Shown here one piece after another: positions 1-64,000 of a stretch of 64,000 nt of DNA. The stretch lies in assembly GCF_003967015.1 (NCBI RefSeq), contig NZ_AP017560.1:1798001-1862000 (forward strand), written 5' to 3'. Source of the stretch: Pseudanabaena sp. ABRG5-3. GTDB lineage: Bacteria; Cyanobacteriota; Cyanobacteriia; Pseudanabaenales; Pseudanabaenaceae. Under the pieces are notes generated by a model, which was not told where the DNA came from, did not search any database, and saw only the letters and a list, made by a program, of their open reading frames with translations. Both the position numbers and the translations under genes were made by a program. Position 1 is the stretch's first letter. Each line of letters begins with the position of its first letter.

Positions 1-2
1 TT

Positions 3-1934
3 GCGAGAATGCTTGGCTATTCTTTAGAAGAAGTGACTGCTTTAAATGTTAAAGATTTTGATGCTAATTTTACAGAGGAGGAACTTGACCAAAAAATCGA
101 AACCCATGACTTATGTATCAATACTTTTGAAACCCGTCATCGCCGTAAAGATGGCTCGGTTTATGATGTAGAAATTAGCACAAACTTAGTAGATTGGCAT
201 GGTCAAGCTCTTAGTTTTTGTATTTGTCGAGATATTAGCGATCGCAAGCTTCTAGAACAGCAGTTAACTCAAAGCCGAGATTTGAGAGAAATCATTTTCA
301 ATGAGTCGAGTGATGCGTTGTTTTTGGTCGATGGCGAGACTATTCGCACCTTAGACTGTAATCAGCAAGCTGTGCAACTGTTTGAAGCAGAGAGTAAAGC
401 TGATTTAATTGATATCGAAGGTCATACTCTGCAAAAGCGCCAATTTACGCCTGAAGAACTATCACAGATCTCTCAAGAAGTTAATCAAAAAGGATTTTGG
501 AGTTTAGAAGTAGAATATGTCACTCTTAAAGGGAATGAATTTTGGGGAGATCTTTCTGCTAAGCCAATTACCTTTGGGGATAAATATTTTCAACTAGTGC
601 GTGTAGTAGATATCACTACACGCAAACAAACGGAGATTGCTCTAGCAAAAGCAAAAGCTGCTGCCGAAGAAGCCACTAGAGCAAAGAGTGAATTTCTAGC
701 AAGCATGAGTCATGAGATTCGTACGCCAATGAATGGGGTAATTGGCATGACTCAAATGCTTGCAACTACACAGCTCACCACTGAACAAAATAATTTTGTA
801 AAAATTATCAAAGATAGTGGCGAAGCTCTCTTGACGATTATCAATGATATTTTGGACTTCTCGAAAATTGAATCAGGACTGTTAGAAATAGAAGCAAAGG
901 ACTTTGTGTTGGAAGATGTGGTCAAAGGAGTGTGTACGTTATTAGAAAGTCAAGTGATCGAGAAGCAGATCGATCTCCAGTATACGATCGCTCCTGATAT
1001 CCCTAAGGTTTTACGCGGCGATCGCTCTCGCCTACGGCAAATCCTCCTAAATCTAGTGGGTAATGCGGTTAAATTTACTCAAAATGGTCAGGTTTCCATC
1101 TCAGTAAGTGGTAGATGGAAGATGCTTATCTCCCATAAAGAAGAAGATCAAGTGCAAGATGCGGCTTTGCTTAAATCAGACTCTCCATGGTCAGGGACAA
1201 AGGAAAGCTATGAGCTACGATTTGCGATCGCCGATACAGGGATTGGCATACAGAGCGATCGCCTTGAGCGACTATTTCAGCCCTTCACCCAAGCCGATGC
1301 TTCCATTAGTCGCAAGTATGGTGGGACTGGACTAGGCTTAGCAATTAGTAAAAGGCTAGTAGAGTTAATGGATGGCACAATTTGGCTGGAGAGCCTCGGT
1401 TCCATTGCAGGTAATCCTCCCAAAAATTGGATCTTACAGCCTCGAAATTCTATAACACCTCAAGGATCAACCTTCTATTTTGAGATTGATTTGGCTCTCA
1501 GCAACACGAGCCAGCAACCTCAACTCTCTGCGAAAACAGAAGCTCCTATTGATAGCAAAATGGCAGAGAAAATTCCTTTACGAATTTTACTAGCCGAAGA
1601 TAATCAAGTTAATCAAATAGTTGCTAGCGCAATGTTAAAACGACTGGGCTATCAAATTGAGGCGATCGCCAATAATGGCTTAGAAGTGATCCAAGCTGTC
1701 CAAAACCATGACTATGATTTGATCTTGATGGATGTACACATGCCGCAAATGGATGGTATAACCGCCACAAAGATAATTCGCAATGATTTAAAAAGTCAGG
1801 TATGGATTGTTGCTATGACTGCCGATGCTATGCCTGAAGATCGTCAGGCTTGCTTGGATGCAGGGATGAATGACTACGCCAGCAAACCGATCAGTATCCA
1901 AGACATAATGCGTATAGTTTCCTCGATAAACTAG
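3..1934 (+). CDS. Hybrid sensor histidine kinase, 5' end cut by window
   Basis: The reading frame is open from base 3, so the gene begins upstream of the window. Visible parts, counted from the ATG at base 9: end of a PAS domain (to about residue 80), a second PAS (about 90-205), a short coiled linker, HisKA with phospho-acceptor His235 in [10 protein letters not shown], an HATPase domain with DTGIGI and [15 protein letters not shown], and a C-terminal receiver with Asp575 in LMDVHMPQMDG. Phosphate should pass from His to the fused receiver and then to an unseen partner. No membrane segment is visible in this part. The next gene is a close paralogue in the kinase core and receiver (shared DAGMNDY and SKPISIQDI), suggesting tandem duplication. 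The signal sensed is unknown. Confidence 0.93.
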   Translation, partial: ARMLGYSLEEVTALNVKDFDANFTEEELDQKIETHDLCINTFETRHRRKDGSVYDVEISTNLVDWHGQALSFCICRDISDRKLLEQQLTQSRDLREIIFNESSDALFLVDGETIRTLDCNQQAVQLFEAESKADLIDIEGHTLQKRQFTPEELSQISQEVNQKGFWSLEVEYVTLKGNEFWGDLSAKPITFGDKYFQLVRVVDITTRKQTEIALAKAKAAAEEATRAKSEFLASMSHEIRTPMNGVIGMTQMLATTQLTTEQNNFVKIIKDSGEALLTIINDILDFSKIESGLLEIEAKDFVLEDVVKGVCTLLESQVIEKQIDLQYTIAPDIPKVLRGDRSRLRQILLNLVGNAVKFTQNGQVSISVSGRWKMLISHKEEDQVQDAALLKSDSPWSGTKESYELRFAIADTGIGIQSDRLERLFQPFTQADASISRKYGGTGLGLAISKRLVELMDGTIWLESLGSIAGNPPKNWILQPRNSITPQGSTFYFEIDLALSNTSQQPQLSAKTEAPIDSKMAEKIPLRILLAEDNQVNQIVASAMLKRLGYQIEAIANNGLEVIQAVQNHDYDLILMDVHMPQMDGITATKIIRNDLKSQVWIVAMTADAMPEDRQACLDAGMNDYASKPISIQDIMRIVSSIN

Positions 1935-1975
1935 TTAAGACTTACGCAGGGAGCATTTCACTTTGGAACATTTGG

Positions 1976-2006
1976 CAAAGACAAGGGGCTTAAGCCCCTT
2001 GTTTTA
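1976..2006 (+). terminator. Hairpin terminator after first kinase
   Basis: Perfect inverted repeat around aaggggcttaagcccctt followed by a short T run. It lies about 45 bases after the stop codon of the kinase gene. Confidence 0.6.
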
Positions 2007-2082
2007 GGCTTAGGAAAATTGGGACTACGCCAAAGCGAGATGCTATGCTCCCCTTACGCATTGTCTCTGTGTTATAAAATGA

Positions 2083-2195
2083 GCTATTAAGTAGCTAGAC
2101 ATAAGTAAACTGAAAACCGAGAAGTTTGTTCCGCCCGCTACGCGGGCGGAACAAACTCTGATTTTGGGTTTTAATTAAGTTGAGCTACTTAATAA
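2083..2195. repeat. Nested palindromic repeat between two kinases
   Basis: Outer inverted repeats attaagtagct (about 2084) and agctacttaat (about 2183) enclose a GC-rich hairpin with 15-bp arms at 2123-2157 (cgcccg core). An inner aaaacc/ggtttt pair lies between the two levels. The architecture (outer arms, aaaacc-type inner arms, central GC hairpin) is like the larger repeat family described elsewhere in this window, but the outer arm sequence differs. The 1935-2252 gap holds nothing else recognisable. Confidence 0.6.
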
Positions 2196-2279
2196 TTTTG
2201 TTGAAATTCTCGCAAAACAACACTTTTAAGAAAAACACTAGCTCTTACTCCAGTGCAAAGCGCTGCTAAAACAGTCTCA

Positions 2280-5200
2280 ATGAGCATTTATCGCAAGCGA
2301 TCGCTATTCCCAAATGTTCCACTCAACTTAGTGCTAACGGTTCCATTTGTGGTGCTAAGTGTTAGTGCTGTAGGACTGGTGGGCTATTTGTCCTATCGGA
2401 GTGGTCAATCAGCGATCGAAAATTTAGCAAATCAGCTCTTGCGTCAGACCTCGGAGCGAGTAAGCGATCGTCTCAACCATTATTTGTCCCTGCCCCATGA
2501 TGTCGTAGCGACCAATTCTCTAGCCGTAAAGCAGGGAACCTTAAATCCTAATGATCCTAAACAGATTCAACAACATTTATGGCAGCAAACCCTATTGTAT
2601 CCATCACTATCAGGGAATTTCTTTACAAATCAAACGGGGACACAAATTGGTTATGGACGGGTCTTGAGTGAGGATTTTCAGAAGCAAGTTCAGAAATTGA
2701 CGGGAGAAAATCTGCCTCTTGGCACAATCTATTTTGGGAATGTAACACCTCCTGAATCATTACAACGAAAATTCTTTTTAGTGGATTCCAATGGTCAACC
2801 AACCAAACTGGTGTACACAAATCCTGTTAATGTTCTGCAATTACCTTGGTATCGCCATGCTAAAGACGTGGGGAAACAAACTTGGACACCGATCCAAGTA
2901 ATTCAGGCTTTGCCATTACTAGGTATATGGTCAGTGGCTCCTATCTATAAAAGTAATGGTGAATTACAGGGGGGGTTCGCTACGTATTCTCTACTTTCAG
3001 ATGTCAGCACATTTCTGAACCAACTCCAAATTTCCCCAACAGGACAGATATTCATCATTGAGCGATCAGGTGATTTGGTGGCGACTTCGACCCTAGAGCC
3101 ACCCTATATAAGTCATCCCAATCTTACTCCTAAACGTTTGGCAGCTATCAATAGCAAAGATCTCCGCACGCGAGAAATTACCAAACATCTACTTAATAAA
3201 TTGGGAAACTTCCGTTCACTCCAAGCGATGCCGCCGTTAAGTGTGCTGGTCAATCAACAACGTCAGTTTGTTTATGTTAGCTCTTACCAACATCAAGAAG
3301 GATTGGATTGGCTGATTGTTACGGTTGTGCCAGAATCGGACTTTATGGCTGAAATTCAGTCAAATACGAATCAGACATTTGGCTTGATTCTAATCACACT
3401 ATTGTTTGCGATTCTCATCGGCTTGATCTCAGCGCATTGGATTGTAGCTCCGATTTTACGGATACGAGAATCTAGTCAAGCCATAACAGAGGGAAAATGG
3501 ATTGAATCTTTAGCCGAAGATAGTGCCATCTCCGAAGTTAATTCCCTATCAGCAGCATTTAATCAAATGTCTGAGCAATTGCGACAACTGCTAGACAACA
3601 AAAACTTGGAATTGCAAGACAAAGCATATTGGCTCAATATCCTCGTCGAAGCCGTGCCAGATGTGATCTTTATGAAGGATGGGGAAGGTAAATACTTAAT
3701 TGTCAATCGGCAAGGGCTAGACCTATTCGAGATGCCCGATAATTATTTTGGTAAAACCGATGGGGATATGGCAAAGTCGAATCAGTTCTATCATGATGCC
3801 CTGATTTACTGTACTGTCACTGATGAACTTGTTTGGCAGCGAAAAGAACTTAGTTATGTAGAAGAGTCTGTTCCCCAACGTGATGGGACATATCGTACTT
3901 TTGATGTAGTCAAGTTGCCACTCTTCAATGCCGATGGTAGTCGCAAGGGGTTAGTGATCATCGGTAGAGATATTAGTGAAAGGGCGAGGCTTGATGCCGA
4001 TCGCAAAAAAACTGAAATCCAACTTCAAAACAGTGAGGCAACTAATCGTGCTATTCTCAACGCGATTCCTGACCTCCTGCTCAGAATTGGTAGAGATGGC
4101 TCTTGCTATAGCTCGATTTCGCCCGTAAATGAGGACTCAGGGAAATATATTCCCGTTAAGACACATCTCTCAGAAGTCTTACCGCCAGACTTGCTAAAAT
4201 TTGAGCTACAGAAAATTGAGCAGGCTCTAGCAACGGGAGAGTTACAGGTTTGGGAACATCAAATTCTGAAATACGGTAAATTAACCTATGAAGAAGTCCG
4301 CGTATCTCCCTGTAGCCCTGATGAATGTTTAGTAATTGTGCGAGATATTACCGATCGCAAACAAGTGGAAATGGAATTAGCCAGAGCTGTCGAAGCCGCC
4401 GAATCTGCTAATAAAGCGAAGAGTGCATTTCTCGCAAATATGAGTCATGAGATTCGCACGCCAATGAATGGTGTCATTGGCATGGCACAACTTCTCGAAA
4501 CTACTGAACTTGATGAGGAACAAGCAGATTTTGTCAAAACGATTAAGGATAGTGGCGATGCTCTGTTAGTTGTGATCAATGACATTCTCGATTTCTCGAA
4601 AATTGAATCAGGACAGTTAGAAATAGAAGCAAAATCTTTTGATTTGGAAGAAGTTGTGATTGCAGTGTGTAAGTTGTTAGAAAGCCAAGCCCAATCTAAA
4701 AACCTAAATCTTCAATATGAATTTGCTCCAGATCTTCCTGATCTGATGATTGGCGATGCTACTCGTCTTCGCCAAATACTCTTAAATTTAATTGGGAATG
4801 CCGTTAAATTTACCCAAAAGGGACAAATTTTGCTATCCGTTACTGGAGAATTGTTGTCGCCATTTGGTACATCTGTGCTAAGTGAATATCAGCTCAATTT
4901 TGCGATCGCTGATACAGGTATTGGCATTCAAGGCGATCGCCTTGATAAATTATTTCAACCCTTCATGCAGTCTGATGCTTCTATTAGTCGTAAATATGGT
5001 GGCACTGGCTTAGGACTAGCCATCAGCAAACGTTTGGTCGAAATGATGGGTGGGGTTATTTGGGTAGAGAGTTTTGGGGAAATTGGTGGCAAGCCTCCAT
5101 TGGGTTGGGAAACCAATCTCAATACGCAGGGTTCAATATTTTACTTTACGATCACGGTATTGCTCACTCACATCAGCGAGCAGCAATTATCTTCAGAGGA

Positions 5201-5609
5201 ACAGTCTCTGATTGATCGCATCGATCGCAAAATGGCAGAAAAATTTCCGTTAAATATTCTGCTAGTTGAAGATAATCCAATTAATCAAATGATTGCGAGT
5301 TTAATACTTAAAAAACTTGGTTATGAAGTAAGTGTCGTCAACAATGGCTTAGAAGCTTTACAAGCGACTACAGATTATGTTTATGACCTAATTTTTATGG
5401 ATATCCAAATGCCCGAAATGGACGGCTTAATGGCAACGAAATTAATTCGGCAAACTGCTCAAAATGCCAATGTGCGGATTGTGGCGATGACGGCTAATGC
5501 AATGGCTATGGATCGTCAAGATTGTCTAGATGCAGGTATGAATGACTACATTAGCAAGCCCATTAGTATCCAAGATATAGTGCGGATCGTTAGCGATCAC
5601 CAGTCATGA
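2280..5609 (+). CDS. Membrane hybrid histidine kinase (sensor, HAMP, PAS, HisKA, receiver)
   Basis: Start taken at ATG 2280; an in-frame GTG at 2253 would add nine residues. A first membrane segment ([20 protein letters not shown] region) is followed by a large extracytoplasmic domain that looks like a dCache sensor. A second membrane helix lies near residue 380 ([18 protein letters not shown]), followed by HAMP, PAS domains (about 450-600 and 620-700), HisKA with [10 protein letters not shown] (His732 counted from the GTG), HATPase, and a receiver with Asp1050 in [11 protein letters not shown]. It is therefore a transmembrane sensor that autophosphorylates and relays to its own receiver. The kinase core and receiver closely match the upstream gene, while the N-terminal halves differ, so the tandem pair shares output but not input. 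Ligand unknown. Confidence 0.92.
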
Positions 5610-5647
5610 ATTACGACGACTGACGTTACGCTTAATCACTTCCCGTC

Positions 5648-5844
5648 ATATAGCACAGTCCTAACTGGTTTGTGGAAGCGCACCCCGAAGGGGTGCGCTT
5701 CCACAAACCCAAAAATCTACAAATGATTTACAGCAGTTTTTGATCAAAAGAACCACAAGAAAATTTTTAAAAGCGTTGCTTTGCAACGCTTTTAAAAATT
5801 TTCTTGGTTCGGGTTTGAGCGCAAAGTGCTGTAGGACTGCTATA
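5648..5844. repeat. Composite palindromic repeat with two hairpins
   Basis: Outer ends atagcacagtcct and aggactgctat form imperfect inverted repeats. Inside are a hairpin with perfect 20-bp arms at 5667-5709 (gcgcacccc-gaa-ggggtgcgc) and a second at about 5750-5810 (agcgttgc-ttt-gcaacgct). The first half recurs in opposite orientation at 37190-37274. This fills most of the 5610-5912 gap; short ORFs read across it are repeat artefacts. Confidence 0.7.
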
Positions 5845-5912
5845 GAATTGTGTGGATGTGGCGGAGCCGCCCATAATACATATTCTTTATACATATTCTT
5901 TTTTAATAAACC

Positions 5913-6527
5913 ATGACAGTTGTAACTAATCCCACGGATGTCTATGTCCTTGCCCAATGGCTAGCAGGTGATCATAGCAATTGGGAGCAGGCGATCGAAA
6001 ACCCTCCATTTTTTGCCCATATTCGTGTGGGTGTCCGTGCCTTACCCAATCCAATTACTGAGGATGGTGTGTGGCTATACCTTGAGCAAGCCTATGACTA
6101 TGAGATCAATCATCCCTATCGCACAGCCGTCTTACATTTGACCTATGCCAACGATCGCATTGAAATCCTCAACTATCGTTTAAAAAATGCAGAAACCTTT
6201 TTTGGGGCAAGTCGCGATCGCGATCGCTTAGCGGCAATTGATGCTGAGGCGATCGATCAACTCCACGGCTGCACGCAGTGGGTACATCGCGCCGATGAAA
6301 AGACATTTAAGGGCACTGTCGAACCAGGCAAAAAATGTTGTCTGACCCGCAAAGGTGTCAATACCTACCTAACAATTGACTTTGAAGTTACGGAAAACAG
6401 CTACAGTAGCCTTGATCGCGGCTATAGCGTAGAAACCGATGAGCATATTTGGGGTTCTGTCGCAGGACCTTTTGAATTTAGTAAAAAGGCTAGCTTTGGC
6501 AACGAAATTATTATGAAGTTCGCATAG
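5913..6527 (+). CDS. cpcT: CpcT/CpeT-family phycobiliprotein chromophore lyase
   Basis: A 204-residue cytoplasmic protein of the usual family size. The N-terminal LAQWLAGDHSNWEQA, ENPPFFAHIRV and the LYLEQAYDYE segment are characteristic of the CpcT/CpeT fold, a calycin-like beta barrel. Such lyases attach phycocyanobilin to the second cysteine of beta-phycocyanin (CpcT) or an equivalent site on phycoerythrin (CpeT). I cannot tell CpcT from CpeT by sequence alone; the CpcG-type linker at 29.6 kb makes phycocyanin a reasonable target. The gene stands alone, with repeats on both sides. Confidence 0.88.
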   Translation: MTVVTNPTDVYVLAQWLAGDHSNWEQAIENPPFFAHIRVGVRALPNPITEDGVWLYLEQAYDYEINHPYRTAVLHLTYANDRIEILNYRLKNAETFFGASRDRDRLAAIDAEAIDQLHGCTQWVHRADEKTFKGTVEPGKKCCLTRKGVNTYLTIDFEVTENSYSSLDRGYSVETDEHIWGSVAGPFEFSKKASFGNEIIMKFA

Positions 6528-6660
6528 GATCTATATCTTTAGGTATAATAAATTCCTGTCAAATTAGATATTTTGCACTTCTAACGCTATTCGAGCAGTT
6601 AAATCGAGTAGTCACTAATGACAAAAATCTAAATAAACAAAGCTTTCTAAAATTGCAAAT

Positions 6661-6776
6661 TATAGCCGTAGCTCAGTTATGTTAGGACAAAACCAAAAAC
6701 CAGAAGAGAGTTGCGGCGCTTTGCGCCGCAACTCTCTTCTGGTTTTTATGTCTTAACTTACTTGGCTATAGCTATA
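6661..6776. repeat. Large nested palindrome (family member 1)
   Basis: Outer ends tatagccgtag and ggctatagcta are imperfect inverted repeats. Next come the ttaggaca and tgtcttaa arms, then a central hairpin with perfect arms of about 25 bases (aaaaaccagaagagag then ttgcggcgc, loop ttt, and the complement). The same architecture recurs at 9394, 37715 and 43586. It occupies much of the 6528-6863 gap. Confidence 0.8.
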
Positions 6777-6863
6777 TTTCATGAAAGTTATGGTGTGCAG
6801 TGCAAAGTGCTATATGCCATAACCCCAAGAAAGCATAACTAGTGTGAGCATTAAAGGTGTAAT

Positions 6864-8138
6864 TTGAAAGTCCTCGTAGTTGGCAGTGGCGGTAGAGAAC
6901 ACGCCTTAGCTTGGAAACTGCTGCAATCTCCAAATATCGATCGCGTCTTTTGCATACCAGGAAATGGTGGTACGGCAACTATGCCCAACTGTCAAAACGT
7001 TTCTCTGAGTATCGATGACTTTGAGGGAATGTTGCGTTTTGCTCAGGTGCAGGGGGTAGGTTTCACCATTGTGGGACCTGAACTGCCATTAGCGCTTGGT
7101 ATTGTTGATTATTTCCAAGCTGCGGAAGCATTAATTTTTGGTCCTACTAAAGAAGGTTCTCAGATCGAGGCAAGTAAGTCTTGGGCAAAACAACTCATGC
7201 AGGAAGCGAATATTCCTACAGCAGCTAGTGCTACCTTCACTAATCTTGAATCTGCCCAAGCCTATGTGCGTGAACAGGGAGCGCCCATTGTTATTAAGGC
7301 TGATGGCTTAGCCAGTGGTAAAGGTGTAACCGTGGCGATGGAACTTGATGAAGCGATCGCTGCTTTAGACCGCATCTTTTCGGGACAATTTGGCTCCGCA
7401 GGTGAAACGGTGGTCATTGAAGAGTTTATGACAGGTCAGGAAGTATCTGTCCTCGCAATTACCGACGGCAAAACGATTCGCCCCTTAATTCCTGCTCAAG
7501 ATCACAAACGTCTCGGTGATGGTGATACAGGACCTAACACAGGCGGCATGGGAGCCTATGCCCCAGCCCCGATCGCGACACCTGAGTTAATGGCAAAGGT
7601 GCAGACACAGGTTTTAGAACCTGCGATCTCGGCTTTGAGTGCGAGAGGTATTGACTATCGCGGCTGTCTCTATGCAGGGTTGATGGTTACGCCTGAGGGT
7701 GAACCCAAGGTGGTGGAGTTTAATTGTCGATTTGGCGATCCTGAAACACAGGCGGTACTGCCCTTACTTGATGACAACCTCGATGATCTGCTCTTAGCCT
7801 GTGTCGAGGGTAGACTCGATAGCTTTGCACCATTAAAATGGAAAAATCAGGCTTCAGTCTGTGTCGTTACCGCCGCCGATGGCTATCCTGACAAGGTAGA
7901 AGTTGGTCAATTTGTCACGGGTATCGGCAAGGCTGAAGACATTGGTGCTTTTGTCTTTCAATCGGGTACTAAGCTCAAGAATAATGCGTTAGTCACTAAT
8001 GGGGGCAGAGTTCTGGGTGTAACAGCGCTAGGTGATGACATTCGCAAGGCAATTACGAATGTTTATAGTGCCGTTGATTTTATTGCTTACGATGGTATGT
8101 ATTACCGTAAGGACATTGCCAGTAAAGCTATTAGATAA
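6864..8138 (+). CDS. purD: Phosphoribosylamine--glycine ligase (GAR synthetase)
   Basis: 424 residues, normal for PurD. It ligates glycine to 5-phosphoribosylamine using ATP, the second step of purine synthesis. The N-terminal GSGGREHALAWKL motif, the ATP-grasp segment KADGLASGKGV, the GGMGAYAP loop and FNCRFGDPETQ are all present. The start is TTG at 6864, giving MKVLVVGSGGREHAL, which matches the expected family N-terminus; no ATG fits. It is a single gene ended by a strong hairpin shared with the convergent neighbour. Confidence 0.97.
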   Translation: MKVLVVGSGGREHALAWKLLQSPNIDRVFCIPGNGGTATMPNCQNVSLSIDDFEGMLRFAQVQGVGFTIVGPELPLALGIVDYFQAAEALIFGPTKEGSQIEASKSWAKQLMQEANIPTAASATFTNLESAQAYVREQGAPIVIKADGLASGKGVTVAMELDEAIAALDRIFSGQFGSAGETVVIEEFMTGQEVSVLAITDGKTIRPLIPAQDHKRLGDGDTGPNTGGMGAYAPAPIATPELMAKVQTQVLEPAISALSARGIDYRGCLYAGLMVTPEGEPKVVEFNCRFGDPETQAVLPLLDDNLDDLLLACVEGRLDSFAPLKWKNQASVCVVTAADGYPDKVEVGQFVTGIGKAEDIGAFVFQSGTKLKNNALVTNGGRVLGVTALGDDIRKAITNVYSAVDFIAYDGMYYRKDIASKAIR

Positions 8139-8170
8139 AAAAATCCCGCGCATTGCGCGGGATTTTTTTA
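8138..8170. terminator. Bidirectional terminator between convergent genes
   Basis: Stem aaaaaatcccgcgca/tgcgcgggatttttt is A-rich on the left and T-rich on the right, so it can end both purD (+) and the HTH gene on the other strand. Confidence 0.85.
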
Positions 8171-8692
8171 TTCTGCTGCCATGCTGAGATTTACTGTGAT
8201 TGTCAATTTCAAAGCTGAGTCCGAACTTGCGTCATGCATCTGCTGCAAATATTGATTAACGTGGCGATCGCCAATGGGTTCAGTCAAAAGTCGCGATAGC
8301 AATTGCAAGAGCTTTGCCGCACCGTTACTAATTTCTTGACTGAAGGAATCCGTGGCGATCGGTAAATTAACGGGAGCCGTGGGGTAATTCATGTTAATGG
8401 GAATAGCATTACTAACCTGTAGCGATCGCTCTTGCATGGTGCGATTGCTATAGCGTCGCAATACCACTTGCAAATTGTTTTTAGTCACGCGATCGCCAAA
8501 GGCTTCTGATAGTAACTGCCATAGTTTGTAACCCACATCGCGAATATAAGCTGCATCATAACCAGCCTGCTCTGCGATTTCGGAATAGGTCTTGCCCTCC
8601 CAAGTTTGGCGAAAAATAGCCTCTTGGATTGTGCTAAGGCTCTTGTTTCCCAAAACGGAATCCACAATATTGAGTGCGTCATCAATAGTCAT
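8168..8692 (-). CDS. Small HTH protein resembling vWA-MoxR-associated N-terminal domain
   Basis: 174 residues from ATG 8692, preceded by AGGA at good spacing; an upstream in-frame GTG at 8704 is possible. The first about 85 residues (DALNIVDSVLGNKSLST, the tryptophan-rich FRQTWEGKTYSEIAEQ, then AGYDAAYIRDVGYKLW) resemble the helix-turn-helix domain that sits at the N-terminus of many large cyanobacterial NB-ARC, WD40 or vWA-MoxR-associated proteins. The C-terminal half has no recognisable domain. Here the module is free-standing instead of fused to an effector. Function unknown; a regulatory or adaptor role is plausible. Confidence 0.7.
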   Translation of the reverse strand: MTIDDALNIVDSVLGNKSLSTIQEAIFRQTWEGKTYSEIAEQAGYDAAYIRDVGYKLWQLLSEAFGDRVTKNNLQVVLRRYSNRTMQERSLQVSNAIPINMNYPTAPVNLPIATDSFSQEISNGAAKLLQLLSRLLTEPIGDRHVNQYLQQMHDASSDSALKLTITVNLSMAAE

Positions 8693-8704
8693 CGTTTTCC
8701 TCAC

Positions 8705-9393
8705 AATCCACTAAATTGTTATTAATTATTCGTGCCTAGAAGCCCTCTATCAAAAACTAACGAGTCATAAAAATATTATTTGCTTTGTATACAGGTTTTC
8801 ATTCTAATTACTTATTTTAGGTTGGAACTTCCTAACTAAATCTCCATCTAGTTAGATAAACAAACTATAAATAATCTAATAGTTTGTACTCAACACATCA
8901 AAATACTATTGCCAACACAGTTACTAAAATAGTAATTAGAAAGAAATTAGAATTGCTTAATCAAATTGATAATTACTCAACACCCATCCGTTAGACTCGT
9001 CAGAAAAATTGAGATTGCAAACTAGAGAATAAAGTAGAGAACTAAATGTTTTCTATGTTTTTAAGTTAACACAGTTTATTTAAACTTGTTATGCAAGGTA
9101 ATTGTATAGATGTAAGCCTCAAAAACATCTATTAGCAAGGTTTTCGGGGTTTGACAATATTTTTTGGCTTACTCAAACTTGTTTTTAACGATAAAATTTC
9201 TGATATTTCATGACAACAATCAAGACATTAACAAGCAAGTTATGGGAACAGAAAAAGCCAGATCATTTTTTCTAGCTTTTTCTGACAAATTCTGAACTAG
9301 ACAGACCTTATCGTAAGTTACATTTCCCAGACGGTTTTGTTTCCCTGCCTTCGGCAGGGAAACAAACCTCTACCTCGCTTGCTTAAAAAGCGC
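8705..9393. other. Long AT-rich non-coding stretch
   Basis: No convincing ORF on either strand. A weak hairpin (agaaaaagc/gctttttct, about 9250-9282) and a GC-rich hairpin at 9338-9368 (tttccctgcc-ttc-ggcaggga form) are visible; a related hairpin occurs at about 62370-62402. A TTGACA occurs at 9151 without a well-placed -10 box. It may contain promoters for both flanking genes or an unannotated RNA, but nothing specific can be named. Confidence 0.5.
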
Positions 9394-9513
9394 TATATAG
9401 CTGTAGCCATTCTTGTTAGGAAACAAACCCAGAAAGCGAGTTGCGGCGCTTCGCGCCGCAACTCGCTTTCTGGGTTTTGATTTTGTCCTAATACAGGCGG
9501 CTACGGCTATATA
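9394..9513. repeat. Large nested palindrome (family member 2)
   Basis: Outer inverted ends tatatagctgtagcc and ggctacggctatata, then ttagga/tccta arms, then a central hairpin with perfect arms (aacccagaaagcgagttgc then ggcgc, loop ttc, and the complement). The outer plan matches the copies at 6661, 37715 and 43586, while the centre is different but still a perfect palindrome. Confidence 0.8.
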
Positions 9514-9543
9514 ATCACTGAACAGCATTTCGCGCAGACAGTT

Positions 9544-10938
9544 ATGGCAAACAATAAGAAAGAACTAGTGGTTTTGGGTATAACTTTAGCCATCTTTGGC
9601 GGACTAGCTGGCGGCGGTTTTTTATTTTTTGGTCAAGGTAAAATCAACCCTAATGCCTCTTCGTCAATTAGTAATGCTAACTTTGACTTGACTACACGTA
9701 AAAGTGAAGGCGAAAGATTGCTGATTACTGCTGAGTCCAATGCTGACAAGGAGGCGGCGATCGCTGCCATTGCTAAAAAGGACTATGCCACCGCCACAGC
9801 TAAATTTGAAGCCTCACTTAGCAAACAAAGAAACGATCCTGAAGCCTTAATTTATTTGAATAATGCCAAAATCGGCGATCGCCCATCTTTAAAAGTTGCC
9901 GTGAGTGTACCTATTGGTGGCAACCTGAATGTCGCGAAGGAAATTTTACGGGGAGTTGCCCAAGCGCAAACGGAGGTGAATAATCAGGGGGGCATTAATG
10001 GAATGCCGCTTAAAATTGCGATCGTTAATGATGATAATAAAGCTGAAATTGGCGTAAAAGTAGCGCAGGCTCTAGTCCAAGACCAATCTATCCTTGCTGT
10101 CATCGGACATAACTCTAGCGAAGTTTCCATTGCGACCGTGCCGACCTATCAAGCGGGAGGACTAGTAATGATGTCTTCTACGAGTACCGCCAAAGAACTC
10201 TCAGGCATGGGTAGCTATATTTTTCGGACAGTACCTAATGTCAGATTTCAAGCCGATTCGCTATCGCATTACACAGTCAAGAAACTCAATAAGAAAAATA
10301 TTGGCATTTGCTTTAATTCAGAAGCCAAAGCTAGTCAATCGCTCAAGGAGGAATTTACGGCTGCCATATTTACGGATGGAGCCAAAGTTAGTCGCATCAA
10401 TTGCGATGTCGCTAGTCCAAGCTTTAGCGCTGATAAGGTAGTTGAGGATATGTTGAGCGATCGCGTTGATGCGCTGTTGTTATCCCCTGGGGTAGAAAAG
10501 ATCGAAAAGGGGACAGAAATCGCCATTATTGCCAGAAATCGTCTGTTATTGCTAGGTGACTCTACTTTGTATACTTTCAAAACTTTGCAGCTAGGGCAAA
10601 GTGCGATCGCTGACATGGTGTTAACCGTGCCTTGGCATCCTGAATTTCTAGCGAATAATCCCTTTTCCGCTAATGCCGTGAAGCTATGGGGTGGTGATGT
10701 TAACTGGCGGTCAGCAACGAGCTACGATGCGACCTTAGCAATTATCGGCGGATTGAAAAAAAGTGCTAATCGGGAAGGGTTACAGCAGGCTCTATCCAAT
10801 CCCAGCTTTGAGCTTGATGGCGCAGCAGGTAAAATCACTTTTCAACCATCAGGCGATCGGGCAAATGCTTCGATTTTGGTCAAAGTTAGCAAAGGCGATC
10901 GCTCAGGGGTTGGCTATGACTTTGTACCATTGCGCTAA
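9544..10938 (+). CDS. Membrane-anchored branched-chain amino-acid-type ABC substrate-binding protein
   Basis: 464 residues. An N-terminal hydrophobic helix (about residues 8-29, LGITLAIFGGLAGGGFLFF) without a lipobox or clear cleavage site suggests an uncleaved anchor. Residues about 65-115 look TPR-like (KKDYATATAKFEASL). From about residue 118 a periplasmic-binding domain of the LivK/Peripla_BP_6 type follows (LKVAVSVPIGG, GGINGMPLKIAIVNDDN, AVIGHNSSEV). No permease or ATPase gene is adjacent, so it may act with a remote transporter or as a sensor. The TPR-like spacer is unusual for a simple transport protein. Confidence 0.85.
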   Translation: MANNKKELVVLGITLAIFGGLAGGGFLFFGQGKINPNASSSISNANFDLTTRKSEGERLLITAESNADKEAAIAAIAKKDYATATAKFEASLSKQRNDPEALIYLNNAKIGDRPSLKVAVSVPIGGNLNVAKEILRGVAQAQTEVNNQGGINGMPLKIAIVNDDNKAEIGVKVAQALVQDQSILAVIGHNSSEVSIATVPTYQAGGLVMMSSTSTAKELSGMGSYIFRTVPNVRFQADSLSHYTVKKLNKKNIGICFNSEAKASQSLKEEFTAAIFTDGAKVSRINCDVASPSFSADKVVEDMLSDRVDALLLSPGVEKIEKGTEIAIIARNRLLLLGDSTLYTFKTLQLGQSAIADMVLTVPWHPEFLANNPFSANAVKLWGGDVNWRSATSYDATLAIIGGLKKSANREGLQQALSNPSFELDGAAGKITFQPSGDRANASILVKVSKGDRSGVGYDFVPLR

Positions 10939-10943
10939 GTTAA

Positions 10944-10981
10944 AAATTTAAGAGTGACACGAAGTGTCACTCTTAAATTTT
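10944..10981. terminator. Bidirectional terminator
   Basis: Perfect palindrome (aagagtgacac-gaa-gtgtcactctt core with aaattt flanks) between convergent genes. The stop codon of the minus-strand gene lies inside the right arm. Confidence 0.8.
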
Positions 10982-11662
10982 TCTATTCATATATGTTTCA
11001 GCCAGCCATTTGCGGACAGCACGAACAATACTAGTGCTATTTTCCGTTAATGACATCTGGAGAAAATTTCCAAGTATTTCCCCAGACATCATCACGAAAA
11101 TTGCACTAAATTCACATTCAAGGTAGTTACCATCTTGTAATTGCAAGATTTTTACATTGTCTTTGGTGTAGCGCCATATTTCTGGAATTCCTAGTTGCTG
11201 ATAAACTGCCAAGCTCCGCGCACTGGAATTAGTAATGTCAACTTCGATAATCAAGTCTGGTGGCGGATCTACAGAAATATCAATCCTATTACCGCTTATG
11301 CGATCGGCGTTTTGAATGTAAAAGCTAGAGTCTGGCTCTGCTCCTTTTTGGATGTCACTCCGATTTAGTGTGACTGAGCCAAATTCTTTTAATGGTAAAT
11401 CTAGCTCCTCCGCTAAAACTCCAACTATGCGGGCTAATAAGCGATTAATTGCCTCATGAAAATCTGACGGCATTCTAATTTCTAAAACTCCTCGGTCATA
11501 AACTAAACGAACGGAACTGCGATCGCCAATATCAGCAAGCATTGCTTGATAAGTTTGCCAGCTAATATTTGACAACACAACATTGGCAATAACATTGCTA
11601 GCAATGTCTGTTGCAATATTGCCAATTTGTTCGTTTGGATAAGCTTTGAGAGCGATCGTCAT
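10973..11662 (-). CDS. Uma2 family (DUF820) putative endonuclease
   Basis: 229 residues. Uma2 proteins have a PD-(D/E)xK nuclease fold, are greatly expanded in cyanobacteria, and are mostly uncharacterised. Here the core is GAEPDSSFYI followed by PPPDLIIEVDITNSS, matching the acidic residues of the fold; RSLAVYQQLGIPEIWRY is the usual helix after it. The N-terminus is longer than in the second Uma2 copy at 39.4 kb, and the C-terminus has about 35 extra residues. No partner gene is evident. Confidence 0.85.
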   Translation of the reverse strand: MTIALKAYPNEQIGNIATDIASNVIANVVLSNISWQTYQAMLADIGDRSSVRLVYDRGVLEIRMPSDFHEAINRLLARIVGVLAEELDLPLKEFGSVTLNRSDIQKGAEPDSSFYIQNADRISGNRIDISVDPPPDLIIEVDITNSSARSLAVYQQLGIPEIWRYTKDNVKILQLQDGNYLECEFSAIFVMMSGEILGNFLQMSLTENSTSIVRAVRKWLAETYMNRKI

Positions 11663-11705
11663 AAAAACAATTTTTCTTGCACTCTAGATAGTTTACTGCA
11701 AATAC

Positions 11706-11842
11706 AAAAAGAGAGGTGGCGCATCGCGCTGCCTCTCTTTTTATAACGTTTTGAGAAGGAGTATATACTCCTTCTCAAAACAAAAAAACAATCACAGTAA
11801 AGGTTTTAAATTTTCATTTTGCCTTAGGCAAAATGAAAATAG
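11706..11842. terminator. Three consecutive hairpins after fabF
   Basis: Hairpins at 11706-11742 (imperfect, ggtggcgca/cgcgctgcc), 11748-11781 (perfect, tttgagaaggagtatatact and complement) and 11810-11840 (perfect, ttcattttgcc/ggcaaaatgaa). They sit downstream of fabF, which is read leftwards, and upstream of the Uma2 gene. At least the third is a likely fabF terminator. Confidence 0.6.
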
Positions 11843-11852
11843 TTATGTGTGA

Positions 11853-13109
11853 TTATGCTTGGTATTTTTTAAAAACCAAAGTGACGTTATGACCGCCGAA
11901 GCCAAAGGAGTTAGAAGTCGCTACATTGATTGTCATCGGACGGGACTTGTTAGGTACATAATCGAGATCGCATTCAGGATCAGGATTTTCTAAGTTCATG
12001 GTTGGCGGCGCAATGTCATTCTTCACGGCTAAAACAGTCGCCACTGCCTCGATACCACCCGAGCCGCCGAGCAAGTGACCTGTCATTGACTTAGTAGAAC
12101 TAACCGCAACCTTATAAGCATGATCGCCCAAAACTTGCTTAATTGCCTTTGTTTCCGTCTTATCATTTGCGGCAGTACTTGTCCCGTGAGCATTGATATA
12201 GTCCACCATCTCAGGAGTGACATCACCATCCTTGAGGGCAAGCGACATCGCACGGATGGCTCCCTCGCCATCGGGGGAAGGGGAAGTCATGTGATAGGCA
12301 TCGCAAGTGCAGCCATAGCCAACGATCTCGGCATAGATTTTTGCTCCACGCGCTAGAGCATGTTCGAGATTTTCAAGGATTAAAATACCTGCGCCTTCAC
12401 CCATCACAAAGCCATCGCGATCCTTATCAAAGGGACGTGATGCATGGGCAGGGTCATCATTACGACGCGACATAGCTCTAGCAGAGGCAAAACCTGCAAA
12501 GCCTAGAGGGGTAATCGCCGCCTCTGTACCACCGCAAATCATGGCTTGAGCAAAACCACTTTGTACCAAACGAAATGCGTCGCCGATCGCATTAGAGCCT
12601 GCCGCACAAGCAGTTACAGTGCAGGAGTTCGGTCCCTGTGCACCCGTATGAATTGCTGTCAAACCTGCTGCCATATTGCCGATCATCATCGGAATCATAA
12701 ATGGGCTACAGCGAGAAGGTCCTTTGGTGCGGATAATTTCATGCTGATCTTCGAGTACTTGCAAGCCACCAATCCCAGTACCTAGCAACACACCGATTTG
12801 AGCAGCATTGACTGGCGTAATTTCGAGATTAGCATCGCGCAATGCTTGAATACTGGCACTTACACCAAATTGAGCAAAGCGATCCATCCGTCTTGCTTCT
12901 TTGGCAGGGATATAAGTCAGTGGATCAAAATCCTTAACTTCGCCGCCCACACGACATTCATGATCAGTTGTATCGAAGCGAGTAATTTCTGTAATCCCGT
13001 TTTTGCCATCGACCAGACCTTGCCAATATTCTTCGACCGTGTTACCGATCGGTGTGATTGCACCTAGTCCAGTGACAACGACGCGAGAGAGGGGCTGAGG
13101 GTTTTGCAT
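11853..13109 (-). CDS. fabF: 3-oxoacyl-ACP synthase II
   Basis: 418 residues, standard for FabF. It condenses malonyl-ACP with acyl-ACP in fatty-acid elongation. The Cys-His-His triad is visible: Cys in [12 protein letters not shown], His in [12 protein letters not shown], and His in [13 protein letters not shown]. It lies about 150 bases downstream of acpP on the same strand, the common acpP-fabF order, so co-transcription is likely. Confidence 0.97.
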
Positions 13110-13262
13110 TTCGTTTGGAATCAGTATGTCAAAAATTTTCAGATTTTAAAATCATTCTATTTTGGTAGTGATGCAGTACGTTTGGCGAGACGCATCATTA
13201 CATTTTTAAAGAAAATAAAAGCCTTGTCGCCGAGCAACAAAGCTTTTATCTACAACAATTGC

Positions 13263-13502
13263 TTAAGCAGCTTGCTTGCTGTCAATGTAATCAACAGCGT
13301 CTTTAACGGTGGCGATTTTTTCTGCGTCTTCGTCGGGGATTTCAACGCCGAATTTTTCTTCCAGAGCCATAACTAGTTCGACAGTATCGAGAGAGTCAGC
13401 TCCAAGGTCGTTCGCAAAGCTAGCTTCAGGCTTAACTTCGGCTTTATCAACGCCTAATTGGGATGCAACGATCTCTTGAACTTGCTCAAAGGTACTACTC
13501 AT
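13263..13502 (-). CDS. acpP: Acyl carrier protein
   Basis: 79 residues, acidic, with the phosphopantetheine attachment site Ser37 in [14 protein letters not shown]. It carries growing acyl chains for fatty-acid synthesis and lies directly upstream of fabF, on which it depends functionally. An A-rich stretch precedes the start. Confidence 0.98.
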
Positions 13503-13614
13503 TTACTTATTCTCTGTTTACAACCAAAAACTTTTTAGCGTTTTTAATTTTATCGGATAAAGGTAGCTGTATATACACGATCGCGAAGAACCTGTTTAAA
13601 AATTTCGATACAGC

Positions 13615-14037
13615 TTAGTGTTGTAGTTGATATTTATGTCTCAGCTCTGCTGGCATACGCACTGGTTTTTTGCTTTGCAAATTAACAAAAACGCCAACTT
13701 GCTCCCCTAAAGCTGCTGTTTTCCCATTCACGGAAATTACTGCACTAACATGCCAGCGCAACGCTTCCATTGATTGCATCCACATTTTGCCAATGGGTAG
13801 ATCAGAAATTTTGATGGGATGCTTGTAGTCAATTTTTGTTTGCACAATGACGGGCATAATTCCATTTTTAATTTGTTCTCCCAATGGAAAATGCAGGGAT
13901 AACATCTCTAAACGTAGATCTTCTAACCAGCGAATATAGACAATGTTATTGACGATACCTGCAAAGTCAATGTCGTAAGTTCTAACTGGCAAGTGAATCT
14001 CGATCTCAAAGGGCTGTTTTTGAATTGTTGTACCCAT
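13615..14037 (-). CDS. Acyl-CoA/ACP thioesterase, 4HBT hotdog family
   Basis: 140 residues. The motif YDIDFAGIVNNIVYIRWLED contains the conserved Asp and Asn-Asn of 4-hydroxybenzoyl-CoA thioesterase-like hotdog proteins. They hydrolyse acyl thioesters; the substrate cannot be read from sequence. It is transcribed divergently from the HxlR regulator across a 105-base gap containing repeated gcaagt boxes, so the regulator probably controls it. Confidence 0.88.
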   Translation of the reverse strand: MGTTIQKQPFEIEIHLPVRTYDIDFAGIVNNIVYIRWLEDLRLEMLSLHFPLGEQIKNGIMPVIVQTKIDYKHPIKISDLPIGKMWMQSMEALRWHVSAVISVNGKTAALGEQVGVFVNLQSKKPVRMPAELRHKYQLQH

Positions 14038-14053
14038 AAATAACTTTTAAATT

Positions 14054-14099
14054 GCAAGTTAAAATGTAGGTTAGCAAGTATAGCTTGTAAAATGCAAGT
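14054..14099. promoter_or_regulatory. Three gcaagt boxes at 20-base spacing
   Basis: Direct copies of gcaagt start at 14054, 14074 and 14094, exactly two helical turns apart on one DNA face. The middle one also forms an inverted pair with cttg (gcaag-tatag-cttg). They lie between the divergent thioesterase and HxlR genes, so they are a candidate HxlR operator. This is inferred from spacing and location only. Confidence 0.5.
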
Positions 14100-14142
14100 G
14101 ATTGAGTCAATTTAAATAAATTTAAAAAATTTAATTTTAGCT

Positions 14143-14538
14143 ATGTCCCAACCAAGACGATCTCCTTGCCCTGTCTCCTGTACTCTGGATTTGATTGGCG
14201 ATCGCTGGACGTTACTTGTCATCAGAGACATGATGTTCTTCGGAAAGCAACGTTTTGAGGAGTTTCTAGAGTCTCCTGAAGGTATCTCTACGAATATCTT
14301 GGCAAACCGACTTAAATTACTTGAGGATTTAGGTTTGGTAGCCAAACAACCTTACAGTAATCACTCCCGCCGCATGAATTATCACCTCACCGATCAAGGA
14401 AAAAGCCTACGTCCTGTTTTAAAAGTAATAATTGCTTGGGGATTGAAGCATATTCCTGACACACAGATTCCGCTTGATCGTCCGTCAGATGCTGATATCT
14501 CAGCGAGTCTCGCGGTAGAGGCAATTTACAATAAGTAA
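14143..14538 (+). CDS. HxlR-family winged-helix transcriptional regulator
   Basis: 131 residues. The typical HxlR opening CPVSCTLDLIGDRWTLLVIRDM is followed by the winged helix (ISTNILANRLKLLEDLGLV, YHLTDQGKSL). Cys9 and Cys13 lie near the N-terminus, where redox- or aldehyde-sensing HxlR members use a cysteine. It diverges from the thioesterase and its 3' end overlaps the convergent glutaminase gene by 13 bases. Confidence 0.93.
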   Translation: MSQPRRSPCPVSCTLDLIGDRWTLLVIRDMMFFGKQRFEEFLESPEGISTNILANRLKLLEDLGLVAKQPYSNHSRRMNYHLTDQGKSLRPVLKVIIAWGLKHIPDTQIPLDRPSDADISASLAVEAIYNK

Positions 14539-15377
14539 GGTTTGATGTTTCTTAGCAAAGATATACCTGCAACTGAGTTGCCGATCGCATCAAGGGCGGG
14601 ACTATAACAAGCGATCACAGCTCGATTAGGAATTATTGATAGTAAAGCACCACTGACACTTGATTTTGAGGGCAAACCAATATCTTGAGCAAATTCGGCA
14701 GAAGCCCCATACATGCCGCACTGGGTCATAATTTTTAATACGATCTCAACATTTGGTGATTTATTTGTATTTACAAGCAGAGTCCCAATTTTTGCCAGAT
14801 CTTGCACATTACCCCGCAAGCAACAAATTTCTTCATAAACCTTAAGAGCATGGTTCGGATTGGTAATTATCCCTAAAGATTTCAATTGAGAGGCGATCGC
14901 TAAATTGCGACGATTAGCAACTGAGCGCACAGAATCTAGCATTTCTTGATCAAGACGAAGATTTGCCCCAGATTTTTGATTGAGCCAAATTTGCAAATTT
15001 TCGCAGGATGGTAATTGTGAGGAAATGGCGATCGCGCCACTATTAATCATCGGATTTGCAGGTTTTCCTTCAGGAATTGCGTTAAATGCTGCCGATGTTG
15101 CTTGGCGATCGACCAAACCAAAAACTTCATCAATATTTTGTGTCTCTAACAAATACAACAATAAAAATGGCTTAATCACACTCATCAACGGAAAAGTCAG
15201 TGATGGATCACCTGCCGAAGCCATATCTAACTGTCCAGAGCTATTTATTTGGCAAATGGCGATCGCGATCGCTTGCGGATCAACTTGAGCTAGCAGAGGA
15301 ATATAGCTTGGTAGTTTTCCTTTACTGCTCTCTTTTTGTGCCAAATTTAACAGGTTTTGAAGATAATTTTCGACCAT
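14526..15377 (-). CDS. glsA: Glutaminase
   Basis: 283 residues, slightly short for the beta-lactamase-fold glutaminase family (about 300). It converts glutamine to glutamate and ammonia. The catalytic Ser-x-x-Lys is in FPLMSVIKPFLL; PMINSGAIA and VSGALLSIIPNRAVIACYSPALD are further family motifs. The usual Y-x-P and FNA-type elements are partly recognisable (AFNAIPEGKPANPM). It is a single gene, convergent with the HxlR gene. Confidence 0.92.
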   Translation of the reverse strand: MVENYLQNLLNLAQKESSKGKLPSYIPLLAQVDPQAIAIAICQINSSGQLDMASAGDPSLTFPLMSVIKPFLLLYLLETQNIDEVFGLVDRQATSAAFNAIPEGKPANPMINSGAIAISSQLPSCENLQIWLNQKSGANLRLDQEMLDSVRSVANRRNLAIASQLKSLGIITNPNHALKVYEEICCLRGNVQDLAKIGTLLVNTNKSPNVEIVLKIMTQCGMYGASAEFAQDIGLPSKSSVSGALLSIIPNRAVIACYSPALDAIGNSVAGISLLRNIKPYLL

Positions 15378-15559
15378 AAATCTTGGTGGGGATGAACCTC
15401 AATGTCTTGATTTCTCTAGCCTTGGATCGATCTTTAATCAATTTGATTTAGCGATCGCCAGAAAATACCAGTCAAAATATCAGTCAAATATTCCTTTGAC
15501 ATCCAAGGCTAACAAGTTTAACCTTATAAGTTAGGTGTATTGAAGAGAGTGATTTTAGA

Positions 15560-17206
15560 ATGTTTAAGGTTAAGAGTTCTATTGTTAGTACTGCTGGTTG
15601 TTTATCATTTTTAGCAACTCTATCAATGTTTCCCAGTCTGGCACATTCGGAAACAAGTACAACATCTTTCACAAATAGCGATCCTTACAAGGCTATTCAA
15701 TTAGATTCTGAACCCCAAACAACAGCACAAAACGTTACCTCTGTATCCCAACTCAGCGATGTCAAGCCAACGGATTGGGCTTTTACTGCTTTACAGTCTT
15801 TAGTGGAACGTTATGGCTGCATTGCTGGATATCCTGATCGCACCTTTCGCGGCAAGCAAGCCACCAGTCGTTACGAATTCGCCGCAGGCTTGAATGCTTG
15901 TCTTGACAAAATTAATGAAATCATTTCCGCAGGGCTAGCGGACAAAGTTAGCAAAGAAGATCTTGCTACTCTCCAAAAACTACAGGAAGAATTTGCTGCC
16001 GAACTTGCCACCCTGCGCGGTCGGGTTGATGCCCTCGAGACCAAAACTGCTCAGCTAGAGGCACAACAATTCTCCACTACCACCAAACTTACTGGAGAGG
16101 TTATTGTCTCGGCAACAGCAGGTACGGGTGGTCCCAATAATGCTAACTCTAATGTTACCCTGAGCAATCGTACTCGTCTGGTTCTCAATACTAGCTTTAC
16201 AGGTAAAGACTTGCTCAGAACTCGCCTAGAGACTAGCAATAACCTTGTTGCTGCTAGCAGTACAACTGCTGGTAGTCTCGCTAATCTTCTAGGAACGAAC
16301 ACTGTTCGTATTGGTCCTGGGGCAGCAGTCACAGACAATTCGTTTGCTCTTAGCCTTCTTGATTACAAGTTCCCCATCTTTGACAATAAAGTTAATCTCT
16401 ATATTGCTCCTGTCAGTTTCCCTGATGAATTCTTCACAGTTCTTTCTCCTGTAGCAAGTAACGGGCAAGGTTCCATCTCTAGGTTTGGACGTTTCGATCC
16501 ATTGATGCGGATTGCGGGTACATCTTCTTTAGTTGCATTTGATTGGTCAATTACAGATAAAGTCAGACTCCAAGCAGGTTACGGTGCATCCTCTCCCTCT
16601 AGTCCTTCCCCCGGAGGATCAGGTGGATTGTTTGGTGGTTCAACGATCGCTCTTGTGCAGCTTTTGTTTAAACCTGCCGATAATCTAGATACTTCAATCA
16701 CCTATGCTAATACCTATCATCAAGCTAACTCTCTAGGAACAGGTTTAGTTGGGGCAACAACTCCACCTAATACTGAGTCTATCAATGTTGCTGGGTACAC
16801 TTCTTCTATTCGTGCTAACTCGCTCGCAGGTAATTTGGCTTGGAAAATCACTCCAAAGTTTACGTTCCATACTTGGGGAACTGTGATTTTTGCTGATGCA
16901 GTAAACGCTTCTGCTTCTACAACCTTTACTAGTTGGATTACAGGCTTGACTCTCAATGATCTATTTAGCGAGGGAAGTGCAGGTAGCATTCTCTTTGGTC
17001 AGCCTATTAATCGTACATCTGTAAGTGGTGCAGCAACTTTAGGCACAGTCAATTCCACTCCCTACCATTTAGAAATTTTCTATCGCTATCGTGTTAGCAA
17101 AAATATCAGCATCACCCCTGGAGTCTTCTGGGTGTTTAATCCTGAAGGTGTAAGTACTAACCCCACTGCAACTGTTGGTGTGATTCGGACAACCTTTAGT
17201 TTCTAG
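15560..17206 (+). CDS. SLH-domain iron-uptake-type porin (OprB family)
   Basis: 548 residues, outer membrane. There is a signal peptide (VSTAGCLSFLATLSMFPSLAHSE), then an SLH domain (DVKPTDWAFTALQSLVERY, GYPDRTFRGKQATSRYEFA) that binds the cell wall, a short coiled coil (LATLRGRVDALETKTAQLEAQ), and an OprB-like beta barrel ending in the aromatic FSF typical of outer-membrane barrels. Cyanobacterial homologues are annotated as iron-uptake porins, though some carry other small solutes. A terminator follows directly. Confidence 0.93.
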   Translation: MFKVKSSIVSTAGCLSFLATLSMFPSLAHSETSTTSFTNSDPYKAIQLDSEPQTTAQNVTSVSQLSDVKPTDWAFTALQSLVERYGCIAGYPDRTFRGKQATSRYEFAAGLNACLDKINEIISAGLADKVSKEDLATLQKLQEEFAAELATLRGRVDALETKTAQLEAQQFSTTTKLTGEVIVSATAGTGGPNNANSNVTLSNRTRLVLNTSFTGKDLLRTRLETSNNLVAASSTTAGSLANLLGTNTVRIGPGAAVTDNSFALSLLDYKFPIFDNKVNLYIAPVSFPDEFFTVLSPVASNGQGSISRFGRFDPLMRIAGTSSLVAFDWSITDKVRLQAGYGASSPSSPSPGGSGGLFGGSTIALVQLLFKPADNLDTSITYANTYHQANSLGTGLVGATTPPNTESINVAGYTSSIRANSLAGNLAWKITPKFTFHTWGTVIFADAVNASASTTFTSWITGLTLNDLFSEGSAGSILFGQPINRTSVSGAATLGTVNSTPYHLEIFYRYRVSKNISITPGVFWVFNPEGVSTNPTATVGVIRTTFSF

Positions 17207-17207
17207 C

Positions 17208-17237
17208 AAAAAATCACCCCAATGGGGTGATTTTTTT
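17208..17237 (+). terminator. Porin terminator
   Basis: Perfect stem aaaaaatcacccca/tggggtgatttttt ending in a T run, immediately after the porin stop codon. Confidence 0.9.
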
Positions 17238-17268
17238 ACTAGTTATAGCTATAAGGAACTGGAATTTT

Positions 17269-17362
17269 GTGTCATGGTTTCGCCGTGCCACAAATTTTTC
17301 TGTATGCTCTTAACTAGTACAAATTGAATTATCGAAATTTTGTGATCAGTGTCATAGGTTCG
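17269..17362. promoter_or_regulatory. Two direct repeats upstream of cupin gene
   Basis: gtgtcatggtttcg (17269-17282) and gtgtcataggttcg (17349-17362) match at 11 of 14 positions, both preceded by attttgtg-like sequence, and lie 80 bases apart upstream of the cupin-SDR genes. A possible -10 box (tatagt) sits near 17424. Candidate binding sites for an unknown regulator. Confidence 0.4.
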
Positions 17363-17457
17363 TTGTAATTATCTGACTATGTACTTAATCTAGGGTCGTG
17401 TTATCTTTAGGTTTATGACTTTATAGTTTCATCCTAAGCTTGATGGAGTAATGACCT

Positions 17458-17907
17458 ATGACTGCGATCGCTACACAAGACAAAGACCTCGCAAGTGTGA
17501 TGAAAAACGATGGAGTTGCCAAGGCTAATACCCACGGCAGTATAAATCGGATTTTCAATCGTCTAGAAGATATCAAAAAAGAGATGGGTGAACCATCTTG
17601 GTCGGTGCGTCTCATTTACACCGATATGATGAGTGCTGTGATGATTTGCCAAAAGCCTGGGGAAAGCAATCGCACTCACTATCATGCCAATGAAGATGAA
17701 TGGTGGGTAATCATGGAAGGTGAACTAGAGTGGGATGTGGAGGGGCATGGCTGCTACCGCGCCCAAAAAGATGACATTATTTTTGTGCCACGTCAAGTAA
17801 TTCATAATATTCGTGTTATTGGTGATCAGCCCTCAATTCGTTTGGCGATCGGTAAGCCTGATGTCAATCATATTTTTGTTGAAGATCACGTTTTTACTAA
17901 GAGCTAG
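17458..17907 (+). CDS. Cupin-domain protein
   Basis: 149 residues with one double-stranded beta-helix. The two cupin motifs hold metal ligands: TRHYHA-type first motif (GESNRTHYHANEDEWWVIMEG) and FVPRQVIHNIRVIG. GGAG stands upstream of the ATG. It begins a co-oriented set: SDR (14 bases on), AEC transporter, 2-hydroxyacid dehydrogenase and HAD phosphatase. Isomerase, dioxygenase or binding roles are all possible for this fold; the substrate is unknown. Confidence 0.85.
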   Translation: MTAIATQDKDLASVMKNDGVAKANTHGSINRIFNRLEDIKKEMGEPSWSVRLIYTDMMSAVMICQKPGESNRTHYHANEDEWWVIMEGELEWDVEGHGCYRAQKDDIIFVPRQVIHNIRVIGDQPSIRLAIGKPDVNHIFVEDHVFTKS

Positions 17908-17921
17908 TTGATACTACCGTT

Positions 17922-18683
17922 ATGACCAAGCCCCATGAATTTCCCCATGATTTCCACGAAAAGGTTGCAATTATCACTGGTGCAAGTAGTGGAATTGGTC
18001 AGGCTGTAGCTGAAACGATCGCAAGTTATGGCGCACATACTGTGTTCATCTCCCGTAGTGGAGCAGATGCGATCGTTTCAGAACTCAATGCAGCAGGTAA
18101 ATCATCTCTATCTCTCCATTGTGATGTTGCCGATGAGTCACAAGTCAAACAAGCGATCGCTACAGTCTTTGCCAAATATGGGCGGATTGACATTTTAATC
18201 AATAACGCAGCAATCAATCAGATTGCCAAGATTGAAGATATTTCCCTTGAAGATTGGAATAGAGTCATAGCGACTAATCTCACAAGCCAATTTCTCTGTT
18301 GCAAACATGTAGTACCAATCATGAAACAACAACGAAGTGGCAACATCATCAATGTTTCTTCGATCGCAGGCCATTTTAGAAGCAAGATCTCAGGAATTCA
18401 TTACGTTACCTCAAAAGCAGGTGTAATTGGTTTCACTAGACAACTTGCCTACGAGCTAGCTTCCTTCCAGATAAATGTCAATGCAATTTGCCCCAGTCAA
18501 ACCTACACACCAATGCTAGCCGCAACTTTGCCACCAGAAGCAGAGCAAAAACTGATTGATTCCATTCCCCTTGGACGCATCGCCTCAATGGAAGAACAAG
18601 TAAATGTGATTCTATTTTTGGCATCCCCCTTATCCAGCTACATGACGGGTGCGATCGTCGATGTTAATGGGGGACAATTATAG
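17922..18683 (+). CDS. SDR-family NAD(P)-dependent oxidoreductase
   Basis: 253 residues, classical short-chain dehydrogenase. The cofactor motif GASSGIGQAVAE, NNAAINQ, catalytic Ser in INVSSIAG and Tyr-x-x-x-Lys in YVTSKAG are all present. The C-terminal GAIVDVNGGQL is usual. It follows the cupin gene closely and is probably co-transcribed. Substrate unknown; the neighbours suggest hydroxy- or keto-acid metabolism. Confidence 0.92.
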   Translation: MTKPHEFPHDFHEKVAIITGASSGIGQAVAETIASYGAHTVFISRSGADAIVSELNAAGKSSLSLHCDVADESQVKQAIATVFAKYGRIDILINNAAINQIAKIEDISLEDWNRVIATNLTSQFLCCKHVVPIMKQQRSGNIINVSSIAGHFRSKISGIHYVTSKAGVIGFTRQLAYELASFQINVNAICPSQTYTPMLAATLPPEAEQKLIDSIPLGRIASMEEQVNVILFLASPLSSYMTGAIVDVNGGQL

Positions 18684-18763
18684 TGTCCAAAGTTTAGCAC
18701 GGGAGGTGCTTCTGATATAGTATGCTTGGCGATTCTCACACTTAGTTTGTACGTTTTAATTCT

Positions 18764-19786
18764 ATGTTTACACTAGAAAACCCCCTCGTCATGCTGTACG
18801 TGAGATTAATTGGGTGGACTGTATTGGGCTATGTATTAGGAAAACTCCTACCCAAGGTCTACACCACATATCTTGGCAAAGCCTTACTATTTGTGGGAGT
18901 TCCCATTGGTATTGTTTCTTTCTTACGTCAAGCCGATTTGTCAGGATGGATTGTCATTGCTCCAACTACCGCTTGGGTGGCTATTTTTGTCGGCGCAGGC
19001 TTGGCTTGGATTTGGATCGATCTAGGAGTGAGCGATGAAAGATTTAGAGCTTTGTCAAGGGGGATCACATCACGAGAGAAGACAGTTGAAACGGCTTCAG
19101 GTACAACTACAACCTTAGAACAGGAAAGTGCGTGGTCGGGACCCACTCAAGGGAGCTTTTTGCTTGCCATGACTTTAGGGAATACGGCTTTTATGGGATA
19201 TCCCGTCAGTCTTGCCCTAGTAGGTCCACAATATTTCGCATGGTCTTTGTTTTATGACTTGATTGGTTCCACGATCGCTGCCTATTCAGTGGGAATTGCG
19301 CTAGCCAGTCGTTTTGGTAGTGCAGCAGGAAACCAACCGAAACCCAACCCGTTTATATCAATGGCAAAGACTCCAGCCCTATGGAGTTTACCAGTTGGAG
19401 TGGGAATGAGGTTTGTATCATTGCCGACTGTAGTGGTTTCAGGAATGAGTACGATCGCATGGACAACTGTTACCTTGTCACTAGTCATGATCGGGATGCA
19501 GCTAAGTCAGCTACGAACTCTCAAAAACATCAAAAAAGCCCTTACTTGTCTATCAATCAAAATGTTACTCACCCCTTTAGTGGTGGGTACAGGACTAATG
19601 TTTTTTGGAGTAACAGGAGAACCTCGTCTAGCAATGGTTTTACAAATGGCAATGCCACCAGCTTTTTCCACATTGGTGATCGCTCAAGCCTATAACCTTG
19701 ATCGTGATTTAACAGTGACAACTTTAGCTTTTGGCGTAGTTCTTCTGTTATTTACAATCCCCATTTGGTTATGGTTATTTTCATAG
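18764..19786 (+). CDS. AEC-family transporter (auxin efflux carrier-like permease)
   Basis: 340 residues with about nine or ten membrane segments, two five-helix halves, and a polar loop near residues 90-125. AEC members move organic acids such as malate or malonate, or auxin-like acids. SLALVGPQYFAWSLFYDLIGS and the C-terminal PPAFSTLVIAQAYNLDRDL are typical of the family. It follows the SDR gene by 80 bases, so it may export or import the substrate or product of the cupin/SDR pair. Confidence 0.85.
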   Translation: MFTLENPLVMLYVRLIGWTVLGYVLGKLLPKVYTTYLGKALLFVGVPIGIVSFLRQADLSGWIVIAPTTAWVAIFVGAGLAWIWIDLGVSDERFRALSRGITSREKTVETASGTTTTLEQESAWSGPTQGSFLLAMTLGNTAFMGYPVSLALVGPQYFAWSLFYDLIGSTIAAYSVGIALASRFGSAAGNQPKPNPFISMAKTPALWSLPVGVGMRFVSLPTVVVSGMSTIAWTTVTLSLVMIGMQLSQLRTLKNIKKALTCLSIKMLLTPLVVGTGLMFFGVTGEPRLAMVLQMAMPPAFSTLVIAQAYNLDRDLTVTTLAFGVVLLLFTIPIWLWLFS

Positions 19787-19850
19787 AAAGATACTTAAAA
19801 AATATATGTAATTACAAATACATGCTTGCGGCATAAAAATCAGTTGACTG

Positions 19851-19869
19851 ACATATTTGTGGAATATGT
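19851..19869. promoter_or_regulatory. Perfect inverted repeat upstream of dehydrogenase gene
   Basis: acatatt-tgtgg-aatatgt, 7-bp arms with a 5-base spacer, between a TTGACT (19844) and TATAGT (about 19871). It has the form of an operator lying between possible -35 and -10 boxes, though their spacing (about 21) is long. Confidence 0.4.
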
Positions 19870-19955
19870 GTATAGTTTATAAGCATTATAGACACAGTCA
19901 AAGGCTTTGTCAGGAATGAAAATTCAGATAAAAGTTAATCAAGCGAAATAAATAA

Positions 19956-20891
19956 ATGGCAAAATTACTGATCAGCACTTCTTCTTTCGATCTGAAAAAC
20001 AATCCAACATTGCAGAATTTGCAAAACCAAGGATTTGAAATTGTTTTAAATCCCTATGGTAGGAAATTGAAAGAATCAGAACTTGTAGAACTTCTTGATG
20101 ATGATGTTGTTGGTATGATTGCGGGTGTAGAGCCAATAACTCGCGATGTTCTCTCTTCCGCTAAGTCTTTAAAAGTAATTTCGCGTTGTGGGATTGGAAC
20201 TGATAGTGTTGATCTCGTAGCAGCAGAAGAAATGGGTATTCCTGTTCATATCACACCCACAGCCCCAGTAATTGCGGTGGCTGAACTAACAGTAAGTTTA
20301 ATCCTTGCTACCTTAAGACGTATTTCAGAAGCTGATCGCCTGCTCCGCGCAGGTACGTGGAAACCTTTAATGGGTAGGCTATTGGCATCTCAAGTAGTCG
20401 GGCTATTGGGCTATGGAAGAGTTGGTAATCGGGTAGGACAACTTCTCAAAGCTTTTGGATCGAAGAGAATTGCCTATGATATTTTCTGCGATTCCCTGTT
20501 TGCCGATACAGTTTGTGTTTCATCTTTAGATGAATTTCTTAAATTAGCCACTGTAGTTACAATTCACATTCCCTACAATGCTACTAACCATCATTTAATT
20601 AATCGAGAATTTATCAGCAAGATGCAGGTAGGTAGCATTTTAATCAATACGGCTAGAGGTGGGATTATTGATGAAGATGCTTTATATGATGCCCTAGTGT
20701 CAGGTCATTTAGCAGGTGCAGCCCTTGATGTATTTGAAGAGGAACCATATTCTGGAAAACTGCTAAGCCTGCCGCAAGTAATCTCGACTCCACATATGGG
20801 TTCCTATGCTAAAGAAGCCCGAACGCAGATGGAAGAAGAAGCATCTCACAATCTTTTTGAGAGCCTTGTAAGTTTTGGTTTAGCTAAATAA
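19956..20891 (+). CDS. D-isomer-specific 2-hydroxyacid dehydrogenase
   Basis: 311 residues, shorter than biosynthetic SerA because it lacks an ACT domain. The Rossmann motif LLGYGRVGNRVGQLL, catalytic Arg in INTARGGIIDEDAL, the Glu in DVFEEEPY and His in STPHMGSYAKEA make it a complete NAD-dependent enzyme of the phosphoglycerate dehydrogenase-like group. The HAD phosphatase gene follows after one terminator-like hairpin. Exact substrate unknown; phosphoglycerate or a related hydroxyacid is plausible. Confidence 0.88.
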   Translation: MAKLLISTSSFDLKNNPTLQNLQNQGFEIVLNPYGRKLKESELVELLDDDVVGMIAGVEPITRDVLSSAKSLKVISRCGIGTDSVDLVAAEEMGIPVHITPTAPVIAVAELTVSLILATLRRISEADRLLRAGTWKPLMGRLLASQVVGLLGYGRVGNRVGQLLKAFGSKRIAYDIFCDSLFADTVCVSSLDEFLKLATVVTIHIPYNATNHHLINREFISKMQVGSILINTARGGIIDEDALYDALVSGHLAGAALDVFEEEPYSGKLLSLPQVISTPHMGSYAKEARTQMEEEASHNLFESLVSFGLAK

Positions 20892-20932
20892 TGAAGAGGG
20901 GGGACGCTAAACGTCCCCCCTCTTCATTATTT
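20892..20932. terminator. Hairpin between dehydrogenase and phosphatase genes
   Basis: Perfect stem aagaggggggacg-ctaaa-cgtcccccctctt, beginning at the stop codon of the dehydrogenase gene. It may attenuate transcription into the HAD gene. Confidence 0.65.
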
Positions 20933-20957
20933 ATGGGAAGTTTTTATGGGAAATATT

Positions 20958-21608
20958 ATGAAAAAGTATGATGCGATTGTGTTTGATTTTGATGGAGTTC
21001 TAGTTGAATCTGTAGATGTTAAGACTAAAGCCTTTGCGACCCTATATCGCGAATATGGCGATCGCATTGTTCAACAGGTTGTGGACTACCATCTTCTTCA
21101 TGGGGGGATATCGCGATTTGAAAAATTTCGTTATTACCAAGAAGTACTACTGGGTAAACCCTTAACTAAAGAAGAAGAAATCCAACTGGGCGATCGCTTC
21201 TCACAGTATGTCGAAGATGCAGTAGTATCAGCGCCCTATGTGTTAGGAGCTGATGATTTTCTCGAAAATCATTATCAATCAATTCCTTTATTTGTTGCCT
21301 CTGGTACTCCAGATGAAGAATTGAAACGGATTGTGTCACGCCGTAACATGAACCATTATTTTGTCTCTGTACATGGTTCTCCTGCTAAAAAAGGCGCTAT
21401 TATTCAAGATATTTTAAAAACTCACGGATTTAAACCTGATCGCGTGTTAATGGTTGGCGATGCGATCGCTGATTATGAAGGGGCGATCTTTGCAGATGTA
21501 AAATTTGTAGGCAGGGTAATGCAATATCCTGAAGCCGAACCATTTATCGTAGGGACTTTAGTTGTGCCAGATTTAGCTGATCTAGGGGCTATTATAGATG
21601 GTGCTTAA
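20958..21608 (+). CDS. HAD-superfamily hydrolase (phosphatase-like)
   Basis: 216 residues from ATG 20958, giving MKKYDAIVFDFDGVLVES; an in-frame ATG at 20946 is also possible, and both have GGGA upstream. Motif I is DFDGVLVES, motif II is in VASGTP, motif III Lys is in SPAKKGAI, and motif IV is GDAIADYEGA, with an alpha-helical cap between (phosphoglycolate-phosphatase-like). It probably dephosphorylates a small sugar or hydroxyacid phosphate linked to the upstream dehydrogenase. Confidence 0.87.
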   Translation: MKKYDAIVFDFDGVLVESVDVKTKAFATLYREYGDRIVQQVVDYHLLHGGISRFEKFRYYQEVLLGKPLTKEEEIQLGDRFSQYVEDAVVSAPYVLGADDFLENHYQSIPLFVASGTPDEELKRIVSRRNMNHYFVSVHGSPAKKGAIIQDILKTHGFKPDRVLMVGDAIADYEGAIFADVKFVGRVMQYPEAEPFIVGTLVVPDLADLGAIIDGA

Positions 21609-21668
21609 AGCGCCCTAATAATAAGCTTCTAGGAACTTATTTTGCTTATTCCTTAATTTTAAAAATCT

Positions 21669-23039
21669 ATGCGTCGTCGTCAGTTTAATCAGCTATCACT
21701 ATTTCTTGCAGGACTGGGGTTGGCATCCTGTAGTGATTCCGCAGTCTTAAATTATCGAGTTCCAGAAAAAACTTCTAAGTTTCGCGTCTGGTGGATTCAA
21801 AGCTTCTATCCTGCTGAGACTGAGGCACTTTCACAAATTGTTGCAGAGTGGGAAAAAAATAATAACACAAAGGTAGAAATTACTTTTTATAACGATGGTT
21901 CTGTTAACCGTGATGCCGAAAATGCGCTGAATAACGGTAATCCACCTGATATCCTCTTCAGCAATACTGCTGAATTTGCGCTCTATCCCAAATTGGCATG
22001 GCAAAACAAGTTAGTAGATGTGACCGACGTTGTAGAACCTGTCAAAAGCCTATTTAGTCCGATCGCTCTGAAAGCGGTATCCTACAAAAACAGTACAAAC
22101 GATAAACGTAGTTACTATGCTGTACCGATCGCCCAGCTAGCAGCAGGCTTACATTATTGGCGGGATCTACTGACAGATGTGGGGCTAAGCGATACGAGTA
22201 TTCCGAAGGATTGGGATGGCTTTTGGCAGTTTTGGGAAACAGCTCAGGATCGGGTAAAAGGTAAAGACAAAAAAGATATTTATGGTATTGCCTTACCGAT
22301 GTCTGCTGAAGCTACAGATACAATCTTTATGTTTGAGCAGTTTCTCGAAGCCTATGGGGCAGACTTACTAGATGATAATGGTCAACTCAAAGCTGATGAT
22401 CCCGACAACCGCAAGGCAATTATTGCAGCCTTAAGCAAATACGCTGGATTCTATAAGAGTGGGCATGTTCCTCCCAAAGCAACTCAATGGACTGATGCGG
22501 ACAACAATCAGGTATTCCTAAGTAAAAATTCATTCATGACGGCAAATCCGGGGCTATCGATCCCTGCGTCCCAACAGTTTGATCCCTTGGTTTACAACAA
22601 AAAACTAGTAACTACAGAATGGCCCCTAGCTCCTAGTGGTAAGCCTCTTAACTACTTAGTGGCAGTAAAGCAGGCTGTGATTTTTGCGAACTCCAGTAAT
22701 CAAGGTATGGCTAAAAGTTTGTTGTCCCATATCATCCAACCAAATAATCTCCTGACATATTTAAAAGGAGCAGGCGGTCGATATTTCCCAACTATGCCAA
22801 AATTATTGGAAGACCCATATTATAAGGACTCTCAAGATCCACATATCCTCACAGCAACCAAACAATTTCAGAATAATAGTTCTTTCTATACAGCCCAGAA
22901 TCCTGCCTATGCCGAAGTTGGCGCACAACAGATATGGGGCAAAGCGATTAGATCAATCGCTAGTGGAAATGCAACGCCTGAACAAGCCGCCGAAAATGCG
23001 ATCGCCCAAATCAAAAATATTTTTGCTCAGTGGAAATGA
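21669..23039 (+). CDS. Extracellular solute-binding lipoprotein (sugar ABC type)
   Basis: 456 residues. The N-terminus has RRRQF and a lipobox ending at Cys21 (GLASC), so it should be a membrane-anchored lipoprotein; the arginines with a following hydrophobic core could indicate Tat export. The rest is family-1 solute-binding fold (EIVAEWEKN-like helix, NGNPPDILFSNTAEFALY, KDWDGFWQFWETAQ). No permease or ATPase is adjacent; a dCache-like hybrid kinase starts nine bases downstream. It may feed ligand information to that kinase, or serve a transporter encoded elsewhere. Confidence 0.9.
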   Translation: MRRRQFNQLSLFLAGLGLASCSDSAVLNYRVPEKTSKFRVWWIQSFYPAETEALSQIVAEWEKNNNTKVEITFYNDGSVNRDAENALNNGNPPDILFSNTAEFALYPKLAWQNKLVDVTDVVEPVKSLFSPIALKAVSYKNSTNDKRSYYAVPIAQLAAGLHYWRDLLTDVGLSDTSIPKDWDGFWQFWETAQDRVKGKDKKDIYGIALPMSAEATDTIFMFEQFLEAYGADLLDDNGQLKADDPDNRKAIIAALSKYAGFYKSGHVPPKATQWTDADNNQVFLSKNSFMTANPGLSIPASQQFDPLVYNKKLVTTEWPLAPSGKPLNYLVAVKQAVIFANSSNQGMAKSLLSHIIQPNNLLTYLKGAGGRYFPTMPKLLEDPYYKDSQDPHILTATKQFQNNSSFYTAQNPAYAEVGAQQIWGKAIRSIASGNATPEQAAENAIAQIKNIFAQWK

Positions 23040-23048
23040 GGATAGAAA

Positions 23049-26000
23049 ATGTTCAACTTAATTAAGAAACGTTTGCTGCTCCAACTAGTGGGCTACTTTT
23101 CGATTCTATCGATTGTCACCGTTCTCCTAGTGGCGGTTAGTGCCAATGTCCGTAGTCGCGAAGCTCTCAGGCGTTCAGCTATTGATCGTTTAGACGTTGC
23201 CACATCTCTTAAGGAATCTCAGGTTAATCAATGGGTTGACAATCAACGTCGGGACGTGATTTTAATGACCCAGTTGCCAGACTTGCTGATCAATTCTGAA
23301 ATCGCTTTTACCAAAGATCGCGAATCACCAGAATATAAAACGGCGACCGAATCGATACGCAAGTTTATGGCGGATATATCCTTAGTAAAATCGAATATTC
23401 GCCAAATTTCAATTCTCACCAATAACGGGATTACGATTGTTTCCACCGATAAACAGAAAGAAGGAAAATATCAGCCTCTCGGTAATACAACCACTTACTT
23501 TACCCGCGATCAGTCCCGTGTGATTGTGCCTAACTTTTATATTTCGCCTATTTCAGGAAAAGCGGCGATGACCTTTGCTGCACCTTTATCTAATAAAGCA
23601 GGCGATCGCATTGGTGTTGTGGCGGTTGATCTCGATCTCCAAGGGGTTGATGATATTATCCGTAAAAACACAGGTTTGGGTAATAGTGGTGAAACTTATG
23701 TGGTAGGAAGATTAGCTTCCAAAAATATTCTACTTTCAGGGGGAGGAGCAGAGAGTCAGGAACTCTCTAAAGATATTAAAAGTGAAGGAATTACGGCTGC
23801 GGCTCTAGGCAAAGATGGGGAAGGTCTGTATCGTAACTATAAAAATGTTCCTGTCTTAGGAAGCTTTATCTGGATTGACAATCTCAATCTTGCTTTACTC
23901 GCGGAAATATCACAGTCCGAAGCTTTTGAACCAGCCGATCGCCTCGCACGGGATATTTTACTGATTGGGCTGAGTTCCGCAGGTATTTTGTTAACGGCTG
24001 TATATTTAATTGCCCGTCGCATTTCCCAGCCAATTTTGGCGATCGCTGATGCAGCAAACCAAGTCTCTGGTGGCAATTTGAATTCGCAAGCGCCTGTGTT
24101 GACTGAGGATGAAATTGGCATTTTGGCGATCGCGTTTAATCAAATGACATCGCAACTGAAAGCTTCAGGCGAACAGCTCGCGGACTATAGCCGCACCCTA
24201 GAGCAGAAGGTTGAGCAGCGTACTAGTGAGATCAAGGCGATTATCGACAACATGGTTGATGGCTTGGTGGTAGTTGATGGCGAGGATCAGATTACCCAAT
24301 TTAACCCTGCGATCGCTGGCATGATTGGGGTTAGTAGTAAAGCGATCGCTAGCTCCGAGAATTACAAAGAAATCTTTAAAGGAGAGGAAATCGCCAATAT
24401 CATCGCTAGCACTAGAGAAAACCCGAGACAAGTTTTTAGTGCTGAGTTTGCACTACCTGATCGTCGTACAGGCAAAGCTGTTGCGACTTCTATCTTTAGA
24501 GAAGTTGAGGGATCGGCTTGGTTTGGTGACGTAGTCCGAAGCGGAGGAGTTAATGCACCTGCCAATGATGAGGAAACTGAAGCTCCAGAGTTATCTACCT
24601 TAGGGGTAAATTATCTCGGTACTGTCATCTTAATTCGTGATATTACGGCGGAGAAAGAAGTAGATCGTATGAAGACGGACTTCATCTCAACGGTATCCCA
24701 TGAACTGAGAACTCCACTGACCTCTGTACTAGGTTTTGCCAAATTAATTCAAAAGAAACTTGATGAATCAATCTTTCCATTAATCCAAACCGATGATAAG
24801 AAAGTCAAGAGAAGTGTACGCCAAGTTACAGAAAATATTGAAATCATTGTCTCCGAGGGAACCCGACTTACGAAATTAATTAACGAAGTCCTAGATGTTG
24901 CCAAAATAGAAGCTGGCAAAATGCAATGGAATATGGATATCATCTCTATTACAGAAGTGATAGATCGGGCATTTTCCGCAACTTCCGCATTATTTGAGCA
25001 AAAAAATTTAATGCCAGTTCGCGAAATTGCAGAAAATTTAGCAAATATCAATGGTGACAAGGATCGACTTATCCAAGTTGTCATTAACTTGATCTCTAAT
25101 GCCGTTAAATTTACCGAAAAAGGCAGTGTTACCTGTCGAGTTGTGCAAGATAATCAATCAATCATCGTCAGTGTTGTCGATCAAGGTGTCGGTATTTCTG
25201 AATCCGATCAGCCTAAGGTATTTGAGAAGTTTAAACAGGTTGGAGATACACTTACCGACAAACCTCAAGGTACAGGTTTAGGCTTGCCAATTTCTAGGGA
25301 AATCATTGAGCATCATGGCGGTAAGATTTGGGTAGAGAGTGAACTTGGTAAGGGCAGCACTTTCTCTTTTAGTATTCCCATCGCTCAAAAAACGGAAGTA
25401 GAAAATAAAGCCCAAATTCCCTCGATTAATTTTGATATTCTGATCGAACAACTGAAAAAACGTGTGATGTTAGAGCCTCAACCCGAAGAACATCTTACGG
25501 AGGGAACAGGGAAAAAAATCTTGGTTATTGATGATGATCCCAGCATTCGGAGCCTACTCAGACAGGAGCTAGAGGCAAAGGGATATGTAATCTACGAAGC
25601 TGAGAATGGTCAAGAAGCAATTACTAAGGTGCGTGAAGTTCGCCCTGATCTGATTACCCTTGATATCATTATGCAGGGCATCACTGGCTATGATGTTGCT
25701 TCCATTCTCAAATCCGATCCTGTTACAATCAACATTCCCATTATTATCGTGTCTGTGATTGATGATAAAAATCGAGGCTTACGTCTCGGAATTGATAGCT
25801 ATGTAACGAAGCCCGTTGATATGGCAATCTTACTGCGAGAAGTTGATTTGCTATTGACCAGCAAAACATCTACAGGCAAAAGAATTTTGGTGGTTGATGA
25901 TAACTTTGTTTCGATTAGTTTGTTAGTGGAAATGCTCCAAAATCAAGGGTTTATCCCTTTGACTATTTCTCCTAACGATGATTTACGCGCTAATGTGTTG

Positions 26001-26114
26001 GCATTGCAACCAGACATTATTATTGCTAGCACTAAGCTGGCTCAACAGGTACAATCTCTGCGTACTGAGCAGAGTATGGAGCATATTCGCTTTTTATTGA
26101 TTTCTGAAGGATAG
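23049..26114 (+). CDS. Membrane hybrid histidine kinase with receiver and degenerate receiver
   Basis: 1021 residues. Membrane helix (about 10-32), dCache-like sensor, second helix (about 300-322), HAMP, PAS (about 395-530, with an inserted acidic stretch), HisKA with His551 in [10 protein letters not shown], HATPase ([31 protein letters not shown]), then a complete receiver ([20 protein letters not shown]) and a second receiver ([10 protein letters not shown]) whose phospho-Asp region reads [10 protein letters not shown] without the acceptor Asp, so it is probably a pseudo-receiver. It is tightly coupled to the upstream binding-protein gene. Confidence 0.92.
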
Positions 26115-26138
26115 TTGCAAATCTTGGCTCTAGGCATT

Positions 26139-26663
26139 ATGAGCCTTATCAAAAATATGATTGAAAATTGGGTAAATCAGCAACGTAAAGTACTCGGAAC
26201 TGTAATAGCGATCGCTGTTTTGGCAAATCTGCCTAGTTCTGTAAATGCGGAAACCTATATTAATAATCGGGTTTGTCCTGCGGATTTCCCTAGTTTAAGT
26301 AAAGCCTTGGCTAAGGATTTGCCTGATTATCTCAATCGTGCTTATATTCGCTTACGCATTAAACGGGAAGTTATGACCATTAGCCAGCCCGAACTTGAGC
26401 CTTTGCCCCTTGCCCCCGATCAACCACGCGATCGCCTACCCCAGCAGATTTTCTTGTCAATGTTGGAGAGACAGACAGGCCGAAGTGAAACTTCCCAACG
26501 AGCCTATTGGTTATTTGTAGTTCCTACTTCTAACGGATGGCGATTAGCGATGGCGTTTATGCGAATTGGACAAGCTCCACCAACAGATGTTAGTGATGCC
26601 GCGATCGCTGATGCCACAAACAAGTGGTTACGGGACTATTGCGATCCTCGCTATCAGTTATAG
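26139..26663 (+). CDS. Secreted protein of unknown function
   Basis: 174 residues from ATG 26139; a TTG at 26115, directly abutting the kinase stop, would extend it by eight. A signal peptide is visible (VLGTVIAIAVLANLPSSVNAETY). The mature part has two cysteines (RVCPADF and DYCDPRY) that could form a disulfide, and no domain I recognise. Its position at the end of a binding protein-kinase run suggests a periplasmic role, but nothing more can be said. Confidence 0.7.
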   Translation: MSLIKNMIENWVNQQRKVLGTVIAIAVLANLPSSVNAETYINNRVCPADFPSLSKALAKDLPDYLNRAYIRLRIKREVMTISQPELEPLPLAPDQPRDRLPQQIFLSMLERQTGRSETSQRAYWLFVVPTSNGWRLAMAFMRIGQAPPTDVSDAAIADATNKWLRDYCDPRYQL

Positions 26664-26707
26664 GATAATAAAGGTCGGCTTTGCTGATCTTTATTATTTG
26701 GAACAAT

Positions 26708-28330
26708 ATGTCTTTATTTGCAACTGTGCGATCGCAAATGCCTTTAGAAATTCCAACGCAATTGGAGCGAATGGATGCCTTTTGGCATAGCTATCGGCAG
26801 TTTCAGCAACCAATTCCTCAAGTCGTTGATAGTTCATCAGAGCAATTAGGAGATAAAGACTTTGATGTAATTGTCTGTGGCGGCACATTGGGCATATTTG
26901 TTGCCTGTACATTACAGCAACGAGGATGGAATGTCGCAATCATTGAGCAGGGGATTTTACGGGGCAGAGTGCAGGAATGGAATATTTCTCGCCAAGAGTT
27001 AAATGCTTTTCTAGAACTGGATTTGCTGACAGAGGCAGAACTAGAAACAGCGATCGCCACCATATATAACCCTGCCAGAGTTGGCTTTCAGGGTGGCAAA
27101 GATTTATGGGTAAGGGATATTCTCAATATTGGAGTTGATCCAGTCTATTTGTTAGAAGTTCTTAAGCAGAAATTTTTAGGTGCTGGGGGCAAATTATTAG
27201 AGCAAACTGCATTTCGAGGAGCTAGTACTCATTCTGATGGGATATCTGTAGAAGTGATGACCAAAGAGAATGTGATGACAACAAGAATTACAGGTAGATT
27301 ATTGCTAGATGTAATGGGACATTTCTCTCCAATTGCGAAGCAAGCGCGATCGCTAACACAGGGAAATATCAAGCCCGATGGTGTCTGTATGGTGGTGGGA
27401 AGTTGTGCACAGGGAATGCCTGAAAAATTCTACGGTGACTTGATTTATAGCTTTACGCCTATTCAAAATCAATGCCAATATTTTTGGGAAGCCTTCCCCG
27501 CAAGAGATGGCAGAACCACCTATATGTTTACCTATGTAGATGCTGATCCGCAACGTCCTAGTTTCTCGCAACTGATGGAGGACTATCTATTTTGGTTGCC
27601 GAAATATCAAGAGATCTCACTTTCCCAATTGCAATTCCAGCGTGTTCTATTTGGCTTTTTCCCTTCTTACCAACAAAATCCTTTACAGACCCCTTGGAAT
27701 CGCATTTTACAGGTTGGTGATAGTTCAGGAATGCAGTCTCCCCTTAGTTTTGGAGGATTTGGCGCAATGGTGCGCCATTTGCCCCGCTTAACTAATGGTA
27801 TTGATGCTGCCTTGCATGGTGATTGGCTAGATCAAAAGGATTTGAGATCGCTCCAACCCTATCAGCCCAATCTATCGGTGACTTGGCTATTTCAAAAATC
27901 AATGAGTGTTGCCGTTAATCAGCAGATTGAAAGCGATCGTATTAATTATTTGCTAGGTGTCACATTTACCGCGATGGAGAAATTGGGCGATCAGGTACTC
28001 TCCCCTTTCTTGCAAGATGTGGTGCAATTTCTGCCCCTTGCTCAAACGATGATTGCTATGTCCATTGCTGATCCTGTTTTAGTTCTAAAAATTATGCAGC
28101 ATGTCGGCATTGCCACTTTGCTGAATTGGCTCAAACATTATCTCAGTCTAGGAGCCTATAGCTTTCTTAATCAAATTGGTCAACAGGTCAAACCAGCGGT
28201 CGCCAATCTCTTACCCGAACAGCAATATCAACTCCGTCGGCAAATTGAAGCTTGGCAATATGGGTCAGGTGGTGATTATGCTAACCCCAAGGCTACTGGA
28301 GCGCAAGTGGCTATATCGAACTCACGTTAA
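26708..28330 (+). CDS. cruP: CruA/CruP-family lycopene cyclase-like flavoprotein (CruP-like)
   Basis: 540 residues from ATG 26708, preferred over TTG 26681. A dinucleotide-binding motif VIVCGGTLGIFVACTLQQRGW is followed by IEQGILRGRVQEWNISR, which I recognise from CruA/CruP. Later LLLDVMGHFSPIAKQ and LQVGDSSGMQSPLSFGGFGAM are FAD-domain elements. CruA is a lycopene cyclase; CruP is a paralogue of unsettled role, linked in plants to limiting carotenoid epoxides. I assign CruP rather than CruA from the shape of the N-terminus, with moderate certainty. Confidence 0.72.
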   Translation: MSLFATVRSQMPLEIPTQLERMDAFWHSYRQFQQPIPQVVDSSSEQLGDKDFDVIVCGGTLGIFVACTLQQRGWNVAIIEQGILRGRVQEWNISRQELNAFLELDLLTEAELETAIATIYNPARVGFQGGKDLWVRDILNIGVDPVYLLEVLKQKFLGAGGKLLEQTAFRGASTHSDGISVEVMTKENVMTTRITGRLLLDVMGHFSPIAKQARSLTQGNIKPDGVCMVVGSCAQGMPEKFYGDLIYSFTPIQNQCQYFWEAFPARDGRTTYMFTYVDADPQRPSFSQLMEDYLFWLPKYQEISLSQLQFQRVLFGFFPSYQQNPLQTPWNRILQVGDSSGMQSPLSFGGFGAMVRHLPRLTNGIDAALHGDWLDQKDLRSLQPYQPNLSVTWLFQKSMSVAVNQQIESDRINYLLGVTFTAMEKLGDQVLSPFLQDVVQFLPLAQTMIAMSIADPVLVLKIMQHVGIATLLNWLKHYLSLGAYSFLNQIGQQVKPAVANLLPEQQYQLRRQIEAWQYGSGGDYANPKATGAQVAISNSR

Positions 28331-28332
28331 TT

Positions 28333-29235
28333 TTATAAGCCCCCTAGTCTCAGCAAAATATCATTAACTAATTCAGGTACTTCATCCTGTGGACAATGCC
28401 CCGCATTTGGTAAATCGATAAATTCTTTAACACAGGCAAATCTCGTAAAAGATTCGCGCCCTAATTTGATTGGTTCCCAAGGATCGCGATCGCCCCACAA
28501 TACAATTGCCTCGCAGGGCAGAATCGCTAATAGATCTTCAGGTCTAGGTCCCTGCGAATAGCGGACAAAAGCCATAAATACATCTACTGCGTTGGGATTT
28601 TGAGCAGGCTGAACTAATATCTCAATTAGCTCATCGGTAATAGCCTCTTTCTGAATGTAAGCTTGGGACAAAATTTGGCGCACTGATTGCGGATTACGGA
28701 CTTGATCAAAAAATAATTTGGCGATCGCCCTCACTCCCAAAATATTTTGCACCGCTTTCACCCCGATGCGCTTAAACCAAGGCATGGCTAGTTGATTTTG
28801 CTCTTGCAATAATCGTAATGAACAGTTGATTAATACTGTCTTGGTGATTAGCTTAGGCGCATATACTGCGGCTTGCATCGCCACTACTGCCCCGATGGAG
28901 TTTCCCACCAGTATGGCGCGATCGCCCACAACCTCCCGCACAAAATCAGCAACTTGTTGCCCCCAAGTTTCAAAGGTATAAGCAAGTTCACTGGGCTTGG
29001 GCTGTGCCGAAGAGCCAAATCCAATGAGATCGATCGCATAAACTCGAAATCTTTGGGCAAGAACTGGAACATTTTTACGCCAATGCCCCACCGAAGCGCC
29101 AAAGCCATGAATTAAAACCATTGCAGGTTTATCTTGTGCTACTCCTTGAGAATCTAGTCCCTCAGCACAATAACCAATCTCATAGCCTCGCCATATCCAG
29201 AAGCGATCGGCAAACTTACGATATTCAACAACCAT
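28333..29235 (-). CDS. Alpha/beta-fold hydrolase
   Basis: 300 residues, cytoplasmic. Oxyanion region VLIHGFGASVGHWRKN, nucleophile Ser in LVGNSIGAVVAM, acidic residue in LWGDRDPWEP, and His in LPNAGHCPQDE complete a Ser-Asp-His triad. Cyanobacteria and plants have several such enzymes near pigment genes (some act in chlorophyll or carotenoid turnover); the convergent CruP-like gene is suggestive only. Confidence 0.88.
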   Translation of the reverse strand: MVVEYRKFADRFWIWRGYEIGYCAEGLDSQGVAQDKPAMVLIHGFGASVGHWRKNVPVLAQRFRVYAIDLIGFGSSAQPKPSELAYTFETWGQQVADFVREVVGDRAILVGNSIGAVVAMQAAVYAPKLITKTVLINCSLRLLQEQNQLAMPWFKRIGVKAVQNILGVRAIAKLFFDQVRNPQSVRQILSQAYIQKEAITDELIEILVQPAQNPNAVDVFMAFVRYSQGPRPEDLLAILPCEAIVLWGDRDPWEPIKLGRESFTRFACVKEFIDLPNAGHCPQDEVPELVNDILLRLGGL

Positions 29236-29608
29236 TGAGATTAATTAGTACTTATGAACCAAGATAAACAAGATAAAGGGAGATTTTGCCTATTGCAAGT
29301 TCTCTTGAGAGGCTTAAAACAGATGATCAAAGATTAATAAAGGTAAACTTATATGAAGCAAGTAGAACTAGCTAATTTCGCCTATCCTATCATTGACTAG
29401 AGGTTAGCCTCTTGTAATTTTATTTAGCTTATTTAGACCTGAACTCATTGTATTGTGGTTCTTACATTGGCATGGACAAGGTAAAAATCTTAATACGACC
29501 AAAATATGAGTTTTGCGGTTTTTGGGTTGTCTCCAACTTAGGAACTGCGGTAAATTTGGGAATAAGTATTTTTAGAACTTTTCGATAATATTATTTGGAG
29601 ATTTAAAC
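29236..29608. other. AT-rich leader upstream of cpcG
   Basis: No ORF of note. It holds the divergent start regions of the hydrolase (leftward) and cpcG (rightward). A GGAG-type site (ttatttggag) precedes the GTG start of cpcG. No conserved RNA structure was recognised. Confidence 0.5.
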
Positions 29609-30364
29609 GTGGCGATTCCTTTATTAGAATACGCTCCAGCATCGCAGAATTCTCGCGTAGCTGGGTTTACAGTAGGTGGTGATGAAACACCTCGCATTTA
29701 CAATACTAATGACTTGCTCTCTAAGTCAGAGCTAGATGATTTGATTGAAGCTGCATATCGTCAAATTTTCTTCCATGCTTTTGCTGCTGATCGCGAAGTT
29801 ACCTTAGAATCGCAATTGCGTTCTGGCAACCTAACCGTTAGACAGTTTGTGCGTGGGTTAGTTCTGTCCAATACCTATAGAACCAGCTTCTATGAAAAGA
29901 ACAGCAACTATCGCTTCGTAGAGCAAACTGTACAGCGCGTTCTCGGTCGTGACGTTTACAGCGAACGTGAAAAAATTGCTTGGTCTATTGTTGTAGCTAC
30001 CAAGGGCATTGAGGGCTTTATTGATGCACTCATCAACAGCGACGAGTATCTTGAGGCATTTGGTGATGACACATTGCCTTACCAACGCCGTCGGGTTCTT
30101 CCTAGCCAAGCTATTGGTGAAAGACCCTTCAACATCACTTCTCCTCGTTACGATGCTTACTATCGTGCACAGTTGGGCTTCCCTCAAATCATTTGGCAAA
30201 ATCAAGTTCGTGGCTATACCCCTGCCGACAGAAAGCCACAAGCAGGCGATCCAGCTTTGTTCTTGAATTTGGCTCGTAGCCTGAATATTCCTGCATCTGG
30301 TGGAAGACTTGTCTCTGCTCAAAACCTTGATTACGAAAAGCTAGTTCCTTATCGTAAGAGCTAA
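29609..30364 (+). CDS. cpcG: Phycobilisome rod-core linker polypeptide
   Basis: 251 residues. The N-terminal [19 protein letters not shown] and the pfam00427 linker domain ([24 protein letters not shown] region, then [16 protein letters not shown]) are diagnostic of CpcG, which joins phycocyanin rods to the allophycocyanin core on the thylakoid surface. GTG start with upstream ggag. The short C-terminal tail without a hydrophobic segment suggests the conventional CpcG1 type rather than the membrane-anchored CpcL type. It is followed by a hairpin and a CpcS-type lyase. Confidence 0.95.
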
Positions 30365-30405
30365 ATCAAGATTTTAAGAGAATATTAATTTACATATCTC
30401 TCTTG

Positions 30406-30440
30406 AACCAAAAAGGGGCGCAATGCGCCCCTTTTTGGTT
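30406..30440 (+). terminator. cpcG terminator
   Basis: Perfect stem aaccaaaaaggggcgc-aat-gcgccccttttt with T-rich right arm, 40 bases after the cpcG stop. Confidence 0.85.
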
Positions 30441-30563
30441 TGGGCAGTTTTGGTTTGGACAATACTGCCCGCAATAAATATCAAGATTTGTGTCAAAATT
30501 AACTAATGTCTGCTTTTTCTATTTTTTAGTTTTTTATTAGCTTTTTTATTAGCCTTTGCCTTA

Positions 30564-31085
30564 ATGGATATTCATCAGTTTCTCGAACTTCTTGTCGGTC
30601 GTTGGCGATCGCAACGCAGCGATCATCAATTTGGTCAAGAAAATGGTAATGACAGCCGTTGTGTACTGGAAATTAATGCTTTGGAGATAGATGATCCCTC
30701 CCTAGTTGCAATTTGCCAAAAATATGATGTTGATCCCCATGCCACAATTCATTCATTGCAGACCACATGGGAGGAAGAGTCTTTAAGTAGCATTAAGCCT
30801 AAAGGCAGTGCCTTGCTCGTGCTAGTGCCTAATGATCTTGCTGTACCGCACAAGGGTTTAGTTTTAAGCGCACAGGGTAAAGGAGTCTATGAGTTTGTTG
30901 AAGATGAGTCCTTGACCATCCAAACTGTGATTGCTCAAGGCGCGATCGAAGAACGCATTTGGTATGGAAATCCTAACTTACGATTTCGTGTTGCGACTTT
31001 GCTACAGGACAATAGTGCCAGCGATCGCCATGTGCAGTCATCAAAGTTTTATTCAGAAATTCGTATCTCTGCACCCAAAACATAA
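30564..31085 (+). CDS. cpcS: CpcS/CpeS-family phycobiliprotein lyase
   Basis: 173 residues. GRWRSQRSDHQFG, KGSALLVLVPN, GVYEFVEDESLTIQT and EERIWYGNPNLRFRV match the lipocalin-like CpcS/CpeS family, which attaches bilin to Cys84-type sites of phycobiliproteins. Whether it is CpcS, CpcU or CpeS cannot be decided here; the phycocyanin linker just upstream favours CpcS/CpcU. With the CpcT-like gene at 5.9 kb this gives two lyase families in one window. Confidence 0.85.
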   Translation: MDIHQFLELLVGRWRSQRSDHQFGQENGNDSRCVLEINALEIDDPSLVAICQKYDVDPHATIHSLQTTWEEESLSSIKPKGSALLVLVPNDLAVPHKGLVLSAQGKGVYEFVEDESLTIQTVIAQGAIEERIWYGNPNLRFRVATLLQDNSASDRHVQSSKFYSEIRISAPKT

Positions 31086-31116
31086 ACAAAGTCTGGCGCA
31101 AAGCGCCAGACTTTGT
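31086..31116. terminator. Terminator between convergent lyase gene and tiny ORF
   Basis: Perfect stem acaaagtctggcgc-aaa-gcgccagactttgt right after the lyase stop. Confidence 0.75.
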
Positions 31117-31117
31117 G

Positions 31118-31222
31118 TTAGGACTTTAGAAAATGTGCTACTAATGTCCAAATTTCTAAGCCAATAAAACCTGCTAAAAAGATAAAAATCGCAATATTCA
31201 AACCAGTCTTAATTTTTTCCAT
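31118..31222 (-). CDS. Predicted 34-residue single-pass membrane protein
   Basis: An ATG-to-TAA frame of 34 codons. The product has a charged N-terminus (MEKIKTG), one hydrophobic helix (about residues 8-29, with IAIFIFLAGFIGLEIWTLV) and a basic C-terminus (HFLKS). Size and pattern match the tiny subunits of photosynthetic complexes, but I do not recognise it as PsbM, PsbT, PsbY, PetL, PetN, PsaM or similar. It ends at a hairpin and has its own upstream spacer. No strong Shine-Dalgarno. Confidence 0.5.
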   Translation of the reverse strand: MEKIKTGLNIAIFIFLAGFIGLEIWTLVAHFLKS

Positions 31223-31257
31223 ATACTTTTGTATCTTTATTTAGCTTTTGTAATTTG

Positions 31258-31290
31258 ATCAAAGAGGGGCGCTTAGCGCCCCTCTTTGAT
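31258..31290. repeat. Hairpin in divergent intergenic region
   Basis: Perfect stem atcaaagaggggcgc-tta-gcgcccctctttgat. It lies upstream of both flanking genes, so it is not an obvious terminator for either annotated gene; it may be a repeat copy or end an unseen transcript. Confidence 0.55.
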
Positions 31291-31413
31291 TTTTTATGTT
31301 TTGCTATATTACATGCTTAAATAAACCAAATAATTTTGACTAGAAAAAACATCACTTGATCTAGTTGAGTTAAACTTAACCCTTATTACATTCAAGTGTG
31401 GGGATGTACTGCT

Positions 31414-32496
31414 GTGAATTGGCTCAAACGGTTTATTATTCTAGGAACTACGGCGATCGCATCCCTTGCGATCGCGCAATCGGCTTCGGCACGTTTTGTA
31501 ATTTTTGTAGCAGGCAATGATCCTGAAACCTTACAAAAAGTTCGTACCGTCTCACCAACAGCTTTTACAACAAAAATTAATGACCAACCTGTAATTCAGG
31601 CAGGTACATTCAATTCTGAAACTAGTGCGAATAATTTAGCGAATGCTCTAGCTAACTCTGGACTGACTCCCCAAAAGTACTTCAGTACATCAGGAGGTAA
31701 GGAAAGCAATGTCCAAGTACCTTTTACAGATACAACAACTTCAGTTGCTCCTCTATCTAATCCACAGCAAGTTATCATTCAACAGACTCCAGCACCTCAG
31801 ACCATAACAGATGCACAGCCACAGGTCTTTAGCTCTGTGCCACAACAAACCATCGCCTACAACAACCAGTACCAGCAGATCACTACTAATGCGGTTGTCC
31901 CTCAAGTGCAGACACAACAGGTATTAGTTCCACGTTGGCAACAGGTATTGGTTCCAGAAACTAGACAGATTGTGACCCAGACAGTTGTCCCTCAAACTCA
32001 ACTTGTGCAAACTGGATATACTCAATCTAGCTATGTGCAGCCCACTACTAGTTATGTGCAGCCCACGAATACTACTAGTTATATCCAACCCCAGACAGGA
32101 TTTGTACCATCCTCGACAACACTAACACCAGTCAATTCAACAACGACTGCACTAGCACCAGTTAACTCCTACAATAGCTACGTTGTGCCAAGTAGCAGCA
32201 CTAATTTCTCAACTTTGCAAACTACTCAACCAGTTACTACTGAGTTAAGTGCTGATCAGCTATTGCCCCAACAAACTACAAATCCCAATTTCCGCTACGT
32301 TGCTGCTGTACCAGCTAAAGCAACTAATCAATTTTTACTATCGCAGGTGCGCCAATATGTACCGAATGCGTTTTTCACCAACTCTGGGCGTGGAACCTAC
32401 ATTCATGCAGGTGCTTATCAAAATCGTGACTCAGCCGAATCAGTCTCTCGCTATCTGCGATCGCAAGGGATTGACTCACGAGTACTTTACTTCTAA
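31414..32496 (+). CDS. Secreted SPOR-like protein with Gln/Thr/Val-rich linker
   Basis: 360 residues from GTG 31414, which places a clean signal peptide at the N-terminus (FIILGTTAIASLAIAQSASA); GTG 31396 is an alternative. Two SPOR-like modules flank a low-complexity middle: FVIFVAGNDPETLQKV near the start and a C-terminal module (FFTNSGRGTYIHAGAYQNR and SVSRYLRSQGIDSRVLYF). The linker repeats VLVP and SYVQP units. SPOR domains bind denuded peptidoglycan. It is 15 bases upstream of two ABC permease genes and probably in one operon with them. Confidence 0.75.
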   Translation: MNWLKRFIILGTTAIASLAIAQSASARFVIFVAGNDPETLQKVRTVSPTAFTTKINDQPVIQAGTFNSETSANNLANALANSGLTPQKYFSTSGGKESNVQVPFTDTTTSVAPLSNPQQVIIQQTPAPQTITDAQPQVFSSVPQQTIAYNNQYQQITTNAVVPQVQTQQVLVPRWQQVLVPETRQIVTQTVVPQTQLVQTGYTQSSYVQPTTSYVQPTNTTSYIQPQTGFVPSSTTLTPVNSTTTALAPVNSYNSYVVPSSSTNFSTLQTTQPVTTELSADQLLPQQTTNPNFRYVAAVPAKATNQFLLSQVRQYVPNAFFTNSGRGTYIHAGAYQNRDSAESVSRYLRSQGIDSRVLYF

Positions 32497-32511
32497 AACC
32501 GCCTGTAACCA

Positions 32512-33405
32512 ATGCCTGTAAATAGTAATTCTGAACCTAAGCAACGAGCGAATCGACAGATTAAATGGCTTGAGCCTTTGGCTTTACTTTTTCCAAGTGG
32601 CTTTTGGCTTGTCGCATTTTTGCTTGTACCCACAGTTTTCATTCTTATTCAGAGTCTTGTCCCACTAGGTAAAGATGGGTTTGGACTAGATAACTATCTG
32701 AGAGTATTTGAGTATGTTGGCGGCAACTTCATTTATCTAACAGTCGTCTGGCGATCGCTACTGTATGCCGTGATTACCACAGGATTTTGCCTGCTCTTAG
32801 GCTTTCCTGTGGCTTACTGGCTAGCGGTAATTGCACCTAAGCGTTGGCGCAATATTTTATTACTCCTATTTGTGCTGCCCCTATGGACTTCGTCATTGTT
32901 GCGATCCTATGCTTGGATCACGATTTTGCGACCAACGGGCGTTTTAAATACCTTTCTTAATTTCATTGGATTATCAGGGATCAATTTCTTAAATAAAGCT
33001 GAGGGTGTGATCATCGGTATGGTGTACACCTATTTGCCCTATATGGTTCTGGTTCTCTATACTTCACTAGAGCGACTTGATCTACGTTTACTAGAGGCGG
33101 CGGCGGATCTGGGTGCAAATTCTCGACAAACCTTTTGGCAAATTACAGTCCCCCAAGTATCTTCAGGGATTATCGCAGGAACGGCTTTGGTGTCTATTTC
33201 TAGCTTTAGTGATTACATCAATCCCCAACTGTTAGGAGGTCCGGGCAGTCGCACGATCGCCTCGATTATTGAATTGCAGTTTTTGGGTGCAAGTAGTAAT
33301 CGTGGTTTTGGATCGGCGATTAGTATGGTGCTGATTCTGGCGGTCACGATTGTGATCGCACTATTGATCAAATATGGCGATCGCAGGGTGGTGAGTGATG
33401 GCTAG
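32512..33405 (+). CDS. potB: ABC transporter permease, spermidine/putrescine type
   Basis: 297 residues, six membrane segments, with the EAA loop EAAADLGANSRQTFWQITVPQ that contacts the ATPase. Of the PotB/PotH type (MetI-like). It overlaps the next permease gene by eight bases. The ATPase (PotA) and binding protein (PotD) are not in this window, so substrate specificity (polyamine or other) is inferred from family only. Confidence 0.87.
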   Translation: MPVNSNSEPKQRANRQIKWLEPLALLFPSGFWLVAFLLVPTVFILIQSLVPLGKDGFGLDNYLRVFEYVGGNFIYLTVVWRSLLYAVITTGFCLLLGFPVAYWLAVIAPKRWRNILLLLFVLPLWTSSLLRSYAWITILRPTGVLNTFLNFIGLSGINFLNKAEGVIIGMVYTYLPYMVLVLYTSLERLDLRLLEAAADLGANSRQTFWQITVPQVSSGIIAGTALVSISSFSDYINPQLLGGPGSRTIASIIELQFLGASSNRGFGSAISMVLILAVTIVIALLIKYGDRRVVSDG

Positions 33406-34201
33406 TCAAATTAAGGTTCCTCCCATCAAGCGTTGGCAGACTTGGTACATGCTACTTGCCTTCTTCTACATGTACTTGCCAATCGGTGTTCTGACGATTT
33501 TTAGCTTCAATAAATCCCCATCTCCTTCGCAATGGACAGGTTTTAGTCTAGATTGGTATGCCAAATTTTTGCAAAATCCGAACTTGCTAGCGGCATTGCA
33601 AAATAGCCTCAGTGTGGCATTGGCGGCTGTATCTGTTTCCTCAGTGTTGGGAACTCTTACCGCAGTTGGTTTAGCTCGATATTATTTTCCAGGGAAGAGC
33701 CTATACCAAGGAGTCACCTACTTACCCTTAATTGTTCCTGATATTGCGATCGCGGTAGCCACCCTCGTATTTTTTGCGGCAATTAAGCTACCTCTCAGTC
33801 TTGGCACAATTGTGATTGCCCATATTGTCTTTTGTCTAGCCTATGTGGCGGTTGTGGTCTCTAGCCGACTTGCGAGTATTGATCCTAAACTCGAAGAAGC
33901 CGCTCTCGATCTTGGAGCAACCCCTGTCCAAGCCTTTTTGCGCGTGCTTTTGCCACAGCTTTTACCAGGCATACTATCAGGATGCTTATTAGCATTTATT
34001 CTGAGTATGGACGATTTTGTGATTGCTTACTTCACCGCAGGTGTTGGCTCAACCACATTACCAATCGCAATTTTTTCGTCACTACGCAGTGGTGGTGGGG
34101 TTACTCCTGAACTAAATGCTCTTAGCGTTTTGCTCATCATAGCTTCAGGGTCTATTGCGGCGGTTGCCGAAGCTGTTAGAAGTTGGGGAACCCATGATTA
34201 G
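33398..34201 (+). CDS. potC: ABC transporter permease, spermidine/putrescine type
   Basis: 267 residues from ATG 33398 (a GTG at 33395 would add one). Six membrane helices and EAA loop EEAALDLGATPVQAFLRVLLPQ, PotC/PotI-like. It forms the second half of a heterodimeric inner-membrane channel with the upstream permease. DDFVIAYFTAGVGSTTLP is a conserved family segment. Confidence 0.87.
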   Translation: MASQIKVPPIKRWQTWYMLLAFFYMYLPIGVLTIFSFNKSPSPSQWTGFSLDWYAKFLQNPNLLAALQNSLSVALAAVSVSSVLGTLTAVGLARYYFPGKSLYQGVTYLPLIVPDIAIAVATLVFFAAIKLPLSLGTIVIAHIVFCLAYVAVVVSSRLASIDPKLEEAALDLGATPVQAFLRVLLPQLLPGILSGCLLAFILSMDDFVIAYFTAGVGSTTLPIAIFSSLRSGGGVTPELNALSVLLIIASGSIAAVAEAVRSWGTHD

Positions 34202-34328
34202 AGCATTAAACAATCACCTTATATACCCATGATTGTTAGCAAAAATTTATTGGGTTTACCCGCATCCGTTGAGAACGTGTGGTATATTACATCTGGCAAA
34301 GCTAATCAAAGCTAAAGAATGACTCCCC

Positions 34329-34772
34329 ATGAGTGAGAAGCCTTTAAAGCTGCGAATCTCAATTCCACCCGTTGAGGGAATCGAGGACATTCCCATCGCG
34401 GCAGTCGAAGTACTCGCTACAAAAATGGGGTTTAGTCCTAATGCTGTGCAAGACATCGTACAAGCTCTTACGGAAGCTTTAGTAAATGCGGTTCTTTACA
34501 GTACATCAGACCTTGACGTGGAGGTTGTTGTTTTCGCAGCCAATACTAGCCTAATCTTAGAAGTCCATGATCGTGGCTCTGGCTTTGATGTTGACAGTGT
34601 TCCACCACCTGATTTTGATTTGATATCCGAGATTGGTGTCAAAAATGGCGGTTTTGGTATACATATGATCAAAGCATTAGTTGATAAAGTAGAGATCGAA
34701 TCTACTGATCAAGGTACAACAGTCCGTATGAGTAAGTTTTTGTCTATCCCCAAACCCATTCTCCAACCATGA
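34329..34772 (+). CDS. Anti-sigma regulatory factor (RsbW-like serine kinase)
   Basis: 147 residues, a single GHKL ATPase domain: N-box QALTEALVNAVLYS, G1 box HDRGSGFDVD, G2 GGFGIHMIKALVDKVE. RsbW/SpoIIAB-type kinases bind sigma factors or other partners and phosphorylate STAS antagonists. The next gene encodes exactly such an antagonist, with ATGA overlap, indicating translational coupling and a working partner-switch module. Confidence 0.9.
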   Translation: MSEKPLKLRISIPPVEGIEDIPIAAVEVLATKMGFSPNAVQDIVQALTEALVNAVLYSTSDLDVEVVVFAANTSLILEVHDRGSGFDVDSVPPPDFDLISEIGVKNGGFGIHMIKALVDKVEIESTDQGTTVRMSKFLSIPKPILQP

Positions 34773-35119
34773 CTCATTCCTCATTTTTACAAGATGAACT
34801 CAAGATCGTTGAACAAATTGATGGCGATCAAGTTATTCTCAAACTGAATGGTGCTTTGAGCGTAACCACTGTTCCATACTTTAGACAAGCAGTGCAGCCA
34901 TTTATTGATCAGAAGTTGGTGGCGATCGTTTTAGATTTTGAAGGCGTTACGAAGATCGTCAGCAGAGGTGTAGGTGCGGCGATCGATATGGCAGTACAAG
35001 CCAAGAAACAAGGTGGCAAGTTACGTTTAGAGAATGTTGGTAAGTATGGTCGTTCTCTCTACATTCAAGGTGTACACCTTGTTGCTGAAGTACCCGAATT
35101 AGAAGGTTTTGAACCATAA
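34769..35119 (+). CDS. Anti-sigma factor antagonist (STAS domain)
   Basis: 116 residues. STAS core with GVTKIVSRGVGAAIDMAV at the place where SpoIIAA has its phosphorylated DSSG motif: one serine remains, flanked by Val and Arg rather than Asp and Ser. It should be phosphorylated by the upstream kinase and release its partner when dephosphorylated. No sigma factor is encoded nearby; the next gene is dnaE-C. Confidence 0.9.
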   Translation: MTHSSFLQDELKIVEQIDGDQVILKLNGALSVTTVPYFRQAVQPFIDQKLVAIVLDFEGVTKIVSRGVGAAIDMAVQAKKQGGKLRLENVGKYGRSLYIQGVHLVAEVPELEGFEP

Positions 35120-35300
35120 GTTTCATAACAATCAGCGCTTAGGTATAGTTAATATGTCTGGGCGCTAATTTTTTGCATTTTAAAATAATTACAGCGCTAT
35201 GCGCTTTCTTAAAACCCAGAAAGATATGTAAAAAGCTTGCTTGGTAACATTTTTATTTGTCTTTTTGGACTACATTCAATCTAAACAGGCTGTCATAAAA

Positions 35301-35405
35301 ATGAAAATCGTTAGCCGTAAATCGTTAGGAGTACAACCTGTTTTCGATATTGGCTTAGAATGCGATCATAATTTTTTACTTGATAATGGCTATATAGCAT
35401 CAAAT
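35301..35405 (+). other. Split intein C-fragment (DnaE-c intein)
   Basis: The 35 codons before the splice junction at 35405/35406. The last residues are Ala-Ser-Asn, with the cyanobacterial DnaE feature of Ser, not His, before the terminal Asn. The next codon is Cys (+1 nucleophile), followed by Phe-Asn. All residues needed for the C-terminal half of trans-splicing are present. Confidence 0.93.
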
Positions 35406-36668
35406 TGCTTTAATAAGTCCCATAGTGTTGCCTATGGCTATGTAACTTACCAAACTGCATACCTTAAGGCGAATTATCCTGTTGAATATATGGCAGCTTT
35501 GTTGTCTTCGGTCAGTGGCGACCAAGACAAAGTACAGCGCTATATTGCCAACTGTCGCAGTATGGGCATTCAAGTTCTGCCCCCCGATGTGAATAGTTCA
35601 GGTGAAGACTTTACGCCGCGTGGACAGCAAATTTTGTTTGGTTTAGCTGCAATTAAAAATCTTGGTGCAGGTCCGATCGCGGCAATTTTGCAAGCTCGTC
35701 AGGAAGGTGGGGCATTCATATCTTTGGCTGATTTATGTAGCCGTCTTGATTCGCGATCGCTAAACAAAAAAGCCTTAGAAGCTTTAATCCAAACTGGGGC
35801 GTTAGATTTACTAGAGCCAAATCGTCACCAGTTGATGAACGATCTCGATATCACGATGGAATGGGCCTCACGCCGCGCTAAAGAGCAAGCATCAGGTCAG
35901 GGCAATCTGTTTGATTTCTTCGGCGAAAGTAGTAACACCAAGACCTTTGATACTGCTCCCACAACTACCCGCGTTCAGGACTATTCCTCTCAAGAAAAGC
36001 TGCGGATGGAAAAGGAATTACTTGGGTTTTATATTTCCGATCATCCCCTCAGTGTGATCAGCCGTTCTGCGAGGGTAATGGCTCCAATTAATCTTTGTGA
36101 TATTCCTGATTCCTCAGAAACTAAAACCGTTACCGCGATCGCCTTGATCTTGGATATCAAAGCCGTAACCACCAAAAAAGGCGATCAGATGGCAATCTTG
36201 CAACTCGAAGATCTCACAGGTAGCACTGAAGCTGTCGTCTTCCCAAAGACCTTTGATAAGGTCAAGCATCTCTTGGAAAAGGATAAACGGGTGATGGTGT
36301 GGGGCAAGATCGATCGCCGAGATGAACAAACCCAATTAATTATTGACAATATGCAGCCGATTGAGTCAGTAAGAATGGTGCGGGTCGAACTAACTCGCGA
36401 ACAAGCTAGCGATCGCCAAGTATTGCAGCAACTCAAAACCGCCTTAAATCCTAATCCTAGCTATAGCAGCTCTAACCAAAGTAATTCCAACTACGGCAGA
36501 AATGAACCTGATACTTCTGCCAAAATCCCTGTGATTGCAGCGATCGAATATATGCCAAAGTTAGTGCGCCTAGGCAATCAATTCTGGGTCGAAGATGAAG
36601 AAACTGCCGTTAAAGCTTTACAGCAAGCAGGATTTAAAGCTAGTTACGATGCACTAGTTACTAAGTAA
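35301..36668 (+). CDS. dnaE: DNA polymerase III alpha, C-terminal half with split-intein C fragment
   Basis: 455 residues from ATG 35301 (a TTG at 35241 gives an improbable extension). Residues 1-35 are the C-terminal intein fragment: [14 protein letters not shown] (block F-like) and GYIASN ending at Asn35. The extein begins at Cys36 in [21 protein letters not shown]. In cyanobacteria dnaE is split; the N half with its own intein fragment lies elsewhere, and trans-splicing joins the proteins. The extein continues to the polymerase C-terminus with an OB-fold ([18 protein letters not shown]). It ends at a shared terminator. Confidence 0.96.
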
Positions 36669-36703
36669 ATTTAAAAAGAGGCGACCCCCTCTTTTTAAAT
36701 TCC
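36669..36703. terminator. Bidirectional terminator between dnaE-C and trmL
   Basis: Stem aatttaaaaagaggcg/cccctctttttaaatt with A/T runs on both sides; the end of trmL lies in the right arm. Confidence 0.8.
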
Positions 36704-37141
36704 TAACTGTCGTCTGGCTTCAAATAATCCGAGGGCAGCACTCACGGAGAGATTGAGGCTGCGGACATTGGGGTTTTCCATCGGGATATAAACCGCAGGA
36801 TTATTAGCAAGGACTTCTGCAGGTAATCCACTGGATTCACTACCAAATAGGAGCCAGTCGCCATCTTGGAATTGAAATTCTCGAAAATGTTTTGCGCCTC
36901 GCGCACTAAAGCAAATCCACCTTCCCCCTTTGGATGCTTCGCGCAAAGATTCGATATTAGGATGCACGGTCACATTTACATAATCCCAATAGTCTATGCC
37001 TGCCCGCTTCAATTGGCGATCGCTAATTTCAAAGCCCAGAGGCTCAACCAAGTGCAAATGGGTATTTGTGGCGGCACAGGTGCGAGCGATATTGCCAGTA
37101 TTGGGTGGAATTTCGGGATAGATGAGAGCGACTTGTAGCAT
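36695..37141 (-). CDS. trmL: tRNA (cytidine(34)-2'-O)-methyltransferase
   Basis: 148 residues, a SPOUT-fold methyltransferase that 2'-O-methylates the wobble base of tRNA-Leu isoacceptors. NTGNIARTCAATNTHLHLVEPLGFEI, LLFGSESSGLP and IPMENPNVRSLNLSVSAALGLFE are diagnostic. It lies close to a tRNA-Leu(CAA) gene at 38.1 kb, a likely substrate, although the adjacency may be chance. Confidence 0.93.
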   Translation of the reverse strand: MLQVALIYPEIPPNTGNIARTCAATNTHLHLVEPLGFEISDRQLKRAGIDYWDYVNVTVHPNIESLREASKGGRWICFSARGAKHFREFQFQDGDWLLFGSESSGLPAEVLANNPAVYIPMENPNVRSLNLSVSAALGLFEARRQLGI

Positions 37142-37189
37142 TGACGATTCAGGAAATTTAAAGACTGTGGTTGTAGCACAGTCTTTAAA

Positions 37190-37274
37190 TATAGCAGCCC
37201 TAAATCATTTGTAGATTTTTTAGTTTGTGAAGGCACACCCCGAAGGGGTGCGCTTCCACAAACCATTTAGGATT
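37190..37274. repeat. Inverted copy of the 5.65-kb repeat
   Basis: Reads as the reverse complement of 5648-5737 with few changes: atagcagccctaaatc, then atttgtagatttttt, then the hairpin gcacacccc-gaa-ggggtgcgc and a closing aaaccatttaggat. The left arm carries a mismatch (gaaggcacac versus gtgcgcttcc), so this copy has started to decay. Confidence 0.7.
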
Positions 37275-37280
37275 AGTTGG

Positions 37281-37676
37281 CTAACGCTTTGTCCTTTCTT
37301 CGATGTCTTCTAGAGTTTGTAAAACTAGTCGCTTAGCCTGTAGTTGCCATCCCCACTTTTGCAATGCGATCGCTGTCCCAGTCCCAATTACCGTAGCAAT
37401 GAAATCTAGGGGCTGTTCCATTGATATACCTAGCAGCAATCCTAATCCTGCGATCCCCCAAAAAGGCAGAGAAATTGTCTGACGATTTTTTTCGACTACT
37501 TGGCTAATGTCATCGGTGGGCATTGCGGCAATTAGTTCTGCTTTAGCTTGCTTTTGTTCAGCAACATTCAGAGATAAGCTGATCTTCTGGCGCAGTTTTT
37601 CGATCTTACGAGCGGTGGTGCTGTACTGCACTAATTCATCTTCCGCCAGCATAATTAGGCGTTCTAGCTTGGACAT
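37281..37676 (-). CDS. Small membrane protein of unknown function
   Basis: 131 residues. An N-terminal amphipathic or coiled-coil part (LVQYSTTARKIEKLRQKIS, EQKQAKAELIAAM) is followed by two closely spaced hydrophobic segments (LPFWGIAGLGLLLGISM and FIATVIGTGTAIAL) and a short basic tail. No known family recognised. The ATG start is followed by a sensible sequence; a gene without obvious partners. Confidence 0.7.
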   Translation of the reverse strand: MSKLERLIMLAEDELVQYSTTARKIEKLRQKISLSLNVAEQKQAKAELIAAMPTDDISQVVEKNRQTISLPFWGIAGLGLLLGISMEQPLDFIATVIGTGTAIALQKWGWQLQAKRLVLQTLEDIEERTKR

Positions 37677-37714
37677 AGGTTACTGAAAAGTTAAGTTTTC
37701 TTAAGATTAGACTT

Positions 37715-37833
37715 TATATAGCTATCGCCAAGTGTACTAGGACATAAAACCCAAGAATTGATTGGCGGCGCTTCGCGCCGCCAATCAATTCTTGGGTTTT
37801 GATTTGTCCTAAGACAAGTGACTGTAGCTATAG
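37715..37833. repeat. Large nested palindrome (family member 3)
   Basis: The left arm, starting tatagctatcgccaagtg, is 38 bases long and exactly reverse-complementary to the right arm of the copy ending at 43684. The right arm (ctaagacaagtgactgtagctata) has diverged. The central stem is gaattgattggc plus ggcgc with loop ttc, perfect on both sides. Confidence 0.85.
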
Positions 37834-37869
37834 TAGCTGTCATAGAGGTTCAGATATATCCCTCCTATA

Positions 37870-37957
37870 GTAGTTTTTCAATCTATGGCAATGTAAAACC
37901 CAAATAGATGAAGGCAGTGCGAAGCACTGCCTTCATCTATTTTTTATGTCCTAAGCG
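37870..37957. repeat. Partial nested palindrome (family member 4)
   Basis: Central hairpin aaatagatgaaggcagtgc-gaa-gcactgccttcatctattt with aaaaccc on the left and tatgtccta on the right, as in the other members. The outer tatagc ends are degraded. With the preceding copy it fills the 37677-38106 gap. Confidence 0.65.
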
Positions 37958-38106
37958 AAACTTTCATTGGTATCAAATCCAAAACTGAGATATCCCGAAA
38001 AGCGCCGCATCTTAGTTCTGGGTTAATGTAACAATCAATAATAGATATTAAAAAAAATATTTGACAAAGAACATTATTGTTGGTTAATATATAAATCCTG
38101 AAGTCA

Positions 38107-38190
38107 GGGCGAATGGCGGAATTGGTAGACGCATCAGACTCAAAATCTGACGACAGCGATGTCATGAGAGTTCGATTCTCTCTTTGCCCA
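38107..38190 (+). tRNA. tRNA-Leu (anticodon CAA)
   Basis: 84 bases. The acceptor stem gggcgaa pairs with tttgccc (one G-T), the anticodon stem tcaga/tctga holds loop ctcaaaa (CAA at loop positions 3-5), a long class-II variable arm follows, and the T arm is gagag-ttcgatt-ctctc. It reads UUG codons. The CCA end is not encoded. There is no group I intron; that is a feature of the UAA isoacceptor in cyanobacteria. Confidence 0.96.
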
Positions 38191-38196
38191 TAAAAA

Positions 38197-38233
38197 CAAG
38201 AAAGGGTTTTCACAAAGTGAAAACCCTTTCTTG
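38197..38233. terminator. Terminator between tRNA-Leu and convergent gene
   Basis: Perfect stem caagaaagggttttcac-aaa-gtgaaaaccctttcttg serving both the tRNA (+) and the HdrB-like gene (-). Confidence 0.8.
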
Positions 38234-38234
38234 T

Positions 38235-39131
38235 TTAGAGAGAAATCTTTTGTAAAACTGAACTTGTGGAAATAATGTGGCGATCTAAGCCCAGCACTTT
38301 CGGATCAAGACCGATCGCTAAGCCAATTAATTGTGGTAAATGCAAAATCGGAATTCCTAGTTTTTGACCAATTACCTTTTCAACTTCGGGTTGACGGGAA
38401 TCGAGATTTAAGTGACAAAGAGGACAGGGGGTAACAATACAGTCTGCACCTGCGACGATCGCGGCGGTCAGATGTCGTCCTGCCATTGAGAAAGATTCTT
38501 TGGGGGCATAGCTAGAAATCGGCCAGCCACAGCATTGCACACGACCATCGTAATAAATAGGAGTTGCCCCGACGGTGCGAAAAATATTTTCTAAGGATTC
38601 AGGTTTAAAGGGATCATCAAAGCGCGTAACCGTTTGCGATCGCAGTAAGTAACATCCATAAAAGGCGGCGCATTTCAGACTGGCAAGCGATCGCGTTACT
38701 TTAGCCGCAATATTTTCTAAGCCATAGTCGCGAATGAGAATCCAGAGTAAATGCAAAACTTCTGTCGAGCCTTGAAAATGATGACCTTGCGTATTCAGTA
38801 AGGCATTAACTTCATCTTTGCGACTGGTGTCAGAGCTTTTGAGCTTGTCATTAACCCGACCGAGTACACCCTGACAGGTGCTACATTGCGTCATCACATT
38901 AAGATTCAATTCTTCGGCGAGAGCAATATTCCGCGCATTGACCACATCTTCCATTAGCTCATCGGTTTCTTTGAAGGTTCCCGAACCGCAGCAGGTCGCC
39001 TTAGTTAATTCCACTAATTCAATACCTAAGGCTTGAGCGATCGCTGTTGTCGATGCGTGGAGTTCTTTGCAAGCACCCTTAGCAACGCAACCAGAATAGT
39101 AGGCGTATTTCAATGCTTTCGTTTCTGTCAT
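38235..39131 (-). CDS. HdrB/SdhC-like CCG-domain protein
   Basis: 298 residues with two CCG domains: YYSGCVAKGACKELH and CCGSGTFKE; then CSTCQGVL, FYGCYLLRS, CCGWPIS and CPLCHLN. These cysteine clusters bind [4Fe-4S] clusters in heterodisulfide reductase subunit B and in the non-classical SdhC/E subunit of some succinate dehydrogenases. Cyanobacterial homologues are variously annotated; a role with SdhA/SdhB in thylakoid respiration is plausible. No partner subunit gene is adjacent. Confidence 0.87.
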   Translation of the reverse strand: MTETKALKYAYYSGCVAKGACKELHASTTAIAQALGIELVELTKATCCGSGTFKETDELMEDVVNARNIALAEELNLNVMTQCSTCQGVLGRVNDKLKSSDTSRKDEVNALLNTQGHHFQGSTEVLHLLWILIRDYGLENIAAKVTRSLASLKCAAFYGCYLLRSQTVTRFDDPFKPESLENIFRTVGATPIYYDGRVQCCGWPISSYAPKESFSMAGRHLTAAIVAGADCIVTPCPLCHLNLDSRQPEVEKVIGQKLGIPILHLPQLIGLAIGLDPKVLGLDRHIISTSSVLQKISL

Positions 39132-39358
39132 TACTCTTTAAAAAATGATGTTTCCTAGCCTTAAAAAGGATTATCTTTAAAGCTACTTATCCCAAAGCTA
39201 AAAATGGCGTTACTATTTTTAGCCTTTAAAAACCTTACTGGGTTCTGTTTTTAATTCACAAAAGTGTGTCAGCATTTTTGTGAATTGGTATTAAACATTC
39301 AGTAATTGCCACTGAATTATAACAACATTCTCAAGATTTCTTGGAAATCAAAGCTTGG

Positions 39359-39949
39359 CTAGAATGAAAGTCTTTGAAATAGCTGATCAACAGCAAAACT
39401 AAATCCATTAATGACATCTTCTCCATCCAGAAAATCACCGCGCTTAAGGAGGCGATCGGGTTCTTGGGCAGAACGATAAACTAAGACATAGTGTTGAATA
39501 GGATTAATTACCCAAACTAACCTTGTACCATTTTCAAAATATTCTACAAGTTTGGTACTAATTTCTTCGACTGTATTTCCGGGGGATAGGATTTCCACTG
39601 CTAGATCAGGTGCACCTTCTAAAAAGCCAATGGGTAGATCTTCAATCCCTTGGAATCTCTGTTTCGCAAAGAAAGAAATATCAGGGGAGCATTTATTACC
39701 ATTTTTCATCTTGAAGGCTGTGCTGGAATCAAATAACACCCCCAGCTTTTGCGGTGACACAATTGCAAACAAAGCTGAACTCAAAACAATGGAAATGTAG
39801 CCATGTAAAGCACCTGAGTTGCCCATGACAACGAGTTCTCCATTTACAATTTCATAACGACATTCATCATCGGGGAGAGCCATGAATGCCCTATCTGGCC
39901 AGACTTTTGCGTTTGGTATTATGAGGTCTTCTGTAACTGAAGCAGACAT
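39359..39949 (-). CDS. Uma2 family (DUF820) putative endonuclease
   Basis: 196 residues, standard Uma2 length. PD-(D/E)xK-like core KCSPDISFFAK, GAPDLAVEILSPGN and VEYFENGTRLVWVINP; C-terminal VLVYRSAQEPDRLLKRGDFLDG is typical. The second copy in the window, only distantly like the one at 11 kb. Function uncharacterised. Confidence 0.9.
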   Translation of the reverse strand: MSASVTEDLIIPNAKVWPDRAFMALPDDECRYEIVNGELVVMGNSGALHGYISIVLSSALFAIVSPQKLGVLFDSSTAFKMKNGNKCSPDISFFAKQRFQGIEDLPIGFLEGAPDLAVEILSPGNTVEEISTKLVEYFENGTRLVWVINPIQHYVLVYRSAQEPDRLLKRGDFLDGEDVINGFSFAVDQLFQRLSF

Positions 39950-40002
39950 ATTCTTTGCTCTTTTTCGCTATTTATTCTGGTTGGGCAGAGCATTACATGA
40001 CT

Positions 40003-40473
40003 TTAGCGACTTTTCAAGGATTTGAGAAGTCCACCACAGGCATCGAAGAGGAGATCGATGACATAATTAAAGCCATCCGCACCGCCATAATAGGGATCTG
40101 GCACTTCTTTGTCATTGTGGGTTTGGCAATAGTCACACATCATTTTCACCTTGTCCTTGAATTTCCCTTGAGGATCGAGGGCAAGGATATTGCGATAGTT
40201 GTCTCTGTCCATTGCCAAGATGAGGTCAAATTCTCGTAAGTCCATCGCTTCAAATTGTCTAGCCGAACCGACAAAATTTAAACCACGTTCTTTGGCGGCA
40301 GCCCGCATTCGGCGATCTGGAGGTGCGCCCACATGCCAACCACCTGTACCTGCGGAATCACAAATAAAGCGATCGCTTAGCCCCTCCTGCTCAATCAAAT
40401 GATTCATGATATTTTCCGCAGCAGGCGATCGGCAAATATTTCCGAGACAAACAAATAAAAGTTTCTTAGTCAT
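40003..40473 (-). CDS. Low-molecular-weight protein-tyrosine-phosphatase
   Basis: 156 residues from ATG 40473 (an upstream in-frame start adds an unlikely hydrophobic leader). The P-loop VCLGNICRSPAAE gives the C-x5-R catalytic motif, and VPDPYYGGADGF holds the general-acid Asp. It dephosphorylates protein tyrosines; bacterial members often regulate exopolysaccharide kinases. The next gene on the strand, an iron alcohol dehydrogenase, is read the same way after a hairpin. Confidence 0.93.
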   Translation of the reverse strand: MTKKLLFVCLGNICRSPAAENIMNHLIEQEGLSDRFICDSAGTGGWHVGAPPDRRMRAAAKERGLNFVGSARQFEAMDLREFDLILAMDRDNYRNILALDPQGKFKDKVKMMCDYCQTHNDKEVPDPYYGGADGFNYVIDLLFDACGGLLKSLKSR

Positions 40474-40496
40474 ATCTATCAATATCAAAATAAATA

Positions 40497-40525
40497 GCCA
40501 AAAGTGCTGCATAGCAGCACTTTTA
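40497..40525 (-). terminator. Hairpin after alcohol dehydrogenase
   Basis: Perfect stem aaaagtgctgc-ata-gcagcactttt between two leftward genes; likely terminates the alcohol dehydrogenase message. Confidence 0.7.
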
Positions 40526-40529
40526 GAGG

Positions 40530-41684
40530 TTAAGCACAGAGCGCTAAAATTCGCTCGACAACCTTGGGTGTAACATCTTGATGTTCACCTAAAGCCACAA
40601 AGCCACGCTTCTCGAAGCGATCGGTGATTAAGGGAATGACATCTAAGCCCACACCATAATCTGAAAGCTTGGTGTGAACGCCGACGGATTCAAAAAAGTC
40701 ACGAGTTTTTTTGATTGCTCGATCAATTCTCACGTCTTCATCACCATCGACTAGCCCCCAAACGCGCTCAGCATATTGCAACAGTTTGTCCCGTTTGCGA
40801 TCGCGTTTAATGGTCAGCATATTCGGTAAAACAATCGCCAAGGTTTGGGCATGATCTAGTCCATGCAGAGCTGTGAGTTCATGTCCAATCATATGTGTTG
40901 CCCAATCTTGAGGTACACCAGCACCAATCAGACCATTCAGAGCCATAGTGGCACACCACATCACGTTAGCTCTGGACTCATAATCACGGAGATCTAACAA
41001 GGTTTTGGGACCTTCCTCGATCAAGGTTTGCAGAATTGATTCTGCCATCCGATCTTGGAGTGGGGCATTAACGGGATAGGTCAAATACTGTTCCATTACA
41101 TGGGTAAAAGCATCAACAATGCCATTACTTACCTGTCTTGGAGGCAGAGAGAAAGTGGTTTCAGGATCTAGTACCGAGAATTTGGGAAATACAAGGGGAC
41201 TAGAGAAAAATAGTTTTTCTTGGGTTTCCCACTTGGTTACTACGGAACTAGTATTCATTTCCGAGCCTGTTGCTGGCAGTGTCAAAACTGCGCCAAATGG
41301 GATCGCCGCCTTGATAGGGGCATGTTTTGCCAAGATATCCCAAGGATCTCCCTCAAAGGGAACTGCTGCGGCAATAAACTTTGTCCCATCAACGACTGAA
41401 CCACCGCCAACAGCTAGTAAAAAATTGACTCCTTCAGCACGAATCAACTCAACTGCCTTGAGTAATGTTTCCAGATGTGGATTGGCTTCAATCCCGCCGA
41501 ATTCCAGAAAGGTTCGTCCTGTTAGGGCAGCTTTTACTTGCTCATAAACCCCATTGGTTTTAATACTGCCACCACCATAGGTGACAAGAATTTTTGCCCC
41601 AACAGGAATTTCTGCTGCAATATTCGCAATTTGACCTTTGCCAAATAGAATTTTGACTGGATTATAAAAAGCAAAATTTTCCAT
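40530..41684 (-). CDS. Iron-containing alcohol dehydrogenase
   Basis: 384 residues from ATG 41684, giving MENFAFYNPVKILFGKG; an upstream ATG at 41702 is less likely. It belongs to the YqhD/BDH-like group of group III dehydrogenases. NAD(P) motif VGGGSVVDGTKF, TLPATGSEMN, and metal-binding histidines in HVMEQY and HMIGHELTALHGLDHAQ are present. It reduces aldehydes to alcohols, probably with NADPH. It precedes pyk divergence-free on the same strand, 50 bases away. Confidence 0.93.
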   Translation of the reverse strand: MENFAFYNPVKILFGKGQIANIAAEIPVGAKILVTYGGGSIKTNGVYEQVKAALTGRTFLEFGGIEANPHLETLLKAVELIRAEGVNFLLAVGGGSVVDGTKFIAAAVPFEGDPWDILAKHAPIKAAIPFGAVLTLPATGSEMNTSSVVTKWETQEKLFFSSPLVFPKFSVLDPETTFSLPPRQVSNGIVDAFTHVMEQYLTYPVNAPLQDRMAESILQTLIEEGPKTLLDLRDYESRANVMWCATMALNGLIGAGVPQDWATHMIGHELTALHGLDHAQTLAIVLPNMLTIKRDRKRDKLLQYAERVWGLVDGDEDVRIDRAIKKTRDFFESVGVHTKLSDYGVGLDVIPLITDRFEKRGFVALGEHQDVTPKVVERILALCA

Positions 41685-41735
41685 GACTAACTCAAAAAAC
41701 ATTACAGTTGATGCTAAGCACCAACTGTAATATAG

Positions 41736-43508
41736 CTAAAATGCCAAGTCGTCCGATCGCGAACCAGAATAAATCATGCCTTTGCTGAAATTAATACTCA
41801 GAGGTTCACCATCACGGATAAAGCCTGTGGCATTTTTGACTCCAACAAGAATAGGGATACCTAACCTTCGACCAATGACCACTGCATGGGAATCAAGGTT
41901 GGCATCTTCAGTAATGACTGCGGCTGCCTTGCGAATTACATCTACATAGTCAGCATCGGTGTGATCAATTACAAGAATTTCACCTTCGTTAAAGTCACGC
42001 ACATCAAGATGATGGAAAGCAACCCTAGCACGCCCGTGAACCATTCCCGAACCAATGCTTAAGCCTTTTCCTACTACCGATGATACGAATTCAACTTTGA
42101 TCAAGTCGGTAGAGCCTGCCACATCCTGTAATGTACCTGCTGACATAACTACTAAATCACCTGCGGAAAGTAGCTTCATTTCTTGAGCAAGGTTAAGAGC
42201 CGCTTCAAAGTTTTGTCTGGCGGATGGCAAGGAAACTAGGACTAAGGGCTGCACACCCCAAACCATTTGCAAACGCCTTGCCACTTGGACATTGGGCGTA
42301 ACTGCCAAGATAGGAATCGGTGGACGGAATTTGCTGACGTTGCGGGCTGTCGAACCTGTTTTGGTCAAGGTTACGATCGCGGCGGCATTTAGCTGCATAG
42401 CAATACTACCAACCGCTTGACTGATCGCATTAGGGACTGCACGTCCCATACTTTCAAGGGGCTGCATTTGGAGATCCTGCTCTCTTTCGATGCGAACAGC
42501 AATTCTTGCCATCGTTTCTACTGCCAAGATTGGATATTTACCGACCGCAGTTTCATTAGAAAGCATGACAGCATCGGTTCCATCGATGATCGCGTTGGCT
42601 ACGTCGGAAATTTCGGCACGGGTCGCACGGGGATTATTCACCATGCTATCGAGCATTTGCGTTGCTGTAATGACGGGAATACCCAAACGGTTAGCGGTTT
42701 TAATTAATTGCTTTTGGGCGATCGGTACATCTTCAGCAGGGATTTCTACACCCAAATCACCACGGGCTACCATTACGCCATCACATACCGAGAGAATCGC
42801 TTCCATATTGGCGATCGCTTCATGCTTCTCGATTTTGGCAACGACGCTAGCCTTACGCCCCGATGCAGCAATTAAATCTTTAACTTCAAGTACATCTTCA
42901 GGTGTGCAAACAAAACTCAATGCTACCCAATCCACACCTTCCGACAGACCAAATCGCAAATCTTCACGATCCTTATCAGTCATGGCACTGACAGATAAGT
43001 GGACATTTGGGAAATTGACACCTTTGTTATTCGATAGCGTGCCACCAATAACCACACGACAATAAAGATCGCCTAATTCGGCATTCACAGCTTCGACGAC
43101 CATTTCTACCTTGCCGTCATCGAGCATGATGACCGCACCAACAGGTACTTCCTCAGCAAGGGTTTCATAAGTAATGCAGCTAATTTCCGAGGTTCCGGGA
43201 ACTTGGCGACTAGTTAGGGTAAATTTATCGCCTTTATTTAAAGTAATGGGTCCATCTTTAAATACCCCAAGGCGAATTTTGGGTCCCTGTAAGTCTTGTA
43301 AAATACCGACGGGTTGATTTAGTTCGCTAGATACTTGGCGAATATTACAGATGCTGCGATGGTGATCTGCATGGGTTCCGTGGGAAAAGTTTAAACGAAA
43401 GGTAGTTGCACCTGCTTCAATAAGCTGGCGAATCATATCAGGGCTACTGGTTGCGGGACCAATAGTAGCGACAATTTTGGTGCGGCGAAATGTTTCTCTA
43501 ACGGTCAT
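41736..43508 (-). CDS. pyk: Pyruvate kinase with C-terminal swivelling domain
   Basis: 590 residues; the barrel (TKIVATIGPATSSPDMIRQL, FRLNFSHGTHADH, GVMVARGDLGVEIP, ATQMLDSMVNNPRATRAE) is followed by the regulatory domain and then about 110 extra residues with LIDHTDAD-like and DANLDSHAVVIGRRLGIPI, resembling the PEP-utilising phosphohistidine domain found in bacillus and cyanobacterial Pyk. It converts PEP and ADP to pyruvate and ATP. Single gene in front of a nested palindrome. Confidence 0.97.
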   Translation of the reverse strand: MTVRETFRRTKIVATIGPATSSPDMIRQLIEAGATTFRLNFSHGTHADHHRSICNIRQVSSELNQPVGILQDLQGPKIRLGVFKDGPITLNKGDKFTLTSRQVPGTSEISCITYETLAEEVPVGAVIMLDDGKVEMVVEAVNAELGDLYCRVVIGGTLSNNKGVNFPNVHLSVSAMTDKDREDLRFGLSEGVDWVALSFVCTPEDVLEVKDLIAASGRKASVVAKIEKHEAIANMEAILSVCDGVMVARGDLGVEIPAEDVPIAQKQLIKTANRLGIPVITATQMLDSMVNNPRATRAEISDVANAIIDGTDAVMLSNETAVGKYPILAVETMARIAVRIEREQDLQMQPLESMGRAVPNAISQAVGSIAMQLNAAAIVTLTKTGSTARNVSKFRPPIPILAVTPNVQVARRLQMVWGVQPLVLVSLPSARQNFEAALNLAQEMKLLSAGDLVVMSAGTLQDVAGSTDLIKVEFVSSVVGKGLSIGSGMVHGRARVAFHHLDVRDFNEGEILVIDHTDADYVDVIRKAAAVITEDANLDSHAVVIGRRLGIPILVGVKNATGFIRDGEPLSINFSKGMIYSGSRSDDLAF

Positions 43509-43560
43509 GGATAGTAAGCTAACGGCGGGATCTCAAACATACCAGAATGTCATGACAAAA

Positions 43561-43709
43561 ACTAAATTTTGGGTTTTGTTGCACCTATAGCAATGCTAAA
43601 ACCCAAATAAACAAAGACGGCGCGAAGCGCCGTCTTTGTTTATTTGGGTTTTATGTCCTAGTACACTTGGCGATAGCTATATATGGTGCGACAAAACCCA
43701 AAATTAGTG
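43561..43709. repeat. Doubly nested palindrome (family member 5 inside another repeat)
   Basis: An inner element at 43586-43684 has ends tatag/ctatata, arms of the same family (right arm identical over 38 bases to the left arm at 37715) and a perfect central stem ataaacaaagacggcgc, loop gaa. Around it lies a second inverted pair: actaaattttgggttttg (43561) with caaaacccaaaattagt (about 43692), plus tgcacc/ggtgcg next to the inner element. It looks like one repeat inserted into the loop of another. Confidence 0.8.
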
Positions 43710-43747
43710 CTGAGATCACATCCCAGAATTGTGTCAAAATATTAAGT

Positions 43748-44698
43748 GTGAGAGTAATATTTGACCCAACCCAGATTTCCCGCCCTACTGCGATCGCCCT
43801 CGGTAACTTTGATGGCGTGCATATAGGACATCGCCATGTGATTGCGCCGATTTTGCCATCTGCTTTGAGCGATCGCCATCAACATTTAACGAGTACCGTT
43901 GTTTCGTTTTCGCCTCATCCCCAAGAATTTTTTAGCAAACAACCGCGATCGCTACTTGCCCCCTTCGATGAAAAAGTGGCTCTCCTTGAATCCCTTGGTG
44001 TCGAGCAGTTAGTTTTGCTGCCCTTCGATGCAGATCTAGCTAAACTCACGGCTGCCGAATTTATACAGCAAATTTTGATTGACTCCCTCCAAGTAGAACT
44101 AATCAGTGTTGGCTGTGATTTTCACTTCGGACAGAAGCGCCAAGGCAATATCAACGATCTAAAAAATGTTTGGGGCGATCGCCTGACTGTGATTTCCGAA
44201 CAAACGATGCTACTTAACGATTCCGCCCCCATTAGAATTAGTAGCTCGAATATCCGTGCGGCTCTAGCTAAGGGTGAAGTCGATCTTGCCAATGTCCTAC
44301 TCGGTCGTCCTTATAATCTGGTAGGCAAAGTCGTCCAAGGCAAACAGTTGGGACGCACCATCGGCTTCCCTACCGCAAATCTCGATCTACCCGTTCAAAA
44401 ATGTTTGCCCCGTGACGGTGTTTACGCTGTACAAGTAAATATTAGCTCCAGCCCTAAGCCCGTATTTGGCGTGATGAATATTGGTTTAAGACCAACAGTT
44501 AATGGCGATCGGCGTACTGTGGAAGTACATCTATTTGATTGGCAAGGTGATCTATATAATCAAGAGTTAAATGTAGATCTCGTTAAGTTTATTCGCCCCG
44601 AACAGAAATTTGCATCACTTGATGCTCTCAAGAAGCAGATTAAAACTGACTGTCAGACTGCCTTAAATCATTTCAAACAGGCTGTCAAACTGCCTTAA
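43748..44698 (+). CDS. ribF: Bifunctional riboflavin kinase/FAD synthetase
   Basis: 316 residues from GTG 43748 (MRVIFDPTQIS); the longer frame from 43667 starts inside a repeat and is rejected. The N-terminal FMN adenylyltransferase domain has LGNFDGVHIGHRHVI and SSNIRAALAKGEVDLA; the C-terminal kinase domain has GKVVQGKQLGRTIGFPTANLDL and MNIGLRPTVNGDRRTVEVHLFDW. It makes FMN and FAD from riboflavin. Confidence 0.95.
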   Translation: MRVIFDPTQISRPTAIALGNFDGVHIGHRHVIAPILPSALSDRHQHLTSTVVSFSPHPQEFFSKQPRSLLAPFDEKVALLESLGVEQLVLLPFDADLAKLTAAEFIQQILIDSLQVELISVGCDFHFGQKRQGNINDLKNVWGDRLTVISEQTMLLNDSAPIRISSSNIRAALAKGEVDLANVLLGRPYNLVGKVVQGKQLGRTIGFPTANLDLPVQKCLPRDGVYAVQVNISSSPKPVFGVMNIGLRPTVNGDRRTVEVHLFDWQGDLYNQELNVDLVKFIRPEQKFASLDALKKQIKTDCQTALNHFKQAVKLP

Positions 44699-44838
44699 AT
44701 CATTTTGTCTTTAGCCTAACCCATTTATGAAGAGAATTGCTTCGGTATAACAACCGAGATAAGCGTCGGTAGATAAGTGGCAACGCCACCAAGATCTTCC
44801 AACAGTCCGCTTCATCGACTTGTTATGCTTCGGAAAGG

Positions 44839-46416
44839 TTATACTACCCCCCATGCAACAGGTGGAAGCTGTACTTGAGCAGCTAATTTGGAACTAGAAA
44901 CCCTTACGAGTGAGTTGCTTAACCACAAGAACATAGACCGAAAGTCTAACCCGTTGAGTAACATGGGAGGATTTGAAGATATCTGTCTCAATATCTCCAT
45001 ATCTGCATCTCGCACCCCAACTGAAAAGAAGCTGATCCTGTTAGTAGACTCAGCTTCTTGTAATCGCCGTGCTGCTTGCTCCCAGTTGTCAGTTGGTTGA
45101 CCGTCAGTAATCATAAATATCCACGGACGGTAGTAATTAACTCCATTTTCCCTATAAATTTTCTTACGACCTTCAATCAGTTCTAAACTCAATTCAATTG
45201 CTGTACCCATAGCAGTTGCCCCACCCGCTTCTATATCAGGTGTTACAAAATGGCTAGCTAGCGTAAAATCTTGAGCAAGTGTCACACCATCACTGAATGT
45301 GACAACAGCAACCTCAACACGCTGAGTAGCTAAGCTATCCACCTGTAGAGTTTCCTTAAAGGTATTTAGCCCCTGTTTTAGAGCATTGATAGGTTCTCCA
45401 GACATAGACCCTGATTTATCTATTAACAGAATAATTGGACAGCGTGGTTCAGGATTTGCTGCAAACTCAATAGATTCGAGGGCAAAACTTCGTTGGCTTC
45501 TACTTTTTCTACTTTCAAGCAAAGCTTGATTGGATTCATTTTTACCATTTTCATGACGAATCTGGACATATTCTACTCTGAAGCCACTTAGCAATTTCAA
45601 TTCCCCTGATTGAATCAAAGAATTGATTCTTTCAAAACCTTCCTCCGAACCTTGTAAAGTTAGAATCACGCTACCTTTTTCAATCCTTTGCAGTGTTAAA
45701 GTTGCATCGCCAGAAAGCTGCTGCAAATGCTTCACAATTGTCTCTGCCATTGGCTTGTTTATATCGTCAATAGTCGCACTTAGAACGATAACCCATTTGA
45801 CGGATGATACAGATTCAGGAGCTTTCGCTATTAGCTTGACATGTTTCTTGATAACAGGTGTAAATTCTTCTGGAATATTTCCTAACTCAATCGCATTTTT
45901 GCCGAACTCAAAAGCATCCTCAATACTTCTGCCAGCACCTATAGCATCATAAAATCCAGTTGAAAACTTTATGGCAGCTTGATCTCCAATTGCCTGTTTC
46001 ATACCAATTACATAATTGATATGCCGAGAAATCTCCTCAGCTTGTACCTCTGAGTAGCAAGCATTTAAAATGACACATTCAACTTGATTGGAGAAAAGCT
46101 TAAATAAATTTGCTAATGGTTCTGCCTTAACTAATTGAAGATAACCAACTAAATCTTCTAATAAAATTCCATCATGTCCTGCTCCATGACCACAGAAGTG
46201 AACAAATTGCGGTTCCTCGTCTAATAAAGCACGCCGTAGATCTTCTATTCTCACTGCCAAGCGCTTCTCTAAAGCAAACTGATCCCGCCTCTTAGAACGC
46301 CGCAATCCCTCATCAATCTCGCGCATTTCTTGGTCAAGTCGTAGGGGCGAGGTTTTCTTTGGATTTGCAGATAGGATAAGAATTTTTTGAGGCATTGCTC
46401 CAACTTGAATAGCCAT
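44839..46416 (-). CDS. CHAT protease-like/TRADD-N-like/vWA fusion protein
   Basis: 525 residues from ATG 46416 (AAGG nine bases before it); ATG at 46446 and 46395 are alternatives. Residues 10-200: CHAT (caspase-like) domain with His77 in HFCGHGAG and Cys120 in ILNACYSE as the likely dyad, opening ILILSANPKKT. Residues about 207-285 (WVIVLSATIDDINKP, LQQLSGDATLTLQRIEKGSV) resemble the bacterial TRADD-N-type domain as I recall it. Residues about 327-500: von Willebrand A domain with complete MIDAS (Asp333-x-Ser-Gly-Ser, Thr401, Asp438 in TDGQPTD). The combination suggests a conflict or cell-death signalling protein. It stands alone next to a mobile-element region. Confidence 0.85.
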   Translation of the reverse strand: MAIQVGAMPQKILILSANPKKTSPLRLDQEMREIDEGLRRSKRRDQFALEKRLAVRIEDLRRALLDEEPQFVHFCGHGAGHDGILLEDLVGYLQLVKAEPLANLFKLFSNQVECVILNACYSEVQAEEISRHINYVIGMKQAIGDQAAIKFSTGFYDAIGAGRSIEDAFEFGKNAIELGNIPEEFTPVIKKHVKLIAKAPESVSSVKWVIVLSATIDDINKPMAETIVKHLQQLSGDATLTLQRIEKGSVILTLQGSEEGFERINSLIQSGELKLLSGFRVEYVQIRHENGKNESNQALLESRKSRSQRSFALESIEFAANPEPRCPIILLIDKSGSMSGEPINALKQGLNTFKETLQVDSLATQRVEVAVVTFSDGVTLAQDFTLASHFVTPDIEAGGATAMGTAIELSLELIEGRKKIYRENGVNYYRPWIFMITDGQPTDNWEQAARRLQEAESTNRISFFSVGVRDADMEILRQISSNPPMLLNGLDFRSMFLWLSNSLVRVSSSKLAAQVQLPPVAWGVV

Positions 46417-46446
46417 AACAGATAACCTTAAATTGCTGTAGCTCAA

Positions 46447-46905
46447 GAAGCATAAATTAATAGCTCATCCACTATGGTATAAACATCAAATTACATTCAA
46501 CCTAATGCGAAACTATATATAGCCTGTTGAGGAAAAGTGTAGTACATTATGCCTCTAACAAATAGACTGTGGGTAATATTTTAGCTGTATCCCACAAAAC
46601 CTCAACAAGCTGTATTTTGTTGGATAAATTTTAAACCACGAGATTTTAAAAATTGCTTTCCATCAATTTTATCTCTATCGATATCTTGCCTTCATCCCAG
46701 AGTACAAATTTTTACAATTTGCAGTACCCACCTCAATTTATTCTCAATCACTACTAAAATCAAACTTAGTTATTGACTAACTTTATGAGGTACTTATTGC
46801 TTTTACTGAAAATTTAAAGAGTGATCGCATTAAATTTATTCAAACTCAATCAATAGTGATATTTTTCTATAACTCGATGGAAATAAATCTTAACTCACCA
46901 AGTTA
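46447..46905. other. Non-coding stretch upstream of CHAT gene, containing a MITE-like element
   Basis: AT-rich, no ORF. It holds the promoter region of the CHAT gene at its left side, a MITE-like element at 46520-46612, and the TA target at the left border of the IS630 copy. Nothing else recognised. Confidence 0.6.
46520..46612. mobile_element. MITE-like element related to IS630 ends
   Basis: 93 bases flanked by TA on both sides (46518-46519 and 46613-46614). Left end tagcctgttgagg and right end (reverse strand) cagcttgttgagg match each other and the ends of the full IS630 copy nearby; the left end also shares gtagtaca a few bases inside, as that IS does. No coding capacity, so it would depend on a transposase in trans. 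Confidence 0.65.
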
Positions 46906-47933
46906 CAGTCCGTTGAGGGATTAAGTAGTACAGTAACAACACTTAGTAAACCAATTTTTGAAGAAATCTTTTTCTAACAAGTAAGGGAAAACGTTGATTA
47001 AATGCTGAAGTAGTTTTTGAGACTGAGGTCTAAGCAATCTAATAAAATATTTGAGAACCGACCACATCATCTCAATTGGATTAAAATCAGGAGAATAGGT
47101 GGGTAAGTACAAAATCTTAGCGCCTGTCTCTGTAATTGCTTTTGCGACCCCCTCAACTTTATGGCAGTTGAGGTTATCCATGATTATCCTATGTTCAGGA
47201 CGTAATTTAGGTACTAGGTCATCTTGGATAAAGGTGAGAAAATCTTCCCCTTTCATTGAACCCTGAATCTTTTTCAGGCAAACAATACCATCGACCGAAA
47301 TAGCCCCAATGACTGTGTATTTCTGACCTTTGTAAAAGGGACGATGACTGAATACTCTCTTGCCACACTCACTTCTTGCCACAGAGCGTTCCATTCCCTG
47401 CCATACTCCCGTTTCATCAATACAAATAAGATCTTCAGCTTTTACCCCCTGCAATGCTTCCCAAAATTCACATCTTTGCTGTTGTACTGCCTCACTTTTT
47501 ACCTTTTCATGGCGATAGGTCTTTTTTTTAGCGTGATGTTATGCCTCTGGAAAAATCGGCACATACTGCCCGTGGTCACTGATACTCCTGTTTGTTCTGC
47601 TACTTCCTCACAGTACTGCCATAGTGTCCAATCTGGATGCTCTGTCGCAATTTTGAGGATTTTCTCTCGATGGGCTTCGAGCGGACTTTTGATTTGACTC
47701 CCTAATGGTTTGTGGTTTAGTTCTCCTGTCTCTCGGTATTGATTCAGCAGTGTTTGCACTGTTTTTGTCGCGACTTGAAATTGCTTAGCTACTTCACGAA
47801 TCGATGTATTTCCTGCTTCGTAGGTTGCTACGATCTTTTGCCTAAGATCTAGTGAGTAAGGTGCCATTTTTTACTCTCTTTTTTGTTCTGCTATCCTATC
47901 TTATCTTGTACTACTCTTTCCCTCAATAGGCTG
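46906..47933 (-). mobile_element. IS630-family insertion sequence (1028 bp)
   Basis: Flanked by TA dinucleotides (46904-46905 and 47934-47935), the expected target duplication. Terminal inverted repeats: cagtccgttgaggg on the left and cagcctattgaggg on the right (reverse strand), both followed within eight bases by gtagtaca. It contains the frameshifted transposase and has inserted into the 3' end of the gene to its right. Confidence 0.9.
46921..47867 (-). CDS. IS630 transposase, two frames joined by -1 frameshift
   Basis: OrfA (47867-47499, 122 residues) gives the HTH part: MAPYSLDLRQKIVATYEAG, SIREVAKQFQVATKTVQTLL. OrfB (to 46921) gives the DDE catalytic part: CIDETGVWQ, IIMDNLNCHK and NPIEMMWS with Asp-Asp-Glu. 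Near the end of orfA an A8-G run (complement of 47521-47529) contains A-AAA-AAG, a classical -1 slippery heptamer; shifting there continues as KKKTYRHEKVKSEA in the orfB frame, matching the usual IS630 junction. About 315 residues when fused, so probably functional. Confidence 0.88.
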
Positions 47934-48209
47934 TATACCCTTCATCTCAACTGGAAACAATTTACGCTCAGAAGGGCGATCTTCATCCAATGCATGGATC
48001 AAATATTCACCAGTTTCTTGCTGTTCTTCAATATCTTCATCATCTATCCAAGACTGAATTAAATTAACCGCTTTAGCTTGCTTTTGCCTTAACAGAATAA
48101 AGCTTGTTAATAAATCCAACGTTACGTACTCAATCGAAATCCCCTTTTGATTGGCTTCCTGCAAAAGATATTGCTCAACTTCTGACGGTAGGTTAAGAGT
48201 TAGCGTCAT
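47901..48209 (-). CDS. Small antitoxin-like protein with C-terminus replaced by IS
   Basis: 102 residues. The N-terminal MTLTLNLPSEVEQYLLQEA with following SIEYVTLDLLTSFILL resembles ribbon-helix-helix antitoxin-type openings common in cyanobacteria. The last about 11 residues (IEGKSSTR end) are encoded by the terminal repeat of the IS, whose border is at 47933, so the native end is lost after LFPVEMKG. No toxin partner is adjacent. Possibly still functional since the loss is small. Confidence 0.65.
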   Translation of the reverse strand: MTLTLNLPSEVEQYLLQEANQKGISIEYVTLDLLTSFILLRQKQAKAVNLIQSWIDDEDIEEQQETGEYLIHALDEDRPSERKLFPVEMKGIQPIEGKSSTR

Positions 48210-48394
48210 GGATTTTCTTGAGTGTGTTCACTAAGTACTTTAACATTATTAAAAATTCAAAAAGCGACTTCCCATTTAAGTGCGGCGGCGCGATCGCTTT
48301 ACAGGACAATCATCGTTTCGTTTATTGCGTTTAATGTGTTAAACTTTGGGCAAAATTCAAGCAATCTAAAAACAAAACTATCTGAGGTTGTCCG

Positions 48395-48850
48395 ATGGTT
48401 GCCCTAACCGAGTCTCTACACATTCCCACCGAAGAAGAAACCGAAATTTCTAAAGAAAGCAGCCGTATTTTTGCTTCGCATATTAGCGATGGTGTCCGTC
48501 ATCTCAAAATCGTAGAAGCAGATGGCAGTGAAGAAACAGCCACAATCCCTGCGGCAGCCTATCGCCTATTTATAGACATTTTGACCGAGATGTCGCAGGG
48601 CAATGCCGTAACGATCATTCCCATCCATGCTGAACTAACCACCCAAGAAGCCGCAGATTTAATCAACGTCTCGCGTCCGTTCTTAATCAAACAACTAGAA
48701 GAAGGCGTAATTCCCTATCACAAAGTCGGAAAACATCGCCGAGTTCGTTTTACTGACTTAATGGAATACAAAACAAATATTGATGCCGCTAGAAACAAAG
48801 TTTTAGATGAGATTGTGGCAATATCTGAAGATTTAGGACTTTATGACTAG
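48395..48850 (+). CDS. HTH (excisionase-type) antitoxin of PIN toxin pair
   Basis: 151 residues. The C-terminal half holds a MerR/excisionase-like DNA-binding domain (LTTQEAADLINVSRPFLIKQLEEG, YHKVGKHRRVRFTDLMEYK). It overlaps the PIN-domain gene by eight bases, the usual antitoxin-first arrangement. It should bind its own promoter and neutralise the toxin. Confidence 0.85.
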   Translation: MVALTESLHIPTEEETEISKESSRIFASHISDGVRHLKIVEADGSEETATIPAAAYRLFIDILTEMSQGNAVTIIPIHAELTTQEAADLINVSRPFLIKQLEEGVIPYHKVGKHRRVRFTDLMEYKTNIDAARNKVLDEIVAISEDLGLYD

Positions 48851-49415
48851 CAAGTTTACAGTGATATACGATGCCTGTGTCCTTTATCCTAACTATCTTA
48901 GAGATATTCTCATTCAATTAGCGATCACCGATCTATTTAGAGCCAAATGGACTAACTTAATTCATGACGAATGGATTCGCAATCTTATCGAAAATCGTCC
49001 TGATTTAACAATGGAAAAGCTAAATCAAGTCAAAGATTTGATGAATAGCCAAGTTCGAGACAGTTTAGTTACGGATTTTGATCAACTAATTCCATCCTTA
49101 ACATTACCTGATCCTAACGATCGCCATATTCTGGCGGCAGCAATTGTGGCTGAAGCTGATATTATTGTCACCTTTAATTTAAAAGACTTTCCTGACGTGA
49201 ATATCAGTCAGTATGGAATCACCGCAAAGCATCCAGATGATTTTATTACCGATTTGCTTGGCTTAAATCCTTTCAAAGTTATAGCAGCAGTTGAAACTTG
49301 TCGGCAACGCTTAAAAAAGAAACCCAAAACTAGCAATGAATACTTAGAAATTTTGTTAAATCAGGGGCTACCACTCTCTATATCAATGCTAAAAGAACTC
49401 AAGGAAATGTTATGA
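48843..49415 (+). CDS. PIN-domain ribonuclease toxin
   Basis: 190 residues. PIN acidic residues in VIYDACVLYP, PDPNDRHILAAAIVAEAD and IVTFNLKDFPD. It is longer than typical VapC (about 130), with a C-terminal helical extension (VETCRQRLKKKPKTSNEYLE). Such toxins cut RNA. Translationally coupled to the HTH antitoxin. Confidence 0.87.
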   Translation: MTSKFTVIYDACVLYPNYLRDILIQLAITDLFRAKWTNLIHDEWIRNLIENRPDLTMEKLNQVKDLMNSQVRDSLVTDFDQLIPSLTLPDPNDRHILAAAIVAEADIIVTFNLKDFPDVNISQYGITAKHPDDFITDLLGLNPFKVIAAVETCRQRLKKKPKTSNEYLEILLNQGLPLSISMLKELKEML

Positions 49416-49501
49416 GATCAACCGATGCCGAACTGCGATCGCTACTAGTTAAAGTTAGTCCTTTTCTCAAAAATTGGATTGATGCCCCAACCAAACTTTA
49501 A
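49412..49501 (+). CDS. Short 29-codon frame coupled to the PIN gene
   Basis: ATG overlaps the PIN stop (ATGA). Encodes a 29-residue peptide beginning MRSTDAELRSLLVKVSPF. It could be a remnant of a longer third gene or a chance frame; there is no supporting motif. Confidence 0.25.
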   Translation: MRSTDAELRSLLVKVSPFLKNWIDAPTKL

Positions 49502-49513
49502 ACCAAATTAAAT

Positions 49514-50101
49514 TTAAGTACGGCGGCGCGATCGCGGACGGTTTCGTTCGGCTTTATCGCGTTCGTAATTGATTAGCCTGCCGTAATATTCATGTTTAGC
49601 GAGATTTAGCGATAGGAAAACATGCTCTCTGGCATTGCCGAAACCCTTGCGATTAAAGAAATTAATGGCGGGCGTATTCGCAGGATCGGTATCGACAAGC
49701 ATTAAACGTACATTATCTTCAATCATCCGTTCGATGATCTTATCGACTAGGCGATCAGCTACTCCTCGCCTTTGGAAATTGGGATTTACACCCAGCCAAG
49801 TGATATAGCCATATTTCCACGAAGCCTTATTAATGATTGTGCCGAGAATGAAGCCTGCAAGCTGATCGTCAATTTCGGCAACTAGGCAATATTCAGAATC
49901 AGTGTTATACATCCCGATTACCTCCCACTCGTCCCATGTGCGATAGAGGTATGGATATAAGTCACTGGTAAATAATTGCTCGCCTAAGTGGAAAATTGGC
50001 GCAATATCATCAATATTCATCTCGCGAATGTCAACACTATTACCTTCATGGCGATCGCGATCGCTATCTTTCTCAAGGGACTTATCGGGTAAATCATTCA
50101 T
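49514..50101 (-). CDS. GNAT-family N-acetyltransferase
   Basis: 195 residues from ATG 50101; the longer frame begins inside a hairpin repeat. RimI-like: VDIREMNIDDIAPIFHLGEQ, the acetyl-CoA loop LGVNPNFQRRGVADRLVDKI (Q/R-x-x-G-x-A type), and FFNRKGFGN. There is a charged N-terminal tail (EKDSDRDRHEG) and basic C-terminus (RNRPRSRRRT). It acetylates a protein or small molecule; target unknown. Confidence 0.88.
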   Translation of the reverse strand: MNDLPDKSLEKDSDRDRHEGNSVDIREMNIDDIAPIFHLGEQLFTSDLYPYLYRTWDEWEVIGMYNTDSEYCLVAEIDDQLAGFILGTIINKASWKYGYITWLGVNPNFQRRGVADRLVDKIIERMIEDNVRLMLVDTDPANTPAINFFNRKGFGNAREHVFLSLNLAKHEYYGRLINYERDKAERNRPRSRRRT

Positions 50102-50131
50102 ACGTTTAAGTTTTACTAGGTTGCATATATT

Positions 50132-50166
50132 TAGATAGTGGCGGCGCGAAGCGCCGCCACTATCTA
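50132..50166 (-). terminator. Hairpin between M23 peptidase and GNAT genes
   Basis: Perfect stem agatagtggcggcgc-gaa-gcgccgccactatct. The left-reading M23 gene ends at its edge. The core (ggcggcgc) is the same as in the large nested palindromes. Confidence 0.7.
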
Positions 50167-50838
50167 TTGGGTATTGTCCCATTGTAAATAAGTAGCTGGA
50201 TTGTAAACATAGTGAAAAGATTGGGCTGGCGCACAGGGATCGATCTTAATGGCAACACCTAACTCAAAATGTAAATGTCTGGTATCACTCCGTCCTGAAT
50301 TGCCCATGTAGCCAAGCGCTTGACCACGAGTGATTTTCTGCCCAACTTTTACTTGGATACTATCAGGATAAAGGTGAGCATAGCGGGTGAATAGCCCATT
50401 CGGATGCCGAATCACAATATGGTTTCCCCAATCACCGCCGCAGTCACGCTGTAAATTATTTGGCTCAAAGGAATTTGATTGAGGGCAGTCACGACGCACA
50501 TACATAACCGTGCCATCGGCGACCGATCGCACCAAAACCTCAGTAATTAACGGATTGCTATGAATAAAATCAATGCCTTCATGCTCTGCTAGTTGATAGT
50601 CCTTGCCTATAAATGGATCGATCGCGGTAAATTCTGTGGGTAAAGCCCAAGCTAAACTCAAGTTGCGATCGCTACGAACAGAAGCAACACGCTGTGTCGG
50701 CGGATATTTTTCGTGATCATTTTCCGAGTTTGGATGCGAATATTCCTTGGGGCAAACTTGAGCAAATATGGGATCTACATAAATATAGGCAAGAGAAATC
50801 ACAAAAACTGCTAATCTAAAACGCAAAAGAATTTTCAT
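50164..50838 (-). CDS. M23-family peptidoglycan endopeptidase
   Basis: 224 residues. Signal peptide (LRFRLAVFVISLAYIYVDPIFA), then an M23 (LytM-like) domain with zinc ligands: HEGIDFIHSNP (first His and Asp) and RHLHFELG (H-x-H). Cysteine pairs (RDCPQ, RDCGG) may form a disulfide. It cleaves peptide cross-links in the periplasm. Confidence 0.9.
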   Translation of the reverse strand: MKILLRFRLAVFVISLAYIYVDPIFAQVCPKEYSHPNSENDHEKYPPTQRVASVRSDRNLSLAWALPTEFTAIDPFIGKDYQLAEHEGIDFIHSNPLITEVLVRSVADGTVMYVRRDCPQSNSFEPNNLQRDCGGDWGNHIVIRHPNGLFTRYAHLYPDSIQVKVGQKITRGQALGYMGNSGRSDTRHLHFELGVAIKIDPCAPAQSFHYVYNPATYLQWDNTQ

Positions 50839-50994
50839 GCAAAGTAGTAAGGATCAAAAAAACTTACTGTAAATTTAGTGAAACTTGTTAAAAACCTTCT
50901 TTAGGTTTGCCTACACTCGATCATAAGTATTAAAATAAGTTACAGCTATCAAAAAATTGTTAACTAGTTCAGCAATCTTGGGTTTTTCAATTAC

Positions 50995-51642
50995 ATGAGT
51001 AAAGTTTACGATTGGTTTAACGATCGCCTTGAAGTCGGGGCGATCGCTGAGGACGTTACTAGTAAGTACGTTCCCCCCCATGTCAATATTTTTTATTGTT
51101 TAGGTGGCATCACCCTCACCTGCTTCCTAATCCAGTTCGCGACAGGTTTCGCGATGACCTTTTATTACAAGCCCTCAGTAACTGAAGCTTTTGATTCAGT
51201 CCGCTACATCATGACCGACGTTAACTTCGGTTGGTTGATTCGCTCAATCCACCGTTGGTCTGCAAGCATGATGGTCTTGATGATGATCTTGCACGTTTTC
51301 CGCGTGTACTTAACTGGTGGTTTCAAGAAACCCCGCGAATTGACTTGGGTTACTGGCGTAATCCTTGCCGTGATCACCGTTACCTTCGGCGTAACTGGCT
51401 ACTCCTTACCTTGGGATCAAGTTGGCTACTGGGCGGTAAAGATCGTATCTGGCGTACCTGAAGCAATTCCTGTAGTTGGTGGAACCTTAGTTGAACTACT
51501 TCGTGGTGGTCAAAGCGTTGGTCAAGCAACCCTTACCCGTTTCTACAGCTTGCACACCTTTGTATTGCCTTGGTTGATCGCTGTATTTATGCTTGCTCAC
51601 TTCTTGATGATTCGTAAGCAAGGTATTTCTGGTCCTTTGTAA
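50995..51642 (+). CDS. petB: Cytochrome b6
   Basis: 215 residues, highly conserved. Haem-binding histidines lie in the helix containing [21 protein letters not shown] and in [21 protein letters not shown]; Cys35 in [11 protein letters not shown] binds haem c-n covalently. Core of the cytochrome b6f complex, moving electrons from plastoquinol. Co-transcribed with petD, 82 bases downstream. Confidence 0.98.
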
Positions 51643-51724
51643 GGTTTGTTATCTTACAACCCAATTTAGGATTTTCGTATTAGATAATTTTAGAAAAAAT
51701 ACATTGCAATAGTAGAGCAATAAA

Positions 51725-52210
51725 ATGGCAAAGACTGAAAAGCTCCCCGATTTGAATGATCCAATCTTGCGTGCCAAGTTGGAAAAGAACATGGGTCACA
51801 ACTACTACGGCGAACCAGCTTGGCCGAATGACTTGTTGTACATGTTCCCCGTTGTAATCACTGGCACGATCGCTTTGATTACTGGTTTGGCAGTACTTGA
51901 CCCCACCTTGGTTGGCGAACCTGCTAATCCCTTCGCAACTCCTTTGGAAATTTTGCCAGAGTGGTTCTTGTATCCTGCATTCCAAATTTTGCGGATCGTC
52001 CCTAACAAGCTTTTGGGCGTACTGCTCCAAAGCTTGATTCCCGTTGGCTTGATCCTCATTCCCTTCATCGAGAATGTCAACAAGTTCCAAAATCCTTTCC
52101 GTCGTCCCGTAGCGATGGCAGTATTCCTATTTGGTACTGCTTTTACCCTTTACTTGGGTATCGGCTCCACCTTGCCTATTGACAAGTCTTTGACCTTGGG
52201 CTTGTTCTAA
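51725..52210 (+). CDS. petD: Cytochrome b6f subunit IV
   Basis: 161 residues, three membrane helices. It contributes the quinol-oxidising site with haem-b helix contacts. The usual PEWY motif reads PEWF here (residues 78-81: [14 protein letters not shown]). The rest is standard: [24 protein letters not shown]. Ends at a strong terminator. Confidence 0.98.
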
Positions 52211-52247
52211 TTGATTTAAGTAATTTGCAAAGCAAATTATTTGAAAA

Positions 52248-52286
52248 CAAAAAAGACTTCGAGCATTGCTCGAAGTCTTTTTTTAT
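52248..52286 (+). terminator. petBD terminator
   Basis: Perfect stem gacttcgagca-ttg-ctcgaagtc with flanking A and T runs, directly after petD. Confidence 0.93.
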
Positions 52287-52320
52287 TGGCGATCGCGCCT
52301 TTCTTTTTTATGATGTATCT

Positions 52321-53946
52321 ATGCCACGTTTTCAAAGCCGCCTATTTAATTGGATCGATCAATCCTTGCCTGCCAAATTAGGACGCAGTGCAAGACGGTT
52401 AATTGATCGCCAATTAAGGCAGATGCCCAGTGTGAAGGACTTACCGCGCTTGCTTGCCTATCAAGTAGCAAAAGCGGCTTTATATCCTGTATATCTGATT
52501 GCCTCGACAACTAAGCGGATTTTTCCTGCATTGGGTCGTAGTAAAACTGAGGATAGAGAAAAACTGCGATCGCAACCTAAGTCCGTCGGCTTATTATCGG
52601 AATCTGAGGCAAATACTGAAAATATTGAGCAGGTAATTGAGCAAGAGTTACCAAAGCCAGAAATCACCCCAGAAATTCCTTTACTTTTAAGACCTTTAGT
52701 CAAATTTTTAAATTGGATCGATCGCACTAAGCTCAAACTAGATCGCAATATTGCAGCGATCGTCAAGCGCCAACCCGATAATCTCGCAAATATCGACAAT
52801 CCTGAATTAGAACCAAGAATAATAGCTAATCGGATCTTCGCGGAAATTTGGCAGCAACAGGTGGAACAACGCCAAGCTGAGGAGAATGCTTTAAAAGAGA
52901 ATAATGGTTTAGCGGAAAATGTCGCTCTTGGGAAAAATCGCAGTCTAGAGCAGTTGCGCCGTTTGATCGAAGCAGCGATCGCCTATTTCTTTGGTCATGG
53001 CAATCAAGCTAATGCTCAAGTACAAAATTTAGCTAGTGATGAAGAATTAACGGATTTATCAGGTACAGAATCTGATGCTTTACCCTCTAGTCCTAAATTG
53101 GGGCGGCGACGTGTCAAATCAACGGGTGCAATCAAAGAAAATTCGCCACTAACTCAAAATACCAATCTAGAAAGATTACGAGAATTAATTGCCGCCGCGA
53201 TCGCCTATTTCATCGGTAAGCGCGTACTTGATGGCGATGAAGTAACGTCTAGTGATGTCCTTGAGGATTTCCAAGAAAAAGCATCGGAATTTCTATCGGG
53301 CGAAGCTACCGATAAGCTCCAAACCAGTTCTCAGGAATCTCCAAATAAAGCTAAAAAATCTAGTTCTGAAAATTCTGATGAACTCAAATTTGACGATCAG
53401 CTTGAACGTTTACAGAGATTAATTGCCGAAGCGATCGCCTATTTCTTTGGTAGACAGCTATCGCAACCTACCCTAGATGAAACTTCTGATATAGCTCCCA
53501 GCGAAGAAGCTTGGCTAACAATGGAAGATGTCTTTGGTGATGATAATGGTCCTTGGCCGCTTCCTTTGGAATATGAATCTCATGCCTTTACGAAGTCCCA
53601 AGATATGACAGCAATTAACTCTTCAGGAGAGTTGCAAAGTTTTGAAACCACAACTACACAAATTTCTCAAGATCGTATCGAAGGAAGTTTGCTCTTTGAA
53701 GAAGAAACATTAGCCTATCAAAATTCAACTTCAGATACAGAAAATGAACGTCCACTAAGAGCATGGATCGAAGCCAAGGCAACCCTTTTAGGCTATGTCT
53801 ATAATCCAGTAATGACTGTAATTTTTTGGCTCGATGCCATCATTCTCAAAATTGAAAATTTCTTTATTAGGTTGTGGAAGGGCTTGATCAATTTACCAAA
53901 GCGGTTAGTTGATTTTATCCGTTACGGTAATAAAAAGTCTAAATAG
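52321..53946 (+). CDS. Hypothetical protein with three AIAYF(F/I)G repeats
   Basis: 541 residues from ATG 52321 (MPRFQSRLFNWIDQ); the frame upstream crosses the petD terminator. It has basic amphipathic N-terminus, then three copies of a helix motif: LEQLRRLIEAAIAYFFG, LERLRELIAAAIAYFIG and LERLQRLIAEAIAYFFG, separated by acidic spacers of about 80 residues. A C-terminal hydrophobic or amphipathic stretch (LLGYVYNPVMTVIFWLDAIIL) follows. No known domain recognised. The repeats look like membrane-surface or oligomerisation helices; inference only. Confidence 0.8.
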   Translation: MPRFQSRLFNWIDQSLPAKLGRSARRLIDRQLRQMPSVKDLPRLLAYQVAKAALYPVYLIASTTKRIFPALGRSKTEDREKLRSQPKSVGLLSESEANTENIEQVIEQELPKPEITPEIPLLLRPLVKFLNWIDRTKLKLDRNIAAIVKRQPDNLANIDNPELEPRIIANRIFAEIWQQQVEQRQAEENALKENNGLAENVALGKNRSLEQLRRLIEAAIAYFFGHGNQANAQVQNLASDEELTDLSGTESDALPSSPKLGRRRVKSTGAIKENSPLTQNTNLERLRELIAAAIAYFIGKRVLDGDEVTSSDVLEDFQEKASEFLSGEATDKLQTSSQESPNKAKKSSSENSDELKFDDQLERLQRLIAEAIAYFFGRQLSQPTLDETSDIAPSEEAWLTMEDVFGDDNGPWPLPLEYESHAFTKSQDMTAINSSGELQSFETTTTQISQDRIEGSLLFEEETLAYQNSTSDTENERPLRAWIEAKATLLGYVYNPVMTVIFWLDAIILKIENFFIRLWKGLINLPKRLVDFIRYGNKKSK

Positions 53947-53975
53947 CTCGATTATAATTTTCATATTTTGGATGT

Positions 53976-55823
53976 TCACATAAGTTGAATGATTTCCATT
54001 GTCTTGACGCTGACTGTGCAGACTCTTTGTAGTAAATCGATGACTTGCTCTTTATAGTCAGCAAATTTGTAGGTATTGAAAAGCTTGGCAATGGTGGGAT
54101 CTTTGGGTTTCTTTTCTTTGTATTGATCGAGTATCCATTCAAGGGCGGAACGATTTCCGAGTTTGTATTCCCATGCGATCGCTGGTACATCTGTTAACTG
54201 GGTATTGTCATCAAGGCTAATCACGCCGTTAGTTTTATCGGCTTTGAGTTTGGCTTTGGGGATGTCTTTGGTGGCGATTTCAACTCGTTGTAGTCCGTAG
54301 GGTTCGATGGTTTCGTAGTTGAGATGTAAGTCCATTAGAGCTTTTCCCCATGATGCCCATTGATGGAAGTCTTCATAAAAGGGAAGTCGAGGAAATTCGC
54401 GTTTGAGGTTGAGTTCGTATTTGGTGCGGTAGGCGGGATGATGAAGGACTGCGTAGGTGTAATGGAAGATGTCGAGTTTGGTGATTGCCTTTTGCGTCGA
54501 GGTTTCTGCCCTTATCTCTTCCGTAGCAGGGGTTTCTGCCCTCACCCCTAGCCCCTCTCCCGCAGGAGAGGGGGATAAGATGGAAGCAGGAGTTTCTAAT
54601 CTCACCTCTTCCGTAGCAAGAGTTTCCGCCCTCACCCCCTGCCCCTCTCCCGCAGGAGAGGGGAGAAAGAGGAAGAGATGGTTGGTGATAGTTTGGAGGA
54701 CTTGGGGGAGGTTTTGGGTGATTTCTTCGTTTTGGAAGCGGAGGACTTGTAAGCCGTTGGCTTTTAGGTATGTGTCGCGATCGCTGTCTCGATCTTTTTG
54801 TAGTTCGTGGATACCGCCATCTAGCTCGATGACGAGTTTAGCCGTGTGGCAGTAAAAATCAACGATATATTGACCAATGTTGTGTTGTCTACGAAATTTT
54901 GCACCATGTAGCTGATTTGCGCGTAAACACTGCCATAACATCTGTTCTGCTGGAGTTTGCTTTTGCCGCAGTTCTTTAGCCTTTTGCAACAACACTTCAG
55001 GAATATCCCGTCTAGCCCCCACCAAACGCACCAAATCAGGCTCAATTTCCTGCTCTAATCTTGCTCCCCTCTCCTGCGGGAGAGGGGCTGGGGGGGAGGG
55101 CTGATAACGCTCGCGGAACCTCTCCAAAGCCCAATCAGTAATATTCTCAACGCGATCGCCTTTTTCATCATAACGATAAAGCGGAAGACATTGAGTTTTT
55201 TCGAGAAAATCTAAACAAACTACTTCTTGACTAATTAGTGCTTGAAATGTTTTGGAAGAGCCAATTCCAGAAATTGAAATATATTGATTGATTTCAGTAT
55301 TTCTAAATATATTAAACCATTGATAAGTTCTTCCATTAAAATGCTTATCTAAGTAAAGATATTGTTTTGTGTAAGGTCGATATACACTTTTAACAATCTG
55401 AGAACTATTAAATTTCTTAGATATTTTTCGCTTTATGTATTGAGTTGTTTCTGCATCCCATTTAATATCAAATTCTCTTATTGTTCCTTTTATTAACTGC
55501 TCCATATATCCATCAACAAGATATTTCACCTTGTCAATCAAGACTTCTGACGAGAAATCATAAACCCATTCATCACGTTGAGTAGCAACCCCTCTTGAAA
55601 AAAGTTGAAAAATAGCTTCTTCAGATTTACCAGCTTTTACGTCCTTATCAACCAAAGGCAATAAATCATCAAAATCATTATCAGTTTGATTTACCCAATT
55701 AGCCTTTTTATCTGGTGTAATCTGCTCAAAAGGAATTTGCTCAATCTTTGTATTTGCAAACCAATCCAGCTTTTCATCCTTAGTTTGCTCATCCTGCAAC
55801 GTAAAGTAAAAAATTCTCGCCAT
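53976..55823 (-). CDS. Type IIG/ISP restriction enzyme, TRD half, with inserted DUF559 domain
   Basis: 615 residues. Residues 1-240 and about 445-615 match the target-recognition part of nuclease-methyltransferase enzymes (RIFYFTLQDEQTKDEKLDW, WVNQTDNDFDDLLPL, KLDIFHYTYAVLHHPAYR). Between them lies an insertion of about 200 residues: APLPQERGAR-like and SPSPAGEG-like repeat-encoded segments surrounding a DUF559 nuclease domain (about 273-385: KQTPAEQMLWQCLR, FRRQHNIGQYIVDFYC, LVIELDGGIHE). In the uninterrupted family the two flanks are contiguous. It follows the methyltransferase half (55981-57711) on the same strand after a repeat-filled gap. Confidence 0.78.
   Translation of the reverse strand: MARIFYFTLQDEQTKDEKLDWFANTKIEQIPFEQITPDKKANWVNQTDNDFDDLLPLVDKDVKAGKSEEAIFQLFSRGVATQRDEWVYDFSSEVLIDKVKYLVDGYMEQLIKGTIREFDIKWDAETTQYIKRKISKKFNSSQIVKSVYRPYTKQYLYLDKHFNGRTYQWFNIFRNTEINQYISISGIGSSKTFQALISQEVVCLDFLEKTQCLPLYRYDEKGDRVENITDWALERFRERYQPSPPAPLPQERGARLEQEIEPDLVRLVGARRDIPEVLLQKAKELRQKQTPAEQMLWQCLRANQLHGAKFRRQHNIGQYIVDFYCHTAKLVIELDGGIHELQKDRDSDRDTYLKANGLQVLRFQNEEITQNLPQVLQTITNHLFLFLPSPAGEGQGVRAETLATEEVRLETPASILSPSPAGEGLGVRAETPATEEIRAETSTQKAITKLDIFHYTYAVLHHPAYRTKYELNLKREFPRLPFYEDFHQWASWGKALMDLHLNYETIEPYGLQRVEIATKDIPKAKLKADKTNGVISLDDNTQLTDVPAIAWEYKLGNRSALEWILDQYKEKKPKDPTIAKLFNTYKFADYKEQVIDLLQRVCTVSVKTMEIIQLM
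54537..54664. repeat. Two GC-rich palindromic repeats inside the restriction gene
   Basis: Two copies of a ctcccgcaggagag hairpin with flanking cctcacccc, at 54537-54575 and 54632-54670, within a tandem unit of about 100 bases that encodes ETPATEEIRAE-like segments. They lie downstream (in gene direction) of the DUF559 segment. A third copy, 55063-55105, lies on its other side. Confidence 0.8.
55063..55105. repeat. GC-rich palindromic repeat upstream of DUF559 segment
   Basis: cccctctcctgcgggagaggggctggg, same family as the copies at 54.5 and 55.9 kb; it is read in frame as PSPPAPLPQERGAR. Confidence 0.8.
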
Positions 55824-55881
55824 TTTTAATCCTAATAAAATTTCTTTAGTCTTGAATTCTCTTCATATTTGAAATTTAACT

Positions 55882-55975
55882 GCCCTCACCCCCCAGTCCC
55901 CTCTCCCGCAGGAGAGGGGGAGCCAGAGTTTTTCTTGTTCCCCTCTCCCGTAGGAGAGGGGCTAGGGGTGAGGGC
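55882..55975. repeat. Paired GC-rich palindromic repeats splitting the restriction gene
   Basis: Two copies (ctctcccgcaggagag and ctctcccgtaggagag) form a 94-base unit with inverted ends gccctcacccc and ggggtgagggc. It lies exactly between the methyltransferase half and the TRD half and brings stop codons into the frame. Confidence 0.85.
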
Positions 55976-55980
55976 AAATC

Positions 55981-57711
55981 TTATTTATGAACTTTCACTA
56001 AAAACATTATAGCGACACCAGTTTGAATACCAAAGACATTGTTTTTCGTTCCAGAAATTTTAGGATTACTCCTCACATCTGACTGCGTATCAACAATGTA
56101 AATATAATCAAACTCATCTGCCAAACATCTACGCAATCCATCAAATGTTTGCGAATCAATAAACGAGCGATTGGTGATAAACGCAACTAAACCATTCTTG
56201 CCAAGGCGATCGCTTGCCCACCGATAGAACCGCGTATACATATCATAGACAGCAATTTGATTTTGCGCCGTTCCCTGCTTGATGTAAGTCGCCTTAATCT
56301 GTTTATCTATTTGTCCATAAACCCGATTCGCATTATTTTGATTGAAATTCTCTTGCCATGCGTTGTAAGGCGGATTGCCAATAATCACCGAAATCTTGCG
56401 ATCGTTCTGATTCTGAATCCTAGCCGTATTCTGCACACTCATCGCAAACAAATCAAACTGCTTCCCCTCAAACCCACAATGATCCAGCGTATCCACCAGA
56501 CAAATATTCTTAAACTCCTCATACTTATTCATCTTCTGAGCATAGGTAAACTCAATATTCAAATTCGCAATGTAATAGGGCAGAATCGCCATCTCATTAC
56601 AATGAATCTCATGCTTATACTTATGCTCCAACTTATGCGCGGGCAAATACTCAATCAACTCCGTTACATAGGTTCCCGTCCCCGTACAAGGATCGAGAAT
56701 CTCCACCCCCTCATCCGATAGCAACTTCCCAAAATGCTTATGCACCAAATGATCCGCACTCTCGATCATAAATCGCACAATCTCATTGGGCGTGTACACA
56801 ATTCCCAACCGATCCGCCGCCTTCGGATTATAAGCCTTGTAAAAATTCTCATAGAGAGCCTTCAGGAACTTCTGCTTCTCATGATGATTAGCAATATTCT
56901 CCGAACTACGGCGAATCACCGCATAGTAATACTCAATACTCTTCAACGTGTTACGGCGCGTCGTTCCTGTAAAAAACGTATCGATCATCGCCGACAACTC
57001 ACGCGCAATATTATTCTCCCGATGAAACTGCGACTCATGGAAAATATTTGTAAAAATATCCTCAGTGAGAATGTGCTGAATTAACATCTCATGCACATCA
57101 AAAATCTCAATCTCAGGATTAATCGACTGCCGACATACCTCTAAAAACGCATTGCGGCGATCGCGAAACTGTTGATTTTCCTTCTCCGCAACCTGAATCG
57201 TCTCGCGTAATTTTTCAAGAATATTGGGAATGTCTTCCTTAAATTTCGTAATCGCCGCCCGAAAGTCTCTTACCTCTGGACGTTCATAATCGACAAAAAT
57301 ATTTAACAGGCGATCGAGCGCATCCGCATCCCGCATCGCCACTCGCCCCACCTCACGGCTATTCTGGATTAAGACCGCATTTTGAGAATCCTCAAACAAA
57401 ATATTTTCATCGGGATAGCCCTTCTCAAACTTCTTCTCAATTTCTAGATCCAGCTTGTCGTATTCATCCTTACTTTCCCACCAGCCATGCTCCAACCTAA
57501 TCGCATCCTTAATCGTGCCATCAGGAAAAACGGTTGTATTGAACTTAGTCTTAAAGTCCAATTCAGGAACCAGTAAATAATTGCGAGGCTTACAATAATC
57601 ATTCAATAAGCGCTCAAAAGCATTGCGAATGCTGGTTTCTTTTTTCGAGCCACCATAGCGAATAATTTTTTCAACCTCCGCCTGATACTGTGTAACCAGC
57701 AATCTTGACAT
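55981..57711 (-). CDS. Type IIG/ISP restriction enzyme, nuclease-methyltransferase half
   Basis: 576 residues. N-terminal PD-(D/E)xK-like nuclease: Pro63-Asp64 in VFPDGTIKD and Glu79-Ser-Lys81 in GWWESKDE. Methyltransferase motif I is LDPCTGTGTYV (about 339) and motif IV is IIGNPPYNAW (NPPY 446-449), typical for N6-adenine methylation. The end GVAIMFLVKVHK stops just where uninterrupted homologues continue into the part encoded by the next gene. No helicase domain, so a single-chain type IIG-like layout. Confidence 0.87.
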   Translation of the reverse strand: MSRLLVTQYQAEVEKIIRYGGSKKETSIRNAFERLLNDYCKPRNYLLVPELDFKTKFNTTVFPDGTIKDAIRLEHGWWESKDEYDKLDLEIEKKFEKGYPDENILFEDSQNAVLIQNSREVGRVAMRDADALDRLLNIFVDYERPEVRDFRAAITKFKEDIPNILEKLRETIQVAEKENQQFRDRRNAFLEVCRQSINPEIEIFDVHEMLIQHILTEDIFTNIFHESQFHRENNIARELSAMIDTFFTGTTRRNTLKSIEYYYAVIRRSSENIANHHEKQKFLKALYENFYKAYNPKAADRLGIVYTPNEIVRFMIESADHLVHKHFGKLLSDEGVEILDPCTGTGTYVTELIEYLPAHKLEHKYKHEIHCNEMAILPYYIANLNIEFTYAQKMNKYEEFKNICLVDTLDHCGFEGKQFDLFAMSVQNTARIQNQNDRKISVIIGNPPYNAWQENFNQNNANRVYGQIDKQIKATYIKQGTAQNQIAVYDMYTRFYRWASDRLGKNGLVAFITNRSFIDSQTFDGLRRCLADEFDYIYIVDTQSDVRSNPKISGTKNNVFGIQTGVAIMFLVKVHK

Positions 57712-57832
57712 AATGCAACTCCTAGAATAGCGGCAATCTTAACTTTTGATGTGAATATTTTGTCTTTTTTGGATGATTTTTCTAAGACAACATCTTTTTT
57801 CTATAATGCTAAAGATGGCAGAATTTTAGAGG

Positions 57833-57873
57833 TAATAAAGGGTGACGCTTTGCTCCACCCTTTATTACTATAA
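57833..57873 (-). terminator. Hairpin after PPOX gene
   Basis: Imperfect stem aataaagggtgacg/ctccaccctttatt on the 3' side of the leftward PPOX gene. Confidence 0.6.
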
Positions 57874-57874
57874 T

Positions 57875-58462
57875 TTAAGGGTTGACTTCCTGCTCTTTCC
57901 AATTACCTTGATCATCACGAAAATATAGATAGCGATTTTGGGGATTGCCGCGTAATTCGAGGCGATCGACTTCCGTAGGCTCTAATAAAATTAAACAAAA
58001 AGAAGATAATGGCTTTTCAGGATCGGGTGGCTCTGTTTTCGGGAAATGTACCCTTGCCTCTTTAGGATAGGGCCATGAAAATTGAATTCTTGCGGGATCT
58101 GACAGAGCTTGCCATGTTTTATTACGAGCAGATTGCAATTCTGCATTAGGGCAATCCTGATCGATCAATAACAACTTTCCTGAAATCCGAAACTGCGATC
58201 GCGTTTTCGGAAAATACCAGCTTGCCTCCGCCCAAGGATTGGCATTAATTTGAGCAGGTTTTTGGCTACGAATATCGGTAACAATTTTGAGACAATCTTG
58301 TAGAGGAGTTTGGAAGCGATCGCCGTTTTCGAGAAAGCCGCGAAATACAACGGTACGGTTGCGTGGACGTTGATCGAGTCCTACGGTTGCTAGCTGTAAA
58401 AACTTAGCTTCAGGCTGATTGCGGTGTTGATGTAAACTTCGAGCTAAATGCGATCGCCACAT
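57875..58462 (-). CDS. Pyridoxamine 5'-phosphate oxidase-family FMN protein
   Basis: 195 residues. FMN split-barrel fold: ATVGLDQRPRNRTVVFRGF, RSQKPAQINANPWAEASWYFPKTRSQFRISG, and C-terminal LELRGNPQNRYLYFRDDQGNW. It belongs to the cyanobacterial PPOX branch close to Npun_F5749-type proteins rather than canonical PdxH (about 215 residues); substrate uncertain. Confidence 0.85.
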   Translation of the reverse strand: MWRSHLARSLHQHRNQPEAKFLQLATVGLDQRPRNRTVVFRGFLENGDRFQTPLQDCLKIVTDIRSQKPAQINANPWAEASWYFPKTRSQFRISGKLLLIDQDCPNAELQSARNKTWQALSDPARIQFSWPYPKEARVHFPKTEPPDPEKPLSSFCLILLEPTEVDRLELRGNPQNRYLYFRDDQGNWKEQEVNP

Positions 58463-58466
58463 AAAA

Positions 58467-58507
58467 ACACTTAGAATAGAATTGTGCGAAGCACAATTCT
58501 ATTCTAA
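58467..58507. repeat. Hairpin in divergent promoter region
   Basis: Perfect stem ttagaatagaattgtgc-gaa-gcacaattctattctaa between the divergent PPOX and ATPase genes; not a terminator for either. Confidence 0.6.
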
Positions 58508-58515
58508 AAGGGATC

Positions 58516-60573
58516 ATGGCTAATTTTTGGATTGAGGGTGGTAGTCGTAGTGGTAAAACTGAGCGCATGATTCAGCAGTTTTGTCATTGGGCGGAAACTG
58601 AGTTTGCTCAACAGATTAACCCTCAGGCTGCCTCTCAAAAAGTTTTGGTTTTAGCAGTTGATTCGCGACAAAGGCAGAATTTAAGCGATCGCCTAATACT
58701 CGCAACTCATGGAAAATATCCTGTCACGGCTGCCACGCCCCTCAGCTTTTTTCGGGATGAAGTGCGTCTGTTTTGGACATTATTAGTTCAGAAATTAGAT
58801 TTAAAAGCGCAGTTCCCTTTGCTATTGCGTGTTGAGAATGAACAGGAATTAGCTGATCAAGTATGGAAGTCTCGACTTGAGACTGGAACTTTGCGAATGG
58901 AGGGAGTGGGGCGAGAACGTCTCGTGCGGCGATTACTAGATTTATTTCTGTTGGCTGCCTATGCAGGACGTGATATTGATGAAATACCTACAATCTTGAA
59001 CGCAGGTATCGAGACTAATTTGCTTGTAAACTCTGATGATGCGGAGTCTAGAGTAGAAACTAGTGACATATTAGAACAGTGGCAAGAAATTAGCGAAGCG
59101 TTGCAGGAATGGCGAAAATATTGCTGGGAAAGGGGTTTATTAACCTATGGGATTATTACGGATTTATTCGCCCATCATTTACTTCCTAATCCACAATATC
59201 AGCGTAAACTCAAGCAGAGGTTTGGCTACGTCATGATTGATCGCGCCGATGAGATGCCAGCGATCGCCTGTGATTTAATTAAATTCTTATTAAAGAATGA
59301 TGCTCAAGGGATCTTCACCTTTAATCCTGATGGTTCTGCAAGATTAGGACTAGGAGCCGACCCTGACTATTGGCAGGAAATCAAAGCGGAATGCGAAGTG
59401 ATTAAACTTTCCCATTCTCAAAATACATTAGGTTATGAGATTGCCGAATCTGTTCTATCGATTGTCAATGAGCCAATTTTGCAATTTATGGAACCTTATG
59501 AAACTGTGCGCTCGATTGAGTCGGTTTCCCGTGCCAAGTTGTTCCGAAATGTCGTTGATATGATTGCTTTAGCGATCGCCTCTGGAGAAGTCAAGGCTAG
59601 TGACATCGCCATTATTGCCCCCGGATTAGATAATATTGCTAACTATGCGATCGCTGAAATTCTTCGTAAAAAAGAGATTAATATTCTCCCCCTCAACGAC
59701 CAGCGTCCACTATCTCATTCGGCTCAAGTGCGATCGCTCCTCACATTGATTACTTTGGTCTATCCCAATCTCGGTAAACTCGTCAGTCGTGATCACATTG
59801 CCGAGATGTTAGTAGTGCTGACGGAGGCGATCGATCCTGTAAGGGCGGGAATGCTTGCAGATTACTGTTTTGTCCCTCATCCTGAAAATCCTCACTTGCT
59901 CGCTGCTGAAACCTATAACCAATGGAATCGCCTTGGCTATGAAGCTACTCAAGCCTATACAAAATTGTGTCAATGGATAGAACAACAGTCTCCCAAGGAT
60001 GCACCCCTTCTATTTATCGATCGCGCTATTCAATCCTTTTTTAAACCACGTAAACTCAGTTACGAGCATACCGCCACATTGCAAGCATTGATTGAAACTG
60101 CTCAATACTACTGGCAATTAGGATATCGTCTCGATTTGGAAGAGTCGATAATTCTCGAAAATTTTATTCAACTAATCCGCCAAGGCACTGTTACCGCCAA
60201 TCCCTATGCGCCTAATTTACCTGAAGATAGTGTTGTTCTGGCTACGATTTTCCAATATCGCATGGCAAGACTTTCGCATCGTTGGCAATTTTGGCTGGAT
60301 GCTAGCTCTGACCTTTGGTTACAGGGTGGCTCGGCGGCTCTATTTGCTGCCCCCTTATTCCTCAAGGGTTGGAATGGGGAAAAGTGGACAGTCGAATCGC
60401 AGAATCAAGCTGATATGCAGCGATTGCAAAGGTTACTCAGAGATTTACTTGATCGCACAGATGAGCGTCTCTATCTCTGCCACAGTGAGCTGAGTACCAA
60501 TGGGCAGATTCAAAATGGTGTATTACTTCCATTAATTGAAATTAGTAGTACAGTTGGCGTTGAGGCTATTTAA
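58516..60573 (+). CDS. UvrD/AddB-like P-loop ATPase, probably recombination protein
   Basis: 685 residues. Walker A in IEGGSRSGKTERM; a DExx-like motif VMIDRADEMPAIACDLI about residue 245; then the helicase-like segments GIFTFNPDGSARLGLGADPDYW and IIAPGLDNIANYAIAEIL. This pattern follows superfamily 1 helicases but is abbreviated, like AddB or a degenerate UvrD. The C-terminal half lacks a visible RecB-type nuclease motif. It ends tail-to-tail with a HerA-like ATPase, overlapping by four bases. Confidence 0.75.
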   Translation: MANFWIEGGSRSGKTERMIQQFCHWAETEFAQQINPQAASQKVLVLAVDSRQRQNLSDRLILATHGKYPVTAATPLSFFRDEVRLFWTLLVQKLDLKAQFPLLLRVENEQELADQVWKSRLETGTLRMEGVGRERLVRRLLDLFLLAAYAGRDIDEIPTILNAGIETNLLVNSDDAESRVETSDILEQWQEISEALQEWRKYCWERGLLTYGIITDLFAHHLLPNPQYQRKLKQRFGYVMIDRADEMPAIACDLIKFLLKNDAQGIFTFNPDGSARLGLGADPDYWQEIKAECEVIKLSHSQNTLGYEIAESVLSIVNEPILQFMEPYETVRSIESVSRAKLFRNVVDMIALAIASGEVKASDIAIIAPGLDNIANYAIAEILRKKEINILPLNDQRPLSHSAQVRSLLTLITLVYPNLGKLVSRDHIAEMLVVLTEAIDPVRAGMLADYCFVPHPENPHLLAAETYNQWNRLGYEATQAYTKLCQWIEQQSPKDAPLLFIDRAIQSFFKPRKLSYEHTATLQALIETAQYYWQLGYRLDLEESIILENFIQLIRQGTVTANPYAPNLPEDSVVLATIFQYRMARLSHRWQFWLDASSDLWLQGGSAALFAAPLFLKGWNGEKWTVESQNQADMQRLQRLLRDLLDRTDERLYLCHSELSTNGQIQNGVLLPLIEISSTVGVEAI

Positions 60574-62306
60574 AGCCGTTTAACTTTACTTTTGAGAATC
60601 TTCTCTTCGACTTCATTAATCTGTACCTCGCGCAATCGCGTTGCATAGGCAGGGAAAGGGAAGCCAACCAGCAACGGTGATGGAACTTCAGGCTGATGGA
60701 TGAACATACTGCCAGATTTTAAGAGAAGCGATCGCTTCCGACAAGCACCTGTCAAGAAATTATATTCGGGACGTTCTACCTCGGCGGAGTCCAGCCTACC
60801 GACCACGCGCACTGCTGCTTGTCCGACGACACGACGCTCTACTTCTGAGGCAGTTTGTTGTGCGCCAATTAAGATGATGCCTAGCGATCGCCCCCGCTCG
60901 GCAATTTCCACTAATAAATCTTTAATGGGACTACGTCCTTCCTTGGGCGCGTATTTATTCAATTCATCAAGCACGATAAAGACAACGGGATATTGTCCGC
61001 GCTTTTCCTTTTCCATAAAAAGCTTTTGCAGCAATACGCCCACCACAAACTTTTGAGCTTTGCTACCGAGTTTGTTAATATCCGCGATCGTTAACTGATA
61101 TTCCGCCGCCAGAGGATCCAGCTTATACTTTTGCAACTCCTCCGCAGGTAGATCACCGCGTACAAGATGCCCCATTTCATCGGCAATTCCCCACATCCGA
61201 CGGGTGAGAGCCTCGGCTGTCGCAGGGGCATTACGTCCTAGCCATTTTTGATCGGGATTTTCTACCAACTTATCTTCGAGAAATTCTATTAAATCTCGAA
61301 AGGTTTCCACTTTATCCTTACCATCTTCACCATAGCTATCATCTAGATCGAGACTAGTTCGCGGTAAAAAACCTAATTTTTTATCATACTTGTCATTATC
61401 GGCAGCTAATCTGGCTAAGCGCTCCTCGACAATACTCGCCAAAAAGCCGATATTCCCTCGCTCTAGATCATCACCTGCAAATAGGAAACGAAATAGGCGA
61501 TCGCGACAAAACTCACGCATCCCCCACACATAGGCGGAAATATTATCGGAACGTTGATCGAGATGGGGTTCAATTTCCTGTGTATTTTTCTTAGGTGCAA
61601 CGCAAAATCTGACATCACGGAACGGCTCTACGGGCAGATCGAGAATGTGATAACTCGCCCGATCTTCTTCCCGCATTTTGTTATTAGGCTTGTCTAAGAA
61701 GAATAAATCCTCTCCCTTAACGTTGAAAATTAATGCTTTCGTATTTGCTCTCTTAGAACCTAGTGCCGCCGAATTGAAAATAGAATGGAGAATAAATAGA
61801 GCAAAGGAAGTCTTTGTCGCCACACCTGAGATTCCCGAAATATTGACGTGAGCGCCCTTGGTGCCATCGATAAATTCATAATTCAAATAGGCGGGACTAC
61901 CATTTCGCATGATCCCTGCGGAGATGCGCTGCTCCATGCCATCGAAGTTCAGCGCAAAGCGGAGATTCTCATCTTCGGCTAAATAGACTGCATCGCTGGG
62001 TTGGGGGGGTAAATATTCTTCAGGCTCGATGCGGGTGACTTGGATATGGGCGGCATAGGAAACATTGACGGGCATACTGCCAGTGGTAACGAGAAATGTA
62101 TCCGTATCAAATTGGGTTCCTTCGTGGATGGTTCGCACATGATCGACGACACCATAGAAGTTGACGACACCTTTTTTGTCAGGGCGATCGGTTTTTACCT
62201 GTACGACATCATCAAGCCGTAGGACTTTGCCATCACTTACCGCCACCCAAAACTCAAGGGGGGTCGCATCTTTGGTTCCCAAGATATATCCAATCGGCTC
62301 GATCAT
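60570..62306 (-). CDS. HerA-like (DUF87) ATPase
   Basis: 578 residues from ATG 62306 (MIEPIGYILGTKDATPLEFW). N-terminal HAS-like barrel, then the nucleotide-binding region ISGISGVATKTSFALF, where the P-loop GxxGxGKT appears as GVATKTS, Walker B in VVFIVLDELNKYAP, and sensor-like IILIGAQQTASEVERRV. HerA forms hexameric translocases acting in DNA end processing or antiphage systems. No NurA-like nuclease gene adjacent. Confidence 0.83.
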   Translation of the reverse strand: MIEPIGYILGTKDATPLEFWVAVSDGKVLRLDDVVQVKTDRPDKKGVVNFYGVVDHVRTIHEGTQFDTDTFLVTTGSMPVNVSYAAHIQVTRIEPEEYLPPQPSDAVYLAEDENLRFALNFDGMEQRISAGIMRNGSPAYLNYEFIDGTKGAHVNISGISGVATKTSFALFILHSIFNSAALGSKRANTKALIFNVKGEDLFFLDKPNNKMREEDRASYHILDLPVEPFRDVRFCVAPKKNTQEIEPHLDQRSDNISAYVWGMREFCRDRLFRFLFAGDDLERGNIGFLASIVEERLARLAADNDKYDKKLGFLPRTSLDLDDSYGEDGKDKVETFRDLIEFLEDKLVENPDQKWLGRNAPATAEALTRRMWGIADEMGHLVRGDLPAEELQKYKLDPLAAEYQLTIADINKLGSKAQKFVVGVLLQKLFMEKEKRGQYPVVFIVLDELNKYAPKEGRSPIKDLLVEIAERGRSLGIILIGAQQTASEVERRVVGQAAVRVVGRLDSAEVERPEYNFLTGACRKRSLLLKSGSMFIHQPEVPSPLLVGFPFPAYATRLREVQINEVEEKILKSKVKRL

Positions 62307-62413
62307 GTCACTATGTTCTACATTATTTCCCAAGTATATAGCGCTTTTCCAGCAAGTGAGGTACAGAGGCTTGTTTCCCTTCTGAAGGTAGGGAAACAAA
62401 CCAGAGAATAAAA

Positions 62414-62845
62414 CTAAAATGGGCGCAAATGGGGAAGAGTGTGCAATGCTTCAAGACATTGTTCTAGGGTTACATCTTGCATAAATTCCCAAAACTTTTC
62501 TGTGTGTCGCATGTACGCAACATTAAAGCGATCGCCTCCCACATACTCAAATCGAGAGAACTTGTGCTCAGATGAAGATTCTTCACCTGTCAAGGGGTTG
62601 TTATATTTATAGGCTCCACAAATGTAAAAGTAATTGCGATACCATTTACCAAAAATATCTACCAAGTACATGAGTTTGGTATCTGGTGATGGCGGATGAA
62701 TACAATTAGGTTTGAGATCATTATCAATAATTTCTTGAAAACGCTCCTGTACTAATTTTTTCAGAGTTTCGGGTATTTTAGGACTTGGCTCTTTTTTGGG
62801 AGAATATACCCATCCATAGTTTGATCTTGATTTCGATCTTGCCAT
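62414..62845 (-). CDS. Hypothetical protein
   Basis: 143 residues, basic N-terminus (MARSKSRSNYGWVYSPKK), then an alpha/beta part rich in Tyr, Phe and Trp (LMYLVDIFGKWYRNYFYICGAY, RFEYVGGDRFNVAYMRHTEKFWEF). I do not recognise the family. It lies upstream of the HerA-like gene on the same strand, with a hairpin between them. Confidence 0.65.
   Translation of the reverse strand: MARSKSRSNYGWVYSPKKEPSPKIPETLKKLVQERFQEIIDNDLKPNCIHPPSPDTKLMYLVDIFGKWYRNYFYICGAYKYNNPLTGEESSSEHKFSRFEYVGGDRFNVAYMRHTEKFWEFMQDVTLEQCLEALHTLPHLRPF

Positions 62846-64000
<1,155 letters not shown>

Follow-up and report, generated by a model that had tools for sequence, protein, structure and literature searches.

Why does a complete nuclease domain lie in frame, between palindromes, inside the gene of another enzyme? 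The question is raised by one locus of Pseudanabaena sp. ABRG5-3 (contig NZ_AP017560.1), in a stretch of 64,000 nucleotides that is called the window. The domain is DUF559, a common family of 'unknown function'. As DUF559 was found between hairpins in very different bacteria, often in frame within genes, essential ones included, it is probably the mobile gene that spreads these repeats, which have long lacked an explanation.

The interrupted type ISP gene and its relatives

Pfam analysis identified a 615-aa ORF (53976-55823, minus strand) as the C-terminal specificity half of a type ISP restriction-modification (R-M) enzyme with DUF559 inside. The match to Type_ISP_C (PF18135, E 1e-89) falls in two stretches, and residues 279-382 form a complete DUF559 domain (PF04480, profile positions 4-107 of 109, E 5e-39), located at 54675-54989 on the minus strand (contig 1852675-1852989, E 1.3e-39). 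An earlier sequence-only reading had claimed that about 200 extra residues including a complete DUF559 interrupt the TRD half. Comparison of 30 homologous loci confirmed this: the interruption is an in-frame insert of 618 nt (palindromes, DUF559 and a further palindrome; minus strand), bounded by ...RFRERY and ITKLDIF... in the specificity half, where 22 of the 30 loci have a 12-nt linker. The insert had been placed at 54489-55100; it stands as such, and by our own count its boundaries are 54486-55103.

Palindrome 1 (54538-54573, plus strand, core 54552-54573) consists of a pyrimidine head, GCCCTCACCCC, followed by the hairpin CCCCTCTCCCGCAGGAGAGGGG. Palindrome 2 (54628-54663, plus strand, core 54642-54663) is oriented in the same way, and palindrome 3 (55066-55101, minus strand, core 55066-55087), on the far side of DUF559, is inverted relative to both; the DUF559 of the window therefore lies between inverted copies. 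Read in frame, palindromes 1, 2, and 3 give LSPSPAGEGLGVRAE, LPSPAGEGQGVRAE, and PSPPAPLPQERG, respectively. A separate 576-aa ORF (55981-57711, minus strand; Pfam ISP_coupler and N6_Mtase, and junction comparison) encodes the enzyme's other half, which comprises coupler and methyltransferase. Sequence and junction comparison revealed a REPIN-like inverted palindrome pair between the two ORFs (55882-55975), which brings a stop and divides the ISP gene into its 576-aa and 615-aa parts. In 22 relatives the junction of methyltransferase and specificity halves is open and in frame, with a linker of 12-27 nt in 21 of them and of 51 nt, containing an in-frame palindrome, in the remaining one (L201). 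The earlier reading did not contain this splitting pair.

At the position of the 618-nt insert, both empty and filled sites were observed. The bare 12-nt linker (QDST, NDKT, and similar) was present in 22 of the 30 homologous loci; six were filled, the window's own copy included, and two (L210, L211) could not be assigned. DUF559 with palindromes occupied the linker in three loci, namely the window copy (L193) and two from genomes of the same class (L203, L207). The other three filled loci carried palindromic inserts without DUF559: palindromes only in L201, a different palindrome in L200, and a Y1 transposase (PF01797, 1.5e-13) with its own palindromes in L202. One and the same linker therefore takes both RAYT-type and DUF559-type cassettes. 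Empty sites, which the sequence-only reading had proposed to look for, thus exist, and the family-wide presence of DUF559 at this place, which it had named as evidence against itself, is contradicted by the 22 bare linkers. DUF559 as a family-wide domain of ISP enzymes is rejected on the same count.

The genome of the window contains three DUF559 matches (L001, L002, L003), each with its own palindrome family. The hairpins flanking the window's DUF559 (L001) are of the CCCCTCTCC type and occur at 44 genomic places at up to 3 mismatches; the same pattern read backwards occurs at none. The palindrome of the free-standing L002, GCCCCCCTAGCCCCCCAATTCTGGGGGG, was found at 7 places at up to 3 mismatches. 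L003 is located in an MmeI-type enzyme, inside its methyltransferase domain, and the exact pattern of its palindrome, ACCTCCCCTAGCCCCTCCTT...AAGGAGGGG, occurs at 3 places genome-wide, all in or around the L003 gene. The flank of L003 is 86% identical to the Pseudanabaena contig L061. All three families are built alike: the pyrimidine head is separated by a few bases from a hairpin whose 5' arm mirrors it, often with AACAAGA on the 3' side. The GC-rich repeats on both sides of the nuclease, read in frame, had been described correctly, but the single repeat family that had been assumed gives way to three families for three genes.

Not every copy can be attributed to the nuclease. Among 15 palindrome loci read in the window's genus, seven were located inside MITEs, six of them in the one that has ACTGATGTTACGTGG as its terminal repeats and one in another. 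Terminal inverted repeats and a target duplication were seen for such MITE-borne copies, and the one clean empty site of the genus comparison was that of the ACTGATGTTACGTGG MITE, with an apparent 3-bp duplication. The palindrome copy number in this genus is therefore partly the work of another transposase, and copy number alone cannot be credited to DUF559. For DUF559 cassettes, the contigs fetched yielded no empty site that could be defined at the nucleotide level together with a duplicated target; the matches were shared host genes. No hairpin indels appeared in the alignments when syntenic regions from two or three genomes were compared. Bare palindromes also enter genes. In all 20 genomes compared (of 26 in the genus), the reading frame runs through the MnmE linker NKIDL...IPIVKTAA without a break, and by eye this linker contained palindromic inserts in 12 and none, or degenerate or other ones, in 8.

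Hairpins flanking DUF559 across genomes

The association of DUF559 with hairpins was assessed in a first sample of the best 80 DUF559 loci among the matches listed, ranked by similarity to four seeds, on contigs of one genome per species. Record titles included Chloroflexi, Bacteroidales, Proteobacteria, Planctomycetota, cyanobacteria, Armatimonadota, Nitrospirae, Gracilibacteria, and a Methanophagales archaeon. Pyrimidine-rich hairpins were present on both sides in 54 of 77 DUF559 loci (the best 80 minus L040, L078, and L105), and control windows had them in 12 of 3264 cases. When one flanking hairpin sufficed, the figures were 72 of 77 and 242 of 3264, respectively. The sequence-only reading had claimed that free-standing DUF559 genes are often found with such repeats, and that DUF559 genes elsewhere showing no such association would speak against it; both-side and one-side counts alike bear the claim out, and the contrary case fails with 72 of the 77 loci having a flanking hairpin. 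Purine-first hairpins occurred on both sides at only 2 of 77 loci, and other ORFs of the same contigs had both-side hairpins in 8 of 806 cases. Chance as the cause of the association is rejected given the excess over control windows. Nor do rRNA or known structured RNAs explain the shared flanks, as Rfam gave only a SAM riboswitch and tRNA, in 7 loci.

The association was also observed without any motif. When the 500 bp upstream were compared with the reverse complement of the 500 bp downstream, with windows in the same contigs as controls, a terminal-inverted-repeat score of at least 14 was reached by 56 of 79 DUF559 loci (L078 left out) compared to 66 of 3731 control windows. A second sample was drawn from whole genomes, the same set of 194 of the phylum as below, and comprised the loci with the highest scores among those listed; loci at contig ends were left out (5 of 29 for DUF559, 4 of 15 for Vsr, 3 of 30 for Y1). 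Both-side hairpins were found at 22 of 24 DUF559 loci, 0 of 11 Vsr loci, and 0 of 27 Y1 loci. For 27 DUF559 genes on viral contigs, 21 were testable (6 with short flanks left out), of which 13 had inverted repeats (score ≥ 18) and 8 had none.

Among the 54 loci with hairpins on both sides, 28 were callable; at 25 of these the nearest hairpins were inverted, and at 3 they were direct. A mirror head was present in 120 of 178 hairpins flanking DUF559, compared to 20% after shuffling of the neighbors. At several loci whole palindrome units stand in direct orientation on both sides of DUF559. At the Pedobacter locus L065, DUF559 and a palindrome unit form a three-copy tandem array of 561 bp units that are 83% and 93% identical, which suggests ongoing rearrangement. 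The E. coli DUF559 gene ycjD is accompanied by TM-type palindromes on the 3' side alone. The queried fabI-sapF segment was covered to at least 80% in one place in 3363 of 5426 genomes; in 11 of 30 evenly sampled genomes from this comparison only the fabI part, or less, was recovered, and therefore it provides no clean empty site.

At the genome level, 194 genomes of the phylum were divided into two groups (family f28 and the window's class), 21 genomes belonging to neither being left out; a best E under 1e-15 was taken as strong DUF559, so that the others include weak matches. In f28, the CCCTCTCC hairpin was present in 29 of 39 strong-DUF559 genomes (453 copies) compared to 10 of 45 others (25 copies; Fisher 2.5e-6, kinship ignored), and in the window's class in 38 of 48 (649 copies) compared to 15 of 41 (138 copies; Fisher 7.5e-5, kinship ignored). 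The difference persisted in f28 genomes without Y1 (13 of 20, 240 copies, compared to 7 of 37, 12 copies; p 2e-5, kinship ignored), and among DUF559-positive f28 genomes Y1 had no significant effect (p 0.27). Against this association count the genomes that hold hairpins without a strong DUF559 (15 of 41 in the class, with up to 28 copies, and 10 of 45 in f28), as well as the 10 of 39 strong-DUF559 genomes of f28 that lack the CCCTCTCC type.

Within a genome, palindromes tend to be of the type that goes with the local DUF559. For 50 of the 80 loci, chosen with known flank types, 49 genomes were searched (L097 left out). Where DUF559 was flanked by CCCTCTCC, copies elsewhere had a median of 28.5 and were found in 24 of 24 genomes; the medians of the other two groups were 0.5 and 1 (p 1.2e-4). 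Cognate copies of the CCCTCCT type numbered 0, 1, 1, 4, 1, and 26 in six genomes (p 0.009). Counting against the match, at least 5 CCCTCTCC copies were present in 9 of 25 genomes with DUF559 flanked otherwise, made up of 8 of the 19 lacking both flank types and 1 of the 6 having CCCTCCT. DUF559 protein identity correlated with hairpin-arm similarity over 44 loci (Mantel r 0.45, reached in 0 of 5000 permutations, kinship ignored).

DUF559 as a guest in other proteins

The in-frame position in the window is not an isolated case. In 26 of the 80 loci DUF559 was located in an open frame of at least 260 aa, four of these ending at the contig end. Pfam identified as hosts the R-M proteins HsdR (L033, L038, L051, L055), HsdM or N6-methyltransferase (L043, L058), MmeI (L003, L109), and Eco57I-type enzymes (L083, L219), as well as MetH (L071, L072), HrpA (L053), class I tRNA synthetases (L054, L064, L082), an EPSP synthase fused to NUDIX (L062), and a histidine biosynthesis protein with DUF559 at its N-terminus (L101). 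Further hosts were PriA (L143, L145, L147, L162, L272), GHMP kinase (L140, L152, L167, L289), M14 peptidase (L148, L163, L285), PrmA (L278), UvrD-type helicase (L286, L287), and a radical SAM protein with DUF559 at its C-terminus (L274). On both sides of the guest, the palindromes are translated in frame (SPSPxGEG, PPLEGGSKS).

Several hosts are occupied at the same site. The insertion point in HsdR is common to contigs from Chloroflexi (L038), Brocadiaceae (L051), and Methanophagales (L055); both MetH genes share one, as do both HrpA genes (L044, L053), and L271 and L273 have the same PriA sequence on either side of the insert. Compared with solved structures lacking DUF559, the insert lies in each case between parts that align: it has 175 residues against 4 in 8g3h for MetH, and 147 residues against none in 9ggr for HrpA. 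In PriA the insert is located directly before the helicase core (compared with 4nl4), and in HsdR it comprises about 200 residues against about 30 in 4be7, in a weak alignment. The PriA-borne DUF559 form one clade (98/86) from genomes of four genera, and those of GHMP kinase and M14 peptidase take several positions in a tree of few columns and many weak forks. The same-site clades of PriA and of a radical SAM protein would also fit a single insertion followed by inheritance. The nuclease is under purifying selection in close pairs, dN/dS being 0.07-0.27 in the 9 of 11 pairs for which a value was obtained (two of these with saturated dS). Pfam scans of the DUF559-bearing proteins (E limits from 1 to 1e-6) detected no Hint or splicing domain.

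An AlphaFold model of the window's DUF559 domain was built from an 80-row alignment (mean pLDDT 82). It aligned with 3hrl, a DUF559-type protein, at Z 17.8 and 48% identity, with I-Bth0305I at Z 12.6 (VIA-align, 95 aligned residues, rmsd 2.8), and with Vsr at Z 9.9. Accordingly modeled, DUF559 is predicted to have the I-Bth0305I-like catalytic fold. The motif E-x-D-G-x-x-H was conserved in 78 of 80 and in 60 of 62 DUF559 domains. T:G mismatch repair is the trait of the Vsr endonuclease, and cleavage of empty alleles followed by gene conversion that of EDxHD homing endonucleases. A Vsr identity of the window's domain was rejected, since the ORF had no match to PF03852 among Pfam families at E up to 1; the fold is related all the same, as the Vsr alignment indicates.

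A probable mobile element, rival readings and known counterparts

We consider it probable that DUF559 and its palindromes form a mobile element acting like a RAYT/REP pair, with an unrelated nuclease of the Vsr/homing type. The mobile cassette of repeat, nuclease, and repeat that the sequence-only reading had suggested gains support from the 22 empty ISP sites and from the 54 loci with hairpins on both sides. DUF559 would be the nuclease gene of small mobile elements, and the palindromes with a mirror head their ends and non-autonomous offspring. The nuclease, by its Vsr/I-Bth0305I fold, may recognize the folded head-plus-hairpin and nick or cut beside it, after which transposition or homing-style repair might place a copy of the cassette, or of a palindrome pair on its own, at a new site. 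Stop-free palindromes in frame in interdomain linkers would be tolerated by the hosts, and therefore R-M enzymes, PriA, HrpA, MetH, and tRNA synthetases could keep working with the guest, which presumably remains in the host protein. That DUF559 mobilizes triplex-forming palindromes and inserts in frame in housekeeping proteins without splicing, as a widespread class in bacteria and at least one archaeon and as the missing mobilizer of intrastrand-triplex repeats, is a tentative proposal that we hold at a little under an even chance. There is a substantial chance that the DUF559/palindrome element is a class of its own.

The main rival, to which we give roughly one chance in a handful, sees DUF559 as a homing-type endonuclease that cuts either alleles without DUF559 or the palindromes and spreads through recombination. 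In that case the palindromes would serve as its targets or landing sites and would not be moved by it. I-Bth0305I is indeed the closest characterized fold besides DUF559 itself, a DUF559 gene is filed under the EDxHD homing family in the available part of PMC9403480, and the same site is occupied in HsdR of three distant contigs and in 7 priA, 2 metH, and 2 hrpA genes; several loci have direct whole units on both sides, which would be expected had the gene landed between repeat halves. Homing does not readily account, however, for nearest hairpins that are inverted, for hosts that are many unrelated genes, for cognate copies elsewhere in 24 of 24 genomes with CCCTCTCC-flanked DUF559, or for the separate palindrome families of the three DUF559 genes in the window's genome, two of which have copies away from the gene.

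RAYT/TIRYT tyrosine or other transposases might instead move the palindromes, with DUF559 as a passenger. REP and RAYT set the precedent, MITEs carry some copies in the window's genus, and GGGGWSAS terminal repeats, which flank some tyrosine transposases (PMC3733652, as far as its available text goes), resemble the GGGGTGAG head. Yet a Y1 (PF01797) search of the window's genome gave no match, even though it contains 60 hairpins of the searched stem type, the DUF559 effect in f28 holds without Y1, whose own effect is not significant, and not one of 27 Y1 loci had hairpins on both sides. RAYT/Y1 as the mobilizer is weakened by these findings, and we regard a passenger role as improbable. Just as improbable in our judgment is that DUF559 is a Vsr-like repair nuclease or restriction domain, with palindromes alongside by chance as insertion hot spots or regulatory terminators. 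Several DUF559 hosts are methyltransferases, and VsrA (DUF559) causes SOS in Caulobacter lacking a methyltransferase, according to the available part of PMC12907096. Vsr loci, however, lack the hairpins (0 of 11), and among the hosts are PriA, MetH, HrpA, tRNA synthetases, and a histidine biosynthesis protein. Were this a passive hot spot, other genes would be expected there just as frequently, but only 8 of 806 other ORFs had both-side hairpins.

The reading of DUF559 and palindromes as one mobile element, if true, would tie DUF559 to the intrastrand-triplex repeats and explain both, and it would provide a second, chemically different route to a RAYT-like spread of palindromes and an example of a nuclease living within essential proteins. 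It also bears on the recent proposal, in the available part of PMC12907096, that a DUF559 protein is a Vsr acting in mismatch repair; a DUF559 gene was placed among EDxHD homing endonucleases (PMC9403480, likewise in part). Within the open-access literature in PMC, no link between DUF559 and palindromic repeats was found in the text available; papers containing both 'DUF559' and 'palindromic' were, by their abstracts, on CRISPR/secretion systems and NAD metabolism. The palindromes themselves are already known, as are RAYT/REP as the closest analogue and RPEs as the precedent for in-frame palindromes.

Intrastrand-triplex (TM) repeats also go by the name PIT. As described in the available part of Holder et al. 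(2015; PMC4666352), TM repeats consist of a mirror head and a hairpin, occur in inverted pairs, are very frequent in certain enterobacteria and cyanobacteria and are tied to genome instability; in E. coli K-12 they are always intergenic and without mobile-element association, and that part names no mobilizer. The window's palindromes share this layout, a polypyrimidine head mirroring the arm, but unlike those repeats they are linked to DUF559 and lie in frame inside genes. Rickettsia palindromic elements are likewise inserted in frame into coding genes; no associated nuclease is described for them in the available part of PMC10969869, whereas here there is DUF559. Inteins, too, nest a nuclease in frame in essential proteins, but the DUF559 hosts contain no Hint or splicing domain at the Pfam thresholds used. 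With the EDxHD homing enzyme I-Bth0305I, DUF559 shares a related fold and the same-site occupancy of conserved genes; unlike it, DUF559 has no splicing element in Pfam scans, and its palindromic ends multiply independently. The closest likeness is to RAYT/REP (REPtron) and REPINs: a single-domain nuclease gene between inverted palindromes, palindromes scattered singly and as inverted pairs, copies also within genes, and enzymes that tend to their own palindrome family. At the window locus the gene is flanked by inverted, genome-repeated palindromes as in a REPtron, and neither an HUH/Y1 transposase nor a GTAG tag is present, the heads, GCCCTCACCCC..., being by eye mirrors of the arm. RAYT is an HUH Y1 transposase and REP carries a GTAG tag, whereas here the enzyme is DUF559, of Vsr/PD-(D/E)XK fold, and the palindrome bears a mirror (triplex) pyrimidine head.

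In-frame insertions in ISP and MnmE genes

The linker of the type ISP restriction-modification gene that is occupied by DUF559 in the window (54486-55103) holds a different gene at L202, a homologous ISP locus; there, on the reverse strand, a Y1 (RAYT-like) transposase is inserted in frame, together with AAGGGGCTTAAGCCCCTTG palindromes of its own and with tandem repeats. Within G131, a single one of the genomes searched, the specificity half of the ISP enzyme was matched 24 times, apparently by a large set of paralogues, and many of these matches showed a gap at the same linker.

Palindromic inserts were also observed in frame in mnmE orthologues of the window's genus (12 of the 20 genomes compared, L221-L240). 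They are located in the GTPase between NKIDL and IPIVKTAA, and their length varies.

Palindrome pairs within MITEs

At loci L004-L008 and L017, MITEs were detected whose terminal repeats are ACTGATGTTACGTGGAA. The interior of these elements consists of a palindrome pair in some copies and of unrelated sequence in others. One clean empty site was observed, with an apparent 3-bp duplication.

Arrangements of DUF559 genes

In Pedobacter, a unit of DUF559 and palindrome is present three times in tandem, with 561 bp per copy (L065:9781-11463). In two Bacteroidota, a free-standing DUF559 gene lies between putative trpB and trpA, named by eye from the sequence (L102, ~9941-10336; L111, ~3157-3567). 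Small contigs of the viral collection (L116-L118, L120-L123, L125, and L135) share a related flank design around DUF559: hairpins of the GGGGG type, and after them a second small one.

The DUF559 gene ycjD of E. coli K-12 (L020:6200-6420) ends within a triplex-type palindrome, and a further palindrome of this type is located 3' of the gene. Between lineages, ycjD and the eef operon replace each other, according to PMC12817139.
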